Of a DNA stretch of 64,000 nucleotides, positions 1 to 64,000 are shown one piece after another. Numbering within the stretch: position 1 is the stretch's first letter; each line of letters begins with the position of its first letter. A model generated the notes under the pieces. It saw nothing but the letters and a program-made list of their open reading frames with translations, searched no databases and was not told where the DNA came from. The position numbers and the translations under genes are program-made. Source of the DNA: Cryobacterium sp. PH31-AA6 (GTDB lineage Bacteria; Actinomycetota; Actinomycetes; Actinomycetales; Microbacteriaceae); the NCBI RefSeq assembly GCF_030063195.1, contig NZ_JASISS010000002.1, forward strand, positions 248,001 through 312,000, in the 5' to 3' direction.

Positions 1-393
1 CCATTCGGCCAGCACCCGCAGCGCGCGGCGTTCGTCGATGGCCTCGTACTCCTCGTTCCAGCGTCCCGTCACCGAATAGGCGGCCGTCATGACGACATCG
101 AGGACCTTCTCGTTCGCAGGGACCTTGCGTGCCATCGCGGTCGACGCGAAACCGATCCGGGGGCGCAACTCGAACAGGTCGGTGCCGCCGATCGGCTCCT
201 CGAGAACCTCGGCGCGACCGCTTGACGGGTGCATCAGCGCCGCCGCAATCTGCAGCAGCGTCGTCTTCCCCGCGCCGTTCGGACCGAGAATGACCCAGCG
301 CTCATTGTCATCAACGCTCCAGTTCACTGAGTCGAGGATGGTTGTGCCAGCCCGGACGACGGAGACGTCGGTGAAGTGAAGAACGTTGACCAT
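1..393 (-). CDS. ABC transporter ATP-binding protein, partial (3' end outside window)
   Basis: The first 131 codons of a single-domain ABC ATPase are present; the gene runs off the left edge. The Walker A motif GPNGAGKTT lies at residues 37-45, and the segment ELRPRIGF follows at the usual Q-loop region distance. The ABC signature and Walker B would lie outside the window, so the product cannot be assigned a substrate. The N-terminal sequence (LHFTDVSVVRAG, then DNERWVILGPNG) resembles the stand-alone actinobacterial ATPases related to ModF (COG1119), by family recognition only. The start ATG at 393 has no Shine-Dalgarno sequence, but a TAACAT hexamer sits at -12 to -7, suggesting a leaderless transcript. 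Confidence 0.85.
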   Translation of the reverse strand, partial: MVNVLHFTDVSVVRAGTTILDSVNWSVDDNERWVILGPNGAGKTTLLQIAAALMHPSSGRAEVLEEPIGGTDLFELRPRIGFASTAMARKVPANEKVLDVVMTAAYSVTGRWNEEYEAIDERRALRVLAEW

Positions 394-399
394 ATAGCC

Positions 400-405
400 A
401 TGTTA
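400..405 (-). promoter_or_regulatory. -10 element for leaderless ABC ATPase gene
   Basis: TAACAT on the minus strand, exactly -12 to -7 from the A of the start codon at 393, with no ribosome binding site. Confidence 0.45.
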
Positions 406-443
406 TCTGCCGCCGCGGGGCGCCGGGCACGCCCGGCCGGTCG

Positions 444-1625
444 CTACAGCAGCGAGGCGTAGATCTCGCGGGTACGGGTGGCGATCTGGCTCCAGCTGAA
501 CATTTCCTCCGCGCGGACCCGCCCGGCGCGGCCCATTCCGGCGGCGAGATCCGGATCGGAGAGCACCTCGACCAGGGTCCGAGCCAGATCGGCGACGAAA
601 CGTTCAGGGTCGAGCGGCGTCCCGGTGCCGTCGGTCGCCTGGTCGATCGGCACGAGCCGTCCGGTGACGCCATCGGCGACGACCTCGGGGATTCCACCGG
701 TTGCGGTGCCGACGACCGGCAGGCCGCAGGCCATCGCCTCAAGGTTGACGATTCCGAGCGGCTCGTAGACCGACGGGCAGACGAAGACGGTTCCGGCGGT
801 GAGAACGGCCGCGAGCTCGTGTTGTGGGAGCAACCGATCGATCCAGACGACGCCGGTGCGCTCGCGTTGCAACGCCTCGACCCCGGCGGTGACCTCGGCG
901 AGGATGCCGGGAGTGTCGGGCGCCCCGGCACAGAGGACAAGCTGTACGTCTGCGGGAAGGGTCGCGGCGGCCCGGAGGAGGTAGGGCAGGCCTTTCTGCC
1001 GGGTGATGCGGCCGACGAAGACCACGGAGGGTCGATCGGGGTCGATGCCCAGCGCGCGTACCGTATCGGTGTCGACGGTGGGCTTCCACCGTTCGAGGTC
1101 GATGCCGTTGTACACCGTCTGCACCCGGGACTCGTCCAGTGCCGGGTAGCTGCGGAGGATGTCGCGGCGCATGCCATCGCTGACGGCGATCACGGCATCC
1201 GCACCCTCGAACGCTGTGCGCTCGATCCAGCTGGACACCCGGTAGCCGCCGCCGAGCTGTTCGGCCTTCCACGGCCGAAGCGGTTCCAGGCTGTGCGCCG
1301 TGACCACGTGCGGCACCCCGTGGAGCAGCTTGGCGATGTGGCCGGCTCCGTTCGCGTACCAGGTGTGCGAGTGCACGATATCGGCACCCTGCACGTCCTG
1401 GGCCATCTGCAGGTCGACGCCCAGGGTGGCCAGCGTCGCGTTTGCGTCCGCGAGTTGGGCGGGGACGCCGTAGGCGAAGGTGTCGGCGGCTTCTCGTGGA
1501 GCACCGAAACAGCGAACGACCACCTCGATGTCCGTGCGCAGGGCTCGCACGAGTTCGGCAACGTGCACGCCGGCTCCGCCGTAAATCTCCGGGGGGTATT
1601 CCTTGGTCAACAGATCCACTCGCAT
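444..1625 (-). CDS. glgA: Glycogen synthase / maltose-1-phosphate synthase, GT4 family
   Basis: A 393-residue GT-B glycosyltransferase of the actinobacterial GlgA type. The N-terminal Rossmann half carries [15 protein letters not shown], which contains the sugar-nucleotide loop GGAG. The C-terminal half has the EX7E motif EPLGIVNLE at about residues 288-296. In mycobacteria this family (GlgM) joins ADP-glucose to glucose-1-phosphate to make maltose-1-phosphate for the GlgE route; in other actinobacteria it is annotated as ADP-glucose glycogen synthase. Sequence alone does not separate the two. It is divergent from glgC, which makes its ADP-glucose donor, with only 80 bases between the two starts. 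The start has TAGCTT at -12 to -7 and no Shine-Dalgarno, so it is probably leaderless. Confidence 0.92.
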
Positions 1626-1631
1626 GCAGTA

Positions 1632-1637
1632 AAGCTA
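1632..1637 (-). promoter_or_regulatory. -10 element for leaderless glgA
   Basis: TAGCTT on the minus strand, exactly -12 to -7 from the glgA ATG. The divergent glgC has the same arrangement, so the 80-base gap holds two back-to-back promoters. Confidence 0.5.
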
Positions 1638-1693
1638 GCGCAGGCGGACCGAAGACACACCCATCCGTGCTGGTCCGGTGCCCCGGTTGGCCC

Positions 1694-1699
1694 TACTGT
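1694..1699 (+). promoter_or_regulatory. -10 element for leaderless glgC
   Basis: TACTGT at -12 to -7 from the glgC ATG at 1706. No purine-rich ribosome binding site precedes that ATG. Confidence 0.5.
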
Positions 1700-1705
1700 A
1701 AGGGT

Positions 1706-2950
1706 ATGGAGTCGAAGAAGATCTTTGGAATCGTGCTTGCTGGCGGCGAGGGAAAACGGCTGATGCCGTTGACCGAGGACCGCGCGAAGCCGGCAGTGCC
1801 GTTCGGCGGCCACTACCGGTTGATTGACTTCGCGCTGTCCAATCTCATCAACTCGGGGCTCACCCAGATCGTGGTGCTCACCCAGTACAAATCGCACAGC
1901 CTTGACCGGCACGTCTCACAGACGTGGCATGTCACCGGCGGCCTGTTCAACTCGTACATCGCCTCGGTGCCTGCTCAGCAGCGGCTCGGCAAGCGCTGGT
2001 TCAGCGGCTCGGCCGACGCCATCCTGCAGAGCCTGAACCTCATCCACGATGAGAAGCCGGACATCGTCGTCGTCGTCGGCGCCGACCACGTGTACCGCAT
2101 GGACTTCAGCCAGATGATCGCCGCACACATCGCTTCGGGGGCTGCCGCCACCGTGGCCGCCATCCGCCAGCCGATTGAGCTGGCCGACCAGTTCGGCGTC
2201 ATCGAGGTCGACGCGGCCACCCCGGACCACATTCGGGACTTCCGCGAGAAGCCGAAGGATGCAGTCGGGCTCGCCGACGCCCCGCACGAGGTCTTCGCCT
2301 CGATGGGTAACTACGTCTTCAACGCTGACGCGCTGATCGAGGCCGTTCTCCGTGACGGCGAACGCACCGACTCCAGCCACGACATGGGTGGCGACATCAT
2401 CCCGGACTTCGTGTCCCGTGGTGAAGCCGGCGTCTACGATCTGCAGCGCAACGTGGTGCCCGGCTCGACCGACCGCGACCGGTATTACTGGCGCGATGTC
2501 GGAACCATGGACTCCTTCTTCGAGGCTCACCAGGACCTGATCAGCGCCCTGCCCGTCTTCAACCTGTACAACCAGAAGTGGCCGATCTTCAGCCAGCAGC
2601 TGAACTCGCCTCCTGCGAAATTCGTGCGTGACGCCCATGGTGCCCTCGGCACCATGATCGACTCGATCGTCTCCCTCGGCTGTGTCATCTCCGGCGCGCA
2701 CATTGAACGGAGCGTGCTCGGCCCCTGGGTCGCGATCGACTCCGGTTCCCAGGTGGTGGACTCGATCGTCTTCGACCGGGTGCAGATCAAGCCGGGCGCG
2801 ATCGTGCGCCGGGCGATCCTCGACAAGGACGTTTTGGTTGAGGCCGGAGCCGAGATCGGGGTCAACCGTGACCGAGACCTCGCCAGGGGCTTCAGCGTGA
2901 CCGATTCCGGCATCACCGTGGTCGGCAAGGGCGTGCACGTACACCCGTGA
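1706..2950 (+). CDS. glgC: Glucose-1-phosphate adenylyltransferase (ADP-glucose pyrophosphorylase)
   Basis: A 414-residue enzyme that converts glucose-1-phosphate and ATP to ADP-glucose, the committed step of bacterial glycogen synthesis. The N-terminal nucleotidyltransferase signature [20 protein letters not shown] is intact, followed by [14 protein letters not shown]. The sugar-binding FREKP and the motif [11 protein letters not shown] are present, and the C-terminal 110 residues form the usual left-handed beta-helix repeats. The open frame continues upstream of 1706, but [16 protein letters not shown] matches the normal N-terminus, so the internal ATG was chosen. The stop overlaps the serB GTG by four bases, indicating translational coupling. 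Confidence 0.95.
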
Positions 2951-3594
2951 CCGTTCCTGCCCCATTCCTCGTCGTCCTTGACGCCGATTCCACCCTGATC
3001 GAAAACGAGGTCATCGAGTTGCTGGCGGATGAGGCCGGCTCCCTCGAACTCGTCGCCGACGTCACCGAGCGGGCGATGCGTGGTGAGATCGACTTCGCCG
3101 AGAGCCTCCGGGCTCGGGTGAAGACTCTCGCGGGGCTGTCCACCGGTGTCTTCGCGGACGTCTTGCCGATGATCCGACCGACGCCGGGGGTGCACGAGCT
3201 GATCGCCGGGCTGCACGCCAACGGCTGCAGGGTCGGCGTGGTGTCCGGCGGCTTCCACGAGGTGCTCGATCTCCTCGCGGTCGATTTCGGCCTCGACCAC
3301 TGGCGGGCAAACCGGCTGGAAGCCATCGACGGCAAACTGACCGGGGGTCTGGTCGGGCCCATCATCGACGCCGGGGCCAAGGCCGCGGCCCTCACCGAAT
3401 GGGCCGCGGCGGAGTCGTTGCCGCTCCGTCAGACCGTCGCGGTCGGGGACGGCGCGAACGACCTGCTGATGATGCATGCCGCCGGACTCGGCGTCGCGTT
3501 CAACGCCAAGCCGCTCGTACGGGCGAGGGCGGACCTGGCGATCGACGTCTGCGATCTCAGCCAGATCCTGCCTCTGCTCGGCCTGCGGGGTTAG
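2947..3594 (+). CDS. serB: Phosphoserine phosphatase, HAD superfamily
   Basis: A 215-residue haloacid-dehalogenase-type phosphatase that releases serine from phosphoserine. Motif I is DADST (residues 12-16, nucleophile Asp12). Motif II is the VSGG serine near residue 99, and motif III is [11 protein letters not shown] near the C-terminus. The length fits a SerB without an N-terminal ACT domain. The GTG start overlaps the glgC stop (GTGA). The 3' end overlaps the convergent fabG stop by four bases, so no terminator fits between them. Linkage of serB with glycogen genes is a neighbourhood fact, not evidence of shared function. Confidence 0.88.
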
Positions 3595-4301
3595 TGGCCC
3601 ATGCCCAATCCGCCGTCAACGGGGATGACCGCCCCGGAGATGTAGGCGGCGTCGTCTCCGGCCAGCCAGGCGACAACCCGGGCGACCTCACCGGGGGTGG
3701 CGAACCGGCCGGCCGGGATGCTCTTCCGGTAGTCGGCTTGCTGGGTTTCCGACAGCTGGGCGGTCATGTCTGTTTCGATGAAGCCGGGCGCGACGACATT
3801 CGCCGTGATTCCCCTGGCCCCGAGTTCCCTGGTGACGGAGCGGGCCAGCCCGATCAGTCCGCTCTTGGACGCGGAGTAGTTCACCTGTCCGGCGGAACCG
3901 TACAGGCCGACGACGCTCGAGATCAAGACGATCCGGCCGAACCTGGCCTTGAGCATCCCCTTCGAAGCCCGCTTCACGACCCGGAACGCGCCGCTGAGGT
4001 TCGTGTCGATCACCGTGGTGAAGTCGTCTTCCGTCATCCGCATCAGCAACGTGTCGCGGGTGATTCCCGCGTTGGCCACAACGACCTCGACCGGGCCCAG
4101 CGCGGCCTCGATCTCGGTGAACGCGGCGTCGATCGACGTCGCGTCCGTGACGTCCGCGCGCACGGTCAGGCTGCCCTCGGGGCCCTGCCCGGAGCGGGCG
4201 GTCACCGCTACCCGGTGACCTTGCCTGACGAATTCCTCGGCGATGGAAAACCCGATTCCCCGGTTTCCCCCGGTCACGAGAACGGTCCTGACAGTCGTCA
4301 T
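3591..4301 (-). CDS. fabG: 3-oxoacyl-ACP reductase, short-chain dehydrogenase family
   Basis: A 236-residue classical SDR. The NADP-binding TGGNRGIGFSIAEEF is at the N-terminus, NAG at about residue 78, and the catalytic Ser-Tyr-Lys is in ISSVVGLYGSAGQVNYSASK. FabG reduces 3-ketoacyl-ACP in fatty acid elongation. The closest pattern is actinobacterial FabG1/MabA, but no inhA-like enoyl reductase follows here. Upstream, AGGA lies 8 bases before the ATG and TAGGAC sits at -12 to -7, so either a weak Shine-Dalgarno or a leaderless start is possible. Confidence 0.88.
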   Translation of the reverse strand: MTTVRTVLVTGGNRGIGFSIAEEFVRQGHRVAVTARSGQGPEGSLTVRADVTDATSIDAAFTEIEAALGPVEVVVANAGITRDTLLMRMTEDDFTTVIDTNLSGAFRVVKRASKGMLKARFGRIVLISSVVGLYGSAGQVNYSASKSGLIGLARSVTRELGARGITANVVAPGFIETDMTAQLSETQQADYRKSIPAGRFATPGEVARVVAWLAGDDAAYISGAVIPVDGGLGMGH

Positions 4302-4389
4302 GCGGTGGTCCTATCTTTTCCCAGCGAACGAACAGCCGCGCGCACGTAGATTTCAGTTTACGGCGTCGTCGTCGACGGTCGACGAGACG

Positions 4390-4395
4390 TAGGCT
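4390..4395 (+). promoter_or_regulatory. Candidate -10 for the DUF3099-SURF1 operon
   Basis: TAGGCT, identical to the hexamer in front of sufT, polA and the DUF885 gene, about 35 bases upstream of the DUF3099 start. Confidence 0.35.
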
Positions 4396-4429
4396 TATCA
4401 GGCAAATATTTCGCGGGCTGACCGAAGCG

Positions 4430-4720
4430 ATGACATCCATGAAACAGCAGTCGATCACCTCTTTACCTCCCTCACCGGAGGCCGAACGACGCGCCCGGAT
4501 GATCAAGTATTCGATTGCGATGGGCATCCGCATGGTCTGCATCCTGCTCATGCTGTTCGTGCACGGCTGGTGGCTGCTGGTCTGCGCCGTCGGGGCGATC
4601 GTCCTGCCCTATTTCGCCGTGGTTGCCGCGAACGTTCACGGCGGTGCCGCGGCGGGCACCGTGGTGCGGCCCGGCGCGATCGAGGTCTACCGCAAACCCG
4701 ACGATCGGGGTCGGCAGTGA
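4430..4720 (+). CDS. DUF3099 family small membrane protein
   Basis: A 96-residue actinobacterial protein of unknown function. Two hydrophobic segments, about residues 28-45 and 48-68, form a membrane hairpin preceded by a charged N-terminus (EAERRARMIKY) and followed by a Gly/Ala-rich loop and a basic tail. The motif IRMVCILLMLFVHGWW fits the DUF3099 pattern. An alternative ATG is at 4439. It heads a tightly overlapping set with a small Cys/His protein and SURF1, which points to a membrane or respiratory context. Confidence 0.8.
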   Translation: MTSMKQQSITSLPPSPEAERRARMIKYSIAMGIRMVCILLMLFVHGWWLLVCAVGAIVLPYFAVVAANVHGGAAAGTVVRPGAIEVYRKPDDRGRQ

Positions 4721-4944
4721 TCGGTCTGGGCGCCGACCTGGAGACGCCCACCTGCTCGAGGGCAGGCTGCCGTCTCGATGCCCTCTGGCGCCTGGACTGG
4801 CGCAACCCGCGCATCCACACTGGAGAACGCTTCAAGACCTGGCTCGCTTGCGACCTGCACCTCGACTATCTCCGGGACTTCCTCACGACACGCGACTTCC
4901 CGCTCACGGTTTCTCCCCTCTCCGGCGAGACGGCCCAGGCGTGA
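4717..4944 (+). CDS. Small Cys/His-rich protein upstream of SURF1, function unknown
   Basis: A 75-residue cytosolic protein with no membrane segment. The conserved-looking core has CSRAGC (Cys13, Cys18), WRNPRIH, and WLACDLH (Cys45, His48). This C-x4-C ... C-x2-H spacing could bind zinc. The GTG start overlaps the preceding stop, and its own stop overlaps the SURF1 GTG, so it is translated from the middle of a coupled operon. Similar short proteins occur next to SURF1 in other Microbacteriaceae; I recall that some are labelled acetone carboxylase, which nothing in this sequence supports. Confidence 0.7.
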   Translation: MIGLGADLETPTCSRAGCRLDALWRLDWRNPRIHTGERFKTWLACDLHLDYLRDFLTTRDFPLTVSPLSGETAQA

Positions 4945-5783
4945 TCGGCTGGAAATTCGCCTTCACCCGCCGGTGGGCCGGCTATCTCGCGCTCACCATC
5001 GTTTTCGCCGCGATCTGCGCGGGACTCGGCACCTGGCAGCTCGCGCGCCGCGCCGAGGCCCTGGCCGAGATCGTCAAAGTGGACACCAATTACGATTCGG
5101 AGCCGGTCCCGCTCGCGGAGGCCCTGCCGGATCGGACGGACTTCACCGAGTCCCAGAAGTGGTTGCCCGTCGTGATGACCGGCACCTACCTCAAGGCGGA
5201 CGAGCTCATCGTGCGGAATCGTCCGTTGAACATCCACCCCGGCTTCGAGGTGCTCACCCCGCTCCGGCTGGTCGACGGCACGGTCTTCATCGTCGATCGA
5301 GGCTGGCTGCCCACCGGGGACACACCCGACGCTCCTTCCTCGGTCCCGGAGGCACCCGACGGAGTGGTGACGGTCGTCGCCAGACTGAAGGCCGGCGAAC
5401 CCCAGCTGGCCGGTCGCACCGCCCTGGGGAACCAGATCGCCACGATCAACCTCACCGAGGTGCAGGGCAGGCTCGACCTGCCGACCTACACCGGAGCCTA
5501 CGGACTGGTGAAGTCAGAGGACCCGGCGCCGGGCGAACGGCCGGTGCCGGTCACCAGGCCGGTCAGGGACGAGGGCCCGCACCTGTCCTACGCCTTCCAA
5601 TGGTTCGTCTTCGCGCTGATGGCGTTCATCGGTCTTGGCTGGTCGGTTCGCCAGGAGTTCAGGGCGGTCAACGCCGACGACCCGCAGGAGCGTTCCCGGG
5701 CTCAGGAGCGGGCCAGGCGCCAGGCCGCGAAGCCGCGCAGCGACGCCGAGATCGAGGACGATCTCATCGATTTCCCCCGCTGA
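4941..5783 (+). CDS. SURF1 family cytochrome c oxidase assembly protein
   Basis: A 280-residue membrane protein. The N-terminal helix ends in the family motif GLGTWQLARR (about residues 25-34), and the C-terminal helix begins LSYAFQWFVFALMAF. Between them is a roughly 190-residue extracytoplasmic domain containing VDRGWLP. SURF1 helps insert heme a into subunit I of aa3-type oxidase, so it fits with CtaA and CtaB elsewhere in the window. The tail is basic and cytoplasmic. The GTG start at 4941 overlaps the previous stop and fits the N-terminal hydrophobic segment. Confidence 0.88.
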   Translation: MIGWKFAFTRRWAGYLALTIVFAAICAGLGTWQLARRAEALAEIVKVDTNYDSEPVPLAEALPDRTDFTESQKWLPVVMTGTYLKADELIVRNRPLNIHPGFEVLTPLRLVDGTVFIVDRGWLPTGDTPDAPSSVPEAPDGVVTVVARLKAGEPQLAGRTALGNQIATINLTEVQGRLDLPTYTGAYGLVKSEDPAPGERPVPVTRPVRDEGPHLSYAFQWFVFALMAFIGLGWSVRQEFRAVNADDPQERSRAQERARRQAAKPRSDAEIEDDLIDFPR

Positions 5784-5803
5784 CGCCCGAAGCCCGGGCG
5801 TCA
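5781..5803. terminator. Hairpin at the SURF1 stop codon
   Basis: A perfect 9-bp stem (TGACGCCCG, loop AAGCC, CGGGCGTCA) starts at the SURF1 stop. It lies between convergent genes and can serve both strands; there is no clear T-run. Confidence 0.6.
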
Positions 5804-5805
5804 GG

Positions 5806-5856
5806 CCAGGGTGATCAGGCCAGGGTGATCAGGCCTGGGTGATCAGGCCAGGGTGA

Positions 5857-5875
<19 letters not shown>
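5806..5875. repeat. Five tandem copies of a 14-bp unit at the ABC-F gene 3' end
   Basis: Five consecutive copies of CCAGGGTGATCAGG run without gaps; the third copy has one substitution (CCTGGG). On the minus strand each copy contains TGA. The innermost copy encodes the last residues of the ABC-F protein, and the others lie beyond its stop, so the array looks like repeated duplication of the gene's own end. Confidence 0.95.
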
Positions 5876-7455
<1,580 letters not shown>

Positions 7456-7513
7456 AGCAATAGTCCGTTCACGGGGGTTGTGGGATTTATCGGCCCAACC
7501 GGGCCAGCTATCC

Positions 7514-7519
7514 AGTATA
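7514..7519 (-). promoter_or_regulatory. Candidate -10 for the ABC-F gene
   Basis: TATACT on the minus strand, about 60 bases upstream of the proposed start. No good -35 is visible. Confidence 0.35.
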
Positions 7520-7550
7520 TTTGTTCGCTCGTCCCCGCGCGCGCAGGGAG

Positions 7551-8180
7551 CTAAGTCAGTGCCCCGCTGAGCGTCTTGAGCACCCACTCACGGTAGGCCG
7601 GGACAGACCAGCCCAGGTCGATCACCAGCGACCGGTAGACCTGCGGATGACCGATCGCCCAGATCGCGGCGGCGGCCTCATGATCGCTCAGGCCCGAGCG
7701 AAGTCCGCGCAAAGTCCGCAGGGTGGATGCGGCCTCACCGTAGTTGTGCAGACGCTGCGCCGCCCGACGCAGTTCGAGCTTCGCCACCTCCGGGTCGACG
7801 CCCGCGGCCTGGGTGATCACCCGGTGAACGCCCGCGGTGCGGGCGTTCACCTCGACGAACCAGTCCGCGAGGATTCCGACCACCTCCGCTGACGTACCCG
7901 CGGCCGCGACTCGCTTCCGCATGAAGGTCGGCACGAGCGTCGGAGCATCGGGACCGGCGGCCGAGCGATCGAGCACGGCCGACAGCACGTCGGCCTTTCC
8001 ACCGATCGAGTTGTAGATGGTCTGCACGGCGACGCCCGCGCTCTCCGCGATGGCGGCGATCGAGGTCGGTACATAGCCCCGTTCGAGCATCAGGCGCGAG
8101 GCGGCCTCGACGATCACCGCTCGGGTGGCCGCACTCTGTCTCGTGCGCCGCGTGGCCTGTGTTTCAGGGGGGAAATCCAT
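7551..8180 (-). CDS. TetR family transcriptional regulator
   Basis: A 209-residue repressor. The N-terminal helix-turn-helix region reads TRAVIVEAASRLMLERGY, then TSIAAIAESAGVAVQTIYNSIGGKADVLSAVLD (residues about 20-70), the standard TetR_N pattern. The C-terminal ligand domain is not assignable to a ligand. It is divergent from the flavin monooxygenase-like gene, with a 39-base dyad covering both promoters, so it probably controls that gene and itself. The start ATG at 8180 has no Shine-Dalgarno; TATGCT sits at -12 to -7, suggesting a leaderless mRNA. Confidence 0.9.
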   Translation of the reverse strand: MDFPPETQATRRTRQSAATRAVIVEAASRLMLERGYVPTSIAAIAESAGVAVQTIYNSIGGKADVLSAVLDRSAAGPDAPTLVPTFMRKRVAAAGTSAEVVGILADWFVEVNARTAGVHRVITQAAGVDPEVAKLELRRAAQRLHNYGEAASTLRTLRGLRSGLSDHEAAAAIWAIGHPQVYRSLVIDLGWSVPAYREWVLKTLSGALT

Positions 8181-8183
8181 TTC

Positions 8184-8222
8184 ATTAGCATATCGTTCCA
8201 GTGACTGTAATGGTATTCTAAT
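8184..8222. promoter_or_regulatory. Candidate TetR operator overlapping both divergent promoters
   Basis: An imperfect dyad centred on base 8203, with 15 of 19 base pairs symmetric. The core is CAGT-G-ACTG, and the outer arms are TTAG/CTAA and ATA/TAT. The two -10 hexamers, TATGCT for tetR (8187-8192, minus) and TATTCT for the oxidoreductase (8214-8219, plus), occupy mirror positions. A bound repressor would block both. Confidence 0.65.
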
Positions 8223-8263
8223 TGCATCATCGGAGCGTGCGACGAGGAAAAACGGAGGTCAGA

Positions 8264-9343
8264 ATGACCGGGCCAGTGGAAACGACGGATGTCTGCATCA
8301 TCGGAGCGGGGCAGGCAGGCCTGGCGATGGCCCGCGAGCTCGCCGGCCGGTCTCGCGAGTGTCTCGTGATCGACCGGACGGAGCGGATCGGCGATTCCTG
8401 GCGGGAACGTTGGGATTCGCTTCGACTCTTCACCCCCGCCGAACACGACGGCCTGCCGGGACTCCCGTTCCCCGGCGCGCGGGGCACGTTTCCGACCAAG
8501 AACGAGATGGCGGACTACCTGGCCGTCGCTGCGGCGGATGTCGGTGACCGGCTCCGACTTGACCGGGAGGTGCGCGCCATCGCGCCGGAGGGCGGAGGCT
8601 GGCGCGTCGAGACCGCTGTCGGCACCGTGGCTGCCCGGTTCGTCGTGGTGGCAACGGGTGCGCACGACCGGCCCCACGTCCCCGCCCTGGCCGGCGGCCT
8701 CGCACCGGAGATCCGGCAGATCCACTCTGCGGAGTACCGGAACCCGTCGTCGGTGGCCGACGGCCCGGTCATCGTGGTCGGGGCGGGCACGTCGGGCACG
8801 CAGATCGCGATCGAGCTGGCCGCCTCGCGCCCGGTCTTCCTCGCCGGGCGACCGACCCCCGAGATCCCGCCGGTTCTGCTGCGGCGCGCCGGCGGGCTGT
8901 ACTGGCGGTTCGTGAACGGAGTGCTGACCAGGCGCACGCCGATCGGACGCCGCGTCGCCGCCGGGTTCCACGACCGGGGCGCGCCCCTGATCGGCGTCGG
9001 CGCGAGGCAGCTGAGCGCGGCAGGGGTTCGGCGCCTGTCCCGCTTCGAATCGGTGGGGAACGGGCGCCCGGTCACGCCGGAGTACCCGTCAGCGGGTGAG
9101 AGCGTCGCAACGGTCGTCTGGTGCACCGGATACCGGCCCGATTTCGACTGGGTTCCCGGTCTCCCCTGTGACGCCACGGGCTGGCCGGTGCATGAGCGCG
9201 GCGTCGTGTCGGCCAGGCCCGGGCTCTTCTTCCTCGGGCTGCCGTTCCAGTACGCCCTGACCAGCGCCCTGATCGGCGGCGTCGGCCGTGATGCGCGCCA
9301 CCTCGCCGACCAGATGACACAGCGGATGCCCACGCGAGTGTGA
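8264..9343 (+). CDS. NAD(P)/FAD-dependent oxidoreductase, flavin monooxygenase-like (CzcO type)
   Basis: A 359-residue two-dinucleotide-fold flavoprotein. The FAD site is IIGAGQAG (residues 12-19), followed by ERIGDSWRERWDSLRLFTP, the region typical of COG2072 flavoproteins. The NADPH site is VIVVGAGTSGTQIA near residue 170, and WCTGYRPDFDW is the C-terminal ATG-like motif. Such enzymes oxidise soft nucleophiles or ketones, or act as reductases; the substrate is unknown. The start ATG at 8264 has GGAGG 5 bases upstream. It is divergent from and probably repressed by the adjacent TetR protein, which suggests induction by a xenobiotic or metabolite. Confidence 0.85.
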   Translation: MTGPVETTDVCIIGAGQAGLAMARELAGRSRECLVIDRTERIGDSWRERWDSLRLFTPAEHDGLPGLPFPGARGTFPTKNEMADYLAVAAADVGDRLRLDREVRAIAPEGGGWRVETAVGTVAARFVVVATGAHDRPHVPALAGGLAPEIRQIHSAEYRNPSSVADGPVIVVGAGTSGTQIAIELAASRPVFLAGRPTPEIPPVLLRRAGGLYWRFVNGVLTRRTPIGRRVAAGFHDRGAPLIGVGARQLSAAGVRRLSRFESVGNGRPVTPEYPSAGESVATVVWCTGYRPDFDWVPGLPCDATGWPVHERGVVSARPGLFFLGLPFQYALTSALIGGVGRDARHLADQMTQRMPTRV

Positions 9344-9360
9344 TCGCGCGGGCATCCGCT
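9321..9360. terminator. Bidirectional hairpin between the oxidoreductase and sufT
   Basis: An 11-bp perfect stem (AGCGGATGCCC and GGGCATCCGCT) with an inner GCGA/TCGC pair. It starts inside the end of the oxidoreductase gene and separates it from the convergent suf operon. Confidence 0.7.
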
Positions 9361-9376
9361 GGCTGAACGAGGTCGG

Positions 9377-9706
9377 CTAGATCGAGAAGCCGAGGGCGCG
9401 CATCATGTCGCGGCCGTCGTCGGTGATCTTCTCCGGGCCCCACGGCGGCATCCACACCCAGTTGATCCGGAACTGGTCGACGACGCCGTCCAGGGCCTCG
9501 GCAGTCTGCTCCTCGAGCACGTCGGTCAGCGGGCAGCCCGCCGAGGTCAACGTCATGTGGATGATCAGGGCGTCATTCTCTTCGTCCCAACCCAGGTCGT
9601 AGATCAGACCGAGGTCGACGACGTTGATGCCCAGTTCGGGGTCCATGACGTCTTTGAGCGCCTCTTCGATTTCGTCGAATCGCGCCGGTGTGAGCGATGA
9701 AACCAT
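9377..9706 (-). CDS. sufT: Metal-sulfur cluster assembly factor, DUF59/SufT type
   Basis: A 109-residue single-domain DUF59 (MIP18-like) protein. It has DPELGINVVDLGLIYDL and the conserved cysteine in TSAGCPLTDVLEEQ, with a C-terminal WVWMPPWGPEKIT, as in actinobacterial proteins encoded at the end of suf operons. SufT supports maturation of Fe-S enzymes. It starts four bases after the sufC stop. TAGGCT sits at -12 to -7 from its ATG and overlaps the sufC stop region, so it may also be transcribed independently as a leaderless mRNA. Confidence 0.88.
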   Translation of the reverse strand: MVSSLTPARFDEIEEALKDVMDPELGINVVDLGLIYDLGWDEENDALIIHMTLTSAGCPLTDVLEEQTAEALDGVVDQFRINWVWMPPWGPEKITDDGRDMMRALGFSI

Positions 9707-9710
9707 GCTT

Positions 9711-10475
9711 TTAGCCTACGTTCGATTCGGTCAGAAAGCGATCGTAGCCCTCGTCCTCAAGCCGGTCTGCGAGCTCAGGTCCACCCTGCTCCGCGATGCG
9801 TCCGTCAACGAAGACGTGGACGAAGTCGGGCGTGATGTACCGCAGGATGCGGGTGTAGTGAGTGATCAGGAGCAGACCGAGGCCGGTGTTCTCCTTGGCC
9901 CGGTTCACGCCTTCCGACACGATCTTGAGCGCGTCGACGTCGAGGCCGGAGTCCGTCTCGTCGAGAACGGCGAACCGGGGCTTGAGCAGTTCGAGCTGGA
10001 GGATCTCGTTGCGCTTCTTCTCACCGCCGGAGAACCCTTCGTTGACGTTGCGCTCGGCGAAGCTCTTGTCCATGCGCAGTCGGGACATCGACTCGCGAAC
10101 GTCCTTGATCCAGGTGCGGATGGCCGGCGCCTCACCGTCGATCGCCGTCTTGGCCGTGCGGAGGAAGTTGGTGACGGTGACGCCGGGAATCTCGACCGGG
10201 TACTGCATGGCCAGGAAGAGTCCGGCCCTCGCGCGCTGGTCGACGGTCATGGTGGTGACCTCTTCGCCATCGAGCAGGATGGAACCGCTGTCGACGTGGT
10301 ACTTGGGGTGGCCGGCGATTGTGTAGGCGAGGGTGGACTTGCCCGAGCCGTTCGGGCCCATGATGGCGTGGATTTCGCCCTCGTTGATGGTCAGGTTGAC
10401 CCCGCGCAGGATCTGCTTGGTGCCCTGGTCGGTCTCGACGCTGACGTGCAGGTCTTTGATCTCAAGAACAGACAT
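9711..10475 (-). CDS. sufC: Fe-S cluster assembly ATPase SufC
   Basis: A 254-residue ABC-type ATPase of the SufBCD scaffold. It has Walker A GPNGSGKSTLAYTIAGH, the SufC-type signature FSGGEKKRNEILQL and Walker B LDETDSGLDVDALKIV. It powers Fe-S cluster assembly on SufB/SufD. It is fourth in the operon, after sufB, sufD and a Rieske ferredoxin, with an 80-base gap upstream that may carry local control. Confidence 0.95.
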   Translation of the reverse strand: MSVLEIKDLHVSVETDQGTKQILRGVNLTINEGEIHAIMGPNGSGKSTLAYTIAGHPKYHVDSGSILLDGEEVTTMTVDQRARAGLFLAMQYPVEIPGVTVTNFLRTAKTAIDGEAPAIRTWIKDVRESMSRLRMDKSFAERNVNEGFSGGEKKRNEILQLELLKPRFAVLDETDSGLDVDALKIVSEGVNRAKENTGLGLLLITHYTRILRYITPDFVHVFVDGRIAEQGGPELADRLEDEGYDRFLTESNVG

Positions 10476-10555
10476 GAATTCGCAATCTCTTTCATTCTTC
10501 GGCGCTGAGGCCGGTAAGTTGGTGGCGCTTCGGCCGGGGAGGAAGGTGCCGAGGT

Positions 10556-10882
10556 TCAGACGGGAACGATGACGGCAGGGTCGATGTAGACGTCACCGTC
10601 GATCAGCTCGACCTTGAAGACCGGGACGGGCTCATAGGCCGGCAGGTTCAGGGGCTTGCCCGTCTTCAGGGAGAACTTGGAGCCGTGAGCCCAGCACTCG
10701 ACGGTGTCGTCCTCGACGAACCCCTCGGACAGGGAGATGTCCCCGTGCGTGCACGTGTCGCCGATGGCGAAAACATCGCCGGCCGCGTCACGGACGACCA
10801 CGATGGGCACCCCGTCAATTTCGACCTTGACGGCCTCATTGGCTTCGAGTTCGTCGAACGCGCAGATTTTCGTGGACGCCAT
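10556..10882 (-). CDS. Rieske [2Fe-2S] ferredoxin, non-heme oxygenase type, in suf operon
   Basis: A 108-residue soluble Rieske protein. Its cluster ligands are Cys44-x-His46 and Cys63-x2-His66 (CTHG and CWAHG). The fold matches the small ferredoxin components of dioxygenases, but no oxygenase lies nearby. It sits between sufD and sufC, an arrangement common in actinobacterial suf operons, where its role is unproven; an electron-donor or cluster-handling role is inference. The start MASTKICAF was chosen because the upstream frame overlaps the sufD end and only the 10882 start leaves a normal one-base gap to the sufD stop. Confidence 0.9.
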   Translation of the reverse strand: MASTKICAFDELEANEAVKVEIDGVPIVVVRDAAGDVFAIGDTCTHGDISLSEGFVEDDTVECWAHGSKFSLKTGKPLNLPAYEPVPVFKVELIDGDVYIDPAVIVPV

Positions 10883-10883
10883 G

Positions 10884-12134
10884 TTACTTTTCCTCTGTTC
10901 CGCGGAGTTCCGCTTCGATCGCTGCCTGGAGGCGGTCTTCGAGTGCTGGGGAGCCGATCTGCTGCACGATTTCAATGAGGAAGCCACGCACGACGAGTCG
11001 GCGAGCTTCCTCTTCCGTGATGCCCCTGGACTGCAGGTAGAAGAGCTGCTCGTCGTCGAAGCGTCCGGTCGCGCTGGCGTGGCCCGCACCCTTGATGTCG
11101 CCGGTCTCGATTTCCAGGTTCGGAATCGAGTCGGCGCGGGTGCCCTCGGTGAGCACCAGGTTGCGGTTCTGCTCGTAGCTGTCAGTGCCGGCCGCCTGTC
11201 GGCCGATCAGAACGTCGCCGATCCAGACGGTGCGTGCGCCCTTGCCCTGCAGCGCACCCTTGTAGGTAACGCGGCTGCGGCTGTTCGGGGCGTCGTGGTT
11301 GACGTAGACCTGCTGTTCGAGGTGCTGTCCGGCATCGGCAAAGTAGAGGCCGAGGAGCTCGGTGTCCGAACCCGAACCGGCCAGGCGTACCGACGGGTTC
11401 ACCCGCACGATGCTGCCGCCGAGCGAAACGACGATGTGCTTGAGGCGCGCGTCTCGTCCGATCGTCGCGAAGTGATTCGCGAGGTGCACGGCACCGTCGT
11501 TCCATTCCTGGAGGGTCACCACCGTGAGGTTCGCCGAATCGCCGAGGATGATCTCCACGTTCTCAGTCAGTCGTGCCTCGCCGACGTTCTCGAGGATCAC
11601 GACCGCCTGGCTGAACGGCTTCGCTTCGATGATGGTGTGCGCCCCGCGCGGCGCGGAGCCGAGGTGAGCGCGGGACACCGTGATCTCCTTGGCTTCCTCG
11701 CCACCGACGGTGATCGCGAGGGCCTGCTCGAAGCTCGTCCAGGCATTGGCCGCTGCTCGTTCTTCGGGCGCGCCGGCGGTACCGATCCGGGGATCGGTCC
11801 GATCGACCCAGGCGACGGTCACGTCGGCGCTCGGGGTGGAGTCGACCTGGTAGGTCGATCCGTCGAGGTCACCGGCCGTGAGATCGGTGAACTTGGCGAC
11901 AGGGGAGAGCTTCCAGACGGCTTCCCGACCGGTCACCGGCGCGAAGTCCGCGACGTTGACGCTCTTGAACCGGCCGGAACGGGTCTGGACCGGCACAAAA
12001 CCGAACCGCCCGTCCGAATGTTCCTTGATTCCGTGCTGCTCTTCGGTGGGCATTGCTTCGGTTGTAGGCACCGTGGGGGTCACTGCCGATTCTTGAGTGG
12101 GTGAGACGTGTGTAGGTGTGGGGGCGGCGGACAT
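10884..12134 (-). CDS. sufD: Fe-S cluster assembly protein SufD
   Basis: A 416-residue scaffold partner of SufB and SufC. The C-terminal half holds the beta-helix core and the motif GAGHASATGRFDDEQLFYLQSRGITEEEARRLVVRGF, of which EEQ/DDEQLFYLQSRG is the family hallmark. The N-terminus is a Pro/Thr-rich extension of about 30 residues. The start lies immediately at the sufB stop, so the genes are co-transcribed and probably coupled. Confidence 0.93.
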   Translation of the reverse strand: MSAAPTPTHVSPTQESAVTPTVPTTEAMPTEEQHGIKEHSDGRFGFVPVQTRSGRFKSVNVADFAPVTGREAVWKLSPVAKFTDLTAGDLDGSTYQVDSTPSADVTVAWVDRTDPRIGTAGAPEERAAANAWTSFEQALAITVGGEEAKEITVSRAHLGSAPRGAHTIIEAKPFSQAVVILENVGEARLTENVEIILGDSANLTVVTLQEWNDGAVHLANHFATIGRDARLKHIVVSLGGSIVRVNPSVRLAGSGSDTELLGLYFADAGQHLEQQVYVNHDAPNSRSRVTYKGALQGKGARTVWIGDVLIGRQAAGTDSYEQNRNLVLTEGTRADSIPNLEIETGDIKGAGHASATGRFDDEQLFYLQSRGITEEEARRLVVRGFLIEIVQQIGSPALEDRLQAAIEAELRGTEEK

Positions 12135-13553
12135 TTAGCCGACGGATCCTTCCATGCCCATTTCAATGAGCTTGTTGAGTTCGAGGGCGTACTCCATCGG
12201 GAGCTCCCGTGCGATGGGCTCGATGAAGCCGCGCACGATCATGGCCATGGCTTCGTCCTCCGGCATGCCGCGGCTCATCAGGTAGAACAGCTGCTCTTCA
12301 CTGACCCGTGAAACCGTGGCCTCGTGGCCGAGCTGCACGTCGTCGACACGGATGTCGATCGACGGGTAGGTGTCGGAGCGCGACTTGGTGTCGACCAGAA
12401 GGGCGTCACAGCGCACGGTGTTCGCCGAGTGGTGCGCGGTGGCATCCACCCGCACTTCGCCGCGGTAGCCGGAGCGGCCGCCGCCTCTGGCGATGGACTT
12501 CGACACGATCGACGACTGCGTGTACGGCGCCATGTGGATCATCTTGGCGCCCGCGTCCTGGTGCTGGCCGGGGCCGGCGAAGGCCACGGAGAGGGTTTCG
12601 CCCTTGGCGTGCTCCCCCATCAGGTAGATCGACGGGTACTTCATCGTCACCTTGGAGCCGATGTTGCCGTCGATCCATTCCATCGTGGCCCCCTCGGCGG
12701 CCGTGGCGCGCTTGGTGACGAGGTTGTAGACGTTGGTCGACCAGTTCTGGATGGTCGTGTAGCGAACGCGGGCGTCCTTCTTCACGATGATCTCGACGAC
12801 CGCGGAGTGCAGCGAGTCGGACGAGTAGATCGGGGCGGTGCAGCCCTCGATGTAGTGCACGTAGCTGCCCTCGTCGGCGATGATCAGCGTGCGCTCGAAC
12901 TGGCCCATGTTCTCGGTGTTGATCCGGAAGTAGGCCTGGAGCGGGATTTCAACGTGCACGCCGGGCGGCACGTAGACGAAGGAACCGCCGGACCAGACCG
13001 ACGTGTTCAGCGCGGCGAACTTGTTGTCGCCGGAGGGAATGACGGTGCCGAAGTACTCCTCAAAGATCTCCGGGTGCTCCTTGAGAGCCGTGTCGGTGTC
13101 CATGAAGATGACACCCTGGGCTTCGAGCTCCTCGTTGATCTGGTGGTAGACCACCTCGGACTCGTACTGGGCCGCGACGCCGGACACGAGGCGCTGGCGC
13201 TCAGCCTCGGGGATGCCGAGCTTTTCGTAGGTGTTCTTAATGTCGTCGGGCAGGTCGTCCCAGGTCTGGGCCTGCTTCTCGGTCGACCGCACGAAGTACT
13301 TGATGTTGTCGAAGTCGATGCCGGACAGGTCGGCACCCCAGGTCGGCATGGGCTTGCGCTCGAACAACTCGAGGGCCTTCAGCCGTCGCTTGAGCATCCA
13401 GGCCGGCTCGTTCTTGAGCTTGGAGATGTCGGTGACAACCTCCGGCGAGATTCCACGGCGGGCGGATGCGCCGGCCGCGTCGGAGTCGGACCAACCGAAT
13501 TCGTAGACACCGAGCCCCGCGAGTTCGGGGCGGTCGAGCAGGACGTCAGACAT
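12135..13553 (-). CDS. sufB: Fe-S cluster assembly protein SufB
   Basis: A 472-residue main scaffold subunit. It has [34 protein letters not shown] near the N-terminus, [13 protein letters not shown] (containing the conserved Cys), and the C-terminal [22 protein letters not shown]. The first possible start at 13601 adds an unlikely 16 residues; [11 protein letters not shown] at 13553 has AGAGG about 5 bases upstream. It is first in the operon. The 267-base region upstream, shared with ctaA, holds a perfect dyad at 13699-13719. Confidence 0.95.
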
Positions 13554-13581
13554 ATTTACCTCTTCTCCCATCCACGGCAAC

Positions 13582-13597
13582 CCGGATATTAGTCCGG
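13582..13597. repeat. Short inverted repeat in the sufB leader
   Basis: CCGGA and TCCGG arms flank a six-base AT-rich centre. On the minus strand the centre gives TAATAT-like sequence that could be the sufB -10. Confidence 0.4.
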
Positions 13598-13610
13598 TCA
13601 TTCCCGGACA

Positions 13611-13636
13611 GGTCTTCCGAAGGAGGCCTGTCAGGG
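13611..13636. repeat. Hairpin upstream of sufB
   Basis: Arms GACAGG and CCTGTC flank an inner CTTC/GAAG pairing, with outer TCCC/GGGA pairing. It is in the sufB-ctaA intergenic region; the function is unknown. Confidence 0.4.
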
Positions 13637-13698
13637 AACGGGTTGCGTGGGCGGCTACGTTGCGTACCTAAGATGTTTCAAGACGACGTGGTTCTCTT

Positions 13699-13719
13699 CC
13701 GCGGTTGAGTCAACCGCGG
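13699..13719. promoter_or_regulatory. Perfect 10+1+10 dyad between sufB and ctaA
   Basis: Arms CCGCGGTTGA and TCAACCGCGG are separated by one G. This perfect symmetry between divergent suf and heme genes fits an operator for a dimeric regulator. No sufR gene is adjacent. Confidence 0.6.
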
Positions 13720-13820
13720 TCGAGCCGCCCAGGAAACACCTAATTCTACAGGCTAGCGATGGGATTAGTAGTGCGATCCGGCGTTTTCACATGTGCCACA
13801 GCGAAGAGGAAGTAGAACCG

Positions 13821-14762
13821 GTGAAGCGGATTTTGGAATGGTTGCCGATGAGCGTCGACGGACGGGTCCGGGTTATCGCCTGGATCTACCTCGCCACCCA
13901 GATCCTTCTCGTCGGCACCGGAGGCCTCGTGCGCCTGACCGGCTCCGGCCTCGGCTGCCCCACCTGGCCGCGCTGCACGGACGGATCCTTCGTCAATACA
14001 CCCGAGATGGGCATCCACGGGGTGATCGAATTCGGCAATCGCCTGCTCGGCGTCGTGCTGGGACTCGTGGCCATCGCCGCGTTCCTGGCCGTCGTGCGGC
14101 TGCGCCGTTCTCGCCCCGACCTGTTCCGGATCGCACTCCTGGCGGGCCTGGGCATCCCTGCGCAGGCCGTCATCGGCGGTGTGAGCGTGCTCGTGAAGCT
14201 GAACCCGTATGTGGTCGGGCTGCACTTCGTCATCTCGGTGGCTCTGGTGGCGCTCTGCACGGTCTTCGTCTTCCGGGTCTACACCGGCAACTCGCCCAGG
14301 GTGTCGGCGGTGCCCGGCTGGTTTCGGTTCCTGGCCCACGTCACGGCGGTGGTCATCCTGGTCACGATTCTCGTCGGCATCGTCACCACCGGGTCGGGTC
14401 CGCACGCCGGCGACGCGAACGCGCCACGTAACGGCCTCGACTCCGAACTGCTGCAGCACGTGCACAGCTGGCCGGCCTATCTGACCCTGGCACTCACGAT
14501 TGCGCTCGTCATCGCCTCGGTCGCGCTCGCACTTCCCCCGCGCGGCTGGGCCGTCCTGCTGCTGATCATCGAGGTCGGCCAGGTCGGAATCGGGCTGCTC
14601 CAGGCGAACATCGGGCTGCCGCCCCTGCTCGTGGGAATGCACATGGTCCTGTCCTGCGTGCTCGCCGCGGGAATGACCGCGGTCATCTTGAATCTCTCGG
14701 TCCCGGTCGCGGCAGGGACGCCGACGGCGACCCCGGTAACGACCGGCACCGCGGCACGCTAG
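13821..14762 (+). CDS. ctaA: Heme A synthase
   Basis: A 313-residue CtaA/COX15 protein with about eight membrane helices. It has GGLVRLTGSGLGCPTWPRCTDG, the conserved E/H-containing segments GVIEFGNRLLG (helix 2) and GLHFVISVALVALC, and a later LQHVHSWPAYLTLALTI and VGMHMVLS, giving the four heme-ligand histidines. It oxidises heme O to heme A for aa3 oxidase. GTG at 13821 has GAGGA upstream and was chosen; ATG at 13791 or 13849 are alternatives. It is divergent from sufB and convergent with ctaB. Confidence 0.9.
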   Translation: MKRILEWLPMSVDGRVRVIAWIYLATQILLVGTGGLVRLTGSGLGCPTWPRCTDGSFVNTPEMGIHGVIEFGNRLLGVVLGLVAIAAFLAVVRLRRSRPDLFRIALLAGLGIPAQAVIGGVSVLVKLNPYVVGLHFVISVALVALCTVFVFRVYTGNSPRVSAVPGWFRFLAHVTAVVILVTILVGIVTTGSGPHAGDANAPRNGLDSELLQHVHSWPAYLTLALTIALVIASVALALPPRGWAVLLLIIEVGQVGIGLLQANIGLPPLLVGMHMVLSCVLAAGMTAVILNLSVPVAAGTPTATPVTTGTAAR

Positions 14763-14796
14763 GCGCTGCTCTCGGCTCGCTCCTCGGGGCGCAGGC

Positions 14797-14812
14797 ACCA
14801 CGGAATCGTGGT
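14797..14812. terminator. Short hairpin between convergent ctaA and ctaB
   Basis: ACCACG and CGTGGT arms with loop GAAT, in the 79-base gap between the two stop codons. It is weak, with no T-run. Confidence 0.35.
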
Positions 14813-14841
14813 CGACGGAACGCCCACCGGGTGGAGACAGG

Positions 14842-15762
14842 TCAGAAGGGCAGCAGCGGGTCGACGCCGACGGCGACGAACAGGAGCGTCAGGTAGACGA
14901 TCGACCCGTGGAAGACCCGCATCGGCGACACCTGTTCGTGACGGATGGCCAGGTCGTACAGGCGGTGGGTCTCGTAGATGAACCAGCCTCCGGTGACCAG
15001 GGCCGTGAACGAGTAGACCAGTCCCATCCCGGCGATGGGGATGAGCAGCAGGGAGCAGGCAACGGTCGCCCAGGCGTAGAGGATGACCTGGAGGCCGACC
15101 TGGCTGCGGCCACGGACCACGGCGAGCATGGGAACCCCGGCGGCCCGGTAATCGCTGCGGTACTTCATCGACAGTGGCCAATAGTGCGGCGGGGTCCAGA
15201 GGAAGATGATCAGGAACAGGATGAACGGGGGCCAGGACAAGTCGCCCGTGACAGCGGCCCAGCCGATCAGAACCGGCATGCAGCCGGCGATGCCGCCCCA
15301 GACGATGTTCTGTGCGGTGCGTCGCTTGAGAACCAGGGTGTAGAAGACGACGTAAAGCAGGATCGCGCCGAGCGACAGCAGCGCGGCCAGCCAGTTGGTG
15401 AACGCCCACAGCCAGACGATGGACAACACGCCGAGGACCCACGCGAACACGAGGGCCTCTCGGTCGCTCAGCTCCCCCGTCACCAGCGGCCGATTCTTGG
15501 TGCGGTCCATCAGCCGGTCGATGTCCCGGTCGATGTAGCAGTTAAAGGCACCGGCCGACCCGGCGCTGAACGCGCCGCCGACGAGGGTCGCGAGCACGAG
15601 CCACAGGCTCGGGATGCCCTGCTGGGCGAGGAACATCGTCGGCGCGGTCACGACGAGCAGGAGTTCGACGACTCTGGGCTTGGTCAGCGACAGGTAGGCA
15701 AGGAACGTTCGTCGGAACGTACGCGTTGCGCTCACGGTGGGGTTGGAGGCGGGTCCGGGCAT
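14842..15762 (-). CDS. ctaB: Heme O synthase (protoheme IX farnesyltransferase)
   Basis: A 306-residue UbiA-family prenyltransferase with about nine membrane helices. The first Asp-rich motif is [20 protein letters not shown] and the second is [12 protein letters not shown]. It adds a farnesyl group to heme B, giving the heme O that CtaA converts to heme A. ATG at 15762 (MPGPASN) has AGAGGAG a few bases upstream; ATG at 15783 is also in frame. It is divergent from the tkt operon. Confidence 0.93.
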
Positions 15763-15792
15763 GACTCCTCTTACGCTGTGCATTGTGAGACG

Positions 15793-15798
15793 AGTCTA
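15793..15798 (-). promoter_or_regulatory. Candidate -10 for ctaB
   Basis: TAGACT on the minus strand. The predicted start of transcription would lie about 24 bases before the ATG at 15762, leaving room for its AGAGGAG ribosome binding site. Confidence 0.45.
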
Positions 15799-15892
15799 GG
15801 CGATCCGGCGGCCGCGATCCGGCAGCACCCCGGCCATGGCGGGGCACGCGGTCATTCACCGTCACGTACTGGGCCGTTTCCCGGCCATTGCC

Positions 15893-15898
15893 TATACT
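15893..15898 (+). promoter_or_regulatory. Candidate -10 for the tkt operon
   Basis: TATACT on the plus strand gives a leader of about 150 bases before the tkt GTG. No good -35 is seen, and no riboswitch or clear hairpin was recognised in the leader. Confidence 0.4.
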
Positions 15899-16053
15899 GG
15901 GGGTGCTCGCCAATCTCGGTGCATGCGCGGATCCACCGAAGTCGGGCTTCTGCGGCAATGCCGCGATGACGTCGATGTCCATGGGCGCGCTCAATCCAAT
16001 GGGTGCGGGTTCACGACAACCTGCCCCTTTTGTCTACGAAGGGTCAAGACCAA

Positions 16054-18147
16054 GTGGCAGCACTGCAGTGGGATTCGATTGACAACAAGGCGGTCGACAC
16101 GGCACGCGTGCTCGCGGCCGACGCCGTAGAGAAGGTCGGGAACGGACACCCAGGAACGGCGATGAGCCTCGCTCCGGCCGCCTACCTGCTGTTCCAGAAG
16201 GTCATGCGCCGAGACCCCGCCGACAACGACTGGCTCGGCCGCGACCGGTTCATCCTCTCGGTCGGTCACAGCTCCCTCACGCAGTACGTGCAGTTGTACC
16301 TCGGTGGCTACGGCCTCGAACTCGACGACCTCAAGGCACTCCGCACCTGGGGTTCGAAGACGCCGGGTCACCCGGAATACGGTCACACCGACGGCGTGGA
16401 GATCACCACCGGGCCGCTCGGCCAGGGTCTCGCCTCCGCCGTGGGCTTCGCCTACGCCGCCCGCTTCGAGCGCGGACTGTTCGACCCGGAGGCTGCCGCG
16501 GGAACCAGCCCGTTCGACCACTTCGTCTACGTGATCGCCGGCGATGGCGACCTGCAGGAGGGCATCACCAGCGAGGCATCCTCGCTCGCCGGCCACCAGC
16601 AGCTCGGCAACCTGATCGCAATCTACGACAGCAACCAGATTTCAATCGAAGACGACACCAAGATCGCCTTCACCGAGGATGTCGCCGCCCGCTACGAGGC
16701 CTACAACTGGCACGTGCAGACGGTGGATTGGAAGAAGACCGGCGTCTACGTCGAAGACCTGCACGCCCTCAACGACGCGATCGATGCCGCCAAGGGCGAG
16801 ACTGACAAGCCGTCTCTGATCATCCTGAAGACCATCATCGGCTGGCCCAGCCCAAGGAAGCAGAACACCGGCAAGATCCACGGATCGGCCCTCGGCGCCG
16901 AGGAGCTGGCCGCAGTGAAGGAAATCCTGGGCTTCGACCCGGCACAGACCTTCGAGGTCGCCGACGAGGTCATCGAGCACACCCGCAAGGCGCTCAAGCG
17001 CGGCGCAGCGGCGCACTCCGAGTGGGATGCGACGTTCGGAGTCTGGGCGGAAGCGAACCCCGAGCGCAAGGCGCTGCTCGACCGGGTACTGTCCGGCGAG
17101 CTGCCCAAGGGCGTCGAAGCGGCACTGCCCGTGTTCGAGGGCGGCACCGAGGTGTCGACCCGTGCCGCCTCCGGAAAGGTTCTCACCGCCCTCGGCGCGG
17201 TCATCCCCGAACTGTGGGGAGGCTCCGCCGACCTCGCCGAGTCGAACAACACGACCATCGGCGGCGCGGCCTCGTTCATCCCGGGCGAGCATTCCACCCA
17301 CGAGTGGACCGGTAACGAGTACGGCCGGGTGCTGCACTTCGGTATTCGCGAGCACGCCATGGCCGCGATCCTCAACGGAATCGTGCTGCACGGCAACACC
17401 CGCCCGTTCGGTGGCACCTTCCTCATCTTCAGCGACTATATGCGCCCCGCAATCCGGCTTGCCGCGTTGATGAAGACACCGTCGATCTTCGTCTGGACTC
17501 ACGACTCCGTGGCCCTCGGCGAGGACGGTCCGACCCACCAGCCGATCGAGCAGCTCGCCACCCTGAGGGCCATCCCCGGGCTGGACGTGGTGCGCCCCGG
17601 CGACGCCAACGAGGTCGCCTGGGCCTGGAAGACCATCCTGGAACGCCGTAACGGTCCGGCCGGAATCGTGCTGACCCGCCAGAACATTCCAGTGTTCACC
17701 CGCGGTGACTCCGACGCCGCCGGCGATGTTCTCGCGTCCGCGCGAAACGTGGCCAAGGGCGCGTACATCCTGGCCGAGGCCGCGAACGGAACGCCAGACG
17801 TGATCCTGATCGGAACCGGCTCCGAGGTCCAGCTCGCCCTGGCCGCCAGGGAGCTGCTGAAGGCGGACGGCATCAATGCCCGTGTCGTCTCGGCGCCGAG
17901 CCTCGAATGGTTCGCCGAGCAGTCGGCCGAGTACCGTGAGTCCGTCCTTCCGAGAAGCGTCACCGCACGGGTATCGATCGAGGCCGGAATCGCGTTGACC
18001 TGGAATAGCTACGTCGGTGACCGCGGTCGCAGCATTTCGATCGAGCACTTCGGTGCCTCGGCCGATTACAAGACCCTGTTCCGCGAATTCGGCATCACCA
18101 CGGAGGCAGTCGTCGCCGCAGCCAAGGATTCGATCGCCGCGATCTGA
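16054..18147 (+). CDS. tkt: Transketolase
   Basis: A 697-residue thiamine-diphosphate enzyme of the non-oxidative pentose phosphate pathway. The ThDP/Mg motif is [20 protein letters not shown], followed by [17 protein letters not shown]. The active-site [16 protein letters not shown] and [15 protein letters not shown] are intact, and the C-terminal transketolase domain is complete. GTG at 16054 ([20 protein letters not shown]) matches the normal N-terminus; an upstream GTG at 16003 would add 17 non-homologous residues. It is first gene of tkt-tal-pgi-zwf-opcA-pgl. Confidence 0.95.
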
Positions 18148-18203
18148 GAGTCAGACACGCGCTTCACCCACACCTGAATTACCCGCTTCACAAGGAGATA
18201 AAT

Positions 18204-19337
18204 ATGACCGAGAACACTCCCCTCGCCGAGCTGTCCGCAGCCGGCGTCAGCATTTGGCTCGATGACCTGTCCCGCGAACGCATCGTTTCCGGCGGCCTGG
18301 CCAACCTGATCGACACGAAGAACGTCGTGGGCGTGACCACCAACCCGACCATCTTCGCCGGCGCCCTGAGCAAGGGCGAGGCATACGCGGACCAGGTGGC
18401 GGCACTCGCCGCTTCCGGCGCCACGGTGCAGGACGCCGTCTTCGAGATCACCACCGACGACGTGCGCGCCGCCAGCGACATCTTCCGCCCCGTCTACGAC
18501 CGCACCGGCGGAGTCGACGGCCGAGTCTCGATCGAGGTCGAGCCCGGGCTGGCGCACGACGCGGATGGCACGTTCGCCCAGGCCCAGGAACTGTGGGCAA
18601 AGGTGGACCGGCCGAACGCCATGATCAAGATCCCCGCGACCATCGAGGGTCTCGACGCGATCACCGCGACCATCGCCCAGGGCATCAGCGTCAATGTCAC
18701 CCTCATCTTCAGCCTGGAGCGTCACCGCCAGGTCATCAACGCGTACCTGTCCGGTCTCGAGAAGGCCCGTGCGGCCGGCCACGACCTGTCGACAATCCAC
18801 TCCGTGGCCTCGTTCTTCGTGTCCCGGGTCGACACCGAGATCAACCAACGCCTCGAAGCCATCGGCACCGAAGCCGCCATCGCCCTGAAGAGCAAGGCCG
18901 GCGTCGCCAACGCACAGCTGGCCTATGAGGTCTTCCAGCAGGCGTTCTCCAGCGAGCGTGCCCTCGGCCTGATCGCGGCGGGCGCCAACAAGCAGCGCCC
19001 GCTCTGGGCGTCGACCGGCGTCAAGGACCCGACCCTGCCCGACACCCTCTACGTGACCAACCTGGTCGCCCCCGAGGTCGTCAACACGATGCCCGAGAAG
19101 ACGCTCGAGGCGACACTCGACCACGGCGTCGTCCCCGCGGACTCGGTCACCGGCGCCTACGACGAGGCAAACGCGGTGCTCGACGCCCTTGCCAACGAGG
19201 GAGTCTCCTACGTCGATGTCACCCAGGTCCTCGAGGCCGAGGGCGTCGCCAAGTTCATCGTGTCCTGGAATGAACTCCTCGAGACCGTCTCCGTTGCGCT
19301 TGCCGCCGCGAAAGCGACCACCGGGTCAGCACTGTGA
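18204..19337 (+). CDS. tal: Transaldolase
   Basis: A 377-residue actinobacterial transaldolase. The Schiff-base lysine is in [16 protein letters not shown], with [11 protein letters not shown] near the N-terminus and [18 protein letters not shown] in the middle. It transfers a dihydroxyacetone unit between sedoheptulose-7-phosphate and glyceraldehyde-3-phosphate. AAGGAGAT lies upstream of the ATG. The stop overlaps the pgi GTG by four bases, so the pair is coupled; some other bacteria fuse these two proteins. Confidence 0.94.
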
Positions 19338-20941
19338 GCTTCCGCATCTCGGTCAGCGGCGCCGCCGCTGACGCCGTGCGCAGCACGGTACCCACCCTCG
19401 TGACCGATCTGGTCGCATCCGGCATCACCGCGCTCGACCCGGCCCTCTGGGGACCGGAGGCCGAGGACGAGGCAGGCAAACGCCTGGGCTGGACCGAGTC
19501 GGTCTCCGACTCCCGGCCGCTCGTCCCCGAGATCCTGGCGCTGCGCGACGAGTTGCGGGCCGCCGGAGTGGACCGAATCGCTCTCGCCGGCATGGGCGGC
19601 TCCTCGCTCGCGCCGGAGGTCATCACCCGCACCGCCGGCGTTCCGCTGACCGTGCTCGACTCGACCGACCCCGGCCAGGTCCTCGCCGCGTTGGGCGTCC
19701 ACCTCACCTCCACGGCACTGGTCGTCTCGTCGAAGTCGGGCTCCACCGCGGAAACCGACAGCCAGCGTCGCGTCTTCGAACGGGCGTTCCGTGAGGCCGG
19801 TATCGACCCAGCCGAGCGGATCATCGTCGTCACCGACCCGGGTTCCCCGCTCGACGCCGACGCACGCGCCGCCGGCTACCGCGTCTTCAACGCAGACCCC
19901 ACGGTCGGCGGTCGTTTCTCCGTGCTCACCGCCTTCGGCCTGGTGCCGTCCGGCCTCGCCGGTGTCGACATCGCCGGGTTGCTCGACGAAGCAGAGGCGA
20001 TCTCCGTCGCCCTGGCCGTCGACAGCCCCGAGAACCCGGGACTCATCCTCGGCGCTGCGATCGCCGCGACCAGCCCCCGCAGGGACAAGCTCGCGATCCT
20101 GTCCGACGGTACCCACATCGTTGGTTTCGCCGACTGGGCCGAGCAGCTCATCGCCGAGTCCACCGGCAAGCAGGGCACCGGCATTCTCCCGGTCGTTCTC
20201 GGCCTCGACGCCCCCGAGCTGTCGGAGAACCTTCCGGACGTTCAGGTCGTACGCCTCGTCGCCGACGCCGGCCTCGACGTTTTCTCGGACAACGACGGTG
20301 CCGACGAGATCCGCGTCAGCGGAACCCTCGGCGCGCAGTTCCTGGTCTGGGAATACGCCACCGTGATCGCGGGTCGGCTGCTCGGCATCAACCCGTTCGA
20401 CCAGCCCGATGTGGAGGCCGCCAAGATCGCCACCCGGGGTCTGCTCGACGCGCGCCCCGAGCCGGTGCCTGCGGCGTTCATCTCCGGCGGCATCGAGGTC
20501 AGGGGAACCGCCCATGTCATCGGGGCGGCCAGCGACCTGGCTTCGGCCATCGACGCGCTCCTCGAGGAACTCGGCCCGGACGGCTACGTCTCCGTGCAGG
20601 CCTACGTCAACCGACTCGCCCTGCCGCAGCTCGCGGAGATCCGCGACCTGCTTGCGGCGCTGTCCAAGCGACCGGTGACATTCGGTTGGGGACCTCGGTT
20701 CCTGCACTCGACCGGCCAGCTCCACAAGGGCGGTCCGGCATCGGGCGTCTTCCTGCAGATCCTGGCGACTCCCCCCGTCGACCTGGATATCCCGGATCGT
20801 CCCTTCACCTTCGGCGAGCTCATCCAGGCCCAGGCCAGCGGCGATGCGAGCGTTCTGGCCGACCACGGTCGCCCGGTGCTCACGCTGACGCTGACCGATC
20901 CGGGCGCGAACGTCGCGACCCTCTTCGCGGCCCTGCGCTAG
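19334..20941 (+). CDS. pgi: Glucose-6-phosphate isomerase
   Basis: A 535-residue isomerase with two SIS subdomains ([13 protein letters not shown] and [13 protein letters not shown], then [15 protein letters not shown]). It resembles the isomerase half of fused transaldolase-isomerase proteins more than the compact E. coli Pgi. It links glucose-6-phosphate, the substrate of the following zwf, with fructose-6-phosphate. The GTG start overlaps the tal stop. An 83-base gap with repeated GGGCCGGCCC palindromes separates it from zwf. Confidence 0.88.
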
Positions 20942-20949
20942 CCACTCGC

Positions 20950-20974
20950 GGGCCGGCCCCATCCGGGCCGGCCC
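20950..20974. repeat. Two GGGCCGGCCC palindromes forming a hairpin between pgi and zwf
   Basis: Two copies of the self-complementary 10-mer GGGCCGGCCC, five bases apart, can pair with each other as a 10-bp stem. It lies inside an operon, so it could attenuate transcription or protect the upstream mRNA. Confidence 0.6.
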
Positions 20975-21024
20975 CACCCCGGCCGTCCGCGGCCACGCTG
21001 TCGTCCACACTCTGAAGGAGCTGC

Positions 21025-22566
21025 ATGTCCCCGGTGGAAATCACCCCGGAGTTCAATCCCCTGCGATCACCCTCCGACTACCGCCTGAATCGAATCGCGG
21101 GGCCGAGCAGCCTCGTCATTTTCGGCGTGACCGGTGACCTTTCCCGGAAAAAACTCATGCCGGCCGTCTACGACCTCGCGAATCGCGGCCTGCTGCCGCC
21201 CGGATTCGCGCTCGTCGGCTTCGCCCGGCGTGACTGGGACGACGAGGACTTCATGCAGGTCGTGCACGACTCCGTCAAGGAGTTCGCCCGCACGGAGTTC
21301 CATGAGGATGTCTGGGCGCAGTTGGCCGAGGGCATCCGCTTCGTCTCAGGGACCTTCGACGACGACAAGGCGTTCGAACGCCTCAAGGAGACGATCGCCC
21401 TCCTCGACAAGGAACGCGGAACCATGGGCAACCATGCGTTCTACCTGTCCATCCCGCCGAAGGCGTTCCCGCAGGTCACCGAACAACTGCGACGGTCGGG
21501 TCTGGCGGAACAGAAGGACGGGCAGTGGCGACGCGTCGTCATCGAGAAGCCGTTCGGCAGTGACCTGCAGACCGCGCGTGAGCTGAACAACGTCGTGGAA
21601 TCGGTCTTCCCTCCGGATTCCGTGTTCCGGATCGACCACTACCTCGGCAAGGAGACGGTCCAGAACATCCTGGCCCTGCGCTTCGCGAACCAGCTCTACG
21701 AACCCATCTGGAACGCCAACTACGTCGATCACGTTCAGATCACCATGGCTGAGGACATCGGCGTCGGCGGCCGGGCCGGGTACTACGACGGAATCGGTGC
21801 GGCCAGGGACGTCATCCAGAACCACCTTCTCCAGCTTCTGGCCCTGACCGCGATGGAGGAGCCCATCTCCTTCGACGCGGCCGACCTCCGCACCGAGAAG
21901 GAAAAGGTGTTGGCGTCGATTCGCCTTCCCGACGACCTCGCCACCGGAACCGCAAGGGGCCAGTACGCCGGCGGCTGGCAGGGCGGGGAAAAGGTCCTCG
22001 GCTTCCTCGAGGAGGACGGCATGGACGCCGAGTCCGTCACGGAGACGTACGCGGCACTCCGCCTCACGATCGACACCCGTCGCTGGTCAGGGGTTCCGTT
22101 CTACCTCCGGGCCGGCAAACGCCTCGGACGTCGCGTCACCGAGATCGCAGTCGTGTTCAAACGTGCGCCCCAGCATCTGTTCGCCAAGGGCAACACCGCT
22201 GCCCTCGGCGAGAACGCTCTCGTGATCCGGGTGCAGCCCGACGAGGGCGTCACGATCCGCTTCGGCTCAAAGGTGCCCGGTGTCGGCATGCAGGTACGCG
22301 ACGTCACCATGGACTTCGGCTACGGCCACGCGTTCACCGAGGCGAGTCCCGAGGCCTACGAGCGCCTCATCCTGGACGTGCTTCTCGGCGACCCGCCGCT
22401 CTTCCCCCGCCATGAAGAGGTGGAACTGTCCTGGAAGATCCTCGATCCGATCGAGGAGTTCTGGGCCGAACAGGGACAACCGGAGCAGTACCGTCCGGGC
22501 ACCTGGGGTCCCTCATCAGCCGATGACCTGCTGTCTCGCGACGGCCGACACTGGAGACGCCCATGA
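21025..22566 (+). CDS. zwf: Glucose-6-phosphate 1-dehydrogenase
   Basis: A 513-residue NADP enzyme of the oxidative pentose phosphate branch. The coenzyme fold is FGVTGDLSRKKLMPAVYDLAN, and the active-site RIDHYLGKETVQNILALRFAN contains the catalytic His and substrate-binding Lys. AAGGAGCTGC precedes the ATG. The stop overlaps the opcA ATG (ATGA), as is usual for this pair. Confidence 0.96.
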   Translation: MSPVEITPEFNPLRSPSDYRLNRIAGPSSLVIFGVTGDLSRKKLMPAVYDLANRGLLPPGFALVGFARRDWDDEDFMQVVHDSVKEFARTEFHEDVWAQLAEGIRFVSGTFDDDKAFERLKETIALLDKERGTMGNHAFYLSIPPKAFPQVTEQLRRSGLAEQKDGQWRRVVIEKPFGSDLQTARELNNVVESVFPPDSVFRIDHYLGKETVQNILALRFANQLYEPIWNANYVDHVQITMAEDIGVGGRAGYYDGIGAARDVIQNHLLQLLALTAMEEPISFDAADLRTEKEKVLASIRLPDDLATGTARGQYAGGWQGGEKVLGFLEEDGMDAESVTETYAALRLTIDTRRWSGVPFYLRAGKRLGRRVTEIAVVFKRAPQHLFAKGNTAALGENALVIRVQPDEGVTIRFGSKVPGVGMQVRDVTMDFGYGHAFTEASPEAYERLILDVLLGDPPLFPRHEEVELSWKILDPIEEFWAEQGQPEQYRPGTWGPSSADDLLSRDGRHWRRP

Positions 22567-23531
22567 TCGTCGATCTTCCCGATACCACCACCTCCAAGAT
22601 TTCCAAGGCCCTGGTCCGGATTCGCGAGGAAGGCGGTGCGGTCGCTCTCGGCCGGGTCCTCACGCTGATCATCGCGGCGACGATGGGGCACGAGGAAGAG
22701 GCCATCGAAGCCGCGAACGATGCGTCTCGCGAACACCCGATGCGCGTCATCGTCCTGTCCACCCAGGCACTCGACGCCGCGGGTCTGGCTACGACGCCGA
22801 GGATCGACGCGGAGATCCGGGTCGGCGGCGATGCCGGAGCGAGCGAGGTCATCGTGCTCCGCGCCTACGGAGAGGCCGCCAGCGACCCGGAGAGCCTGGT
22901 CACGGGCCTCCTGCTCCCGGACGCGCCCGTCGTGGCCTGGTGGCCCGACGTGGCCCCTCCGGTGCCCGCAGAATCTCCCCTGGGCCGCATCGCCTACCGC
23001 CGCATCACGGATGCGTCCGCGCAGCCCGACCCCCAGGCCGCGCTGCATCATCTCTGCACCTCGTACCGCCCCGGCGACACGGACTTCGCCTGGACCCGGC
23101 TGACTCTCTGGCGCGCCCAGCTCGCTGCGGTCCTCGACCAACCCCCGTACCTGCCCGTGACGGCCGTCGAGGTGTCCGGTGCCGCAGACTCCCCGTCGAC
23201 GGCTCTCCTGGCCGCCTGGCTCCAATTGCAGTTGCAGGTTCCGGTCAGTTACGAGTTCACCACCGGGCCCATGTCGAGCGGCATCCGTGCCGTGCACCTC
23301 ACCAGAGCCGCCGGGGTCATCTCGCTCGAACGCGAGGTTCCCGGCATCGCCAGGCTCACCCAGCCGGGTCAGCCCGTCCAGGATCTCACCCTGAAGAGGC
23401 GGAGCCTGCGCGACTGCCTGAGTGACGAGCTGCGCCGCCTTGACCCGGATGAGTTGTATGGTGAGGTCATCACGCGCGGCCTCCCGCACCTTGACGATGT
23501 GGTCGCAGATCAAACCGAAGGACGACCGTGA
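22563..23531 (+). CDS. opcA: Glucose-6-phosphate dehydrogenase assembly/activator protein OpcA
   Basis: A 322-residue protein of the OpcA family, which activates or assembles Zwf in cyanobacteria and actinobacteria. It has TTTSKISKALVRIREEGGAVALGRVLTLI at the N-terminus, WWPDVAPPVPAESPLGRIAYRRITDA in the middle, and LRDCLSDELRRLDPDELYGEVI near the C-terminus. Four-base overlaps with zwf and with pgl indicate coupled translation. Confidence 0.93.
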   Translation: MIVDLPDTTTSKISKALVRIREEGGAVALGRVLTLIIAATMGHEEEAIEAANDASREHPMRVIVLSTQALDAAGLATTPRIDAEIRVGGDAGASEVIVLRAYGEAASDPESLVTGLLLPDAPVVAWWPDVAPPVPAESPLGRIAYRRITDASAQPDPQAALHHLCTSYRPGDTDFAWTRLTLWRAQLAAVLDQPPYLPVTAVEVSGAADSPSTALLAAWLQLQLQVPVSYEFTTGPMSSGIRAVHLTRAAGVISLEREVPGIARLTQPGQPVQDLTLKRRSLRDCLSDELRRLDPDELYGEVITRGLPHLDDVVADQTEGRP

Positions 23532-24298
23532 CTAACGAACGACGCGTACTCGTACACCCCGACCGGGCAGCCCTGGCGGCGTCCGTGGCGGCTCGATTCA
23601 TCACAACGACCGTGGACATCCTGCACGAGCAGGGCGACATCAATGTTGTCCTCGCGGGCGGCACCGTCGCCAACGAGGTGCTTGAAGCCATCAACGCCTC
23701 CGCGGCCAGAGACACCATTGACTGGGACCTGGTCACGTTCTGGTGGGGTGACGAACGGTGGCTGCCCAAGAACGACCCGGAGCGAAATGAACTCCAGGCG
23801 CGCGCGGCGCTTCTCTCCCACATCGCCGTCCCCGAAGGGAACATCCACCCGTTCGCGGCCTCGGACGAAGGCACAGACCTGGACAGCGCCGCTGCCGACT
23901 ACGCTGCGCAACTCGAGGCCGCGTCGATCGAGGGCACCAACCTGCCGCGGTTCGACATCACCTTCCTCGGCGTCGGACCCGACGGTCATGTCGCCTCACT
24001 GTTCCCGCACCAGCCCGGCATCCGTGAATCGGGTGCCAGCGTTCTCGCCGTGCGGGACTCCCCCAAGGCTCCGGCGGAGCGACTCAGCCTGAGCCGCCCG
24101 GCGATCAATTCTTCCCGGTGCGTCTGGATGGTCCTCGCGGGGCCGGACAAGGCCTCGGCCCTGGGCCTGGCCCTGGCCGGCGCGAGCCGCGACGAGGTGC
24201 CCGTCGCCGGCATCAAGGGCCGTCGGTACACGAATTTCTTCGTCGATCGGGAAGCCGCCGCTGAGGTTCCGGAGAACCTGACCGCGTCCACGTTCTAA
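23528..24298 (+). CDS. pgl: 6-phosphogluconolactonase
   Basis: A 256-residue DevB-type lactonase that hydrolyses the product of Zwf. It has VVLAGGTVANEVLEAI, VTFWWGDERWLPKNDPERN and FLGVGPDGHVASLFPHQP, the usual substrate-site segments. It is last gene of the operon and is followed directly by a very long perfect terminator hairpin. No gnd gene is present in the window. Confidence 0.94.
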   Translation: MTNERRVLVHPDRAALAASVAARFITTTVDILHEQGDINVVLAGGTVANEVLEAINASAARDTIDWDLVTFWWGDERWLPKNDPERNELQARAALLSHIAVPEGNIHPFAASDEGTDLDSAAADYAAQLEAASIEGTNLPRFDITFLGVGPDGHVASLFPHQPGIRESGASVLAVRDSPKAPAERLSLSRPAINSSRCVWMVLAGPDKASALGLALAGASRDEVPVAGIKGRRYTNFFVDREAAAEVPENLTASTF

Positions 24299-24323
24299 TC
24301 AACACCCCGACGACGCTCGGGTG

Positions 24324-24368
24324 CAGACAAGAGCGGGCCCCGATTGGATCGGGGCCCGCTCTTGTCTG
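24324..24368. terminator. 21-bp perfect hairpin between pgl and rbpA
   Basis: The left arm begins CAGACAAGAGCGGGC and the right arm ends GCCCGCTCTTGTCTG, with a three-base loop TGG. The stem is perfect over 21 bp and lies between convergent genes, so it can stop transcription from both sides. Confidence 0.85.
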
Positions 24369-24440
24369 TCCGCTTTAGCGAAACCGGGCCGAAGCCGTCC
24401 GCGGTGTCGGCTCGGCTGCGGCGCTGGCCAGGCGGCAGCC

Positions 24441-24809
24441 CTAGTTGGTCGCGGAAAGCTTTCCGCGGCGCACCCGCAGCTGCTGCAGGGCCTCCTCAAG
24501 CAGAGACTCCGCTTCTTCCTCGGTCCGGCGCTCCTTCACGTAGGCGAGGTGCGTCTTGTACGGCTCGAGCTTGACCACCGACGGCGGGTTCTCTTTGTCA
24601 CGTCCGGCGGGGAGGCCGGAGGACGGGCAGTCGATGGTCTCCGGGATCTCATCGTCGGGCAGGTTCGCCGCGAAATAGCGGACGGTCTCATTGCCGAGCG
24701 CGTCCCAGTAGGACACCTTGATCCGGTCCGCGTGGAAACCGCGGTCCTGCTCGCCCATCGGGCCAGCTCCTACACGGGAGCCACGAATTGCGCTGCCACC
24801 AGATGCCAT
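24441..24809 (-). CDS. rbpA: RNA polymerase-binding protein RbpA
   Basis: A 122-residue actinobacterial transcription factor that binds the sigma subunit and promoter DNA. It has the N-terminal SAIRGSRVGAGP, the core YWDALGNETVRYFAANLPDDEIPETIDCPSSGLPAG, and a sigma-interaction C-terminus (THLAYVKERRTEEEAESLLEEAL). GGAGGAAC lies just upstream of the ATG. It lies downstream of secG with its own 129-base leader; a GGGAAT-N17-GTC promoter-like sequence overlaps the end of secG. Confidence 0.94.
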   Translation of the reverse strand: MASGGSAIRGSRVGAGPMGEQDRGFHADRIKVSYWDALGNETVRYFAANLPDDEIPETIDCPSSGLPAGRDKENPPSVVKLEPYKTHLAYVKERRTEEEAESLLEEALQQLRVRRGKLSATN

Positions 24810-24938
24810 TTTGTTCCTCCGCTAGAAAGGGGCGTTGAAGCTGTTTGGCCACGTCAGCCAATGTTGAATTGAACGGTCATGCCGTTTTGTGCTGCCGCCT
24901 CGTGGATCCGCATACTGCCGCCGACCCGGCGAGGGGGG

Positions 24939-25190
24939 TCAGATTCCCGCGTTGAACTTTGTGATCAGGCCGAGGACGACGATGCACGAGATCCAGAGCA
25001 GTCCCAGAATGACGGTGATGCGGTTGAGATTTCGTTCGGCCAACCCTGAGGCGCCGAGGTTCGAAGTCACACCGCCGCCGAACATGTCGGACAGACCGCC
25101 GCCACGCCCCTTGTGCAGCAAAATGAGCATGGTGAGCAGGAGGCTCGTAATGCCGAGCAACACCTGCAGCACTACCTGGAGAATTCCCAC
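24939..25190 (-). CDS. secG: Preprotein translocase subunit SecG
   Basis: An 83-residue protein with two membrane helices (about residues 2-22 and 55-76) joined by HKGRGGGLSDMFGGGVTSNLGASGLAERNLNRIT, the conserved SecG loop. It assists SecYEG protein export. GTG at 25190 has AAAGG upstream at about 7 bases. A longer frame to 25259 would put a charged stretch in front of helix 1 and was rejected. It follows tpiA, as in many actinobacteria. Confidence 0.92.
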   Translation of the reverse strand: MGILQVVLQVLLGITSLLLTMLILLHKGRGGGLSDMFGGGVTSNLGASGLAERNLNRITVILGLLWISCIVVLGLITKFNAGI

Positions 25191-25209
25191 GCGAAACCTT
25201 TCACAGTGC

Positions 25210-25229
25210 GGTGGGGCACTTGCCCCACC
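25210..25229. repeat. 9-bp hairpin in the secG 5' region
   Basis: GGTGGGGCA and TGCCCCACC arms with a two-base loop, 20 bases before the secG GTG and downstream of its likely promoter. It could be an attenuator or a processing site. Confidence 0.5.
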
Positions 25230-25242
25230 AAGATCAGTGATA

Positions 25243-25248
25243 ATCATA
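25243..25248 (-). promoter_or_regulatory. Candidate -10 for secG
   Basis: TATGAT on the minus strand lies between the tpiA terminator and the secG start. No recognisable -35. Confidence 0.4.
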
Positions 25249-25263
25249 GCCTGACTCACGTCA

Positions 25264-25302
25264 CAGCCCGTCGTCCCCCTGATTCGGGGGGACGACGGGC
25301 TG
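25264..25302. terminator. Terminator hairpin after tpiA
   Basis: A 16-bp perfect stem (CAGCCCGTCGTCCCCC paired with GGGGGACGACGGGCTG) and a seven-base loop, located between the tpiA stop and the secG promoter. Confidence 0.75.
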
Positions 25303-25310
25303 CCTCAAAC

Positions 25311-25340
25311 GATGCTGGCTGAGTTGATGCTGGCTGAGTT
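25311..25340. repeat. 15-bp tandem duplication at the tpiA 3' end
   Basis: Two exact head-to-tail copies of GATGCTGGCTGAGTT. The second ends within the tpiA stop codon (TAA read on the minus strand). Confidence 0.95.
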
Positions 25341-26139
25341 ACAGGCCAACGTGCTTCTGGAACCGCACGATGCTGGAGAACTCGTCGATGTCGAGACTTG
25401 CTCCACCGACGAGGGCACCATCAACATTGGGTTCGCGCATGAAGCCGGCGATGTTGACGCCCTTCACGGAACCGCCGTAGAGGATGCGGGTCTTGGCGGC
25501 CACATCTTCCCCGAGGGTCTCCTTGAGCACGTTGCGCAGCTGTGCCGCAACCTGCTCGGCCTGCTCCGGGGTGGCAGCCTGGCCGGATCCGATCGCCCAG
25601 ACGGGCTCGTACGCCACAACGATGTCCGCAGCGTTGGAGACGCCGGACAGGGCCGTCTTCAGCTGTGCGACCGGCACGGCGCTGGGGCCGTGCAGTTCCA
25701 GGTCTGCGGCGGTTTCGCCGACGCAGATGATCGGAACGAGGTTGTGCTTGATCGCGGCCTTGACCTTCGCCGCGACCTGCTCGTCGTCCTCCCCGTGCAG
25801 CGTGCGCCGCTCGGAGTGTCCGATCAGCACGTACTGGCATTCCAGCTGGGACAGGAACGCACCCGAGATCTCTCCGGTGTACGCGCCCGAGTCCTGCGCC
25901 GAAACGTCCTGCGCGCCATAGGCGAGCGGGAGCTTGTCGGCCGAGACGAGCGTCTGCACGGAGCGGAGATCGGTGAAGGGCGGGAAGACGGCAACCTCGA
26001 CGGACGAGAAGTCATGCTTCGCGTCCTTGAGGTTCCACGCCAGCTTCTGGACGAATGCGATGGCCTGGAGGTGGTCCAGGTTCATCTTCCAGTTGCCCGC
26101 GATCAGCGGTGTCCGCCGTGCGTTGTCGTTTGCTACCAT
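25339..26139 (-). CDS. tpiA: Triose-phosphate isomerase
   Basis: A 266-residue TIM barrel. It has the active-site lysine in AGNWKMN, the catalytic histidine in VLIGHSERR, the glutamate in VAYEPVWAIGSGQ and the phosphate loop ILYGGSVKG. It interconverts dihydroxyacetone phosphate and glyceraldehyde-3-phosphate. The start overlaps the pgk stop by seven bases, so translation is coupled. Confidence 0.96.
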   Translation of the reverse strand: MVANDNARRTPLIAGNWKMNLDHLQAIAFVQKLAWNLKDAKHDFSSVEVAVFPPFTDLRSVQTLVSADKLPLAYGAQDVSAQDSGAYTGEISGAFLSQLECQYVLIGHSERRTLHGEDDEQVAAKVKAAIKHNLVPIICVGETAADLELHGPSAVPVAQLKTALSGVSNAADIVVAYEPVWAIGSGQAATPEQAEQVAAQLRNVLKETLGEDVAAKTRILYGGSVKGVNIAGFMREPNVDGALVGGASLDIDEFSSIVRFQKHVGL

Positions 26140-27344
26140 CCGAGGACCTCCAGTCCTGGCAGGCGCTTGCCCTCGAGGAACTCGAGGCTGGCGCCACCGC
26201 CGGTTGAAATGTGACCGAACTGGTCATCTGTGAAACCAAGGATGCGCACGGCGGCGGCAGAGTCGCCACCACCGACAACGCTCAGGCCGTCGACCTCGGT
26301 CAGTGCGCCGGCAACCGTCCGGGTGCCTTCCGCGAACGGAGCCAGCTCGAACACGCCCATCGGGCCGTTCCAGAAGACCGTCTTGGAAGACCGGATGACT
26401 TCCGCGAACGCCGCTGCCGACTCAGGGCCGATGTCCAGGCCGAGACCGGAGGCGCCGAACGGGGTGTCTTCGATGGCGTCAGCCGGGGTGATCGCGAGGT
26501 CCGCGTCCGCCCCGAACTTCGATGCCACGACGACATCCGTCGGCAGCACGATCTTGACGCCGAGGCGCTCTGCTTCGACGAGGTAGCCGCGCACGGTGTC
26601 GATCTGGTCGGCCTCGAGCAGGCTGGCGCCCACCTTGTGGCCCTGGGCGGCGAGGAACGTGTACGTCATTCCTCCGCCGATCAACAGCGAGTTGACTCGC
26701 GGCAGCAGGTGACCGATGACGCCGAGCTTGTCCGACACCTTTGAGCCGCCGAGGACGACCGTGTACGGCGCCTCCGGCTTTTCGGTGAGGCGATCGAGGA
26801 CATCGAGCTCAGCGGCGATCAGCAGGCCGGCCGCGCTTGGCAGGATCGCTGCCAGGTCGTACACGCTGGCCTGCTTGCGGTGGACGACACCGAAGCCGTC
26901 CGAGACGAGGACATCGCCCAGGGCGGCGAGTTCGTTGGCGAAGGCCACGCGTTCCTCGTCGACCTTGCTGGTCTCCCCCGGGTTGAACCGGAGGTTTTCC
27001 AGCACGACGACGCCGCCGTCGGCCAGGGCCGCAACGGCAGCCGTCGCGGACTCGCCGACGGTGTCGGTTGCGAACGCGACGTCACTGCCCAGCAGTTCGG
27101 CCAGGCGTGCGGCGACCGGAGCCAGGCTGTACCTGTCTTCGGGCGCACCCTTGGGCCGACCGAGGTGCGAGACGATGACGACTCTGGCGCCCTGAACGAG
27201 CAGCGCCTTGATGGTGGGCAGCGACGCGCGAACGCGGCCATCGTCCGTGATCTCTCCGTCTTTCAACGGAACATTCAGATCGCAACGGACGATGACGCGC
27301 TTGCCGTTCAGCTGCCCCAGTGATTCGATTGTTCGAAGTGTCAC
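26133..27344 (-). CDS. pgk: Phosphoglycerate kinase
   Basis: A 403-residue two-domain kinase. The N-terminal domain has KRVIVRCDLNVPLKDG and VVIVSHLGRPKGAPE; the C-terminal nucleotide site has GGSKVSDKLGVI and VGGGDSAAAVRILG. It lies between gap and tpiA, which together encode the lower-glycolysis triose steps. Confidence 0.96.
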   Translation of the reverse strand: MTLRTIESLGQLNGKRVIVRCDLNVPLKDGEITDDGRVRASLPTIKALLVQGARVVIVSHLGRPKGAPEDRYSLAPVAARLAELLGSDVAFATDTVGESATAAVAALADGGVVVLENLRFNPGETSKVDEERVAFANELAALGDVLVSDGFGVVHRKQASVYDLAAILPSAAGLLIAAELDVLDRLTEKPEAPYTVVLGGSKVSDKLGVIGHLLPRVNSLLIGGGMTYTFLAAQGHKVGASLLEADQIDTVRGYLVEAERLGVKIVLPTDVVVASKFGADADLAITPADAIEDTPFGASGLGLDIGPESAAAFAEVIRSSKTVFWNGPMGVFELAPFAEGTRTVAGALTEVDGLSVVGGGDSAAAVRILGFTDDQFGHISTGGGASLEFLEGKRLPGLEVLGW

Positions 27345-27356
27345 CGTGGGCCTCGG

Positions 27357-28370
<1,014 letters not shown>

Positions 28371-28421
28371 CTAATCTTGTGCGCCGAAGCGCGTTTCTTG
28401 TGGGTGAACTGGACGGGATGC

Positions 28422-28442
28422 CGGCCCCCGGTGCGGGGGCCG
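28422..28442. terminator. Terminator hairpin after sodA
   Basis: An 8-bp stem CGGCCCCC / GGGGGCCG with loop GGTGC, immediately downstream of the sodA stop and before gap. Confidence 0.65.
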
Positions 28443-28448
28443 ATCCTG

Positions 28449-29075
28449 CTATGAGAGCAGGAGCAACCCGGTGGTCTTTTCGCGTGCGATGGTGAAGCGC
28501 TCCTGGACGTTCGCCCAGTTGACGATGTTCCAGAAGGCCTTCACATAGTCGGCACGCACGTTGCGGTAGTCGAGGTAGTAGGCGTGCTCCCAGACATCGA
28601 GCATCAGCACGGGAATGGTGCCTGCGGCGAAGTTCGCCTGCTGGTCGAAGAACTGCTGGATGATCAGGCGCTGGCCGATCGAATCCCAGGCCAGGACAGC
28701 CCAGCCCGAACCCTGCACGCCCAGCGCGGTGGCCGCGAAGTGGGCCTGGAACTTGTCGAATGAGCCGAAGTTGTCGTCGATGGCGCTGGCCAGGTCGCCG
28801 GTGGGCTTGTCGCCGCCGTCCGGGGAAAGGTTGGTCCAGAAGATCGAGTGGTTGACGTGACCGCCCAGGTTGAACGCGAGGTCCTTCTCAAGCTTGTTGA
28901 CGTAGGTCAACGTTCCGGAGTCACGGGCCTCGGCCAGCTGTGCGAGGGCGGTGTTGGCCCCGGTCACGTAGGCCTGGTGGTGCTTGCTGTGGTGGAGTTC
29001 CATGATCGTGCCGCTGATGCTCGGCGCGAGCGCGGAGTAGTCATAGGCCAGGGCCGGGAGTGTGTATTCAGCCAT
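28449..29075 (-). CDS. sodA: Superoxide dismutase, Mn/Fe family
   Basis: A 208-residue SOD. The metal ligands are in [13 protein letters not shown] (His), [10 protein letters not shown] (His) and [13 protein letters not shown] (Asp and His). It converts superoxide to peroxide and oxygen. GGHVNHS and the following residues favour the Mn-binding type, but Mn or Fe cannot be fixed by sight. GAGGAGA lies upstream of the ATG. It sits between whiA and gap, where this conserved actinobacterial neighbourhood normally has no SOD. Confidence 0.94.
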
Positions 29076-29139
29076 TGTGTATCTCCTCTGTAGTTGTCGG
29101 CGCGAAATGCTCCGCCACCAGTTTGTGAGCGACCTATCC

Positions 29140-29145
29140 AGTCTA
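29140..29145 (-). promoter_or_regulatory. Candidate -10 for sodA
   Basis: TAGACT on the minus strand gives a leader of nearly 60 bases carrying a GAGGAGA ribosome binding site. No strong -35. Confidence 0.4.
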
Positions 29146-29180
29146 CTCAGGTCGCGCTTGCCGCGTGACGAGCGGCGGGA

Positions 29181-30173
29181 TCAGGCTTCGTCGAGGTCGG
29201 CGGGAAGATCGGCATCCGTCCCGGGAATTCCCAGGTCGGCGGCCTTCTTGTCCGCCATCGCCAGTAGTCGTCGGATCCGGCCGGCGACCGCATCCTTGGT
29301 CATCGGCGGGTCAGCGTGGTGGCCGAGCTCGTCGAGGCTTGAATCCCGGAACGACAGGCGCAGCTCGCCCGCGTAGCGCAGATGCTCGGGAATGTCGGTG
29401 CCGAGGATCTCCATGGCGCGCTGAACCCTGGCGCAGGCGGCGACGGCTGCCTGCGCCGAGCGGCGAAGGTTGGCATCATCGAAGTTGACGAGCCGGTTGG
29501 CCGTGGCACGGACCTCGCGCCGTTGGCGCAGCGCCTCCCAGTTCAGCACGGTGTCCTGGGCGCCCATGTGCACGAGCATGGCGCCGATCGCGTCGCCGTC
29601 GCGGATGACGACGCGATGGACGCCGCGTACTTCCCGGGCCTTGGCGACGACGCCGAGCCGGCCGGCCGCGCCGACCAGCGCCATGGCCGCTTCATTGCCG
29701 GGGCAGGTGATCTCGAGCGCGGCGGAGCGGCCCGGGTCGGTCAGTGAACCGTGAGCCAGGAACGCTCCCCGCCACACGGCGGCGATCTCTTCCTTCGACC
29801 CCGTGGTCAGCCGGTTCGGCAGCCCCCGGATTGGGCGCCGCCTGGCGTCGAGGAGCCCGGTCTGCCTGGCCAGGGTCTCTCCCCCGTCCAGGACCCGCAC
29901 AAGAAAGTGGCTGGTGCGGCGCAGACCGGAGGCAGCGATCACGGAGACGTCGCTGCGCACTCCATACAACTCGGCCAGGTCCTTGCGAACCCGTCGGGCC
30001 AGTAGCGCGGTGTCCAATTCGGATTCGATCGCAATTCGGCTGGAAATCATGTGCAGGCCGCCGGAAAACCGGAGGATGGTGGCCAGTTCCGCGGCTCGAA
30101 CCGTGGTCTTCGAGACCTCTACGCGAGCGAGTTCGTCTTTAACGTCGGCGGTGAGTGCCAATCGCTTGTCCAT
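29181..30173 (-). CDS. whiA: DNA-binding protein WhiA
   Basis: A 330-residue WhiA protein. It has an N-terminal LAGLIDADG-like domain ([25 protein letters not shown]) and a C-terminal helix-turn-helix domain ([30 protein letters not shown]). In Streptomyces it controls sporulation genes; in non-sporulating actinobacteria its role is division and chromosome-related. It follows rapZ after 77 bases without an intervening yvcK gene. Confidence 0.94.
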
Positions 30174-30250
30174 TCTGTAGTCCCGGCCTTGTCCCGGCCG
30201 GGTAGTGTGCGGGCTGGCCGACGGCTGCTTCCAGGCGCCGGCCGCCGTGG

Positions 30251-31126
30251 TTATTCTCGGCCGAGGTCGCGGTTCTTGAGACTGATCGCTACCCCGGGAA
30301 AGTCCTTGATCCGGTGCGCGATTTCGGCGGCCATGGCAACCGATCGGTGTTTGCCGCCCGTGCAGCCGACGGCAATCGTGACGTGGCGTTTGTTCTCCCG
30401 TTGATAGCCGGCGAGAACAGGCTCAAGGGCCGCCGCGTAGCTGTCCAGGAAGGTGATGGCGCCGGTCTGCGCGAGTACGAAGTCCCTGACCTCGGCGTCC
30501 TTTCCGGTGTGGGCACGCAGTTCGGGGATCCAGAACGGGTTGGGCAGGAACCGGACGTCGGCGACCATGTCGACATCCGTGGGCAGGCCGTACTTGAACC
30601 CGAAGCTCATCAGGGTGACATTGACCCCGGCGGTGTCCGCGGCCGCGAAACGGTCGGTGATCGTCGTGGCAAGTTGGTGAATGTTGAGATCGGAGGTATC
30701 GATCACGAGGTCGCATGATTCCCGAACGGCGCTCAGTTTGTTTCGCTCGGCCGAGATCCCGTCGAGGATCGTGCCGTCGCCCTGGAGCGGATGCGGCCGG
30801 CGCACCGATTCGAATCGACGCACGAGCGCGTCGTCCCTGGCCTCGAGGAAAATGACCCGGACCTGGGCGCTCTTGCGAAGCCCCTGAACGATCTCCTGAA
30901 AGTCGGTGAAGAAGTCCCGGCCGCGGATATCCACGACCGCGGCTATCTTGGGCAGGCTGGTGCCGGCCCGGCTGACCAGTTCCACCAGCGGCCGCAGCAT
31001 CTGGGGCGGCAGGTTGTCGACGACGTACCAGCCGAGGTCCTCCAGGGCGTTGGCCACGGTCGAGCGTCCCGCTCCGGACATCCCCGTCACGATAAGCATC
31101 TCCTGCTTGTCGTTCTGCGTTGTCAT
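30251..31126 (-). CDS. rapZ: RNase adapter protein RapZ / YvcJ-like NTPase
   Basis: A 291-residue P-loop protein. The nucleotide-binding loop reads [18 protein letters not shown], with Arg where most families have Lys; actinobacterial members commonly have this. [30 protein letters not shown] and [20 protein letters not shown] (about residues 262-280) are all hallmark segments. In E. coli RapZ directs sRNA decay; the actinobacterial role is less clear. It lies between uvrC and whiA. Confidence 0.92.
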
Positions 31127-31190
31127 ATTCGAATTGCGCCTTCGGTCGTTGTGGTATTCGCGTGTCCAGCCTACCGACCGGGCGGCGACT

Positions 31191-33059
31191 TCAGGCGCGC
31201 AAGTGCTGATGGATCGTGCCGGCGAGGCCGGGACCGATCCCCCGCACCTCCGCGATCGACTCGGCGGTTGCCTCTTTCAGTCGCGCGACCGACCCGAAAT
31301 GTTGCAGGAGAACCTTGACCCTGGCCGGTCCGAGGCCCGGAATCTCGCCGAGCACGGTGGAGATGTCACGCTTGCGCCTGGCCCGTTGATGGGTGATCGC
31401 GAAGCGGTGTGCCTCGTCCCTGATTCGCTGAATCAGGAACAGGGCGTCGCTGTTCCTGGGCAGGATCACCGGGTAGTCGGAGTCCGGCAGCCAGATCTCC
31501 TCCAGTCGCTTGGCGATGCCGCAGAGGGCTATCCCGGTGACCCCCGATTCCCGGAGTGCCCGTGCGGCGGCACTGACCTGTGGTTGCCCGCCGTCGACGA
31601 TGAGCAGGTTGGGCTGGTATCGGAACTTGCGCCTCCTGGCCGGGGCTTCGTCACCGTCCGGCTGCTCCGGCTCCTCCTCCGGAACCAGGTAGGCGAGGCG
31701 GCGGGTGAGCGTGCGGTAAATCGAGTCGGTGTCATCCGTGGACTCCGGGATCCCGAACCGGCGGTACTCGTCGGTTCGCGGCAGGCCGTCCTCGAAGACA
31801 ACCATCGAGGCGACAATGTTCGTGCCGCTCAGGTGCGACACGTCGTAGCACTCCATCCGAAGCGGGGCGGAGCGCATCCCGAGCGCCTCCTGAATGTCCT
31901 CCAGCGCCTTGGAGCGGGCCACGAAGTCCGAACTGCGCCGCGTCTTGTAGAGCATCAGGGCGTGCTTCGCGTTCTGGGTCGCCGTCGCCAGCAGGGCGGC
32001 CTTATCCCCGCGCTGGGCGGCGACGATCCGCACCTTGCGTCCGGCGATTCCGGCGAGCCAGCCCTCGAGTGCGTCCGCGTCGTCCGGGCGAATCGGGACC
32101 ACGATCTCGCGCGGTGGCACGGTGTCCCCGCCGTACGCGGTCTGCATGATCGAGTCGATGAGCTCACTGGTGGTCAGGTCGAGTTCCTTGTCGACCATCC
32201 AACCGCGCACACCACGGATGCGGCCGCCGCGCACGATGAACAGTTGCACGGCGGCAGCGAGTTCGTCTTCGTCGAACGCGAACAGGTCGAGGTCGACGTT
32301 GTCGCGCAGCACGACGGCGCTCTTCTCGAGCACCGCGTCGAGGGCTCGGATCTGGTCGCGCCGCTTGGCCGCCGTCTCATACTGCTGCTCGGCCGCCGCC
32401 GTCTTCATCTCGCTGGTGAGCCGGTTGATCAGCTTTCGATCCTGGCTGCCCAGGAAACTGACGAACTCGTTGACGATGACGCGGTGTTCCTCGATGGTCA
32501 CCTTGCCGGAGCAGGGGCCGAAGCACCGCCCGATCTGCCCGGCGAAGCAGGGTTTGCCCGATTGCATCGCCCGCTTGTAGTTGGCGTTGTTGCAGGTGCG
32601 GATCGGGAACGCCTTGAGCATCAGCTCAATGGTCTCGTGCACCGCCCAGACCTTCGGGTACGGCCCGTAATAACGAGCCCCGCGGATGCCGGTGGTGCGG
32701 GTGACGAGGGCTCGGGGCGATTCGTCGGCGAGGGTAACGGCGAGGTAGGGGTAGGACTTGTCGTCCTTGAACTGCACGTTGAAGGGCGGATCGAATTCGT
32801 TGATCCAGGTCCATTCCAGCTGCAACGCTTCGACCTCGGTGCCGACGACGGTCCACTCCACCGAGGAGGCGGTGGTGACCATCCTCCTGGTGCGCTCGTG
32901 CAGGCTGCGGAGCGGCGCGAAGTAGTTGCTCAGCCGGGCCCGGAGATTCTTGGCCTTGCCGACGTAGAGCACGCGCCCGGTTTCGTCGCGGAACCGGTAC
33001 ACCCCCGGAGCGGTCGGGATCTCACCCGCCTTGGGACGGTAACTCAGTGCGTCGGACAT
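31191..33059 (-). CDS. uvrC: Excinuclease ABC subunit C
   Basis: A 622-residue dual endonuclease of nucleotide excision repair. The N-terminal GIY-YIG domain reads [29 protein letters not shown], a UvrB-binding domain follows ([28 protein letters not shown]), then the RNase H-like domain ([23 protein letters not shown]) and C-terminal helix-hairpin-helix ([17 protein letters not shown]). It starts 18 bases after the uvrA stop. Confidence 0.95.
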
Positions 33060-33077
33060 GTTGAGCCTGGTCTGCGC

Positions 33078-35945
<2,868 letters not shown>

Positions 35946-35951
35946 CGTTTG

Positions 35952-35957
35952 AGTCTA
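35952..35957 (-). promoter_or_regulatory. -10 element for leaderless uvrA
   Basis: TAGACT on the minus strand, exactly -12 to -7 from the uvrA GTG. Confidence 0.55.
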
Positions 35958-36001
35958 TGCAGTGCCGCCGACACACCGGAGCGAGATCTGCACGCCCTGA
36001 G

Positions 36002-36015
36002 CGAACAGATGTTCG
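36002..36015. promoter_or_regulatory. SOS box (LexA site) upstream of uvrA
   Basis: CGAAC-AGAT-GTTCG, the Gram-positive LexA consensus (CGAAC-N4-GTTCG). On the minus strand, one extra outer T also matches the mycobacterial form. It lies about 45 bases upstream of the uvrA -10, between uvrB and uvrA. Confidence 0.7.
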
Positions 36016-36031
36016 ATGGTGATGGAGAAGG

Positions 36032-38095
<2,064 letters not shown>

Positions 38096-38101
38096 GACTC
38101 C

Positions 38102-38107
38102 AGTCTA
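38102..38107 (-). promoter_or_regulatory. -10 element for leaderless uvrB
   Basis: TAGACT on the minus strand, exactly -12 to -7 from the uvrB ATG, overlapping the coaE stop codon. A GGAG only two bases from the ATG is too close to act as a normal ribosome binding site. Confidence 0.5.
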
Positions 38108-38734
38108 CGGAGCACCCCTGACACTCTTCTCGTTCGCGGCGGCCCGCACCCGCAGCCACAGGTCGTCGGCCTGGGCCAGCGTCTGGCTGAGGCTGCCCGC
38201 GGTGTCGATCACCACGTCAGCGATGGCGAGGCGCTCGGTGTCGCTGGCCTGCGACCGGATCCGGCGCAGTGCCTCCGCCTCGGCCATCCCCCGCAGCTGG
38301 ACCATTCGGCCGACCCGGGTCGTCTCGTCGGCGTGGGCGACCACGATCAGGTCGAACGGATGGTCGACGGCCGCCTCAACCAGCAACGGCACGTCGTAAA
38401 CGACGACGGCATCGGGGTCCCTCGTGGCGGCCTCGCGGATCAGTTGATTCGACAGTGAGCGCACGGCCGGGTGCACGATCGCGTTGAGCCGGGCGAGGGC
38501 GGCCGGGTCGGCGAAGACGACTGCCCCGAGTGCCGCCCGGTCGAGGCCGCCGTCCGGGCCGAGCACGGTCGGACCGAAGCGGTCGACGATCTGGTCGATG
38601 GCGGCCGTGCCCGGTTCGACCGCGACCCTGGCGAGCTGGTCGGCGTCGATGTGCACGGCGCCGAGTTCGGCGAGCCGACGCGCCACGGTGCTTTTTCCGG
38701 ATGCGATCCCGCCGGTCAGTCCAATCAGGTACAC
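38105..38734 (-). CDS. coaE: Dephospho-CoA kinase
   Basis: A 209-residue kinase catalysing the last step of CoA synthesis. It has the P-loop GLTGGIASGKSTVARRL at the N-terminus, the DADQLAR motif and VVVYDVPLLVEA. GTG at 38734 was chosen because it begins VYLIGLTGG, as in the family; upstream codons have no matching residues. TAGCAT lies at -13 to -8 from that GTG, again suggesting a leaderless start. It overlaps the uvrB promoter at its end. Confidence 0.92.
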   Translation of the reverse strand: MYLIGLTGGIASGKSTVARRLAELGAVHIDADQLARVAVEPGTAAIDQIVDRFGPTVLGPDGGLDRAALGAVVFADPAALARLNAIVHPAVRSLSNQLIREAATRDPDAVVVYDVPLLVEAAVDHPFDLIVVAHADETTRVGRMVQLRGMAEAEALRRIRSQASDTERLAIADVVIDTAGSLSQTLAQADDLWLRVRAAANEKSVRGAP

Positions 38735-38741
38735 GCGTGCA

Positions 38742-38747
38742 ATGCTA
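38742..38747 (-). promoter_or_regulatory. -10 element for coaE, near-leaderless spacing
   Basis: TAGCAT on the minus strand at -13 to -8 from the coaE GTG, one base off the spacing seen at other genes here. Confidence 0.35.
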
Positions 38748-38763
38748 ACGGCCCGCGGCGCGT

Positions 38764-39306
38764 TCAGCGCCCGGGGTTGCCGGTGCAGTCGACCGTTTCG
38801 GGGACCAGGGCGCCTTCGTTGTAGGCGGAGTCCCTGGCCACGATTCTTCCTCCGAAGCCGAGCACGCAGCCCAGTGCCCCGCTGGTGGTGCCGGTCGCGG
38901 TGAACGTCCAGAGTCCTCCGGAGACGGCGGGCACGCAGGCGTAGACCGTTGTGCTGGACACGGGCCCGTAGACGGTGGCGGTGCGGAGCGGTGTGCCGCC
39001 GTCGGTGGTGAAGGCCGTGTACGTGATCGTGACCGGCGTGGTGGAGTCGTCGGCGAGCACCGTATACGTCGTAGCCGTCGTCACGGCATCCGCCGCGGTG
39101 CAGTCGCCACTGCCGGCGGAAGCCGTCGGCGCCGACGTCGGAGCAGCCGTCGGAGCAGCCGTCGGAGAAGACGTCGGAGAAGACGTCGGCGTACCCGTAG
39201 CCGACGGGCTCGCGCTCGGTGCCGGCTCCGGCCCGGGGGCGGCGCAGCCCGCCAGGACCAGGACGGAGAGGGCGGCAACGATGACCGTGGATCGGTGACG
39301 AATCAT
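38764..39306 (-). CDS. Putative lipoprotein with Pro/Thr repeat linker
   Basis: A 180-residue secreted protein I do not recognise. A lipoprotein signal peptide (MIRHRSTVIVAALSVLVLAGC) has the lipobox LAGC with Cys21 as the lipidated residue. A Pro/Thr/Ser/Ala-rich linker (about residues 28-63) built from PTSSPTSS and PTAAPTAAP units follows, encoded by a 12-bp DNA repeat. The C-terminal domain (about 110 residues) has an N-terminal Cys-x-A and several beta-like Thr-rich strands with three further cysteines; it could be an Ig-like surface domain. Lgt, encoded in this window, would modify it. The start has TAGACT at -12 to -7, so it may be leaderless. Confidence 0.75.
   Translation of the reverse strand: MIRHRSTVIVAALSVLVLAGCAAPGPEPAPSASPSATGTPTSSPTSSPTAAPTAAPTSAPTASAGSGDCTAADAVTTATTYTVLADDSTTPVTITYTAFTTDGGTPLRTATVYGPVSSTTVYACVPAVSGGLWTFTATGTTSGALGCVLGFGGRIVARDSAYNEGALVPETVDCTGNPGR
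39136..39195. repeat. 12-bp tandem repeat within the lipoprotein gene
   Basis: Four copies of a 12-bp unit (two CGTCGGAGCAGC, two CGTCGGAGAAGA), then a degenerate copy. In the gene this encodes the PTAAPTAAP/PTSSPTSSP linker, so the linker length can change by slippage without a frameshift. Confidence 0.9.
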
Positions 39307-39312
39307 GCCCGC

Positions 39313-39318
39313 AGTCTA
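39313..39318 (-). promoter_or_regulatory. -10 element for leaderless lipoprotein gene
   Basis: TAGACT on the minus strand, exactly -12 to -7 from the ATG. It lies downstream of the rpsA terminator. Confidence 0.55.
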
Positions 39319-39352
39319 CGATCGGTGCCGGTTCGGGGATACCCGGACGCAC

Positions 39353-39389
39353 AAAAAACAGGCCGGACCCCGAAGGGCCCGGCCTGTTT
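39353..39389 (-). terminator. Rho-independent terminator of rpsA
   Basis: A 15-bp stem with one mismatch (outer part AAACAGGCCGG/CCGGCCTGTTT) and loop CGAA; on the minus strand it is followed by a T-run (bases 39353-39358). It is the clearest classical terminator in the window. Confidence 0.9.
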
Positions 39390-39425
39390 CATCGCGGTGC
39401 CAACGAACAGGTTGGCATTGCGCGA

Positions 39426-40883
39426 CTAGTTGGAGCTGGAGAGCTTCTCGCGCAGCGCGGCGAGGGCCTCGTCGTCCGCGAGCGTGCCGGCGCCGGCCGT
39501 CTCGCTCGAGAACGTGGAGCCTGCGGCGGACGGCACATCGCCGGGGGCGATGATCTCGTCGTTCGCGGAAGCAACCTGCTTCTTGTGGGCTTCCCAGCGA
39601 GCCTGGGCTGCAGCGTAGTCCTGCTCCCACTTCTCGCGCTGGGAGTCGAAGCCTTCGCGCCACTCGTTGGTCTCCGGGTCGAAGCCCTCGGGGTACTTGT
39701 AGTTGCCCTGGTCGTCGTACTCGGTGAGCATCCCGTAGAGTGCCGGGTCGAACTCGGTGCCCTCGGGGTCGACACCCTCGTTGGCCTGCTTGAGGCTCAG
39801 CGAGATGCGGCGACGCTCGAGGTCGATGTCGATGACCTTGACGAAGACCTCGTCGCCGACCGAGACGACCTGCTCGGCGAGCTCGACGTGCTTGCCGGAG
39901 AGCTCGGAGATGTGAACCAGGCCCTCGATGCCCTCTGCGACGCGAACGAACGCGCCGAACGGAACGAGCTTGGTGACCTTACCCGGTGCAACCTGGCCGA
40001 TGGCGTGGGTGCGGGCGAAGACCTGCCACGGGTCCTCCTGGGTGGCCTTGAGCGACAGCGACACGCGCTCGCGCTCGAGGTCGACCTCGAGGATCTCGAC
40101 GGTGACTTCCTGGCCAACCTCGACGACCTCGCTGGCGTGCTCGATGTGCTTCCAGCTGAGCTCGGAGACGTGAACCAGACCGTCAACGCCACCCAGGTCG
40201 ACGAACGCACCGAAGTTGACGATCGACGAGACGACGCCCTTGCGGACCTGTCCCTTCTGGAGGTTGTTGAGGAACGTGGTGCGGCTCTCGGACTGCGTCT
40301 GCTCGAGCAGGGCACGACGGGACAGCACAACGTTGTTGCGGTTCTTGTCGAGTTCGAGGATCTTGGCCTCGATCTCCTGGCCCAGGTACGGGGTCAGGTC
40401 GCGAACGCGGCGAAGCTCGATGAGCGACGCGGGCAGGAAGCCACGCAGACCGATGTCCACGATGAGGCCACCCTTGACAACCTCGATCACCGAACCGGTG
40501 ACAACGCCATCCGATTCCTTGATCAGTTCGACGTCGCCCCATGCACGCTCGTACTGAGCGCGCTTCTTGGACAGGATGAGACGGCCTTCTTTGTCTTCCT
40601 TCTGAAGGACGAGCGCCTCAACCAGGTCGCCGACCTTGACGACCTCGGAGGGGTCAACGTCGTGCTTGATGGAAAGTTCGCGGGAGGGGATGACACCCTC
40701 GGTCTTGTAGCCCACGTCGAGGAGAACCTCGTCGCGGTCGATCTTCACTACGGTGCCTTCGATGAGGTCGCCGTCGTTGAAGAATTTCAGAGTCTTTTCG
40801 ACCGCGGCAAGGAAGTCTTCAGCAGATCCGATGTCGTTGATGGCGACCTGCTTGGGTGCCCGTTCGGTCGTTGCGATTGTCAT
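39426..40883 (-). CDS. rpsA: 30S ribosomal protein S1
   Basis: A 485-residue mRNA-binding ribosomal protein. It has four S1 domains at about residues 33-105, 122-188, 207-280 and 290-365, each with the GxV..I...GAFVDLG or related pattern, and an acidic C-terminal tail. E. coli S1 has six S1 domains; four is usual in actinobacteria. ATG at 40883 (MTIATTERAP) has GGAG about 11 bases upstream. A promoter with a perfect dyad in its spacer lies upstream. Confidence 0.95.
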   Translation of the reverse strand: MTIATTERAPKQVAINDIGSAEDFLAAVEKTLKFFNDGDLIEGTVVKIDRDEVLLDVGYKTEGVIPSRELSIKHDVDPSEVVKVGDLVEALVLQKEDKEGRLILSKKRAQYERAWGDVELIKESDGVVTGSVIEVVKGGLIVDIGLRGFLPASLIELRRVRDLTPYLGQEIEAKILELDKNRNNVVLSRRALLEQTQSESRTTFLNNLQKGQVRKGVVSSIVNFGAFVDLGGVDGLVHVSELSWKHIEHASEVVEVGQEVTVEILEVDLERERVSLSLKATQEDPWQVFARTHAIGQVAPGKVTKLVPFGAFVRVAEGIEGLVHISELSGKHVELAEQVVSVGDEVFVKVIDIDLERRRISLSLKQANEGVDPEGTEFDPALYGMLTEYDDQGNYKYPEGFDPETNEWREGFDSQREKWEQDYAAAQARWEAHKKQVASANDEIIAPGDVPSAAGSTFSSETAGAGTLADDEALAALREKLSSSN

Positions 40884-40960
40884 GTAGTAGTTGCTCCAGG
40901 ATGGACATAAATCGGGCCACACGCGAAAAAGTCTTCAGGGTTGTGCACCGCGCATGGCAG

Positions 40961-40990
40961 CGGATAGTTCGTCACAAACGTGACAGTCAA
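40961..40990 (-). promoter_or_regulatory. rpsA promoter with an operator-like dyad in the spacer
   Basis: A -35 TTGACT (40985-40990) and -10 TATCCG (40961-40966) are 18 bp apart. The spacer holds a perfect dyad (arms GTCAC and GTGAC, 40971-40984). The leader is about 70 bases. Confidence 0.5.
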
Positions 40991-41053
40991 GCTTAGCTGT
41001 TTGCGGCGGGCCGCAGCAACTTCACCGGCCCGCGTCTCCGGGAAGCGCGGCCG

Positions 41054-42730
41054 CTATCCGAGCATCGCCGACCGGAGCGTGTCGAGACCGACGCCGCCGA
41101 GGTCGAGGGCCTTGCGGTGAAATTCCTTGATCGAGAACGCGTCGCCCTCCCGCTGGCGGTAGGTGTCCCGCAGTTCCTCCCAGATCCGCTGGCCGACCTT
41201 GTACGAGGGCGCCTGGCCCGGCCAGCCGAGGTAGCGGTTGACCTCGAATTTCACGAAGCTGTCGTTCATGTTCACGTTCCGGCGAAGGAAGTCGAAGGCG
41301 TAGTCGGCCGTCCATGGGCCGGAGCCGTCCGGGAGCCGCTTCTCCAGGTGCACGCCGATGTCGAGCACCACCCGGGCTGCGCGCATCCGCTGCCCGTCGA
41401 GCATGCCGAAGCGGTCGGCCGGGTCGTCGAGGTAGCCGAGCTGTTCCATCAGGCGTTCGGCGTAGAGCGCCCAGCCCTCGGCGTGCCCGGAGGTCCCCGC
41501 CAGTTGGCGGCGCCAGGTGTTCAGCTTGGCCCGGTTGTAGACGGCCTGGCCGATCTGCAGGTGGTGCCCGGGGATGCCCTCGTGGTACACGGTGGTGAGT
41601 TCGCGCCAGGTGTCGAACTCGGTGACGCCGACGGGGACCGACCACCACATCCGGCCGGGACGGGAGAAGTCATCGGACGGCCCGGTGTAGTAGATCCCAC
41701 CCTCCTGGGTGGGGGCGATCATGCACTCGAGTCTGGTGATCTCCTCGGGGATGTCGAATTGGGTCCCGGACAGTTCTGCCACGGCGCGGTCGCTGGTTTC
41801 CTGCATCCACCGCTGCAGCGCCTGTGTGCCGTGCAGTTTGCGGCTCGGGTCGGTGTCGAGGAAGGCGATCGCCTCGAGGACGCTCGCGCCCGGCTTGATC
41901 TGGTCGGCGATGCTCTCCTGCTCGGTGACCATTCTGGCCAGTTCTTCGACGCCCCATTCGTACGTCTCGTCGAGGTCGATGGTGGCGCCGAGGAAACGGC
42001 GGGACTGGAGCGCGTAGAGCTCGCGGCCGACCGCGTCCTTCTCGGGGGCCGCCCCTTCCAGGGTGCCGGTGAGGAACTCGGCGAGGCTGCCGTACGCGGC
42101 GGCGGCGGCCCGGGCTCCCGCGGCGAGGTCGTTGGCCAGGGAGGCGGGAAGGCTGCCGGATGCGGGACTGGCGTCCGCGGCGAACCGTGCGAAGAACCCA
42201 CCGTTCGCGGCGTGGCGTTTCGCCTGCAACGCAACCTCGCGCACCTGCCGTTTCGCCGGCATGATGCCCCGTTGCATGCCTTCGCGGAGGGTCTGCAGGT
42301 AACCGTCCATGGCGGCGGGCACGGCGCCGAGCCGCGAGGAGATCCTGTCCCAGTCCTCGACCGTGTCGGTGGGCATCAGGTCGAAGATCTCGCGGATGCC
42401 CTGGGCCGGCGACGCGATCACGTTCAGGTCCCGCAGCGCCAGTCCGGCCTCGTGGCTCTCCACGTCGAGGGCGAGGGTGCCCCGCAGGTCGGTGCGGGTG
42501 ATGACGTCGATGTCATCGGCGACCGGCGCCGCATCGAGGAGGGCGATGACCTTCCTGGCCTCGAGGTTGCGGCGTTCGTCACCGGCCGGCGAGAAGTCGC
42601 CGAAACGACCGTCGCCGGCGGTGCGGCCGATGTAGGTGCCCACCGTCGGGTCGAGGTCGACGAGTGTGTCGACCCAGTCCTCGGCGATCTTGTCGATCGC
42701 CGTTGGAGTGCGCTGAATGTCGAGTGTCAT
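41054..42730 (-). CDS. DUF885 family protein, putative metallopeptidase
   Basis: A 558-residue DUF885 protein. The zinc motif HEGIPGH occurs in VYHEGIPGHHLQIGQAVYN at about residue 385, with GWALYAERLMEQLGY shortly after; these match the gluzincin-like HExxH-related pattern. Function is unknown for most members; secreted and cytosolic forms exist. No signal peptide is visible, so it is probably cytosolic. It lies 35 bases downstream of polA, but TAGGCT at -12 to -7 from its ATG suggests its own leaderless promoter. Confidence 0.85.
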   Translation of the reverse strand: MTLDIQRTPTAIDKIAEDWVDTLVDLDPTVGTYIGRTAGDGRFGDFSPAGDERRNLEARKVIALLDAAPVADDIDVITRTDLRGTLALDVESHEAGLALRDLNVIASPAQGIREIFDLMPTDTVEDWDRISSRLGAVPAAMDGYLQTLREGMQRGIMPAKRQVREVALQAKRHAANGGFFARFAADASPASGSLPASLANDLAAGARAAAAAYGSLAEFLTGTLEGAAPEKDAVGRELYALQSRRFLGATIDLDETYEWGVEELARMVTEQESIADQIKPGASVLEAIAFLDTDPSRKLHGTQALQRWMQETSDRAVAELSGTQFDIPEEITRLECMIAPTQEGGIYYTGPSDDFSRPGRMWWSVPVGVTEFDTWRELTTVYHEGIPGHHLQIGQAVYNRAKLNTWRRQLAGTSGHAEGWALYAERLMEQLGYLDDPADRFGMLDGQRMRAARVVLDIGVHLEKRLPDGSGPWTADYAFDFLRRNVNMNDSFVKFEVNRYLGWPGQAPSYKVGQRIWEELRDTYRQREGDAFSIKEFHRKALDLGGVGLDTLRSAMLG

Positions 42731-42736
42731 GGCACG

Positions 42737-42742
42737 AGCCTA
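42737..42742 (-). promoter_or_regulatory. -10 element for leaderless DUF885 gene
   Basis: TAGGCT on the minus strand, exactly -12 to -7 from the ATG, in the 35-base gap after polA. Confidence 0.55.
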
Positions 42743-42765
42743 GAACACCGCACCGGCGACCGTCG

Positions 42766-45447
42766 CTAGTGCGCGGCGGCGTCCCAGTTCGCGCCGCGGC
42801 CGACCTGCACCTCCAGCGGTACGAGCAGGTCGGCCGCCGACTCCATCCGGTGCGTGACGACGGCGCGCAGGGTGTCCCACTCCCCCGGCGCCACCTCGAA
42901 GATCAGCTCGTCGTGCACCTGGAGCATCATCCGGGACTCCAGGCCGCCCGCGCTGAGGTCGTCGGCGATGCCGTTCATGGCGATCTTCATGATGTCGGCG
43001 GCCGAGCCCTGGATCGGCGCGTTGAGTGCGGCGCGTTCCGCGTTCTCCCGCAACACCCGGTTGGCGCTGTGCAGTTCGGGGAACGGGCGGCGCCGGCCGA
43101 AGATGGTGGTCGTGTGGCCGTCGAGTTTGGCCTGTTCGACGACGTGCCTGAGATAGTCCCGTACCGCACCGAACCGGGCGAAGTAGTCGCCGATCAGCTG
43201 TTTGGCTTCCTTCGTGTCGATCCGCAACTGACGGGAAAGTCCGAAGGCGCTCAGCCCGTATGCGAGGCCGTAGGACATGGCCTTGACCTTGGTGCGCATC
43301 TCCGGTGTGACATCCGCCGGGGCGACGCCGAACACGCTCGCACCGACGAACCGGTGCAGGTCCTCACCGGCGTTGAACGCTTCGATCAGCCCGGCATCTT
43401 CGGAGAGGTGCGCCATGATGCGCATTTCAATCTGCGAGTAGTCGGCGGTGAGCAGGCACTCGGTTCCCGGTCCGGCCTGGAATGCCGCTCGGATGCGACG
43501 GCCCTCCTCCGTGCGAACCGGGATGTTCTGGAGGTTGGGGTCGGTCGAGGAGATTCGCCCGGTCGTGGTGCCGATCTGCACGTAGGTGGTGTGGATGCGC
43601 CCGGTCCCGTCGATGGCCTTGTCGAGGGTCTCCACGATCTGGCGCAGCTTGGTGGCGTCGCGGTGCTGGAGGAGCAGGTCGAGGAAGGGGTGCGGATTGC
43701 TGGCCTGCAGGTCGGCGAGGGCACCGGCATCCGTGGAGTAACCGGTCTTGTTCGCGCGCGTCTTCGGCATACCGAGCTGATCGAACAGCACCTCCTGCAA
43801 CTGCTTGGGCGAACCGAGGTTCACCTCGCGGCCGATCTCGGCGTAGGCGCCCGCCGCGAGTACGGCCGAGCGTTCGCCGAGCTGCGCGGACAGCGCGGCC
43901 AGCTCCTGATGGGAGACGGCGACACCGGCCAGTTCCATGTCGACGAGCGCGATCAGGGTGGGCATTTCGATGCCGGACAGCACCCGCTCGGAACCCTCGT
44001 CGAGCTGGGCCGCCAGGACCTGTGCGACGCGGTAGGTGTACCAGGCCTCCATCGGGACACCGCCGGCCTCGGTCTCGTCCGGTACGAGCTGGTTGGGGTC
44101 GTGCGCGGGGAGCGTCTCGTCCAGGTAGCGGGTGACCAGGTCGGTGAGGGTCTTGTCCGGTCCGCCCGGGCGCAGCAGCCAGCCGGCGATCAGGGTGTCT
44201 GTGGCCAGGCCGGTGAAGGCCAGGTTGCTGCGCCGCAGCGCCTTGATCTGAGATTTTGCGTCGTGCATGATCTTGGGTGCGTCGCTCGCCAGCCATTCCT
44301 CGAGCGGGAGATAGTCGGTGCGTCCGGGCTGCCAGGGCAGGTTGACGGTTTCGGTCGGGCCGGCCAGGCCGAAGCCGATCACCTTGCCGTCCTGCATCTC
44401 GACGCAGAGGCCGAGTCCGCTGGGCGATGCGGCCATGGCCCGGGCGATCCAGGCGCCGAGCTCCTCGTCGAGCAGGTCCTGGGCGGCGGGGGCCGCTGCT
44501 GCGGGCGTTGCCTCCGCGGCCGGTTCGGGCGTGATCGCGGCCTCAGCGTCGACGGGGCCACCCTCGAGCTTGATCACCCGGTCGAGCAGGGTCCGGAATT
44601 CGAGCCGGCCGAAGATCTCGCGCACGGCGGGTTCGTTGATCGCACCGCGGGACAGCTCGGCGATCTCCACGGGCAGCTCGAGGTCGGTCACGAGGTGGTT
44701 CAGCCGCCGGTTGCGGATCGCGTTTTCTTTCTGTTCGCGCAGGTTGTTGCCGACGACGCCCTTGATCTCGTCCGCGTGCTCGAGGATCCCGTCGAGGCTG
44801 CCGTAGAGGCCCAGCCATTTCACGGCCGTCTTCTCGCCGACCTTGGAGATGCCGATCAGGTTGTCGCTGGTCTCGCCGACAAGGGCGGCGATGTCGGGGT
44901 ATTGGGCCGGCTCGATGCCGTACTTCTCCTTCACCCTGGCCGGGTCGTACCGGGTGAGTGCGGACACGCCCTGGCTGGCCGGGTAGAGCAGGGTGACGTG
45001 CTCGTTGACGAGCTGGATGGTGTCACGGTCGCCCGAGACGACCAGCACGTGGTAGCCCTCGTTCGTGCCGCGCACGGACAGGGTCGCGAGGATGTCGTCG
45101 GCCTCGAAGTCTTCCTTGGTCAGGGTCTTGATGTTCATCGCGGCCAGGGCGTCCTGAAGCAGGGGAACCTGGCCGATGAATTCGCTGGGCGTGCTGGCCC
45201 TGGTGCCCTTGTAGTCCGGGTATTCCCTGGTGCGGAACGAGTACCGGGAGATGTCGAAGGCCACCGCAATGTGGGTGGGCTTCTCGTTGCGCAGCAGGCT
45301 CAGGAGCATGGAGATGAACCCGTGGATGGCGTTGGTGTGCTGCCCGTCCCTGGTCTGGAAGCTGTCGACCGGGAGGGCATGGAACGCCCGGTAGGCCAGG
45401 GAATGGCCGTCAATGATCATCAGGGTAGGCTTTTCGGAATCCAACAC
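42766..45447 (-). CDS. polA: DNA polymerase I
   Basis: An 893-residue family A polymerase. The N-terminal 5'-3' exonuclease domain starts LMIIDGHSLAYRAFHALP and carries GDRDTIQL. The central domain corresponds to a degenerate proofreading exonuclease, as in most actinobacteria. The polymerase motifs are LTADYSQIEMRIMAH (A), KAMSYGLAYG (B) and MLQVHDELIFEV (C). The start GTG at 45447 has TAGGCT at -12 to -7 and no Shine-Dalgarno. It is divergent from the thioesterase gene, with about 57 bases between starts. Confidence 0.96.
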   Translation of the reverse strand: MLDSEKPTLMIIDGHSLAYRAFHALPVDSFQTRDGQHTNAIHGFISMLLSLLRNEKPTHIAVAFDISRYSFRTREYPDYKGTRASTPSEFIGQVPLLQDALAAMNIKTLTKEDFEADDILATLSVRGTNEGYHVLVVSGDRDTIQLVNEHVTLLYPASQGVSALTRYDPARVKEKYGIEPAQYPDIAALVGETSDNLIGISKVGEKTAVKWLGLYGSLDGILEHADEIKGVVGNNLREQKENAIRNRRLNHLVTDLELPVEIAELSRGAINEPAVREIFGRLEFRTLLDRVIKLEGGPVDAEAAITPEPAAEATPAAAAPAAQDLLDEELGAWIARAMAASPSGLGLCVEMQDGKVIGFGLAGPTETVNLPWQPGRTDYLPLEEWLASDAPKIMHDAKSQIKALRRSNLAFTGLATDTLIAGWLLRPGGPDKTLTDLVTRYLDETLPAHDPNQLVPDETEAGGVPMEAWYTYRVAQVLAAQLDEGSERVLSGIEMPTLIALVDMELAGVAVSHQELAALSAQLGERSAVLAAGAYAEIGREVNLGSPKQLQEVLFDQLGMPKTRANKTGYSTDAGALADLQASNPHPFLDLLLQHRDATKLRQIVETLDKAIDGTGRIHTTYVQIGTTTGRISSTDPNLQNIPVRTEEGRRIRAAFQAGPGTECLLTADYSQIEMRIMAHLSEDAGLIEAFNAGEDLHRFVGASVFGVAPADVTPEMRTKVKAMSYGLAYGLSAFGLSRQLRIDTKEAKQLIGDYFARFGAVRDYLRHVVEQAKLDGHTTTIFGRRRPFPELHSANRVLRENAERAALNAPIQGSAADIMKIAMNGIADDLSAGGLESRMMLQVHDELIFEVAPGEWDTLRAVVTHRMESAADLLVPLEVQVGRGANWDAAAH

Positions 45448-45453
45448 AGAGAC

Positions 45454-45459
45454 AGCCTA
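45454..45459 (-). promoter_or_regulatory. -10 element for leaderless polA
   Basis: TAGGCT on the minus strand, exactly -12 to -7 from the polA GTG. Confidence 0.55.
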
Positions 45460-45504
45460 CAAGTGTCCTCAGACGCGGGCGGGGCGCAGCGACCAAAGGT
45501 GATC

Positions 45505-45930
45505 ATGATCGAGAAGACCGAAGATGCGTTGACCTGGGTTCAGGAACGCGGGGCCGGCAGCCTGGCCGAGAAGATGGGGATCGAGTTCCTCGAGTTCAGG
45601 ATCGACCGGGCCGTGGCGCGGATGCCGGTCGAGGGGAACACCCAGCCGGCGATGCTCCTGCACGGCGGCGCCTACGTGGTGCTCGGCGAGTCGCTCGGCT
45701 CGATGGCGGCCAACCTGCACGCCGGCCCGGGGCGCCTGGCGGTGGGCATCGAGATCAATGCCAGTCACACGGGCTCGGCCACGTCCGGCCACGTCACGGG
45801 GGTGTGCACGCCGGTGCACCTGGGCCGCACGCTGACCACCCACGAGATCGTCGTCACCGACGATCGGGGGCGCCGCTGTTCGACGATCCGGATCACGAAC
45901 CTGATCAAGGAACTTCCGGCCCCGGCCTAA
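45505..45930 (+). CDS. Hotdog-fold thioesterase, PaaI-like
   Basis: A 141-residue single-hotdog acyl-CoA thioesterase. It has GNTQPAMLLHGGAYVVLGESLGS, the active HGG...(A/L)xE(S) pattern of the PaaI/YbdB-type family, and the conserved GIEINASHTGSA strand. The likely substrate is an aromatic or medium-chain acyl-CoA; some relatives hydrolyse dihydroxynaphthoyl-CoA in menaquinone synthesis. AAAGGTG lies just upstream of the ATG. The long open frame extending far upstream on this strand is antisense to polA and is not a gene. Confidence 0.85.
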   Translation: MIEKTEDALTWVQERGAGSLAEKMGIEFLEFRIDRAVARMPVEGNTQPAMLLHGGAYVVLGESLGSMAANLHAGPGRLAVGIEINASHTGSATSGHVTGVCTPVHLGRTLTTHEIVVTDDRGRRCSTIRITNLIKELPAPA

Positions 45931-45935
45931 ACGAA

Positions 45936-45971
45936 ACGCAGGCAAGCCGTCCACCCACGGTTTGCCTGCGT
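45936..45971. terminator. Bidirectional hairpin between the thioesterase and response regulator genes
   Basis: A 14-bp stem (ACGCAGGCAAGCCG / CGGTTTGCCTGCGT, one G-T pair) with an eight-base loop, between convergent genes. Confidence 0.75.
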
Positions 45972-45997
45972 GTCACGTTCAGAGTTGAGAGCGCCGC

Positions 45998-46603
45998 CTA
46001 TTTCTTGGCGGAGAGCTGCTCGATGATCGCCTGGGCGACATCGTGCATGGTGAGGCGACGATCCATGGACGCCTTCTGGATCCAGCGGAAGGACTCCGGC
46101 TCGGAGAGGCCCATCTTCTCGTTGAGCAGGCCCTTGGCCCGGTCGACGAGTTTGCGGGTCTCGAACCGTTCGACCAGGTCGGCGACCTCGGCCTCGAGGG
46201 TGATGATCTGGCTGTAGCGGGAGAGGGCGATCTCGATCGCCGGGAGCAGGTCGCTGGGCGTGAACGGCTTGACGACGTAGGCCAGTGCACCGGCCTCGGT
46301 GGCCCGCTCGACGAGCTCCTTCTGGCTGAAGGCGGTGAGCAGCACGACGGGCGCGATGTGCGCCTTGGTGATGCGCTCCGCGGCGGAGATGCCGTCGAGG
46401 TGCGGCATCTTGACGTCCATGATCACCAGGTCGGGCCGCAGCTCGGTAGCGAGGGCCACGGCGGTTTCGCCGTCGCCGGCTTCGCCGACCACTTCGAATC
46501 CGGCGTCACGGAGAATCTCGACGATGTCGAGGCGGATGAGGGACTCGTCCTCGGCCACAACGACGCGGCGAGGAGGTACTGGGGTGGAATCTTGGTCGGT
46601 CAC
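45998..46603 (-). CDS. pdtaR: ANTAR-domain response regulator (PdtaR-like)
   Basis: A 201-residue protein. The N-terminal receiver domain has VVAEDESLIRLDIVEIL, the phosphorylated Asp in LVIMDVKMPHLDGI and the switch Lys in YVVKPF. The C-terminal ANTAR RNA-binding domain is in LVDRAKGLLNEKMGLSEPESFRWIQKASMDRRLTMHDVAQAII. ANTAR regulators antiterminate transcription; the mycobacterial homologue is Rv1626/PdtaR, paired with the kinase PdtaS. No kinase is adjacent here. GTG at 46603 has TAGGCT at -13 to -8. Confidence 0.92.
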   Translation of the reverse strand: MTDQDSTPVPPRRVVVAEDESLIRLDIVEILRDAGFEVVGEAGDGETAVALATELRPDLVIMDVKMPHLDGISAAERITKAHIAPVVLLTAFSQKELVERATEAGALAYVVKPFTPSDLLPAIEIALSRYSQIITLEAEVADLVERFETRKLVDRAKGLLNEKMGLSEPESFRWIQKASMDRRLTMHDVAQAIIEQLSAKK

Positions 46604-46610
46604 GGGTCAA

Positions 46611-46616
46611 AGCCTA
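46611..46616 (-). promoter_or_regulatory. -10 element for the ANTAR regulator gene
   Basis: TAGGCT on the minus strand at -13 to -8 from the GTG, close to leaderless spacing. It lies next to the tRNA-Leu -10 on the other strand. Confidence 0.45.
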
Positions 46617-46619
46617 CGG

Positions 46620-46625
46620 TATTCT
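46620..46625 (+). promoter_or_regulatory. Candidate -10 for tRNA-Leu
   Basis: TATTCT on the plus strand, 16 bases before the tRNA 5' end. Confidence 0.4.
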
Positions 46626-46641
46626 GATCCAGGTGTTGTGA

Positions 46642-46727
46642 GCCGGTGTGGCGGAATGGCAGACGCGGAGCACTCAAAATGCTTTGTTCGAGAGGACGTG
46701 TGGGTTCGAGTCCCACCACCGGTACCA
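46642..46727 (+). tRNA. tRNA-Leu (anticodon CAA)
   Basis: An 86-base class II tRNA. The acceptor stem GCCGGTG pairs with CACCGGT (one G-T pair), then discriminator A and an encoded CCA. The anticodon loop CTCAAAA (46673-46679) gives CAA at 46675-46677, reading the UUG leucine codon. A variable arm of tRNA-Leu length is between the anticodon and T arms, and the T loop TTCGAGT is standard. It stands alone, not in a cluster. Confidence 0.95.
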
Positions 46728-46818
46728 ACACCCTGGCTCTTCACAGCGTCGAAGCGCCGTCGATCAGGCCCCGCGGAACTTCGCGAGCGGGTTATGACCC
46801 GATCGGGTGATCGAGGAC

Positions 46819-46824
46819 TAGCGT
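46819..46824 (+). promoter_or_regulatory. -10 element for leaderless FAD oxidoreductase gene
   Basis: TAGCGT at -12 to -7 from the GTG at 46831. A GGAGG also lies only two bases before the GTG, too close to be typical. Confidence 0.4.
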
Positions 46825-46830
46825 GGAGGC

Positions 46831-48210
46831 GTGTCCGCTCACGCGATCGACCCAGGGACCGCCTACGCCGCCGGTGTGGAGCGCCTCCTCGAGAGTTATC
46901 GGGCGGTGCCGCCGACGGCATCCGTGCGGCTCGCCAAGCCCACCTCGAACCTGTTCCGGGTGCGTGCGAAGACGAACGTCAGGGGCCTGGAGACGTCGGG
47001 ATTGACGGGCGTCATCGCGATCGATCCGGGAGCGCGAACGGCGGACGTGGGTGGCATGTGCACCTACGAGGATCTTGTCGCCGCGACGCTGCCCCACGGG
47101 TTGGCGCCGCTGGTTGTGCCGCAGCTGAAGACCATCACCCTGGGCGGCGCCGTCACCGGTCTCGGCATCGAGTCCACGTCCTTCCGCAACGGCCTGCCGC
47201 ACGAGTCGGTGCGGGAGTCAGTCATCCTCACCGGCGCGGGACAGCTGGTCACCGCCTCTCCGACCGAGCATGAAGACCTGTATCGGGCCTTCCCCAACTC
47301 GTACGGCACTCTCGGCTACGCGGTGCGGCTCTGCATAGAGCTGGAGCCGGTCCTGCCGTTCGTCGCGCTCCGGCACCTGCGGTTCCACTCGCTCACCGAG
47401 CTCGTCGCCGCGATGGACCGGATCATCCAGACCGGCGCGTCGGACGGCACCCGGGTGGACTACCTCGACGGTGTGGTGTTCAGCGCCGAGGAGAGCTACC
47501 TCTGTCTGGGCACGCAGACCGCGACCCCCGGCCCGGTCAGCGACTACACCGGCCGAAAGATCTACTACCGCTCGATCCAGCACGACGGCCCCGCCAGGCA
47601 CGACCGGCTGACGATTCACGACTACCTGTGGCGGTGGGACACCGACTGGTTCTGGTGCTCGGAGGCGTTCGGCGCGCAGCGGCCCGGGATTCGCCGACTC
47701 TGGCCGCGACGCTATCGGCGGAGCAGCTTTTACTCCACGCTGATGCGCTACGAACAGCGCTTCCGGATTGGAGATCGCCTCGAGCGACTCGGCGGCCGTC
47801 CGCCGCGCGAACGCGTCGTTCAGGACGTCGAGGTGCCGATCGAGCGGTCCGCCGAATTCCTGGACTGGTTTCTTAACACCGTGCCGATCGCGCCGATCTG
47901 GCTGTGCCCGCTGCGCTTGCGGGGCGAGAGCACCTGGCCGCTGTACCCGCTCCGGCCCCAGCGGAGCTACCTGAACGTCGGATTCTGGTCCACGGTGCCG
48001 GTGGGGACTACCGAGGGGCAGACGAACCGTCTGATCGAACGCAAGGTCAGCGAGCTCCACGGCCACAAATCGCTGTACTCCGACTCGTACTACTCCCCCG
48101 AAGAATTCGCTGAGCTCTATGGCGGCGACACCTACCGTGACGTGAAGAACCGGTATGACCCCGATTCTCGTCTCCTCAACCTCTATGCGAAGGCGGTGCA
48201 ACGACGATGA
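46831..48210 (+). CDS. bfaA: FAD-binding oxidoreductase, 10-methyl branched fatty acid reductase-like
   Basis: A 459-residue FAD_binding_4 flavoprotein. The FAD domain reads TGVIAIDPGARTADVGGMCTYEDLV, then LKTITLGGAVTGLGIESTSFRNGLPHESV and FPNSYGTLGYAVRL. This set matches the flavoprotein encoded next to ufaA1 in mycobacteria (Rv0449c; BfaA/TmsA), which reduces a 10-methylene to a 10-methyl fatty acid on phospholipid. It is also distantly similar to DprE1. The stop overlaps the next gene, a lipid methyltransferase, which supports the pathway. I name it bfaA by analogy; the activity is inferred. Confidence 0.75.
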   Translation: MSAHAIDPGTAYAAGVERLLESYRAVPPTASVRLAKPTSNLFRVRAKTNVRGLETSGLTGVIAIDPGARTADVGGMCTYEDLVAATLPHGLAPLVVPQLKTITLGGAVTGLGIESTSFRNGLPHESVRESVILTGAGQLVTASPTEHEDLYRAFPNSYGTLGYAVRLCIELEPVLPFVALRHLRFHSLTELVAAMDRIIQTGASDGTRVDYLDGVVFSAEESYLCLGTQTATPGPVSDYTGRKIYYRSIQHDGPARHDRLTIHDYLWRWDTDWFWCSEAFGAQRPGIRRLWPRRYRRSSFYSTLMRYEQRFRIGDRLERLGGRPPRERVVQDVEVPIERSAEFLDWFLNTVPIAPIWLCPLRLRGESTWPLYPLRPQRSYLNVGFWSTVPVGTTEGQTNRLIERKVSELHGHKSLYSDSYYSPEEFAELYGGDTYRDVKNRYDPDSRLLNLYAKAVQRR

Positions 48211-49562
48211 CCACATTCAAGGAACGTTCGCCGAAGAGTTCGGGGACACCGGGGAAGGGGCTCAGACCGGGGAAGCCGGAGCCGACCCGGAAGCTCGGCC
48301 TGGCCGAGATCATGGAGATTCTCGCCGGTGGTCGCCTCCCGCTCCGATTCACGGCCTACGACGGGAGCGCCGCGGGCCCGCCGGACGCACCGCTCGGGCT
48401 GGAGCTGAAATCGCCGCGCGGAACGACCTACCTGGCCACCGGGCGCGGCGACCTGGGCCTGGCCCGCGCCTACATCGCCGGTGACCTCGACGTGCACGGT
48501 GTGCACCCGGGCGACCCCTACGAGCTGCTCACGGCACTCGCCGGCGACCTGGTCTTCAAGCTGCCCTCTCCGTCAGTGGCGGCCGAGATCATCCGCTCCA
48601 TCGGCGCCCTGCACCTGCGCCCGATCAAACCGCCGCCCCAGGAGGCGCCACCACGCTGGCGCCGCGTCGCCTGGGGTCTCCGACACACCCGGGCCAGGGA
48701 CGCCGACGCGATCCACCACCACTACGACGTGTCGAATGCCTTCTACGAATGGGTGCTCGGGCCGTCGATGACCTACACCTGCGCCTGCTATCCGAGCTCA
48801 GACGCCTTGCTGGATGAGGCGCAGGAGAACAAGTACCGGCTGGTTTTCGAGAAGCTGCGGCTGAGACCGGGCGACCGGCTGCTCGACGTCGGATGCGGCT
48901 GGGGCGGTATGGTGCGCTACGCCGCGCGCCGCGGCGTCAGAGCCACCGGCGTGACCCTCTCGCAACAGCAGGCCGCGTGGGCGCAGCAGGCGATCGAGGA
49001 GGAGGGCCTGACCGATCTCGCCGAGGTCCGCTACGGCGACTACCGGGACATCGGAGAGACCGGATTTGACGCCGTATCGTCGATCGGGCTGCTCGAGCAC
49101 ATCGGCGTGCGCAACTATCCGTCCTACTTCCGCTTCCTGCAATCCCGGCTGCGCCCGGGCGGGCTGCTGCTCAACCATTGCATCACCCGGCCGGACAACC
49201 GATCCGAGGCATCCCCCCGCGGGTTCATCGACCGTTACGTCTTCCCCGACGGGGAGCTCACGGGCTCGGGCCGCATCATCGGCGCCGCACAGGACGAAGG
49301 ACTCGAGGTGCTGCACGAGGAGAACCTGCGCCAGCACTACGCCATGACACTGCGCGACTGGTGCGCCAACCTCGTCGAGCACTGGGAAGAGGCGGTCGCC
49401 GATGTGGGACTGCCGACCGCGAAGGTGTGGGGACTGTACATGGCCGGGTCACGACTCGCCTTCGAAACCGGAGGCATCCAACTGCACCAGGTGCTGATGC
49501 TCAGGCCCGATGCCGGGGACGAAGCGGGCGACCTGCCGCTCCGGCCCTGGTGGACGCCCTGA
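48207..49562 (+). CDS. bfaB: Lipid SAM-dependent methyltransferase, cyclopropane/10-methylene fatty acid synthase family
   Basis: A 451-residue Cfa/UfaA1-like enzyme. The SAM site is LLDVGCGWGGMVRYAARRG. The Cfa catalytic segments are present: MTYTCACY (active-site Cys), SIGLLEHIG (Glu) and LLLNHCITRP (His). It methylates the double bond of a phospholipid acyl chain; with the overlapping FAD reductase the likely product is a 10-methyl branched fatty acid such as tuberculostearate. An alternative is a plain cyclopropane synthase. The ATG overlaps the upstream stop. A terminator follows, so the operon has two genes. Confidence 0.78.
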   Translation: MTTFKERSPKSSGTPGKGLRPGKPEPTRKLGLAEIMEILAGGRLPLRFTAYDGSAAGPPDAPLGLELKSPRGTTYLATGRGDLGLARAYIAGDLDVHGVHPGDPYELLTALAGDLVFKLPSPSVAAEIIRSIGALHLRPIKPPPQEAPPRWRRVAWGLRHTRARDADAIHHHYDVSNAFYEWVLGPSMTYTCACYPSSDALLDEAQENKYRLVFEKLRLRPGDRLLDVGCGWGGMVRYAARRGVRATGVTLSQQQAAWAQQAIEEEGLTDLAEVRYGDYRDIGETGFDAVSSIGLLEHIGVRNYPSYFRFLQSRLRPGGLLLNHCITRPDNRSEASPRGFIDRYVFPDGELTGSGRIIGAAQDEGLEVLHEENLRQHYAMTLRDWCANLVEHWEEAVADVGLPTAKVWGLYMAGSRLAFETGGIQLHQVLMLRPDAGDEAGDLPLRPWWTP

Positions 49563-49583
49563 ACCGCGACGCGCGGGGAACAG

Positions 49584-49624
49584 GAAAGCCCCGCCAGCCG
49601 GCTGAACCGGGTGGCGGGGCTTTC
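49584..49624. terminator. Bidirectional terminator between the methyltransferase gene and pyk
   Basis: A 13-bp perfect stem (GAAAGCCCCGCCA / TGGCGGGGCTTTC) with an inner CCGG pairing; T-rich ends on both strands suit convergent genes. Confidence 0.85.
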
Positions 49625-49636
49625 TCGTGAACGGCT

Positions 49637-51082
49637 CTAGTTCTTGGCGTAAGCCGGGTGAACCTCGTTGTGCGCATCGCCGACGCGGTGCACACGGATG
49701 TCGTTCGTGGAACCGACGATTCCGGGAGGGGATCCGCTGATCACGACGACGGTGTCGCCGACCTCGGCCAGTTTCTGGCTGAGCAGGATGTCATCCACCT
49801 GGCCGAACATGGCGTCCGTGTGGGTGACCCGGTCGACCAGGTACGTCTGGATGCCCCAGGTGAGGGCAAGACGGCGACGGATGCCGGGCTCCGGGGTGAA
49901 CGCCAGCATCGGGATCTTCGACCGCAGGCGAGACATCCGCCGGGCCGAATCGCCAGACTCGGTGAAGATGCAGAGGTACTTGGCCTCGACGAAATCGGCC
50001 ACCTCGATGGCAGCGAGGGTGATCGCGCCACCCTGGGTGCGCGGCTTGTTCGTCAGCGGCGCGATGCGCTCCAGGCCGTGGTCCTCGGTCGATGCCACGA
50101 TCCGTGCCATGGTCTGAACCGTGACGACGGGGTATTCCCCGACGCTGGTCTCACCACTGAGCATGACCGCGTCGGCACCGTCGAGCACGGCGTTCGCCAC
50201 GTCGGAGGTTTCGGCGCGGGTCGGCACCGGGCTGTGGATCATGGATTCCAGCATCTGGGTCGCCACGATGACCGGCTTGGCCATGCGGCGAGCGAGCTCG
50301 ACCGCGTGCTTCTGCACGATCGGCACGGCCTCAAGCGGAAGTTCGACACCCAGGTCGCCGCGAGCGACCATGATGGCGTCGAACGCGTCGACGATGCCCT
50401 CGAGGTTCTCGACGGCCTGCGGCTTCTCGATCTTCGCGATCACGGGGACGCGACGGCCTTCCTCGGCCATGATCTCGTGCACGCGGGTGATGTCGGCGGC
50501 GTCACGCACGAAGGACAGTGCGATCAGGTCCGTTCCGAGGCGGAGGCCCCAACGCAGGTCGGCCTCGTCCTTGTCGGACAGGGCCGGAACGTTGACGGCA
50601 ACGCCGGGCAGGTTGATGCCCTTGTTGTTCGACACCGGGCCGGCGACGATGACCTTGGTGGTCACAACGGTGTCGCTGCTGGAAACCACCTCGACCTTGA
50701 CCTTGCCGTCGTCGATGAGGAGGAAGTCGCCGGGCTTGACGTCCTGCGGAAGTCCCTTGTACGTCGTGCCGGAGAGTTCCCGGGTGCCGACGATCTCATC
50801 CGTGGTGATCTTAAAGATGTCGCCAACGGCCAGTTCGTAAGGGCCGCCTTCAAACTTGCCGAGACGGATCTTCGGCCCCTGCAGGTCGACCATGACGGCG
50901 ACCGCACGGCCGGAGTCGTTCGCGGCCTTCCGCACATTCGCGTAAACGCCCTCGTGGACTTGATAGTCCCCGTGGCTGAGGTTCATCCGGCAGACGTCGA
51001 CGCCCGCATCAATGAGCGCTCGTATTTGATCGTAGCTGGATGCTGCCGGCCCGAGGGTGGCGACGATTTTGGCGCGTCTCAT
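49637..51082 (-). CDS. pyk: Pyruvate kinase
   Basis: A 481-residue glycolytic kinase. It has RRAKIVATLGPAASSYDQI at the N-terminus, VDLQGPKIRLGKF, the catalytic PVIAKIEKPQAVENL (with the conserved Lys), DAIMVARGDLGVELP and PVIVATQMLESMI. It makes ATP and pyruvate from phosphoenolpyruvate. GGAGA lies about 9 bases before the ATG. It is last gene of the strand after gltD, with a small hairpin between them. Confidence 0.96.
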   Translation of the reverse strand: MRRAKIVATLGPAASSYDQIRALIDAGVDVCRMNLSHGDYQVHEGVYANVRKAANDSGRAVAVMVDLQGPKIRLGKFEGGPYELAVGDIFKITTDEIVGTRELSGTTYKGLPQDVKPGDFLLIDDGKVKVEVVSSSDTVVTTKVIVAGPVSNNKGINLPGVAVNVPALSDKDEADLRWGLRLGTDLIALSFVRDAADITRVHEIMAEEGRRVPVIAKIEKPQAVENLEGIVDAFDAIMVARGDLGVELPLEAVPIVQKHAVELARRMAKPVIVATQMLESMIHSPVPTRAETSDVANAVLDGADAVMLSGETSVGEYPVVTVQTMARIVASTEDHGLERIAPLTNKPRTQGGAITLAAIEVADFVEAKYLCIFTESGDSARRMSRLRSKIPMLAFTPEPGIRRRLALTWGIQTYLVDRVTHTDAMFGQVDDILLSQKLAEVGDTVVVISGSPPGIVGSTNDIRVHRVGDAHNEVHPAYAKN

Positions 51083-51138
51083 ACTGAAAATTCTCCGGTT
51101 TCCGCGCTTTGTTGGCGCTGTGGTGCTTTTGATGGGGC

Positions 51139-51163
51139 GGAGACCACGGGGTGGTGGGTCTCC
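51139..51163. terminator. Hairpin after gltD
   Basis: GGAGACC and GGTCTCC arms with an 11-base loop, in the 110-base gap between gltD and pyk. Confidence 0.45.
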
Positions 51164-51192
51164 TGGGGTTGAATCACTTGGTAACGGATGGA

Positions 51193-52642
51193 TCAGATTG
51201 CGAAGGCATGGTCGGTCGGTTTGACCGGAGCGGGCAGTAACGTCTCACCTTCGAGGTAACGATCGACGGCGGCTGCCGCAGCCCGGCCTTCGGCGATCGC
51301 CCATACGATGAGCGACTGGCCGCGACCGGCGTCGCCGGCAACGAACACGCCTTCGTGACTGGTCTGGTAGTTGCCGTCACGTTCGACATTACTCCGCTCG
51401 TCGACCGGCAAGTGCAGCTGGGCGGTGAGGTCGCGGGTTTCCGGGCCGGTGAATCCGAGCGAGAGAAGCACCAGATCGGCGGGAATCTCCCGTTCGGTAC
51501 CCGCCTTGGGCACCCGGCGACCGTCGAGGTATTCGGTCTCCGCGACACGGATCGCGCGCACCTCGCCGGCATCGTTGGCCAGAAATTCGATCGTTGAGGC
51601 CAGGTACTCGCGGGTTCCGCCCTCTTCGTGGGCGCTCGACACCTCGAACAGGGTCGGCGAGAGCGGCCACGGCTGGTGGTCGGGGCGGCTCTCGCCCGGC
51701 TGCTTCCCGATCGCGAGGTTGGTGACGGATGCCGCCAGCTGACGGTGCGCCGTGCCGATGCAGTCCGCCCCGGTGTCCCCGCCGCCGAGCACGACAACGT
51801 GCTTGCCTTCCGCGGTGATCTGCTGGTCGACGGTGTCGCCGGCCCCCACCTTGTTCTGCTGGACCAGGTACTCCATCGCGAAGTGAACGCCGGGCAGGTC
51901 GCGTCCGGGGATCGGGAGGTCGCGGGGAACCATGGCGCCGGTGGCGACGATCACGGCGTCGTAGCGGGCACGCAGGTCGTCCCAGGCGATGTCGACGCCG
52001 ATGGTGACGCCGGCACGGAACCGGGTACCCTCCGCGGTCATCTGGGCCAGACGCGACTCGAGGTGCTTCTTCTCCATCTTGAAGTCGGGAATGCCGTAGC
52101 GGAGCAGTCCGCCGATCCGGTCGTCACGCTCGAAGACCGCGACGGTGTGCCCGGCGCGGGTGAGTTGCTGCGCGGCCGCGAGGCCGGCCGGGCCGGAGCC
52201 GACGACGGCGACGGTCTTGCCGGTGAGGCGCCCGGGCGGCTGGGGCTGCACCCAACCGTTGGCGAAGGCCTGGTCGATGATCGATACCTCGACCTGCTTG
52301 ATCGTGACCGCGGGCTGGCTGATCGCGAGCACGCAGGACGACTCGCACGGTGCCGGGCAGAGTCGGCCGGTGAACTCCGGGAAGTTGTTCGTCGAGTGCA
52401 GGCGTTCGATCGCCTGCCGGCCCTCGTCCCGCCAGGTGAGGTCGTTCCACTCGGGGATCAGGTTGCCGAGGGGGCAGCCCTGGTGGCAGAACGGCACGCC
52501 GCAGTCCATACAACGGCCGGCCTGGCGTTTCAGCTGTGCCGCGTCACCCTGCTCGTAGACCTCTTTCCAATCCATCAGTCGAACGGAGACCGGACGACGG
52601 GCGGGCGTTTCACGCTCCGTGGTCTTGAGGAAGCCCTTCGGA

Positions 52643-52650
<8 letters not shown>
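51193..52650 (-). CDS. gltD: Glutamate synthase, small subunit
   Basis: A 485-residue NADPH/FAD subunit. The N-terminal cluster ligands are in CMDCGVPFCHQGCPLGN and CPAPCESSC, FAD binding is in VAVVGSGPAGLAAAQQLTRAGH, and NADPH binding in HVVVLGGGDTGADCIGTA. It delivers electrons to GltB for glutamate formation from glutamine and oxoglutarate. ATG at 52650 (MADPKGFLKTTERET) overlaps the gltB stop by eight bases, so translation is coupled; the longer frame was rejected. Confidence 0.95.
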
Positions 52651-57220
<4,570 letters not shown>

Positions 57221-57304
57221 GGGACCGTCCTCAGGGTTTGACTGGCAAGTGGGGACGACGCTGGCCCGCTGAACGTGATCGTGTGCGCGGCGGCCCGTGA
57301 TTCA

Positions 57305-57330
57305 GGGAGACAAGCCGTACCGGGTCTCCC
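57305..57330. terminator. Hairpin after lgt
   Basis: GGGAGAC and GTCTCCC arms with a 12-base loop, just beyond the lgt stop and before gltB. Confidence 0.5.
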
Positions 57331-57335
57331 CGGGG

Positions 57336-58313
57336 CTAGAGGCGCGAGTTGCTGGTGCTTGTGGCTGCAACGTCGCCTGACCCGGTGGGCCCGACGGCAT
57401 CGTCACCGTGGTCCTCTGTTTCCGAATCAAACTCTTCAGATTCTACCTCAGCATCCGGTCCCTTCCACTCGCGGCCGGGCTGATAGGCGGTGACTTCGAT
57501 TCCGGTGTGGCGTCGGCTCTGCACGATGAGGATCACCAGGCCGATCAGAATTGCCGCGTAGGCCGCCCAGACGTTGGTGCGGATGCCGAAGTAGATTTCG
57601 CTCGGATCGACCCGGATCGACTCGAAGAAGCTGCGTCCCAGGCCGTACCAGATCAGGTAGACGCCGAAGGCCTTGCCCCAGCGCAGGGTGAGCTTGCGTT
57701 CGATCAGGAGGATCACGACGACGCCGATCACATTCCAGATCATCTCGTAGAGGAAGGTGGGGTGGAACAGGGTGCCCACCGGGAGACCGACCGGGTACGC
57801 CGGGTTGGACGTTTCGATCTGGAGGCCCCAGGGCAGCGTGGTCGGCAGGCCGAAGAGCTCGTTGTTGAACCAGTTGCCGAGGCGTCCCATCGCCTGGGCG
57901 ATGAGCATGCCGGGAGCCAGGGCGTCCGCGAAGGACCAGAATCGGATGCCGGACATCCGGCAGCCGATGTACGCGCCGACGGCGCCGCCGAGCAGTGCCC
58001 CGAAGATGGCGTTGCCGCCCTCCCAGATGTACAGGGTGCGGAGCAGGTCGGCGCCCGGGTAGAAGTAGTCACCCGGGTGGGTGAGCACGTGGTAGATCCG
58101 CGCCCCGACGATGCCGAGCGGGACGGCCCAGAGGATGATGTCGAGGACCACACCGGGTTCGCCGCCGCGGCTGGTCAGCCGGCGGGAGGTGAGCACGGTC
58201 GCGGCGATGATGCCGGCCAGGATGCAGAGGGCGTAGGCGTGGATCCGGAACGGACCGAGGTCGAAGGAGCTCCACTCCGGGCCGGGGCTCGGGATGCTCA
58301 GCAGAAAAGACAC
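57336..58313 (-). CDS. lgt: Prolipoprotein diacylglyceryl transferase
   Basis: A 325-residue membrane enzyme with about seven helices. It has RIYHVLTHPGDY, the signature GRLGNWFNNELFGLPTTLPWGL, and a conserved late EGLGRSFFE-like segment (YGLGRSFFESIRVD). It attaches diacylglycerol to lipobox cysteines, as in the lipoprotein at 38764-39306. The C-terminal 55 residues are an acidic, probably cytosolic tail typical of actinobacterial Lgt. GTG at 58313 has AAAGG about 9 bases upstream. It follows trpA, the common actinobacterial order. Confidence 0.94.
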   Translation of the reverse strand: MSFLLSIPSPGPEWSSFDLGPFRIHAYALCILAGIIAATVLTSRRLTSRGGEPGVVLDIILWAVPLGIVGARIYHVLTHPGDYFYPGADLLRTLYIWEGGNAIFGALLGGAVGAYIGCRMSGIRFWSFADALAPGMLIAQAMGRLGNWFNNELFGLPTTLPWGLQIETSNPAYPVGLPVGTLFHPTFLYEMIWNVIGVVVILLIERKLTLRWGKAFGVYLIWYGLGRSFFESIRVDPSEIYFGIRTNVWAAYAAILIGLVILIVQSRRHTGIEVTAYQPGREWKGPDAEVESEEFDSETEDHGDDAVGPTGSGDVAATSTSNSRL

Positions 58314-58331
58314 CTGGTATTACCTTTCATC

Positions 58332-58344
58332 GTGACGAGGTCAC
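58332..58344. repeat. 13-bp inverted repeat upstream of lgt
   Basis: GTGAC and GTCAC arms with a three-base centre, about 20 bases before the lgt GTG. A possible operator or leader hairpin. Confidence 0.35.
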
Positions 58345-58387
58345 TCCGGGGTGGTCGACGAACGGGGCCGGCCGAAAACTCTCGAGG

Positions 58388-58399
58388 GGTCGATCGACC
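58388..58399. repeat. 12-bp perfect palindrome between trpA and lgt
   Basis: GGTCGATCGACC, flanked by GAGG and CCTC that extend the pairing. It probably forms a weak hairpin after trpA. Confidence 0.4.
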
Positions 58400-58416
58400 G
58401 CCTCGGTCAACATACC

Positions 58417-59229
58417 TCAGACTCCAGCGGGGCGGATGTCCCTGGCGCCGGCCGCGAGGTCTCGGGCGAGTGCGGTCAGGGCGGGGACTCCCCCGTCGGC
58501 CAGCGCCTTCACCAGCGCCGAGCCGACGATGGCCCCGTCGGCGTAGCCGAGAATTTCCCGCACCTGGCTGGGCGTGGAGATACCGAGGCCGACGCAGGCG
58601 CTCGTGGAGCCGACCGCGCGCAGCCGGTCGATGAGAATCCGGGCGGCGGAGTCGACATCGCCTCTGGCGCCGGTGATCCCCATGGTGGAGACGGCGTAGA
58701 CGAAGCCGCGGCTCGCCTGCACGGCCTGTTCCAGCCGGGCGTCGGACGACGAAGGCGCGGCGAGGAAGACCCGGTCCAGGCCGTTCCGGTCGCTGGCTGC
58801 CAGCCAGTCGGCCGCGTCGTCGGGAATCAGGTCGGGGGTGATCAATCCCGCGCCGCCCGCGGCCTGGAGGTCGTCGGAGAAACGATCGACGCCGTACTGC
58901 AGGATCGGATTCCAGTACGTCATCACCAGCACGGGGGCGTCCACCTGGGCCGTGATCGCGGCAACGGCCTCGATGCCGTGCCGCAGACGGAAGCCGCCCG
59001 CCAGGGCCTGCTGGGTGGCCGCCTGGATGACCGGGCCGTCCATCACCGGGTCGGAATAGGGCAGGCCGAGCTCGAGGATGTCGACACCGCCCGCGACGAG
59101 GGCGACGGCGGCGTCGATACTCTCGGACAGGGTCGGGAAGCCGACCGGGAGGTAGCCGATCAGGGCGCCGCTCCCCTGTTGCCGCCGGAGGGCGATCGTC
59201 GATTCGACCGTGCTTGGAGTCGTCGTCAT
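58417..59229 (-). CDS. trpA: Tryptophan synthase, alpha chain
   Basis: A 270-residue TIM barrel that cleaves indole-3-glycerol phosphate. The active-site Glu and Asp are in [18 protein letters not shown]. The GITGARGD and [13 protein letters not shown] segments are intact. It overlaps the trpB stop by four bases. Confidence 0.96.
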
Positions 59230-60437
59230 AGCTGTGCAGCGCCCTCGTCGAGCAGGTCGAAGTATCGGCCCGCGGTTTCCATGTCCTTGTCGCCGCGTCC
59301 GGACAGGTTCACCAGGATGGTGGCGTCCGGACCGAGCCGCTTGCCGAGGTCGAGGGTGCCGGCGAGGGCGTGCGCTGACTCGATTGCCGGGATGATGCCC
59401 TCGGTGCGGCTGAGCAGTCGGAGTGCGCTCATCGCCTCGGCGTCCGTGACCGGCAGGTAGGTCGCCCGGCCGATGCTGGCCAGCCAGGAATGTTCGGGGC
59501 CGACGCCCGGATAGTCCAGGCCGGCGGAGATCGAGTGCGACTCGACGGTCTGGCCGTCCTCGTCCTGGAGCAGGAAGCTGCGGGCACCGTGCAGGATGCC
59601 GGGACGTCCCTTGGTGATCGTCGCGGCGTGGCGGAGCGTCTCCGCGCCTTCGCCGCCCGCCTCATAGCCGTAGAGGGCGACGTCCGCGTCGTCGAGGAAC
59701 GCGTGGAAGATCCCCATCGCGTTGGAGCCGCCGCCGACGCAGGCCGTGACGGCGTCGGGGAGGCGCCCGGTCAGGTCGAGGACCTGCTGGCGGGCCTCTT
59801 CGCCGATGATCTTCTGGAAATCGCGCACCATGGCCGGGAACGGGTGCGGGCCCGCGACCGTGCCGAAAATGTAGTTGGTGTTCTCGACGTTGGTGACCCA
59901 GTCGCGCATGGCGTCGTTGATCGCGTCTTTGAGCGTGCGGGAGCCGGTTGTGACCGGCACGACCTCGGCGCCGAGAAGGCGCATCCTGGCCACGTTGAGG
60001 GCCTGGCGCTCGGTGTCGACCTCACCCATGTAGACGACGCAGTCCAGGCCGAACAGTGCGGCGGCGGTCGCCGTGGCCACGCCGTGCTGGCCGGCACCGG
60101 TTTCGGCGATCACCCGGGTCTTGCCGATGCGCTTGGTGAGCAGGGCCTGGCCGAGCACGTTGTTGATCTTGTGCGACCCGGTGTGGTTGAGGTCCTCGCG
60201 CTTCAGGATGATCCGGGCACCTCCGGCGTGCGCGGCGAACCGGGGCACCTCGGTGATGATCGACGGGCGCCCCGTGTAGGTGCGGTGCAGTTCCATCAGT
60301 TCGGCCGCGAAGGCCGGGTCCGACCGGGCGAGGGCGTATTCGTCGGTGAGTTCGTCGAGTGCCGCGATCAGGGACTCCGGAACGAAACGTCCGCCGAAAT
60401 CGCCGAAGTACGGGCCTGCTTCTGATTTGAGTGACAT
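59226..60437 (-). CDS. trpB: Tryptophan synthase, beta chain
   Basis: A 403-residue PLP enzyme that joins indole and serine. The PLP lysine is in [15 protein letters not shown], the phosphate loop is [10 protein letters not shown], and the substrate motif is [12 protein letters not shown]. It starts two bases after the trpC stop. Confidence 0.97.
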
Positions 60438-60439
60438 GT

Positions 60440-61210
60440 CTAAACCGCCAGGAATTCGGTGAGGGTGCGAATGGGGTCGCTCGTGACGAGGGCCTCGCCG
60501 ACGAGGACGACGTCGGCTCCCGCGGAACGGTAGTGTGCGACATCCGCCGCCGTCTTGACGGCGGATTCGGCGACCCGGATGACGCCGGAGGGGATCCGGT
60601 CGGCCAGCCGGCCGAACAGGTCCTGGTCCAGGTCGAAGGTGGAGAGGTCACGAGCGTTCACTCCGACGAGGCCGGCGCCGAGATCGACGGCGCGGTCGAC
60701 CTCGTCAGCGCTGTGCGTTTCGACGAGGGCGGTCATTCCCAGCTCACGCACGAGGTCGTGCAGGGAAACGAGGGTGGCCTGGTCGAGGGCCGCGACGATG
60801 AGCAGCACCAGGTCGGCTCCCGCCGCGCGGGCCTCGAACACCTGGTACGGGTCACCGATGAAGTCCTTGCGGAGCACCGGCACCGACACGGCCGCACGCA
60901 CCTGATCGAGGTCGGCCAGCGAGCCGAGGAAGCGACGTCCCTCGGTCAGCACGCTGATCGCGCTGGCGCCGCCGAACTCGTACGACACGGCCAGGGCGGC
61001 CGGATCGCGGATCTCGGCGAGCGTGCCTCGGGACGGGCTCGCCCGTTTCACCTCGGCGATGATCTTCACGCGCTCGGCCGGCGCGAGCGCCGCCAGGGCG
61101 TCGATGGCAGGCTCGCGTGCGAGGGCGGCCGTCTCGACAATGGAGTACGGGCGATCCTTGCGGCGCAGGTCCGCGTCGGCGATCGCTCCGGCTAGCAGCT
61201 CGGAAAGCAC
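60440..61210 (-). CDS. trpC: Indole-3-glycerol phosphate synthase
   Basis: A 256-residue TIM barrel. The catalytic residues fall in [35 protein letters not shown] and GVNARDL. It acts before TrpA/TrpB in tryptophan synthesis. It is preceded by a small membrane protein and trpE; trpD and trpG are not in the window. Confidence 0.96.
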
Positions 61211-61214
61211 TCGA

Positions 61215-61445
61215 CTAGTGGCCTTCGTGAGCGGACTTGGCGTCGGCTACGCCATAGCCGATCTTGGAGAGTACCCAGCCGACGACGAGACCGACGACGA
61301 GCAGCGCCGCGGAGGCCCACACGAGCCAGGCCATGGATAGGAAGAATGCCACCGTGCCGATGGTGAAGGCCACCAGCATTATGGTGACGGCGGTCCAGGC
61401 CGCAATGGAATGGCCTTCGCCAGGGTCGACCGACTCGAAGCTCAT
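61215..61445 (-). CDS. Small membrane protein of the HGxxPAAW (DUF6704) type
   Basis: A 76-residue protein with two membrane helices (about 18-38 and 43-63). It begins MSFESVDPGEGHSIAAWTAV; the HSIAAW segment corresponds to the HGxxPAAW motif of a family found next to trpC in actinobacteria. The function is unknown. A charged, His-containing tail follows helix 2. ATG at 61445 has AAGGAG upstream, which favours this start over the one at 61478. Confidence 0.8.
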   Translation of the reverse strand: MSFESVDPGEGHSIAAWTAVTIMLVAFTIGTVAFFLSMAWLVWASAALLVVGLVVGWVLSKIGYGVADAKSAHEGH

Positions 61446-61505
61446 GGATCTCCTTTTGTGCGTTGACGTGCGGATCAAGTCTAGCGGCCTGACGGTGGCC
61501 GGTCT

Positions 61506-62189
61506 TCAGCGACGAGCGGTGGGATCTTCCCCGCGGGTGAGGCCGTCCCAGGTGTCGACGGCGTCGCTGGACGGGTCGGCCGACGGCTCGCCGGAGGTGT
61601 CGACGGCGTCACTGGACGGGTCGACCGACGGCTCGCCGGAGGTGCCGATCGGGGTGGCCGCGGAATCCGCGCTTTCAAAGCGAACGGCCTGGTATCTCGA
61701 GCCGTTCCCCGGCCAGCGTCGGGCGGTGAGAAGGATGAGCACACCGGCCGCGGCCATCGCCACGCCGGCGAGGAGGGCCAGGTACGGCCAGGGCGTGGAG
61801 ACGGTTGCGACGACCCCGTCGGTGACGGACTCCCGGCCGGAGATGCCCGTCGCGGCGGTGACCAGGGCGGCGCTGGCCCCGGCCGGGTCGCCGAGGGCGA
61901 GCGCGCTGGAGAGGGCGACCGAGAAACCGAGCAGAATCTCGAGCAGCCCGAGGACGACCCGGATGACCGGCCCGGCGATGCTCAGCGCGCCGGCCAGGGC
62001 GATCCCGGCCAGGGCCAGGGCGGTCAGGCCGGGGGCCGCGGTCGACCCGCTGACCTCGAGGCTCTTCGGTGTCGTCCCCGACTGCAGCACATCGGCACTG
62101 ATCCAGGCCTGGGTCCACGCCAACAGGGCCAGCGCACTCGCGGCGAGCACGAGCAGGATCACGGCCAGTTTGAGACGGCGGCCGGTCAC
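61506..62189 (-). CDS. Trp operon-associated membrane protein
   Basis: A 227-residue membrane protein of the Trp_oprn_chp family. About four helices occupy residues 9-25, 52-90 (two) and 125-145. The C-terminal cytosolic tail is repetitive: two exact-length copies of a 15-residue Ser/Asp/Glu-rich unit (GEPSxDPSSDAVDTS), encoded by a 45-bp DNA repeat. No function is established for the family; its constant place after trpE suggests a link to tryptophan metabolism or transport. The GTG start abuts the trpE stop. Confidence 0.8.
   Translation of the reverse strand: MTGRRLKLAVILLVLAASALALLAWTQAWISADVLQSGTTPKSLEVSGSTAAPGLTALALAGIALAGALSIAGPVIRVVLGLLEILLGFSVALSSALALGDPAGASAALVTAATGISGRESVTDGVVATVSTPWPYLALLAGVAMAAAGVLILLTARRWPGNGSRYQAVRFESADSAATPIGTSGEPSVDPSSDAVDTSGEPSADPSSDAVDTWDGLTRGEDPTARR
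61551..61640. repeat. 45-bp tandem repeat in the Trp-associated membrane protein gene
   Basis: Two copies of a 45-bp unit differing at a few positions, followed by a short partial third copy. It is in frame (15 codons), so copy number can vary without breaking the gene. Confidence 0.9.
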
Positions 62190-63728
62190 TTAGCGCACAC
62201 GTTTCAGCGCGTTGGCGACGGCGACGGCGCGCAACGGGGCGGCCGCCTTGTTCTGCGACTCCTGGTATTCGGATGCCGGGTCGGAGTCGGCGACGAGTCC
62301 GCCCCCCGACTGCACCCTGGCGACGCCGTTCATGATGGTGGCCGTGCGGATCGCGATGGCGAGGTCGGCGTCACCGGCGAAGCCGAAGTAGCCGACCACT
62401 CCCCCGTACACGCCGCGCTGGGCCGGTTCCAGTTCGTCGATGATCGACAGCGCGCTCGGCTTCGGCGCCCCGGAGAGGGTGCCGGCGGGGAACGTGGCCC
62501 GGAAGACATCGATGGCGGTCCTGCCGGGCAGGAGGTTGCCCTCCACCGACGAGACGAGGTGCATGATGTGGCTGAACCGTTCGATCCGCATGAATTCGGT
62601 GACCTCCACCGACCCTGCCGCGCAGACCTTGAGCAGATCGTTCCGGGCGAGGTCGACGAGCATCAGGTGCTCCGCACGTTCCTTGGGGTCGCCGGCGAGT
62701 TCCGTCTCGAAGTCCGCGTCGGTCTCCGGGGTGGTGCCGCGGGGCTTTGACCCGGCGATGGGGTGGGTGAAGACGCGGTCCTGCTGCACCTTGACGAGGG
62801 CCTCCGGAGAGGACCCGACGATCCAATACGGTTCACCCGACGTGGATTCGAGGCTGAGCAGATACATGTACGGGCTCGGGTTGAGGCTGCGGAGCACCCG
62901 GTAGACGTCGATCGGGTCCGCGGTGCAGACCTGGTCGAAACGCTGGGAGATGACGACCTGGAAGATGTCGCCGTCCACGATCCGTTGCTTGGCGATTTCC
63001 ACCGAGGCGAGGAAGTCGTCGCGAGTCGTGCGCATGTCCGGGTCCGGCGCGGTCGACAGGTTGACCTCGGCGAGCCAGGCCTCCGACGGTGCGGCGAGTC
63101 GCGCCTGCAGGGAGTCGAGCCGGGCCTGGGCGCTCGCCCAGAGGTCGTCGGCGCTGTCCGTCCCGTCGTTGAGCACGTTGGCGATGAGTTGCACGGTGCC
63201 GTATTTGTGGTCGATCGCGACCAGGTCGGCAACGAAACTGAAGGCCTGGCCGGGCACGTCGTAGTCCGCGGGCGGCCGGTTTGGGAGACGCTCGATCTGG
63301 CGGATGGCCTCCCAACCGATGAAGCCGACCAGGCCGCCGGTGAGCGGCGGGTGCCCGGGCAGGCACGGCGTCTGCCAGCGTTCGAACAGGGAGGAGATGG
63401 CCGCGAGCGGGCCGAGGGCCGCGCCGTCGCCGAGGGCTCGATCGGCGTCGACGCCGTAGTCGATCCAGCGGGTGTCGTCGCCCTGCTGGGTCAGCACACC
63501 GAAGGAAGAGACTCCGACGAAGGAGAAGCGAGACCAGATCCCGCCCTGTTCGGCCGATTCGAGGAGGAAGCTGCCCGGAGTACCCGCGGCGAGCTTGCGG
63601 TAGATGCCGACCGGGGTTTCCCCGTCGGCGAAGAGTTCGCGAATGACCGGGATGACGCGGTGCCGGGCGCCGAGCTCCGCGAACTGCTCCGCGGTGGTCG
63701 TCCCTGCTGTGGTCTCGTCGACGGCCAC
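62190..63728 (-). CDS. trpE: Anthranilate synthase component I
   Basis: A 512-residue chorismate-using enzyme. It has the N-terminal ADGETPVGIYRKLA and SFLLESAEQG (feedback-inhibition region), and the catalytic IFQVVISQRFD, LVDLARNDLLKV and GTLSGAPKPSALSIIDELEP. It makes anthranilate with a TrpG glutaminase encoded elsewhere. GTG at 63728 lies two bases after the hisI stop and was chosen over an upstream frame that lacks homology. Confidence 0.94.
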   Translation of the reverse strand: MAVDETTAGTTTAEQFAELGARHRVIPVIRELFADGETPVGIYRKLAAGTPGSFLLESAEQGGIWSRFSFVGVSSFGVLTQQGDDTRWIDYGVDADRALGDGAALGPLAAISSLFERWQTPCLPGHPPLTGGLVGFIGWEAIRQIERLPNRPPADYDVPGQAFSFVADLVAIDHKYGTVQLIANVLNDGTDSADDLWASAQARLDSLQARLAAPSEAWLAEVNLSTAPDPDMRTTRDDFLASVEIAKQRIVDGDIFQVVISQRFDQVCTADPIDVYRVLRSLNPSPYMYLLSLESTSGEPYWIVGSSPEALVKVQQDRVFTHPIAGSKPRGTTPETDADFETELAGDPKERAEHLMLVDLARNDLLKVCAAGSVEVTEFMRIERFSHIMHLVSSVEGNLLPGRTAIDVFRATFPAGTLSGAPKPSALSIIDELEPAQRGVYGGVVGYFGFAGDADLAIAIRTATIMNGVARVQSGGGLVADSDPASEYQESQNKAAAPLRAVAVANALKRVR

Positions 63729-63730
63729 GG

Positions 63731-64000
63731 TCAGATCGCCGACTCGGCGGACGCGGCCGGGCGGGTGCCGGTGGCGACGTCGATGTCCCGGCCGTCGAAG
63801 CACGTTGGCGTGCCGGTGTGGCAGGCGGCGCCGACCTGGTCGACCCGCACGAGGAGGGTGTCCGCGTCGCAGTCCAGCGCGGCCGACTTGACATACTGGC
63901 CGTGCCCGGAGGTGTCGCCCTTGCGCCAGTATTCCTGGCGGCTGCGCGACCAGAAGGTGACGCGCCCCTCGGTGAGGGTGCGGCGGAGAGCCTCTCGGTC
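63731..64000 (-). CDS. hisI: Phosphoribosyl-AMP cyclohydrolase, partial (5' end outside window)
   Basis: The last 89 codons of HisI are present, with the start beyond the right edge. It has [19 protein letters not shown], the zinc-binding [11 protein letters not shown] and the conserved cysteines in [12 protein letters not shown]. The enzyme opens the ring of phosphoribosyl-AMP in histidine synthesis. hisI upstream of trpE is the usual actinobacterial arrangement. The C-terminus is a short Ala/Ser-rich tail. Confidence 0.93.

Follow-up and report, generated by a model that had tools for sequence, protein, structure and literature searches.

A BfaA–BfaB-type operon for predicted mid-chain methylation of fatty acids in Cryobacterium sp. 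PH31-AA6

Organization of the locus

The window, a stretch of 64,000 nucleotides from Cryobacterium sp. PH31-AA6 (contig NZ_JASISS010000002.1), contains two overlapping ORFs between a tRNA gene and pyk. A preliminary description, made from the sequence alone, had reported this arrangement and a host from the Microbacteriaceae; the coordinates, the 4-bp overlap, and the neighbours were all verified, and the host does belong to that family, within the genus Cryobacterium. The features are as follows, in window positions.

46642..46727, plus strand: tRNA-Leu (CAA), left neighbour, outside the operon (ARAGORN)
46734..49572 (approximate), plus strand: segment that four other Cryobacterium lack at this site (alignment to tRNA-Leu/pyk intervals; left edge set by identity to G239, right edge approximate)
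46831..48210, plus strand: bfaA orthologue, predicted FAD_binding_4 reductase of methylene fatty-acyl chains (ORF, 459 aa, GTG start)
48207..48210, plus strand: ATGA overlap of the bfaA stop (TGA, 48208–48210) and the bfaB start (ATG, 48207–48209)
48207..49562, plus strand: bfaB orthologue, predicted SAM-dependent mid-chain fatty-acyl methyltransferase of the CMAS/Cfa family (ORF, 451 aa, ATG start)
49584..49624, no strand assigned: inverted repeat with 18-nt arms, 94% complementary, and a 5-nt loop (repeat search)
49637..51082, minus strand: pyk (pyruvate kinase), right neighbour, outside the operon (ORF)

The first product matched Pfam FAD_binding_4 (PF01565, E = 4.9e-8) and the second CMAS (PF02353, E = 9.1e-96). 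An FAD_binding_4 gene with a CMAS-family gene directly after it on the same strand, in many cases overlapping, is the arrangement of a BfaAB system, and the ATGA overlap likely couples the translation of the two. bfaB lay directly downstream of bfaA in 116 of 117 bfaA-bearing loci (a set in which some genomes were entered twice and the lone exception, L159, reaches a contig end), so the pairing is not attributable to chance. Besides the pair, no gene-like frame was found between tRNA-Leu and pyk, the latter having a single match per genome in all 12 genomes searched. The inverted repeat is possibly a terminator common to bfaB and pyk; a similar stem–loop precedes the end of pyk at the empty site of G239. 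Scans of the locus for sigma-70 promoters and for consensus terminators found none, the inverted repeat included.

Orthology with mycobacterial BfaA and BfaB

Among Mycobacterium-type genomes, in which no experimentally tested BfaAB sequence was identified by name, BfaA was 71–77% identical to its counterparts in nine (f6/g92) and BfaB was 71–77% identical to those in four, where the next CMAS matches reached at most 38%. These values compare with 49–51% for PolA and 58% for Pyk. Within its own genome, the other matches to BfaA were only 29–31% identical over approximately 120 residues. On these sequence comparisons, both proteins are BfaA/BfaB orthologues, with other flavoproteins and Cfa paralogues more distant. 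The placement of the reductase with BfaA rather than with unrelated flavoproteins agrees with the preliminary description, and its assignment to DprE1 or another flavoprotein subgroup was rejected, the matches to these being limited to a distant fold and the FAD domain. The predicted BfaA model, used for fold only because its mean pLDDT was 67.1, resembled cytokinin dehydrogenases and DprE1 (VAO/PCMH-type fold, with low confidence).

Tuberculostearate synthesis was at one time attributed to UfaA1, a methyltransferase of the Cfa type. Its locus in M. tuberculosis (Rv0447c–Rv0449c) is presumably not the orthologous locus of the Cryobacterium pair. The preliminary description had likened the pair to this locus as the mycobacterial source of 10-methyl stearate; the likeness to a 10-methyl stearate pair stood, in that the genes are orthologous to bfaAB of proven function, but the identification with UfaA1 did not. 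Blitzblau et al. 2021 (PMC7791843) set the bfa genes apart from ufaA1 and uma1. A search for DUF1365 (PF07103) gave no match in the window genome or in any of the seven other Microbacteriaceae carriers covered. Of four Mycobacterium-type genomes examined, three had DUF1365 genes, all more than 500 kb from bfaAB, and the surroundings of these genes yielded no BfaA- or BfaB-like neighbour. The UfaA1/DUF1365 locus was accordingly rejected as the homologue. The absence of DUF1365 as a third gene, which had been read as a departure from the mycobacterial arrangement, is thus real but no deviation, because mycobacterial DUF1365 genes are this distant from bfaAB. In seven Mycobacterium-type loci, the genes beside the pair encoded an amidase (seven loci), RecR (four), YbaB (four), and a polyketide cyclase (four), the same kinds of neighbours as Machida et al. 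2017 (PMC5660069) name around bfaAB in their Figure 2 legend.

Active site of BfaB

The BfaB residues C192, E297, H324, I326, and Y378 were invariant across 19 sequences and aligned with those of the solved Cfa 6bqc; we take them to be the residues of the Cfa bicarbonate-binding site. The position preceding the catalytic Glu varied with lineage: it was Leu (Leu296 here) in all 42 Microbacteriaceae BfaB rows and Thr in all 81 other BfaB rows compared. Phe occupied this position in 6bqc and in those mycobacterial paralogue loci that yielded the motif (19 of 24), and we infer from these alignments that it may be a mark of Cfa. Where a Cfa would have this Phe and no dedicated reductase, the protein described here has Leu296 and a linked reductase.

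Distribution and horizontal transfer

Matches to BfaA occurred in 43 of 57 Cryobacterium genomes, leaving 14 without a match, and in 16 of 249 sampled Microbacteriaceae genomes representing five of 85 genera; the other carriers in the family included Mycetocola, a Leifsonia, and Agromyces. In the phylogenetic tree, the 23 Microbacteriaceae rows formed one clade (SH-aLRT 100) inside the Mycobacteriales-type rows, and a constraint holding the latter together without the Microbacteriaceae was rejected (AU p = 0.0067). The dN to two Mycobacterium-type genomes was 0.16–0.17 for bfaA and bfaB versus 0.35–0.37 for pyk. Given this nesting, the best reading of the sequences is that bfaAB came into the Microbacteriaceae from a Mycobacteriales lineage by transfer. 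Constraining Cryobacterium to one clade gave AU p values of 0.049 and 0.026 (first and larger tree, respectively), which is only suggestive of two separate entries into the genus.

The tRNA-Leu/pyk interval was empty in all four other Cryobacterium compared (G239, G078, G141, and G193), which have the same tRNA gene there, bearing out the earlier view that the pair sits alone at a plausible insertion spot. Integrase-driven insertion at the tRNA gene, or carriage as mobile-element cargo, was rejected: there was no integrase, and a repeat search found no repeats linking the two ends of the segment. A compositional island was also rejected, the G+C content of the pair (0.63–0.72) resembling that of its flanks. 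Plasmid carriage fared no better, with six matches among 72,556 plasmid records, none from Microbacteriaceae and all predicted to be non-mobilizable.

Predicted function and host fatty acids

We consider it likely that the operon is a BfaA–BfaB system of Mycobacteriales origin that methylates the host's own monoenes mid-chain, its chemistry being carried over by analogy from the orthologues. The membrane desaturase of the host itself would most likely supply the monoene that serves as substrate, and BfaA, with FAD and NADPH, would reduce the methylene intermediate to a saturated methyl branch. Mycobacterial work suggests that fluidizing double bonds would in this way be swapped for oxidation-resistant mid-chain branches, tuning membrane fluidity.

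The earlier doubt about the substrate held up as far as the reported fatty acids go, the usual monoenes being missing from the published table: Table 2 of PMC10067761, covering 19 Cryobacterium type strains, has no C16:1, C18:1, or 10-methyl column. FAME profiles could be matched to the presence of bfaAB for two of these 19 species, C. fucosi Hh4 and C. lactosi Sr59, and in both the ten columns, obtained at one temperature (15 °C) and on one medium, hold no 10-methyl, cyclopropane, C16:1, or C18:1 acids and total 97.3% and 96.8%, respectively. The same table reports iso/anteiso C15:1 and iso-C17:1 in Cryobacterium, with branched C15:1 among the acids of the two carriers, and an iso or anteiso monoene would be a more likely substrate than oleate. 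The window genome has one PF00487 desaturase, which was 30–33% identical over partial lengths to proteins of three Mycobacterium-type genomes and had no match in a fourth; judged by sequence, it is not a mycobacterial orthologue. Its typing returned NCBIfam hits that were all far below cut-off and none in the PDB. PF00487 was present in all 16 bfaAB carriers, a co-occurrence that is uninformative because 225 of the 249 Microbacteriaceae genomes also have it. As for expression in a foreign host, the bfaAB operon of Agromyces subbeticus, from the same family, gave 0% oleate conversion in E. coli, where seven of 11 operons failed, three of these from Mycobacterium (PMC7791843).

We tentatively raise the possibility, as yet short of an even chance, that the Microbacteriaceae BfaAB branch, marked by Leu in place of Thr before the catalytic Glu, has shifted its preference to iso/anteiso monoenes and yields doubly branched acids. 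If so, membrane fatty acids would carry a terminal iso or anteiso branch plus a mid-chain methyl, and in a cold-adapted genus BfaAB would regulate fluidity like a valve by acting on branched C15:1 and C17:1. Retention-time fatty acid kits would overlook or misname such acids, so that a class of membrane lipid would be invisible to this kind of profiling.

Alternative explanations

The same enzymes may instead form the ordinary products, 10-methyl stearate or palmitate, from oleate or palmitoleate, synthesized or taken up, that is available only in small amounts or under certain conditions. M. chlorophenolicum BfaAB modified only 18:1 delta-9 among the acids tested (PMC5660069), Thermomonospora curvata BfaAB prefers C16–C18 (PMC7791843), some PUFAs have been reported in Cryobacterium (PMC10878007), and the fatty acid profiles come from a single growth condition. 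We nevertheless regard this as rather unlikely, in view of the missing columns of the 19-strain table, the non-mycobacterial desaturase, the lineage-wide Leu296, and an Antarctic survey in which cis fatty acids, within the Actinobacteria, are named for Rhodococcus only. Far less credible is that BfaB is a cyclopropane synthase here and BfaA has some other role: BfaB belongs to the CMAS family and is the sole CMAS protein above cut-off in the genome, but it is almost invariably accompanied by its partner gene, has Leu where Cfa has Phe, and occurs in two carriers with no tabulated cyclopropane acids. That the pair modifies some lipid other than an acyl chain, for example the chain of a menaquinone or a carotenoid, has slighter prospects still; the FAD_binding_4 fold takes varied substrates and the usual acyl substrate is without report in the host, yet the proteins are highly identical to acyl-specific BfaAB-type proteins and conserve the Cfa active-site residues.

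It is improbable that the pair is a relic, transferred and formerly used but now silent or decaying in Cryobacterium. In its favour, three of the 43 bfaA matches in Cryobacterium are interrupted or partial (C. flavum, L112, which by contig position corresponds to G649, has an in-frame stop; G674 and G666 have a fragment or partial gene), 14 of the 57 genomes have none, the published table lists no product, and BfaA is 74–86% identical between Cryobacterium species versus 90–96% for Pyk. However, neither reading frame is disrupted here, the invariant residues are all present, and matches occur across most of the genus. In comparisons with ten loci, dN/dS was 0.17–0.32 for bfaA and 0.16–0.24 for bfaB (0.09–0.41 in four closer pairs), and values near 0.2 suggest that the operon is in use.

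Comparison with known systems

Tuberculostearic-type acids are markers of mycobacteria and their relatives. The complete operon in most sampled members of Cryobacterium, a glacier genus, places these genes beyond the mycobacterial lineage and poses a puzzle: BfaAB enzymes in a host not reported to have their usual substrate, with a single residue as a candidate for substrate choice.

Machida et al. 2017 (PMC5660069) described one of the closest parallels, BfaA–BfaB of Mycobacterium chlorophenolicum, which has the same gene order, domain pair, and 4-bp overlap. In E. coli, its BfaB alone gave a methylene acid and BfaA with BfaB gave 10-methyl stearate. In the comparison, the copies in M. vanbaalenii (L139) and M. 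austroafricanum (L132) stood in for it and were 73–75% identical to those of Cryobacterium. The Cryobacterium operon differs in lacking the recR, YbaB, amidase, and polyketide cyclase neighbours, in having Leu296 where the mycobacterial BfaB has Thr, and in belonging to a host without reported oleate. In M. smegmatis (PMC10127668), MSMEG_6283–cfa is likewise an operon of an FAD protein and Cfa, and deletion of the orthologue (cfa) abolishes tuberculostearic acid; unlike Cryobacterium, that host has a mycobacterial membrane with straight-chain monoenes.

The bfaAB (tms) operons of Thermobifida fusca, T. curvata, and A. subbeticus have the same two genes (Blitzblau et al. 2021, PMC7791843), a likeness drawn from the published description; in E. 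coli, those of T. fusca and T. curvata acted on oleate. The gamma-proteobacterial TmpB–TmpA pair (PMC7791843) includes a methyltransferase of the same family, which makes 10-methylene acids, but its gene order is reversed and TmpA is stated there to have no homology to BfaA. The BfaAB kind of system is already known, and the Cryobacterium operon is an added member of it.

Operon structure and the BfaB active site

The preliminary description had placed a pair of genes with a four-base overlap at 46831–49562, between a tRNA gene and pyk, and both the reading frames and their neighbours were recovered there:

46642–46727: tRNA-Leu(caa), left neighbour of bfaAB
46831–48210, + strand: bfaA, reading frame with FAD_binding_4 (Pfam)
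48207–49562, + strand: bfaB, reading frame with CMAS (Pfam)
49637–51082, − strand: pyk, right neighbour of bfaAB

The bfaA stop and the bfaB start share the sequence ATGA, and the G+C of bfaAB resembles that of its flanks. The genome, that of a Cryobacterium (3.68 Mb, 63 contigs), contains a single copy of BfaA, one CMAS protein that passes the Pfam cut-off, and one PF00487 desaturase. A Shine–Dalgarno-like GGAGG ends one base 5′ of the bfaA GTG (46820–46833), closer than the normal spacing, so the true start of bfaA may differ or its translation may be atypical.

In BfaB, the Cfa bicarbonate-site residues C192, E297, H324, I326, and Y378 were invariant in 19 BfaB proteins and aligned with the solved Cfa structure 6bqc. 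The position before E297 is occupied by Phe in 6bqc, as it is in 19 of 24 mycobacterial paralogue loci (the motif search was empty in the other five). Among BfaB rows, this position held Leu in all 42 from the Microbacteriaceae and Thr in all 81 others, mostly from Mycobacteriales; of the remaining columns occupied in the majority of rows, none fully separated the two sets. Across all BfaB compared, a set with duplicates, 54 had Leu, 87 had Thr, and two lacked the motif (L121, cut by a contig end, and L132). Leu is not unique to the Microbacteriaceae, because one locus from outside the family (L071) also carries it.

Relationship to the mycobacterial pair

BfaA was 71–77% identical to its matches in nine Mycobacterium-type genomes (group f6/g92), reaching 79% in one named Mycobacterium, and BfaB was 71–77% identical to its matches in four of these nine, in which the next CMAS matches did not exceed 38%. 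BfaB lay directly downstream of BfaA in 116 of 117 BfaA loci, with some genomes counted twice. The neighbours of the pair in seven Mycobacterium-type loci, whose frames were assigned with a simple rule on third-position G+C and one member per cluster checked against Pfam, were an amidase cluster (seven loci), RecR (four), YbaB (four), and a polyketide cyclase (four); the same kinds of bfaAB neighbour are given in the Figure 2 legend of Machida et al. 2017 (PMC5660069). DUF1365 had no match in the eight Microbacteriaceae bfaAB carriers searched, and in the six other genomes of the same search that have one it was on a separate contig or >500 kb from bfaAB. Blitzblau et al. 2021 treat the bfa genes as distinct from ufaA1, and describe a third ORF as present in some species only and dispensable (PMC7791843). 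The proposed match to the mycobacterial 10-methyl stearate pair was therefore correct, but the UfaA1/Rv0448c locus was the wrong counterpart. The predicted BfaA model (mean pLDDT 67.1) has a fold resembling those of cytokinin dehydrogenases and DprE1.

Distribution and origin

A BfaA match was present in 16 of the 249 Microbacteriaceae genomes sampled, which fell in 5 of 85 genera. For Cryobacterium the count was 43 of 57 genomes, and for a phylum-wide sample it was 24 of 396. Among the best 80 of 557 confirmed relatives, the named Microbacteriaceae carriers were Cryobacterium, Mycetocola, Leifsonia sp. Root4, and Agromyces. The 23 Microbacteriaceae rows formed one clade (SH-aLRT 100) next to Mycobacterium, within Mycobacteriales-type rows, in a quick tree built from 61 concatenated rows; in that tree, 15 of 58 inner branches were weak and the four-row outgroup did not form one side of a branch. 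Constraining the Mycobacteriales-type rows (including four metagenome rows, L129, L145, L167, and L173) together without the Microbacteriaceae was rejected (AU p 0.0067). Compared with Mycobacterium-type genomes, PolA and Pyk of the window genome were 49–51% and 58% identical, respectively, and dN to two of these genomes was 0.16–0.17 for bfaA and bfaB versus 0.35–0.37 for pyk. Within Cryobacterium the order was reversed, with BfaA (74–86%, fragments apart) less conserved than Pyk (90–96%). The data are best read as a transfer of bfaAB into the Microbacteriaceae, with its direction based on the tree and the patchy distribution within the family.

A metagenome-assembled genome labelled Acidobacteria (L167) carries mycobacterial-type bfaAB (BfaA 74%), a label that is likely to reflect mis-binning. 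BfaA relatives also occur on six plasmid-filed records (H1–H6) from Prescottella, Nocardia, Tsukamurella, Nonomuraea, and Variovorax; those of Variovorax, outside the Actinomycetota, have 44–45% identity.

Genomic sites, apparent selection, and possible decay

In each of the four other Cryobacterium genomes compared (G239, G078, G141, and G193), tRNA-Leu and pyk are present without the operon between them. In G239, which is identical to the window over 46604–46733, pyk and bfaAB are approximately 90 kb apart; bfaAB and pyk are on different contigs in G141 and G193, and G078 has no bfaAB. The window flank did not recur at any of 35 other Cryobacterium loci, a set in which some genomes count twice. 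When the flanks of 27 loci were compared, a few of them cut by contig ends, site groups of 12 and 7 emerged, the latter downstream of nrd-type genes, and the other eight loci each had a unique left flank; six of these loci, including the window, were unmatched on both sides. In a careful tree, the 27 Cryobacterium rows split into 19 (support 100/98) and 8 (98/94), and a single Cryobacterium clade was disfavoured (AU p 0.026). The site labels required nine changes on this tree, the minimum for ten labels. Turnover of the flanks, instead of movement of bfaAB, is excluded for the window site alone. The reading frames between tRNA-Leu and pyk include no integrase, and a repeat search showed no repeats at the segment ends.

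In one Cryobacterium lineage (L112, L116, L117, L079, and L088), bfaAB lies immediately downstream of glutaredoxin/nrdH and nrdI matches, with nrdE and nrdF, assigned by size and order, also upstream. The Agromyces bracchium locus (L124) has three neighbour clusters in common with this lineage, hinting at a common insertion site.

Suggesting that bfaAB is in use, dN/dS in comparisons of the window with ten other loci was 0.17–0.32 for bfaA and 0.16–0.24 for bfaB, and it was 0.09–0.41 in four closer pairs. Weighing against use, bfaA was broken or partial in 3 of 43 Cryobacterium matches: it has an in-frame stop in C. flavum (G649, matched by contig position to locus L112, 6001–7371), and in G666 and G674 it is incomplete (partial or a fragment). 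Loss of the pathway thus seems to be under way in some species. The window bfaAB is intact, apparently selected and horizontally acquired, and belongs to the known BfaAB kind.

Host fatty acids

A published study profiled 19 Cryobacterium type strains for fatty acids by MIDI retention times at 15 °C; its ten-column table has iso-C15:1, anteiso-C15:1, and iso-C17:1 as the sole monoenes and lists no 10-methyl acid (PMC10067761). Anteiso-C15:1 makes up 11.8% in C. fucosi Hh4 and 17.7% in C. lactosi Sr59, both bfaAB carriers, whose tabulated acids sum to 97.3% and 96.8%, respectively (PMC10067761). Branched C16:1 and C15:1 are reported for C. inferilacus (PMC12113805), and in an Antarctic survey a-C15:0 and a-C17:0 dominate most Actinobacteria, with some PUFAs in Cryobacterium (PMC10878007). 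The window desaturase was 77–97% identical to the best match in five other Microbacteriaceae genomes and 61–66% in two (G142 and G200), whereas of four Mycobacterium-type genomes, three gave matches of only 30–33% over parts of the protein and the fourth gave none. Taken together, the published profiles and the desaturase comparison indicate that the host of this BfaAB is one whose reported monoenes are mainly branched. The retention-time library is not known to include mid-chain methylated branched acids, so such acids could be hidden under other names. In Rathayibacter soli, another member of the Microbacteriaceae, summed feature 9 (C16:0 10-methyl and/or iso-C17:1 w9c) accounts for 50.8%, the feature number differing between text and table (PMC11294650); a mid-chain methyl acid may lie within this feature.

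Comparison with characterized BfaAB systems

Titles and abstracts on methyl-branched or cyclopropane fatty acids in Cryobacterium, Microbacteriaceae, and Agromyces, with subscription journals mostly outside the coverage, yielded no report of bfaAB in Cryobacterium. In E. coli, BfaB is reported to form the methylene acid, and BfaA with BfaB to form 10-methyl stearate, after the bfaB ribosome site was changed (PMC5660069); deletion of the orthologue in M. smegmatis abolished tuberculostearic acid (PMC10127668). For M. chlorophenolicum BfaAB, 18:1 delta-9 is given as the sole acid accepted (PMC5660069); the T. curvata BfaAB takes straight-chain C14–C20 acids with a double bond at delta-9 to delta-11 (PMC7791843). 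The nearest report in this literature is that of the Agromyces bfaAB, from the same family (PMC7791843). With oleate in E. coli, the A. subbeticus operon yielded no product, and neither did six others among the 11 operons reported (PMC7791843), a result that fits an altered substrate but also mere failure of expression.
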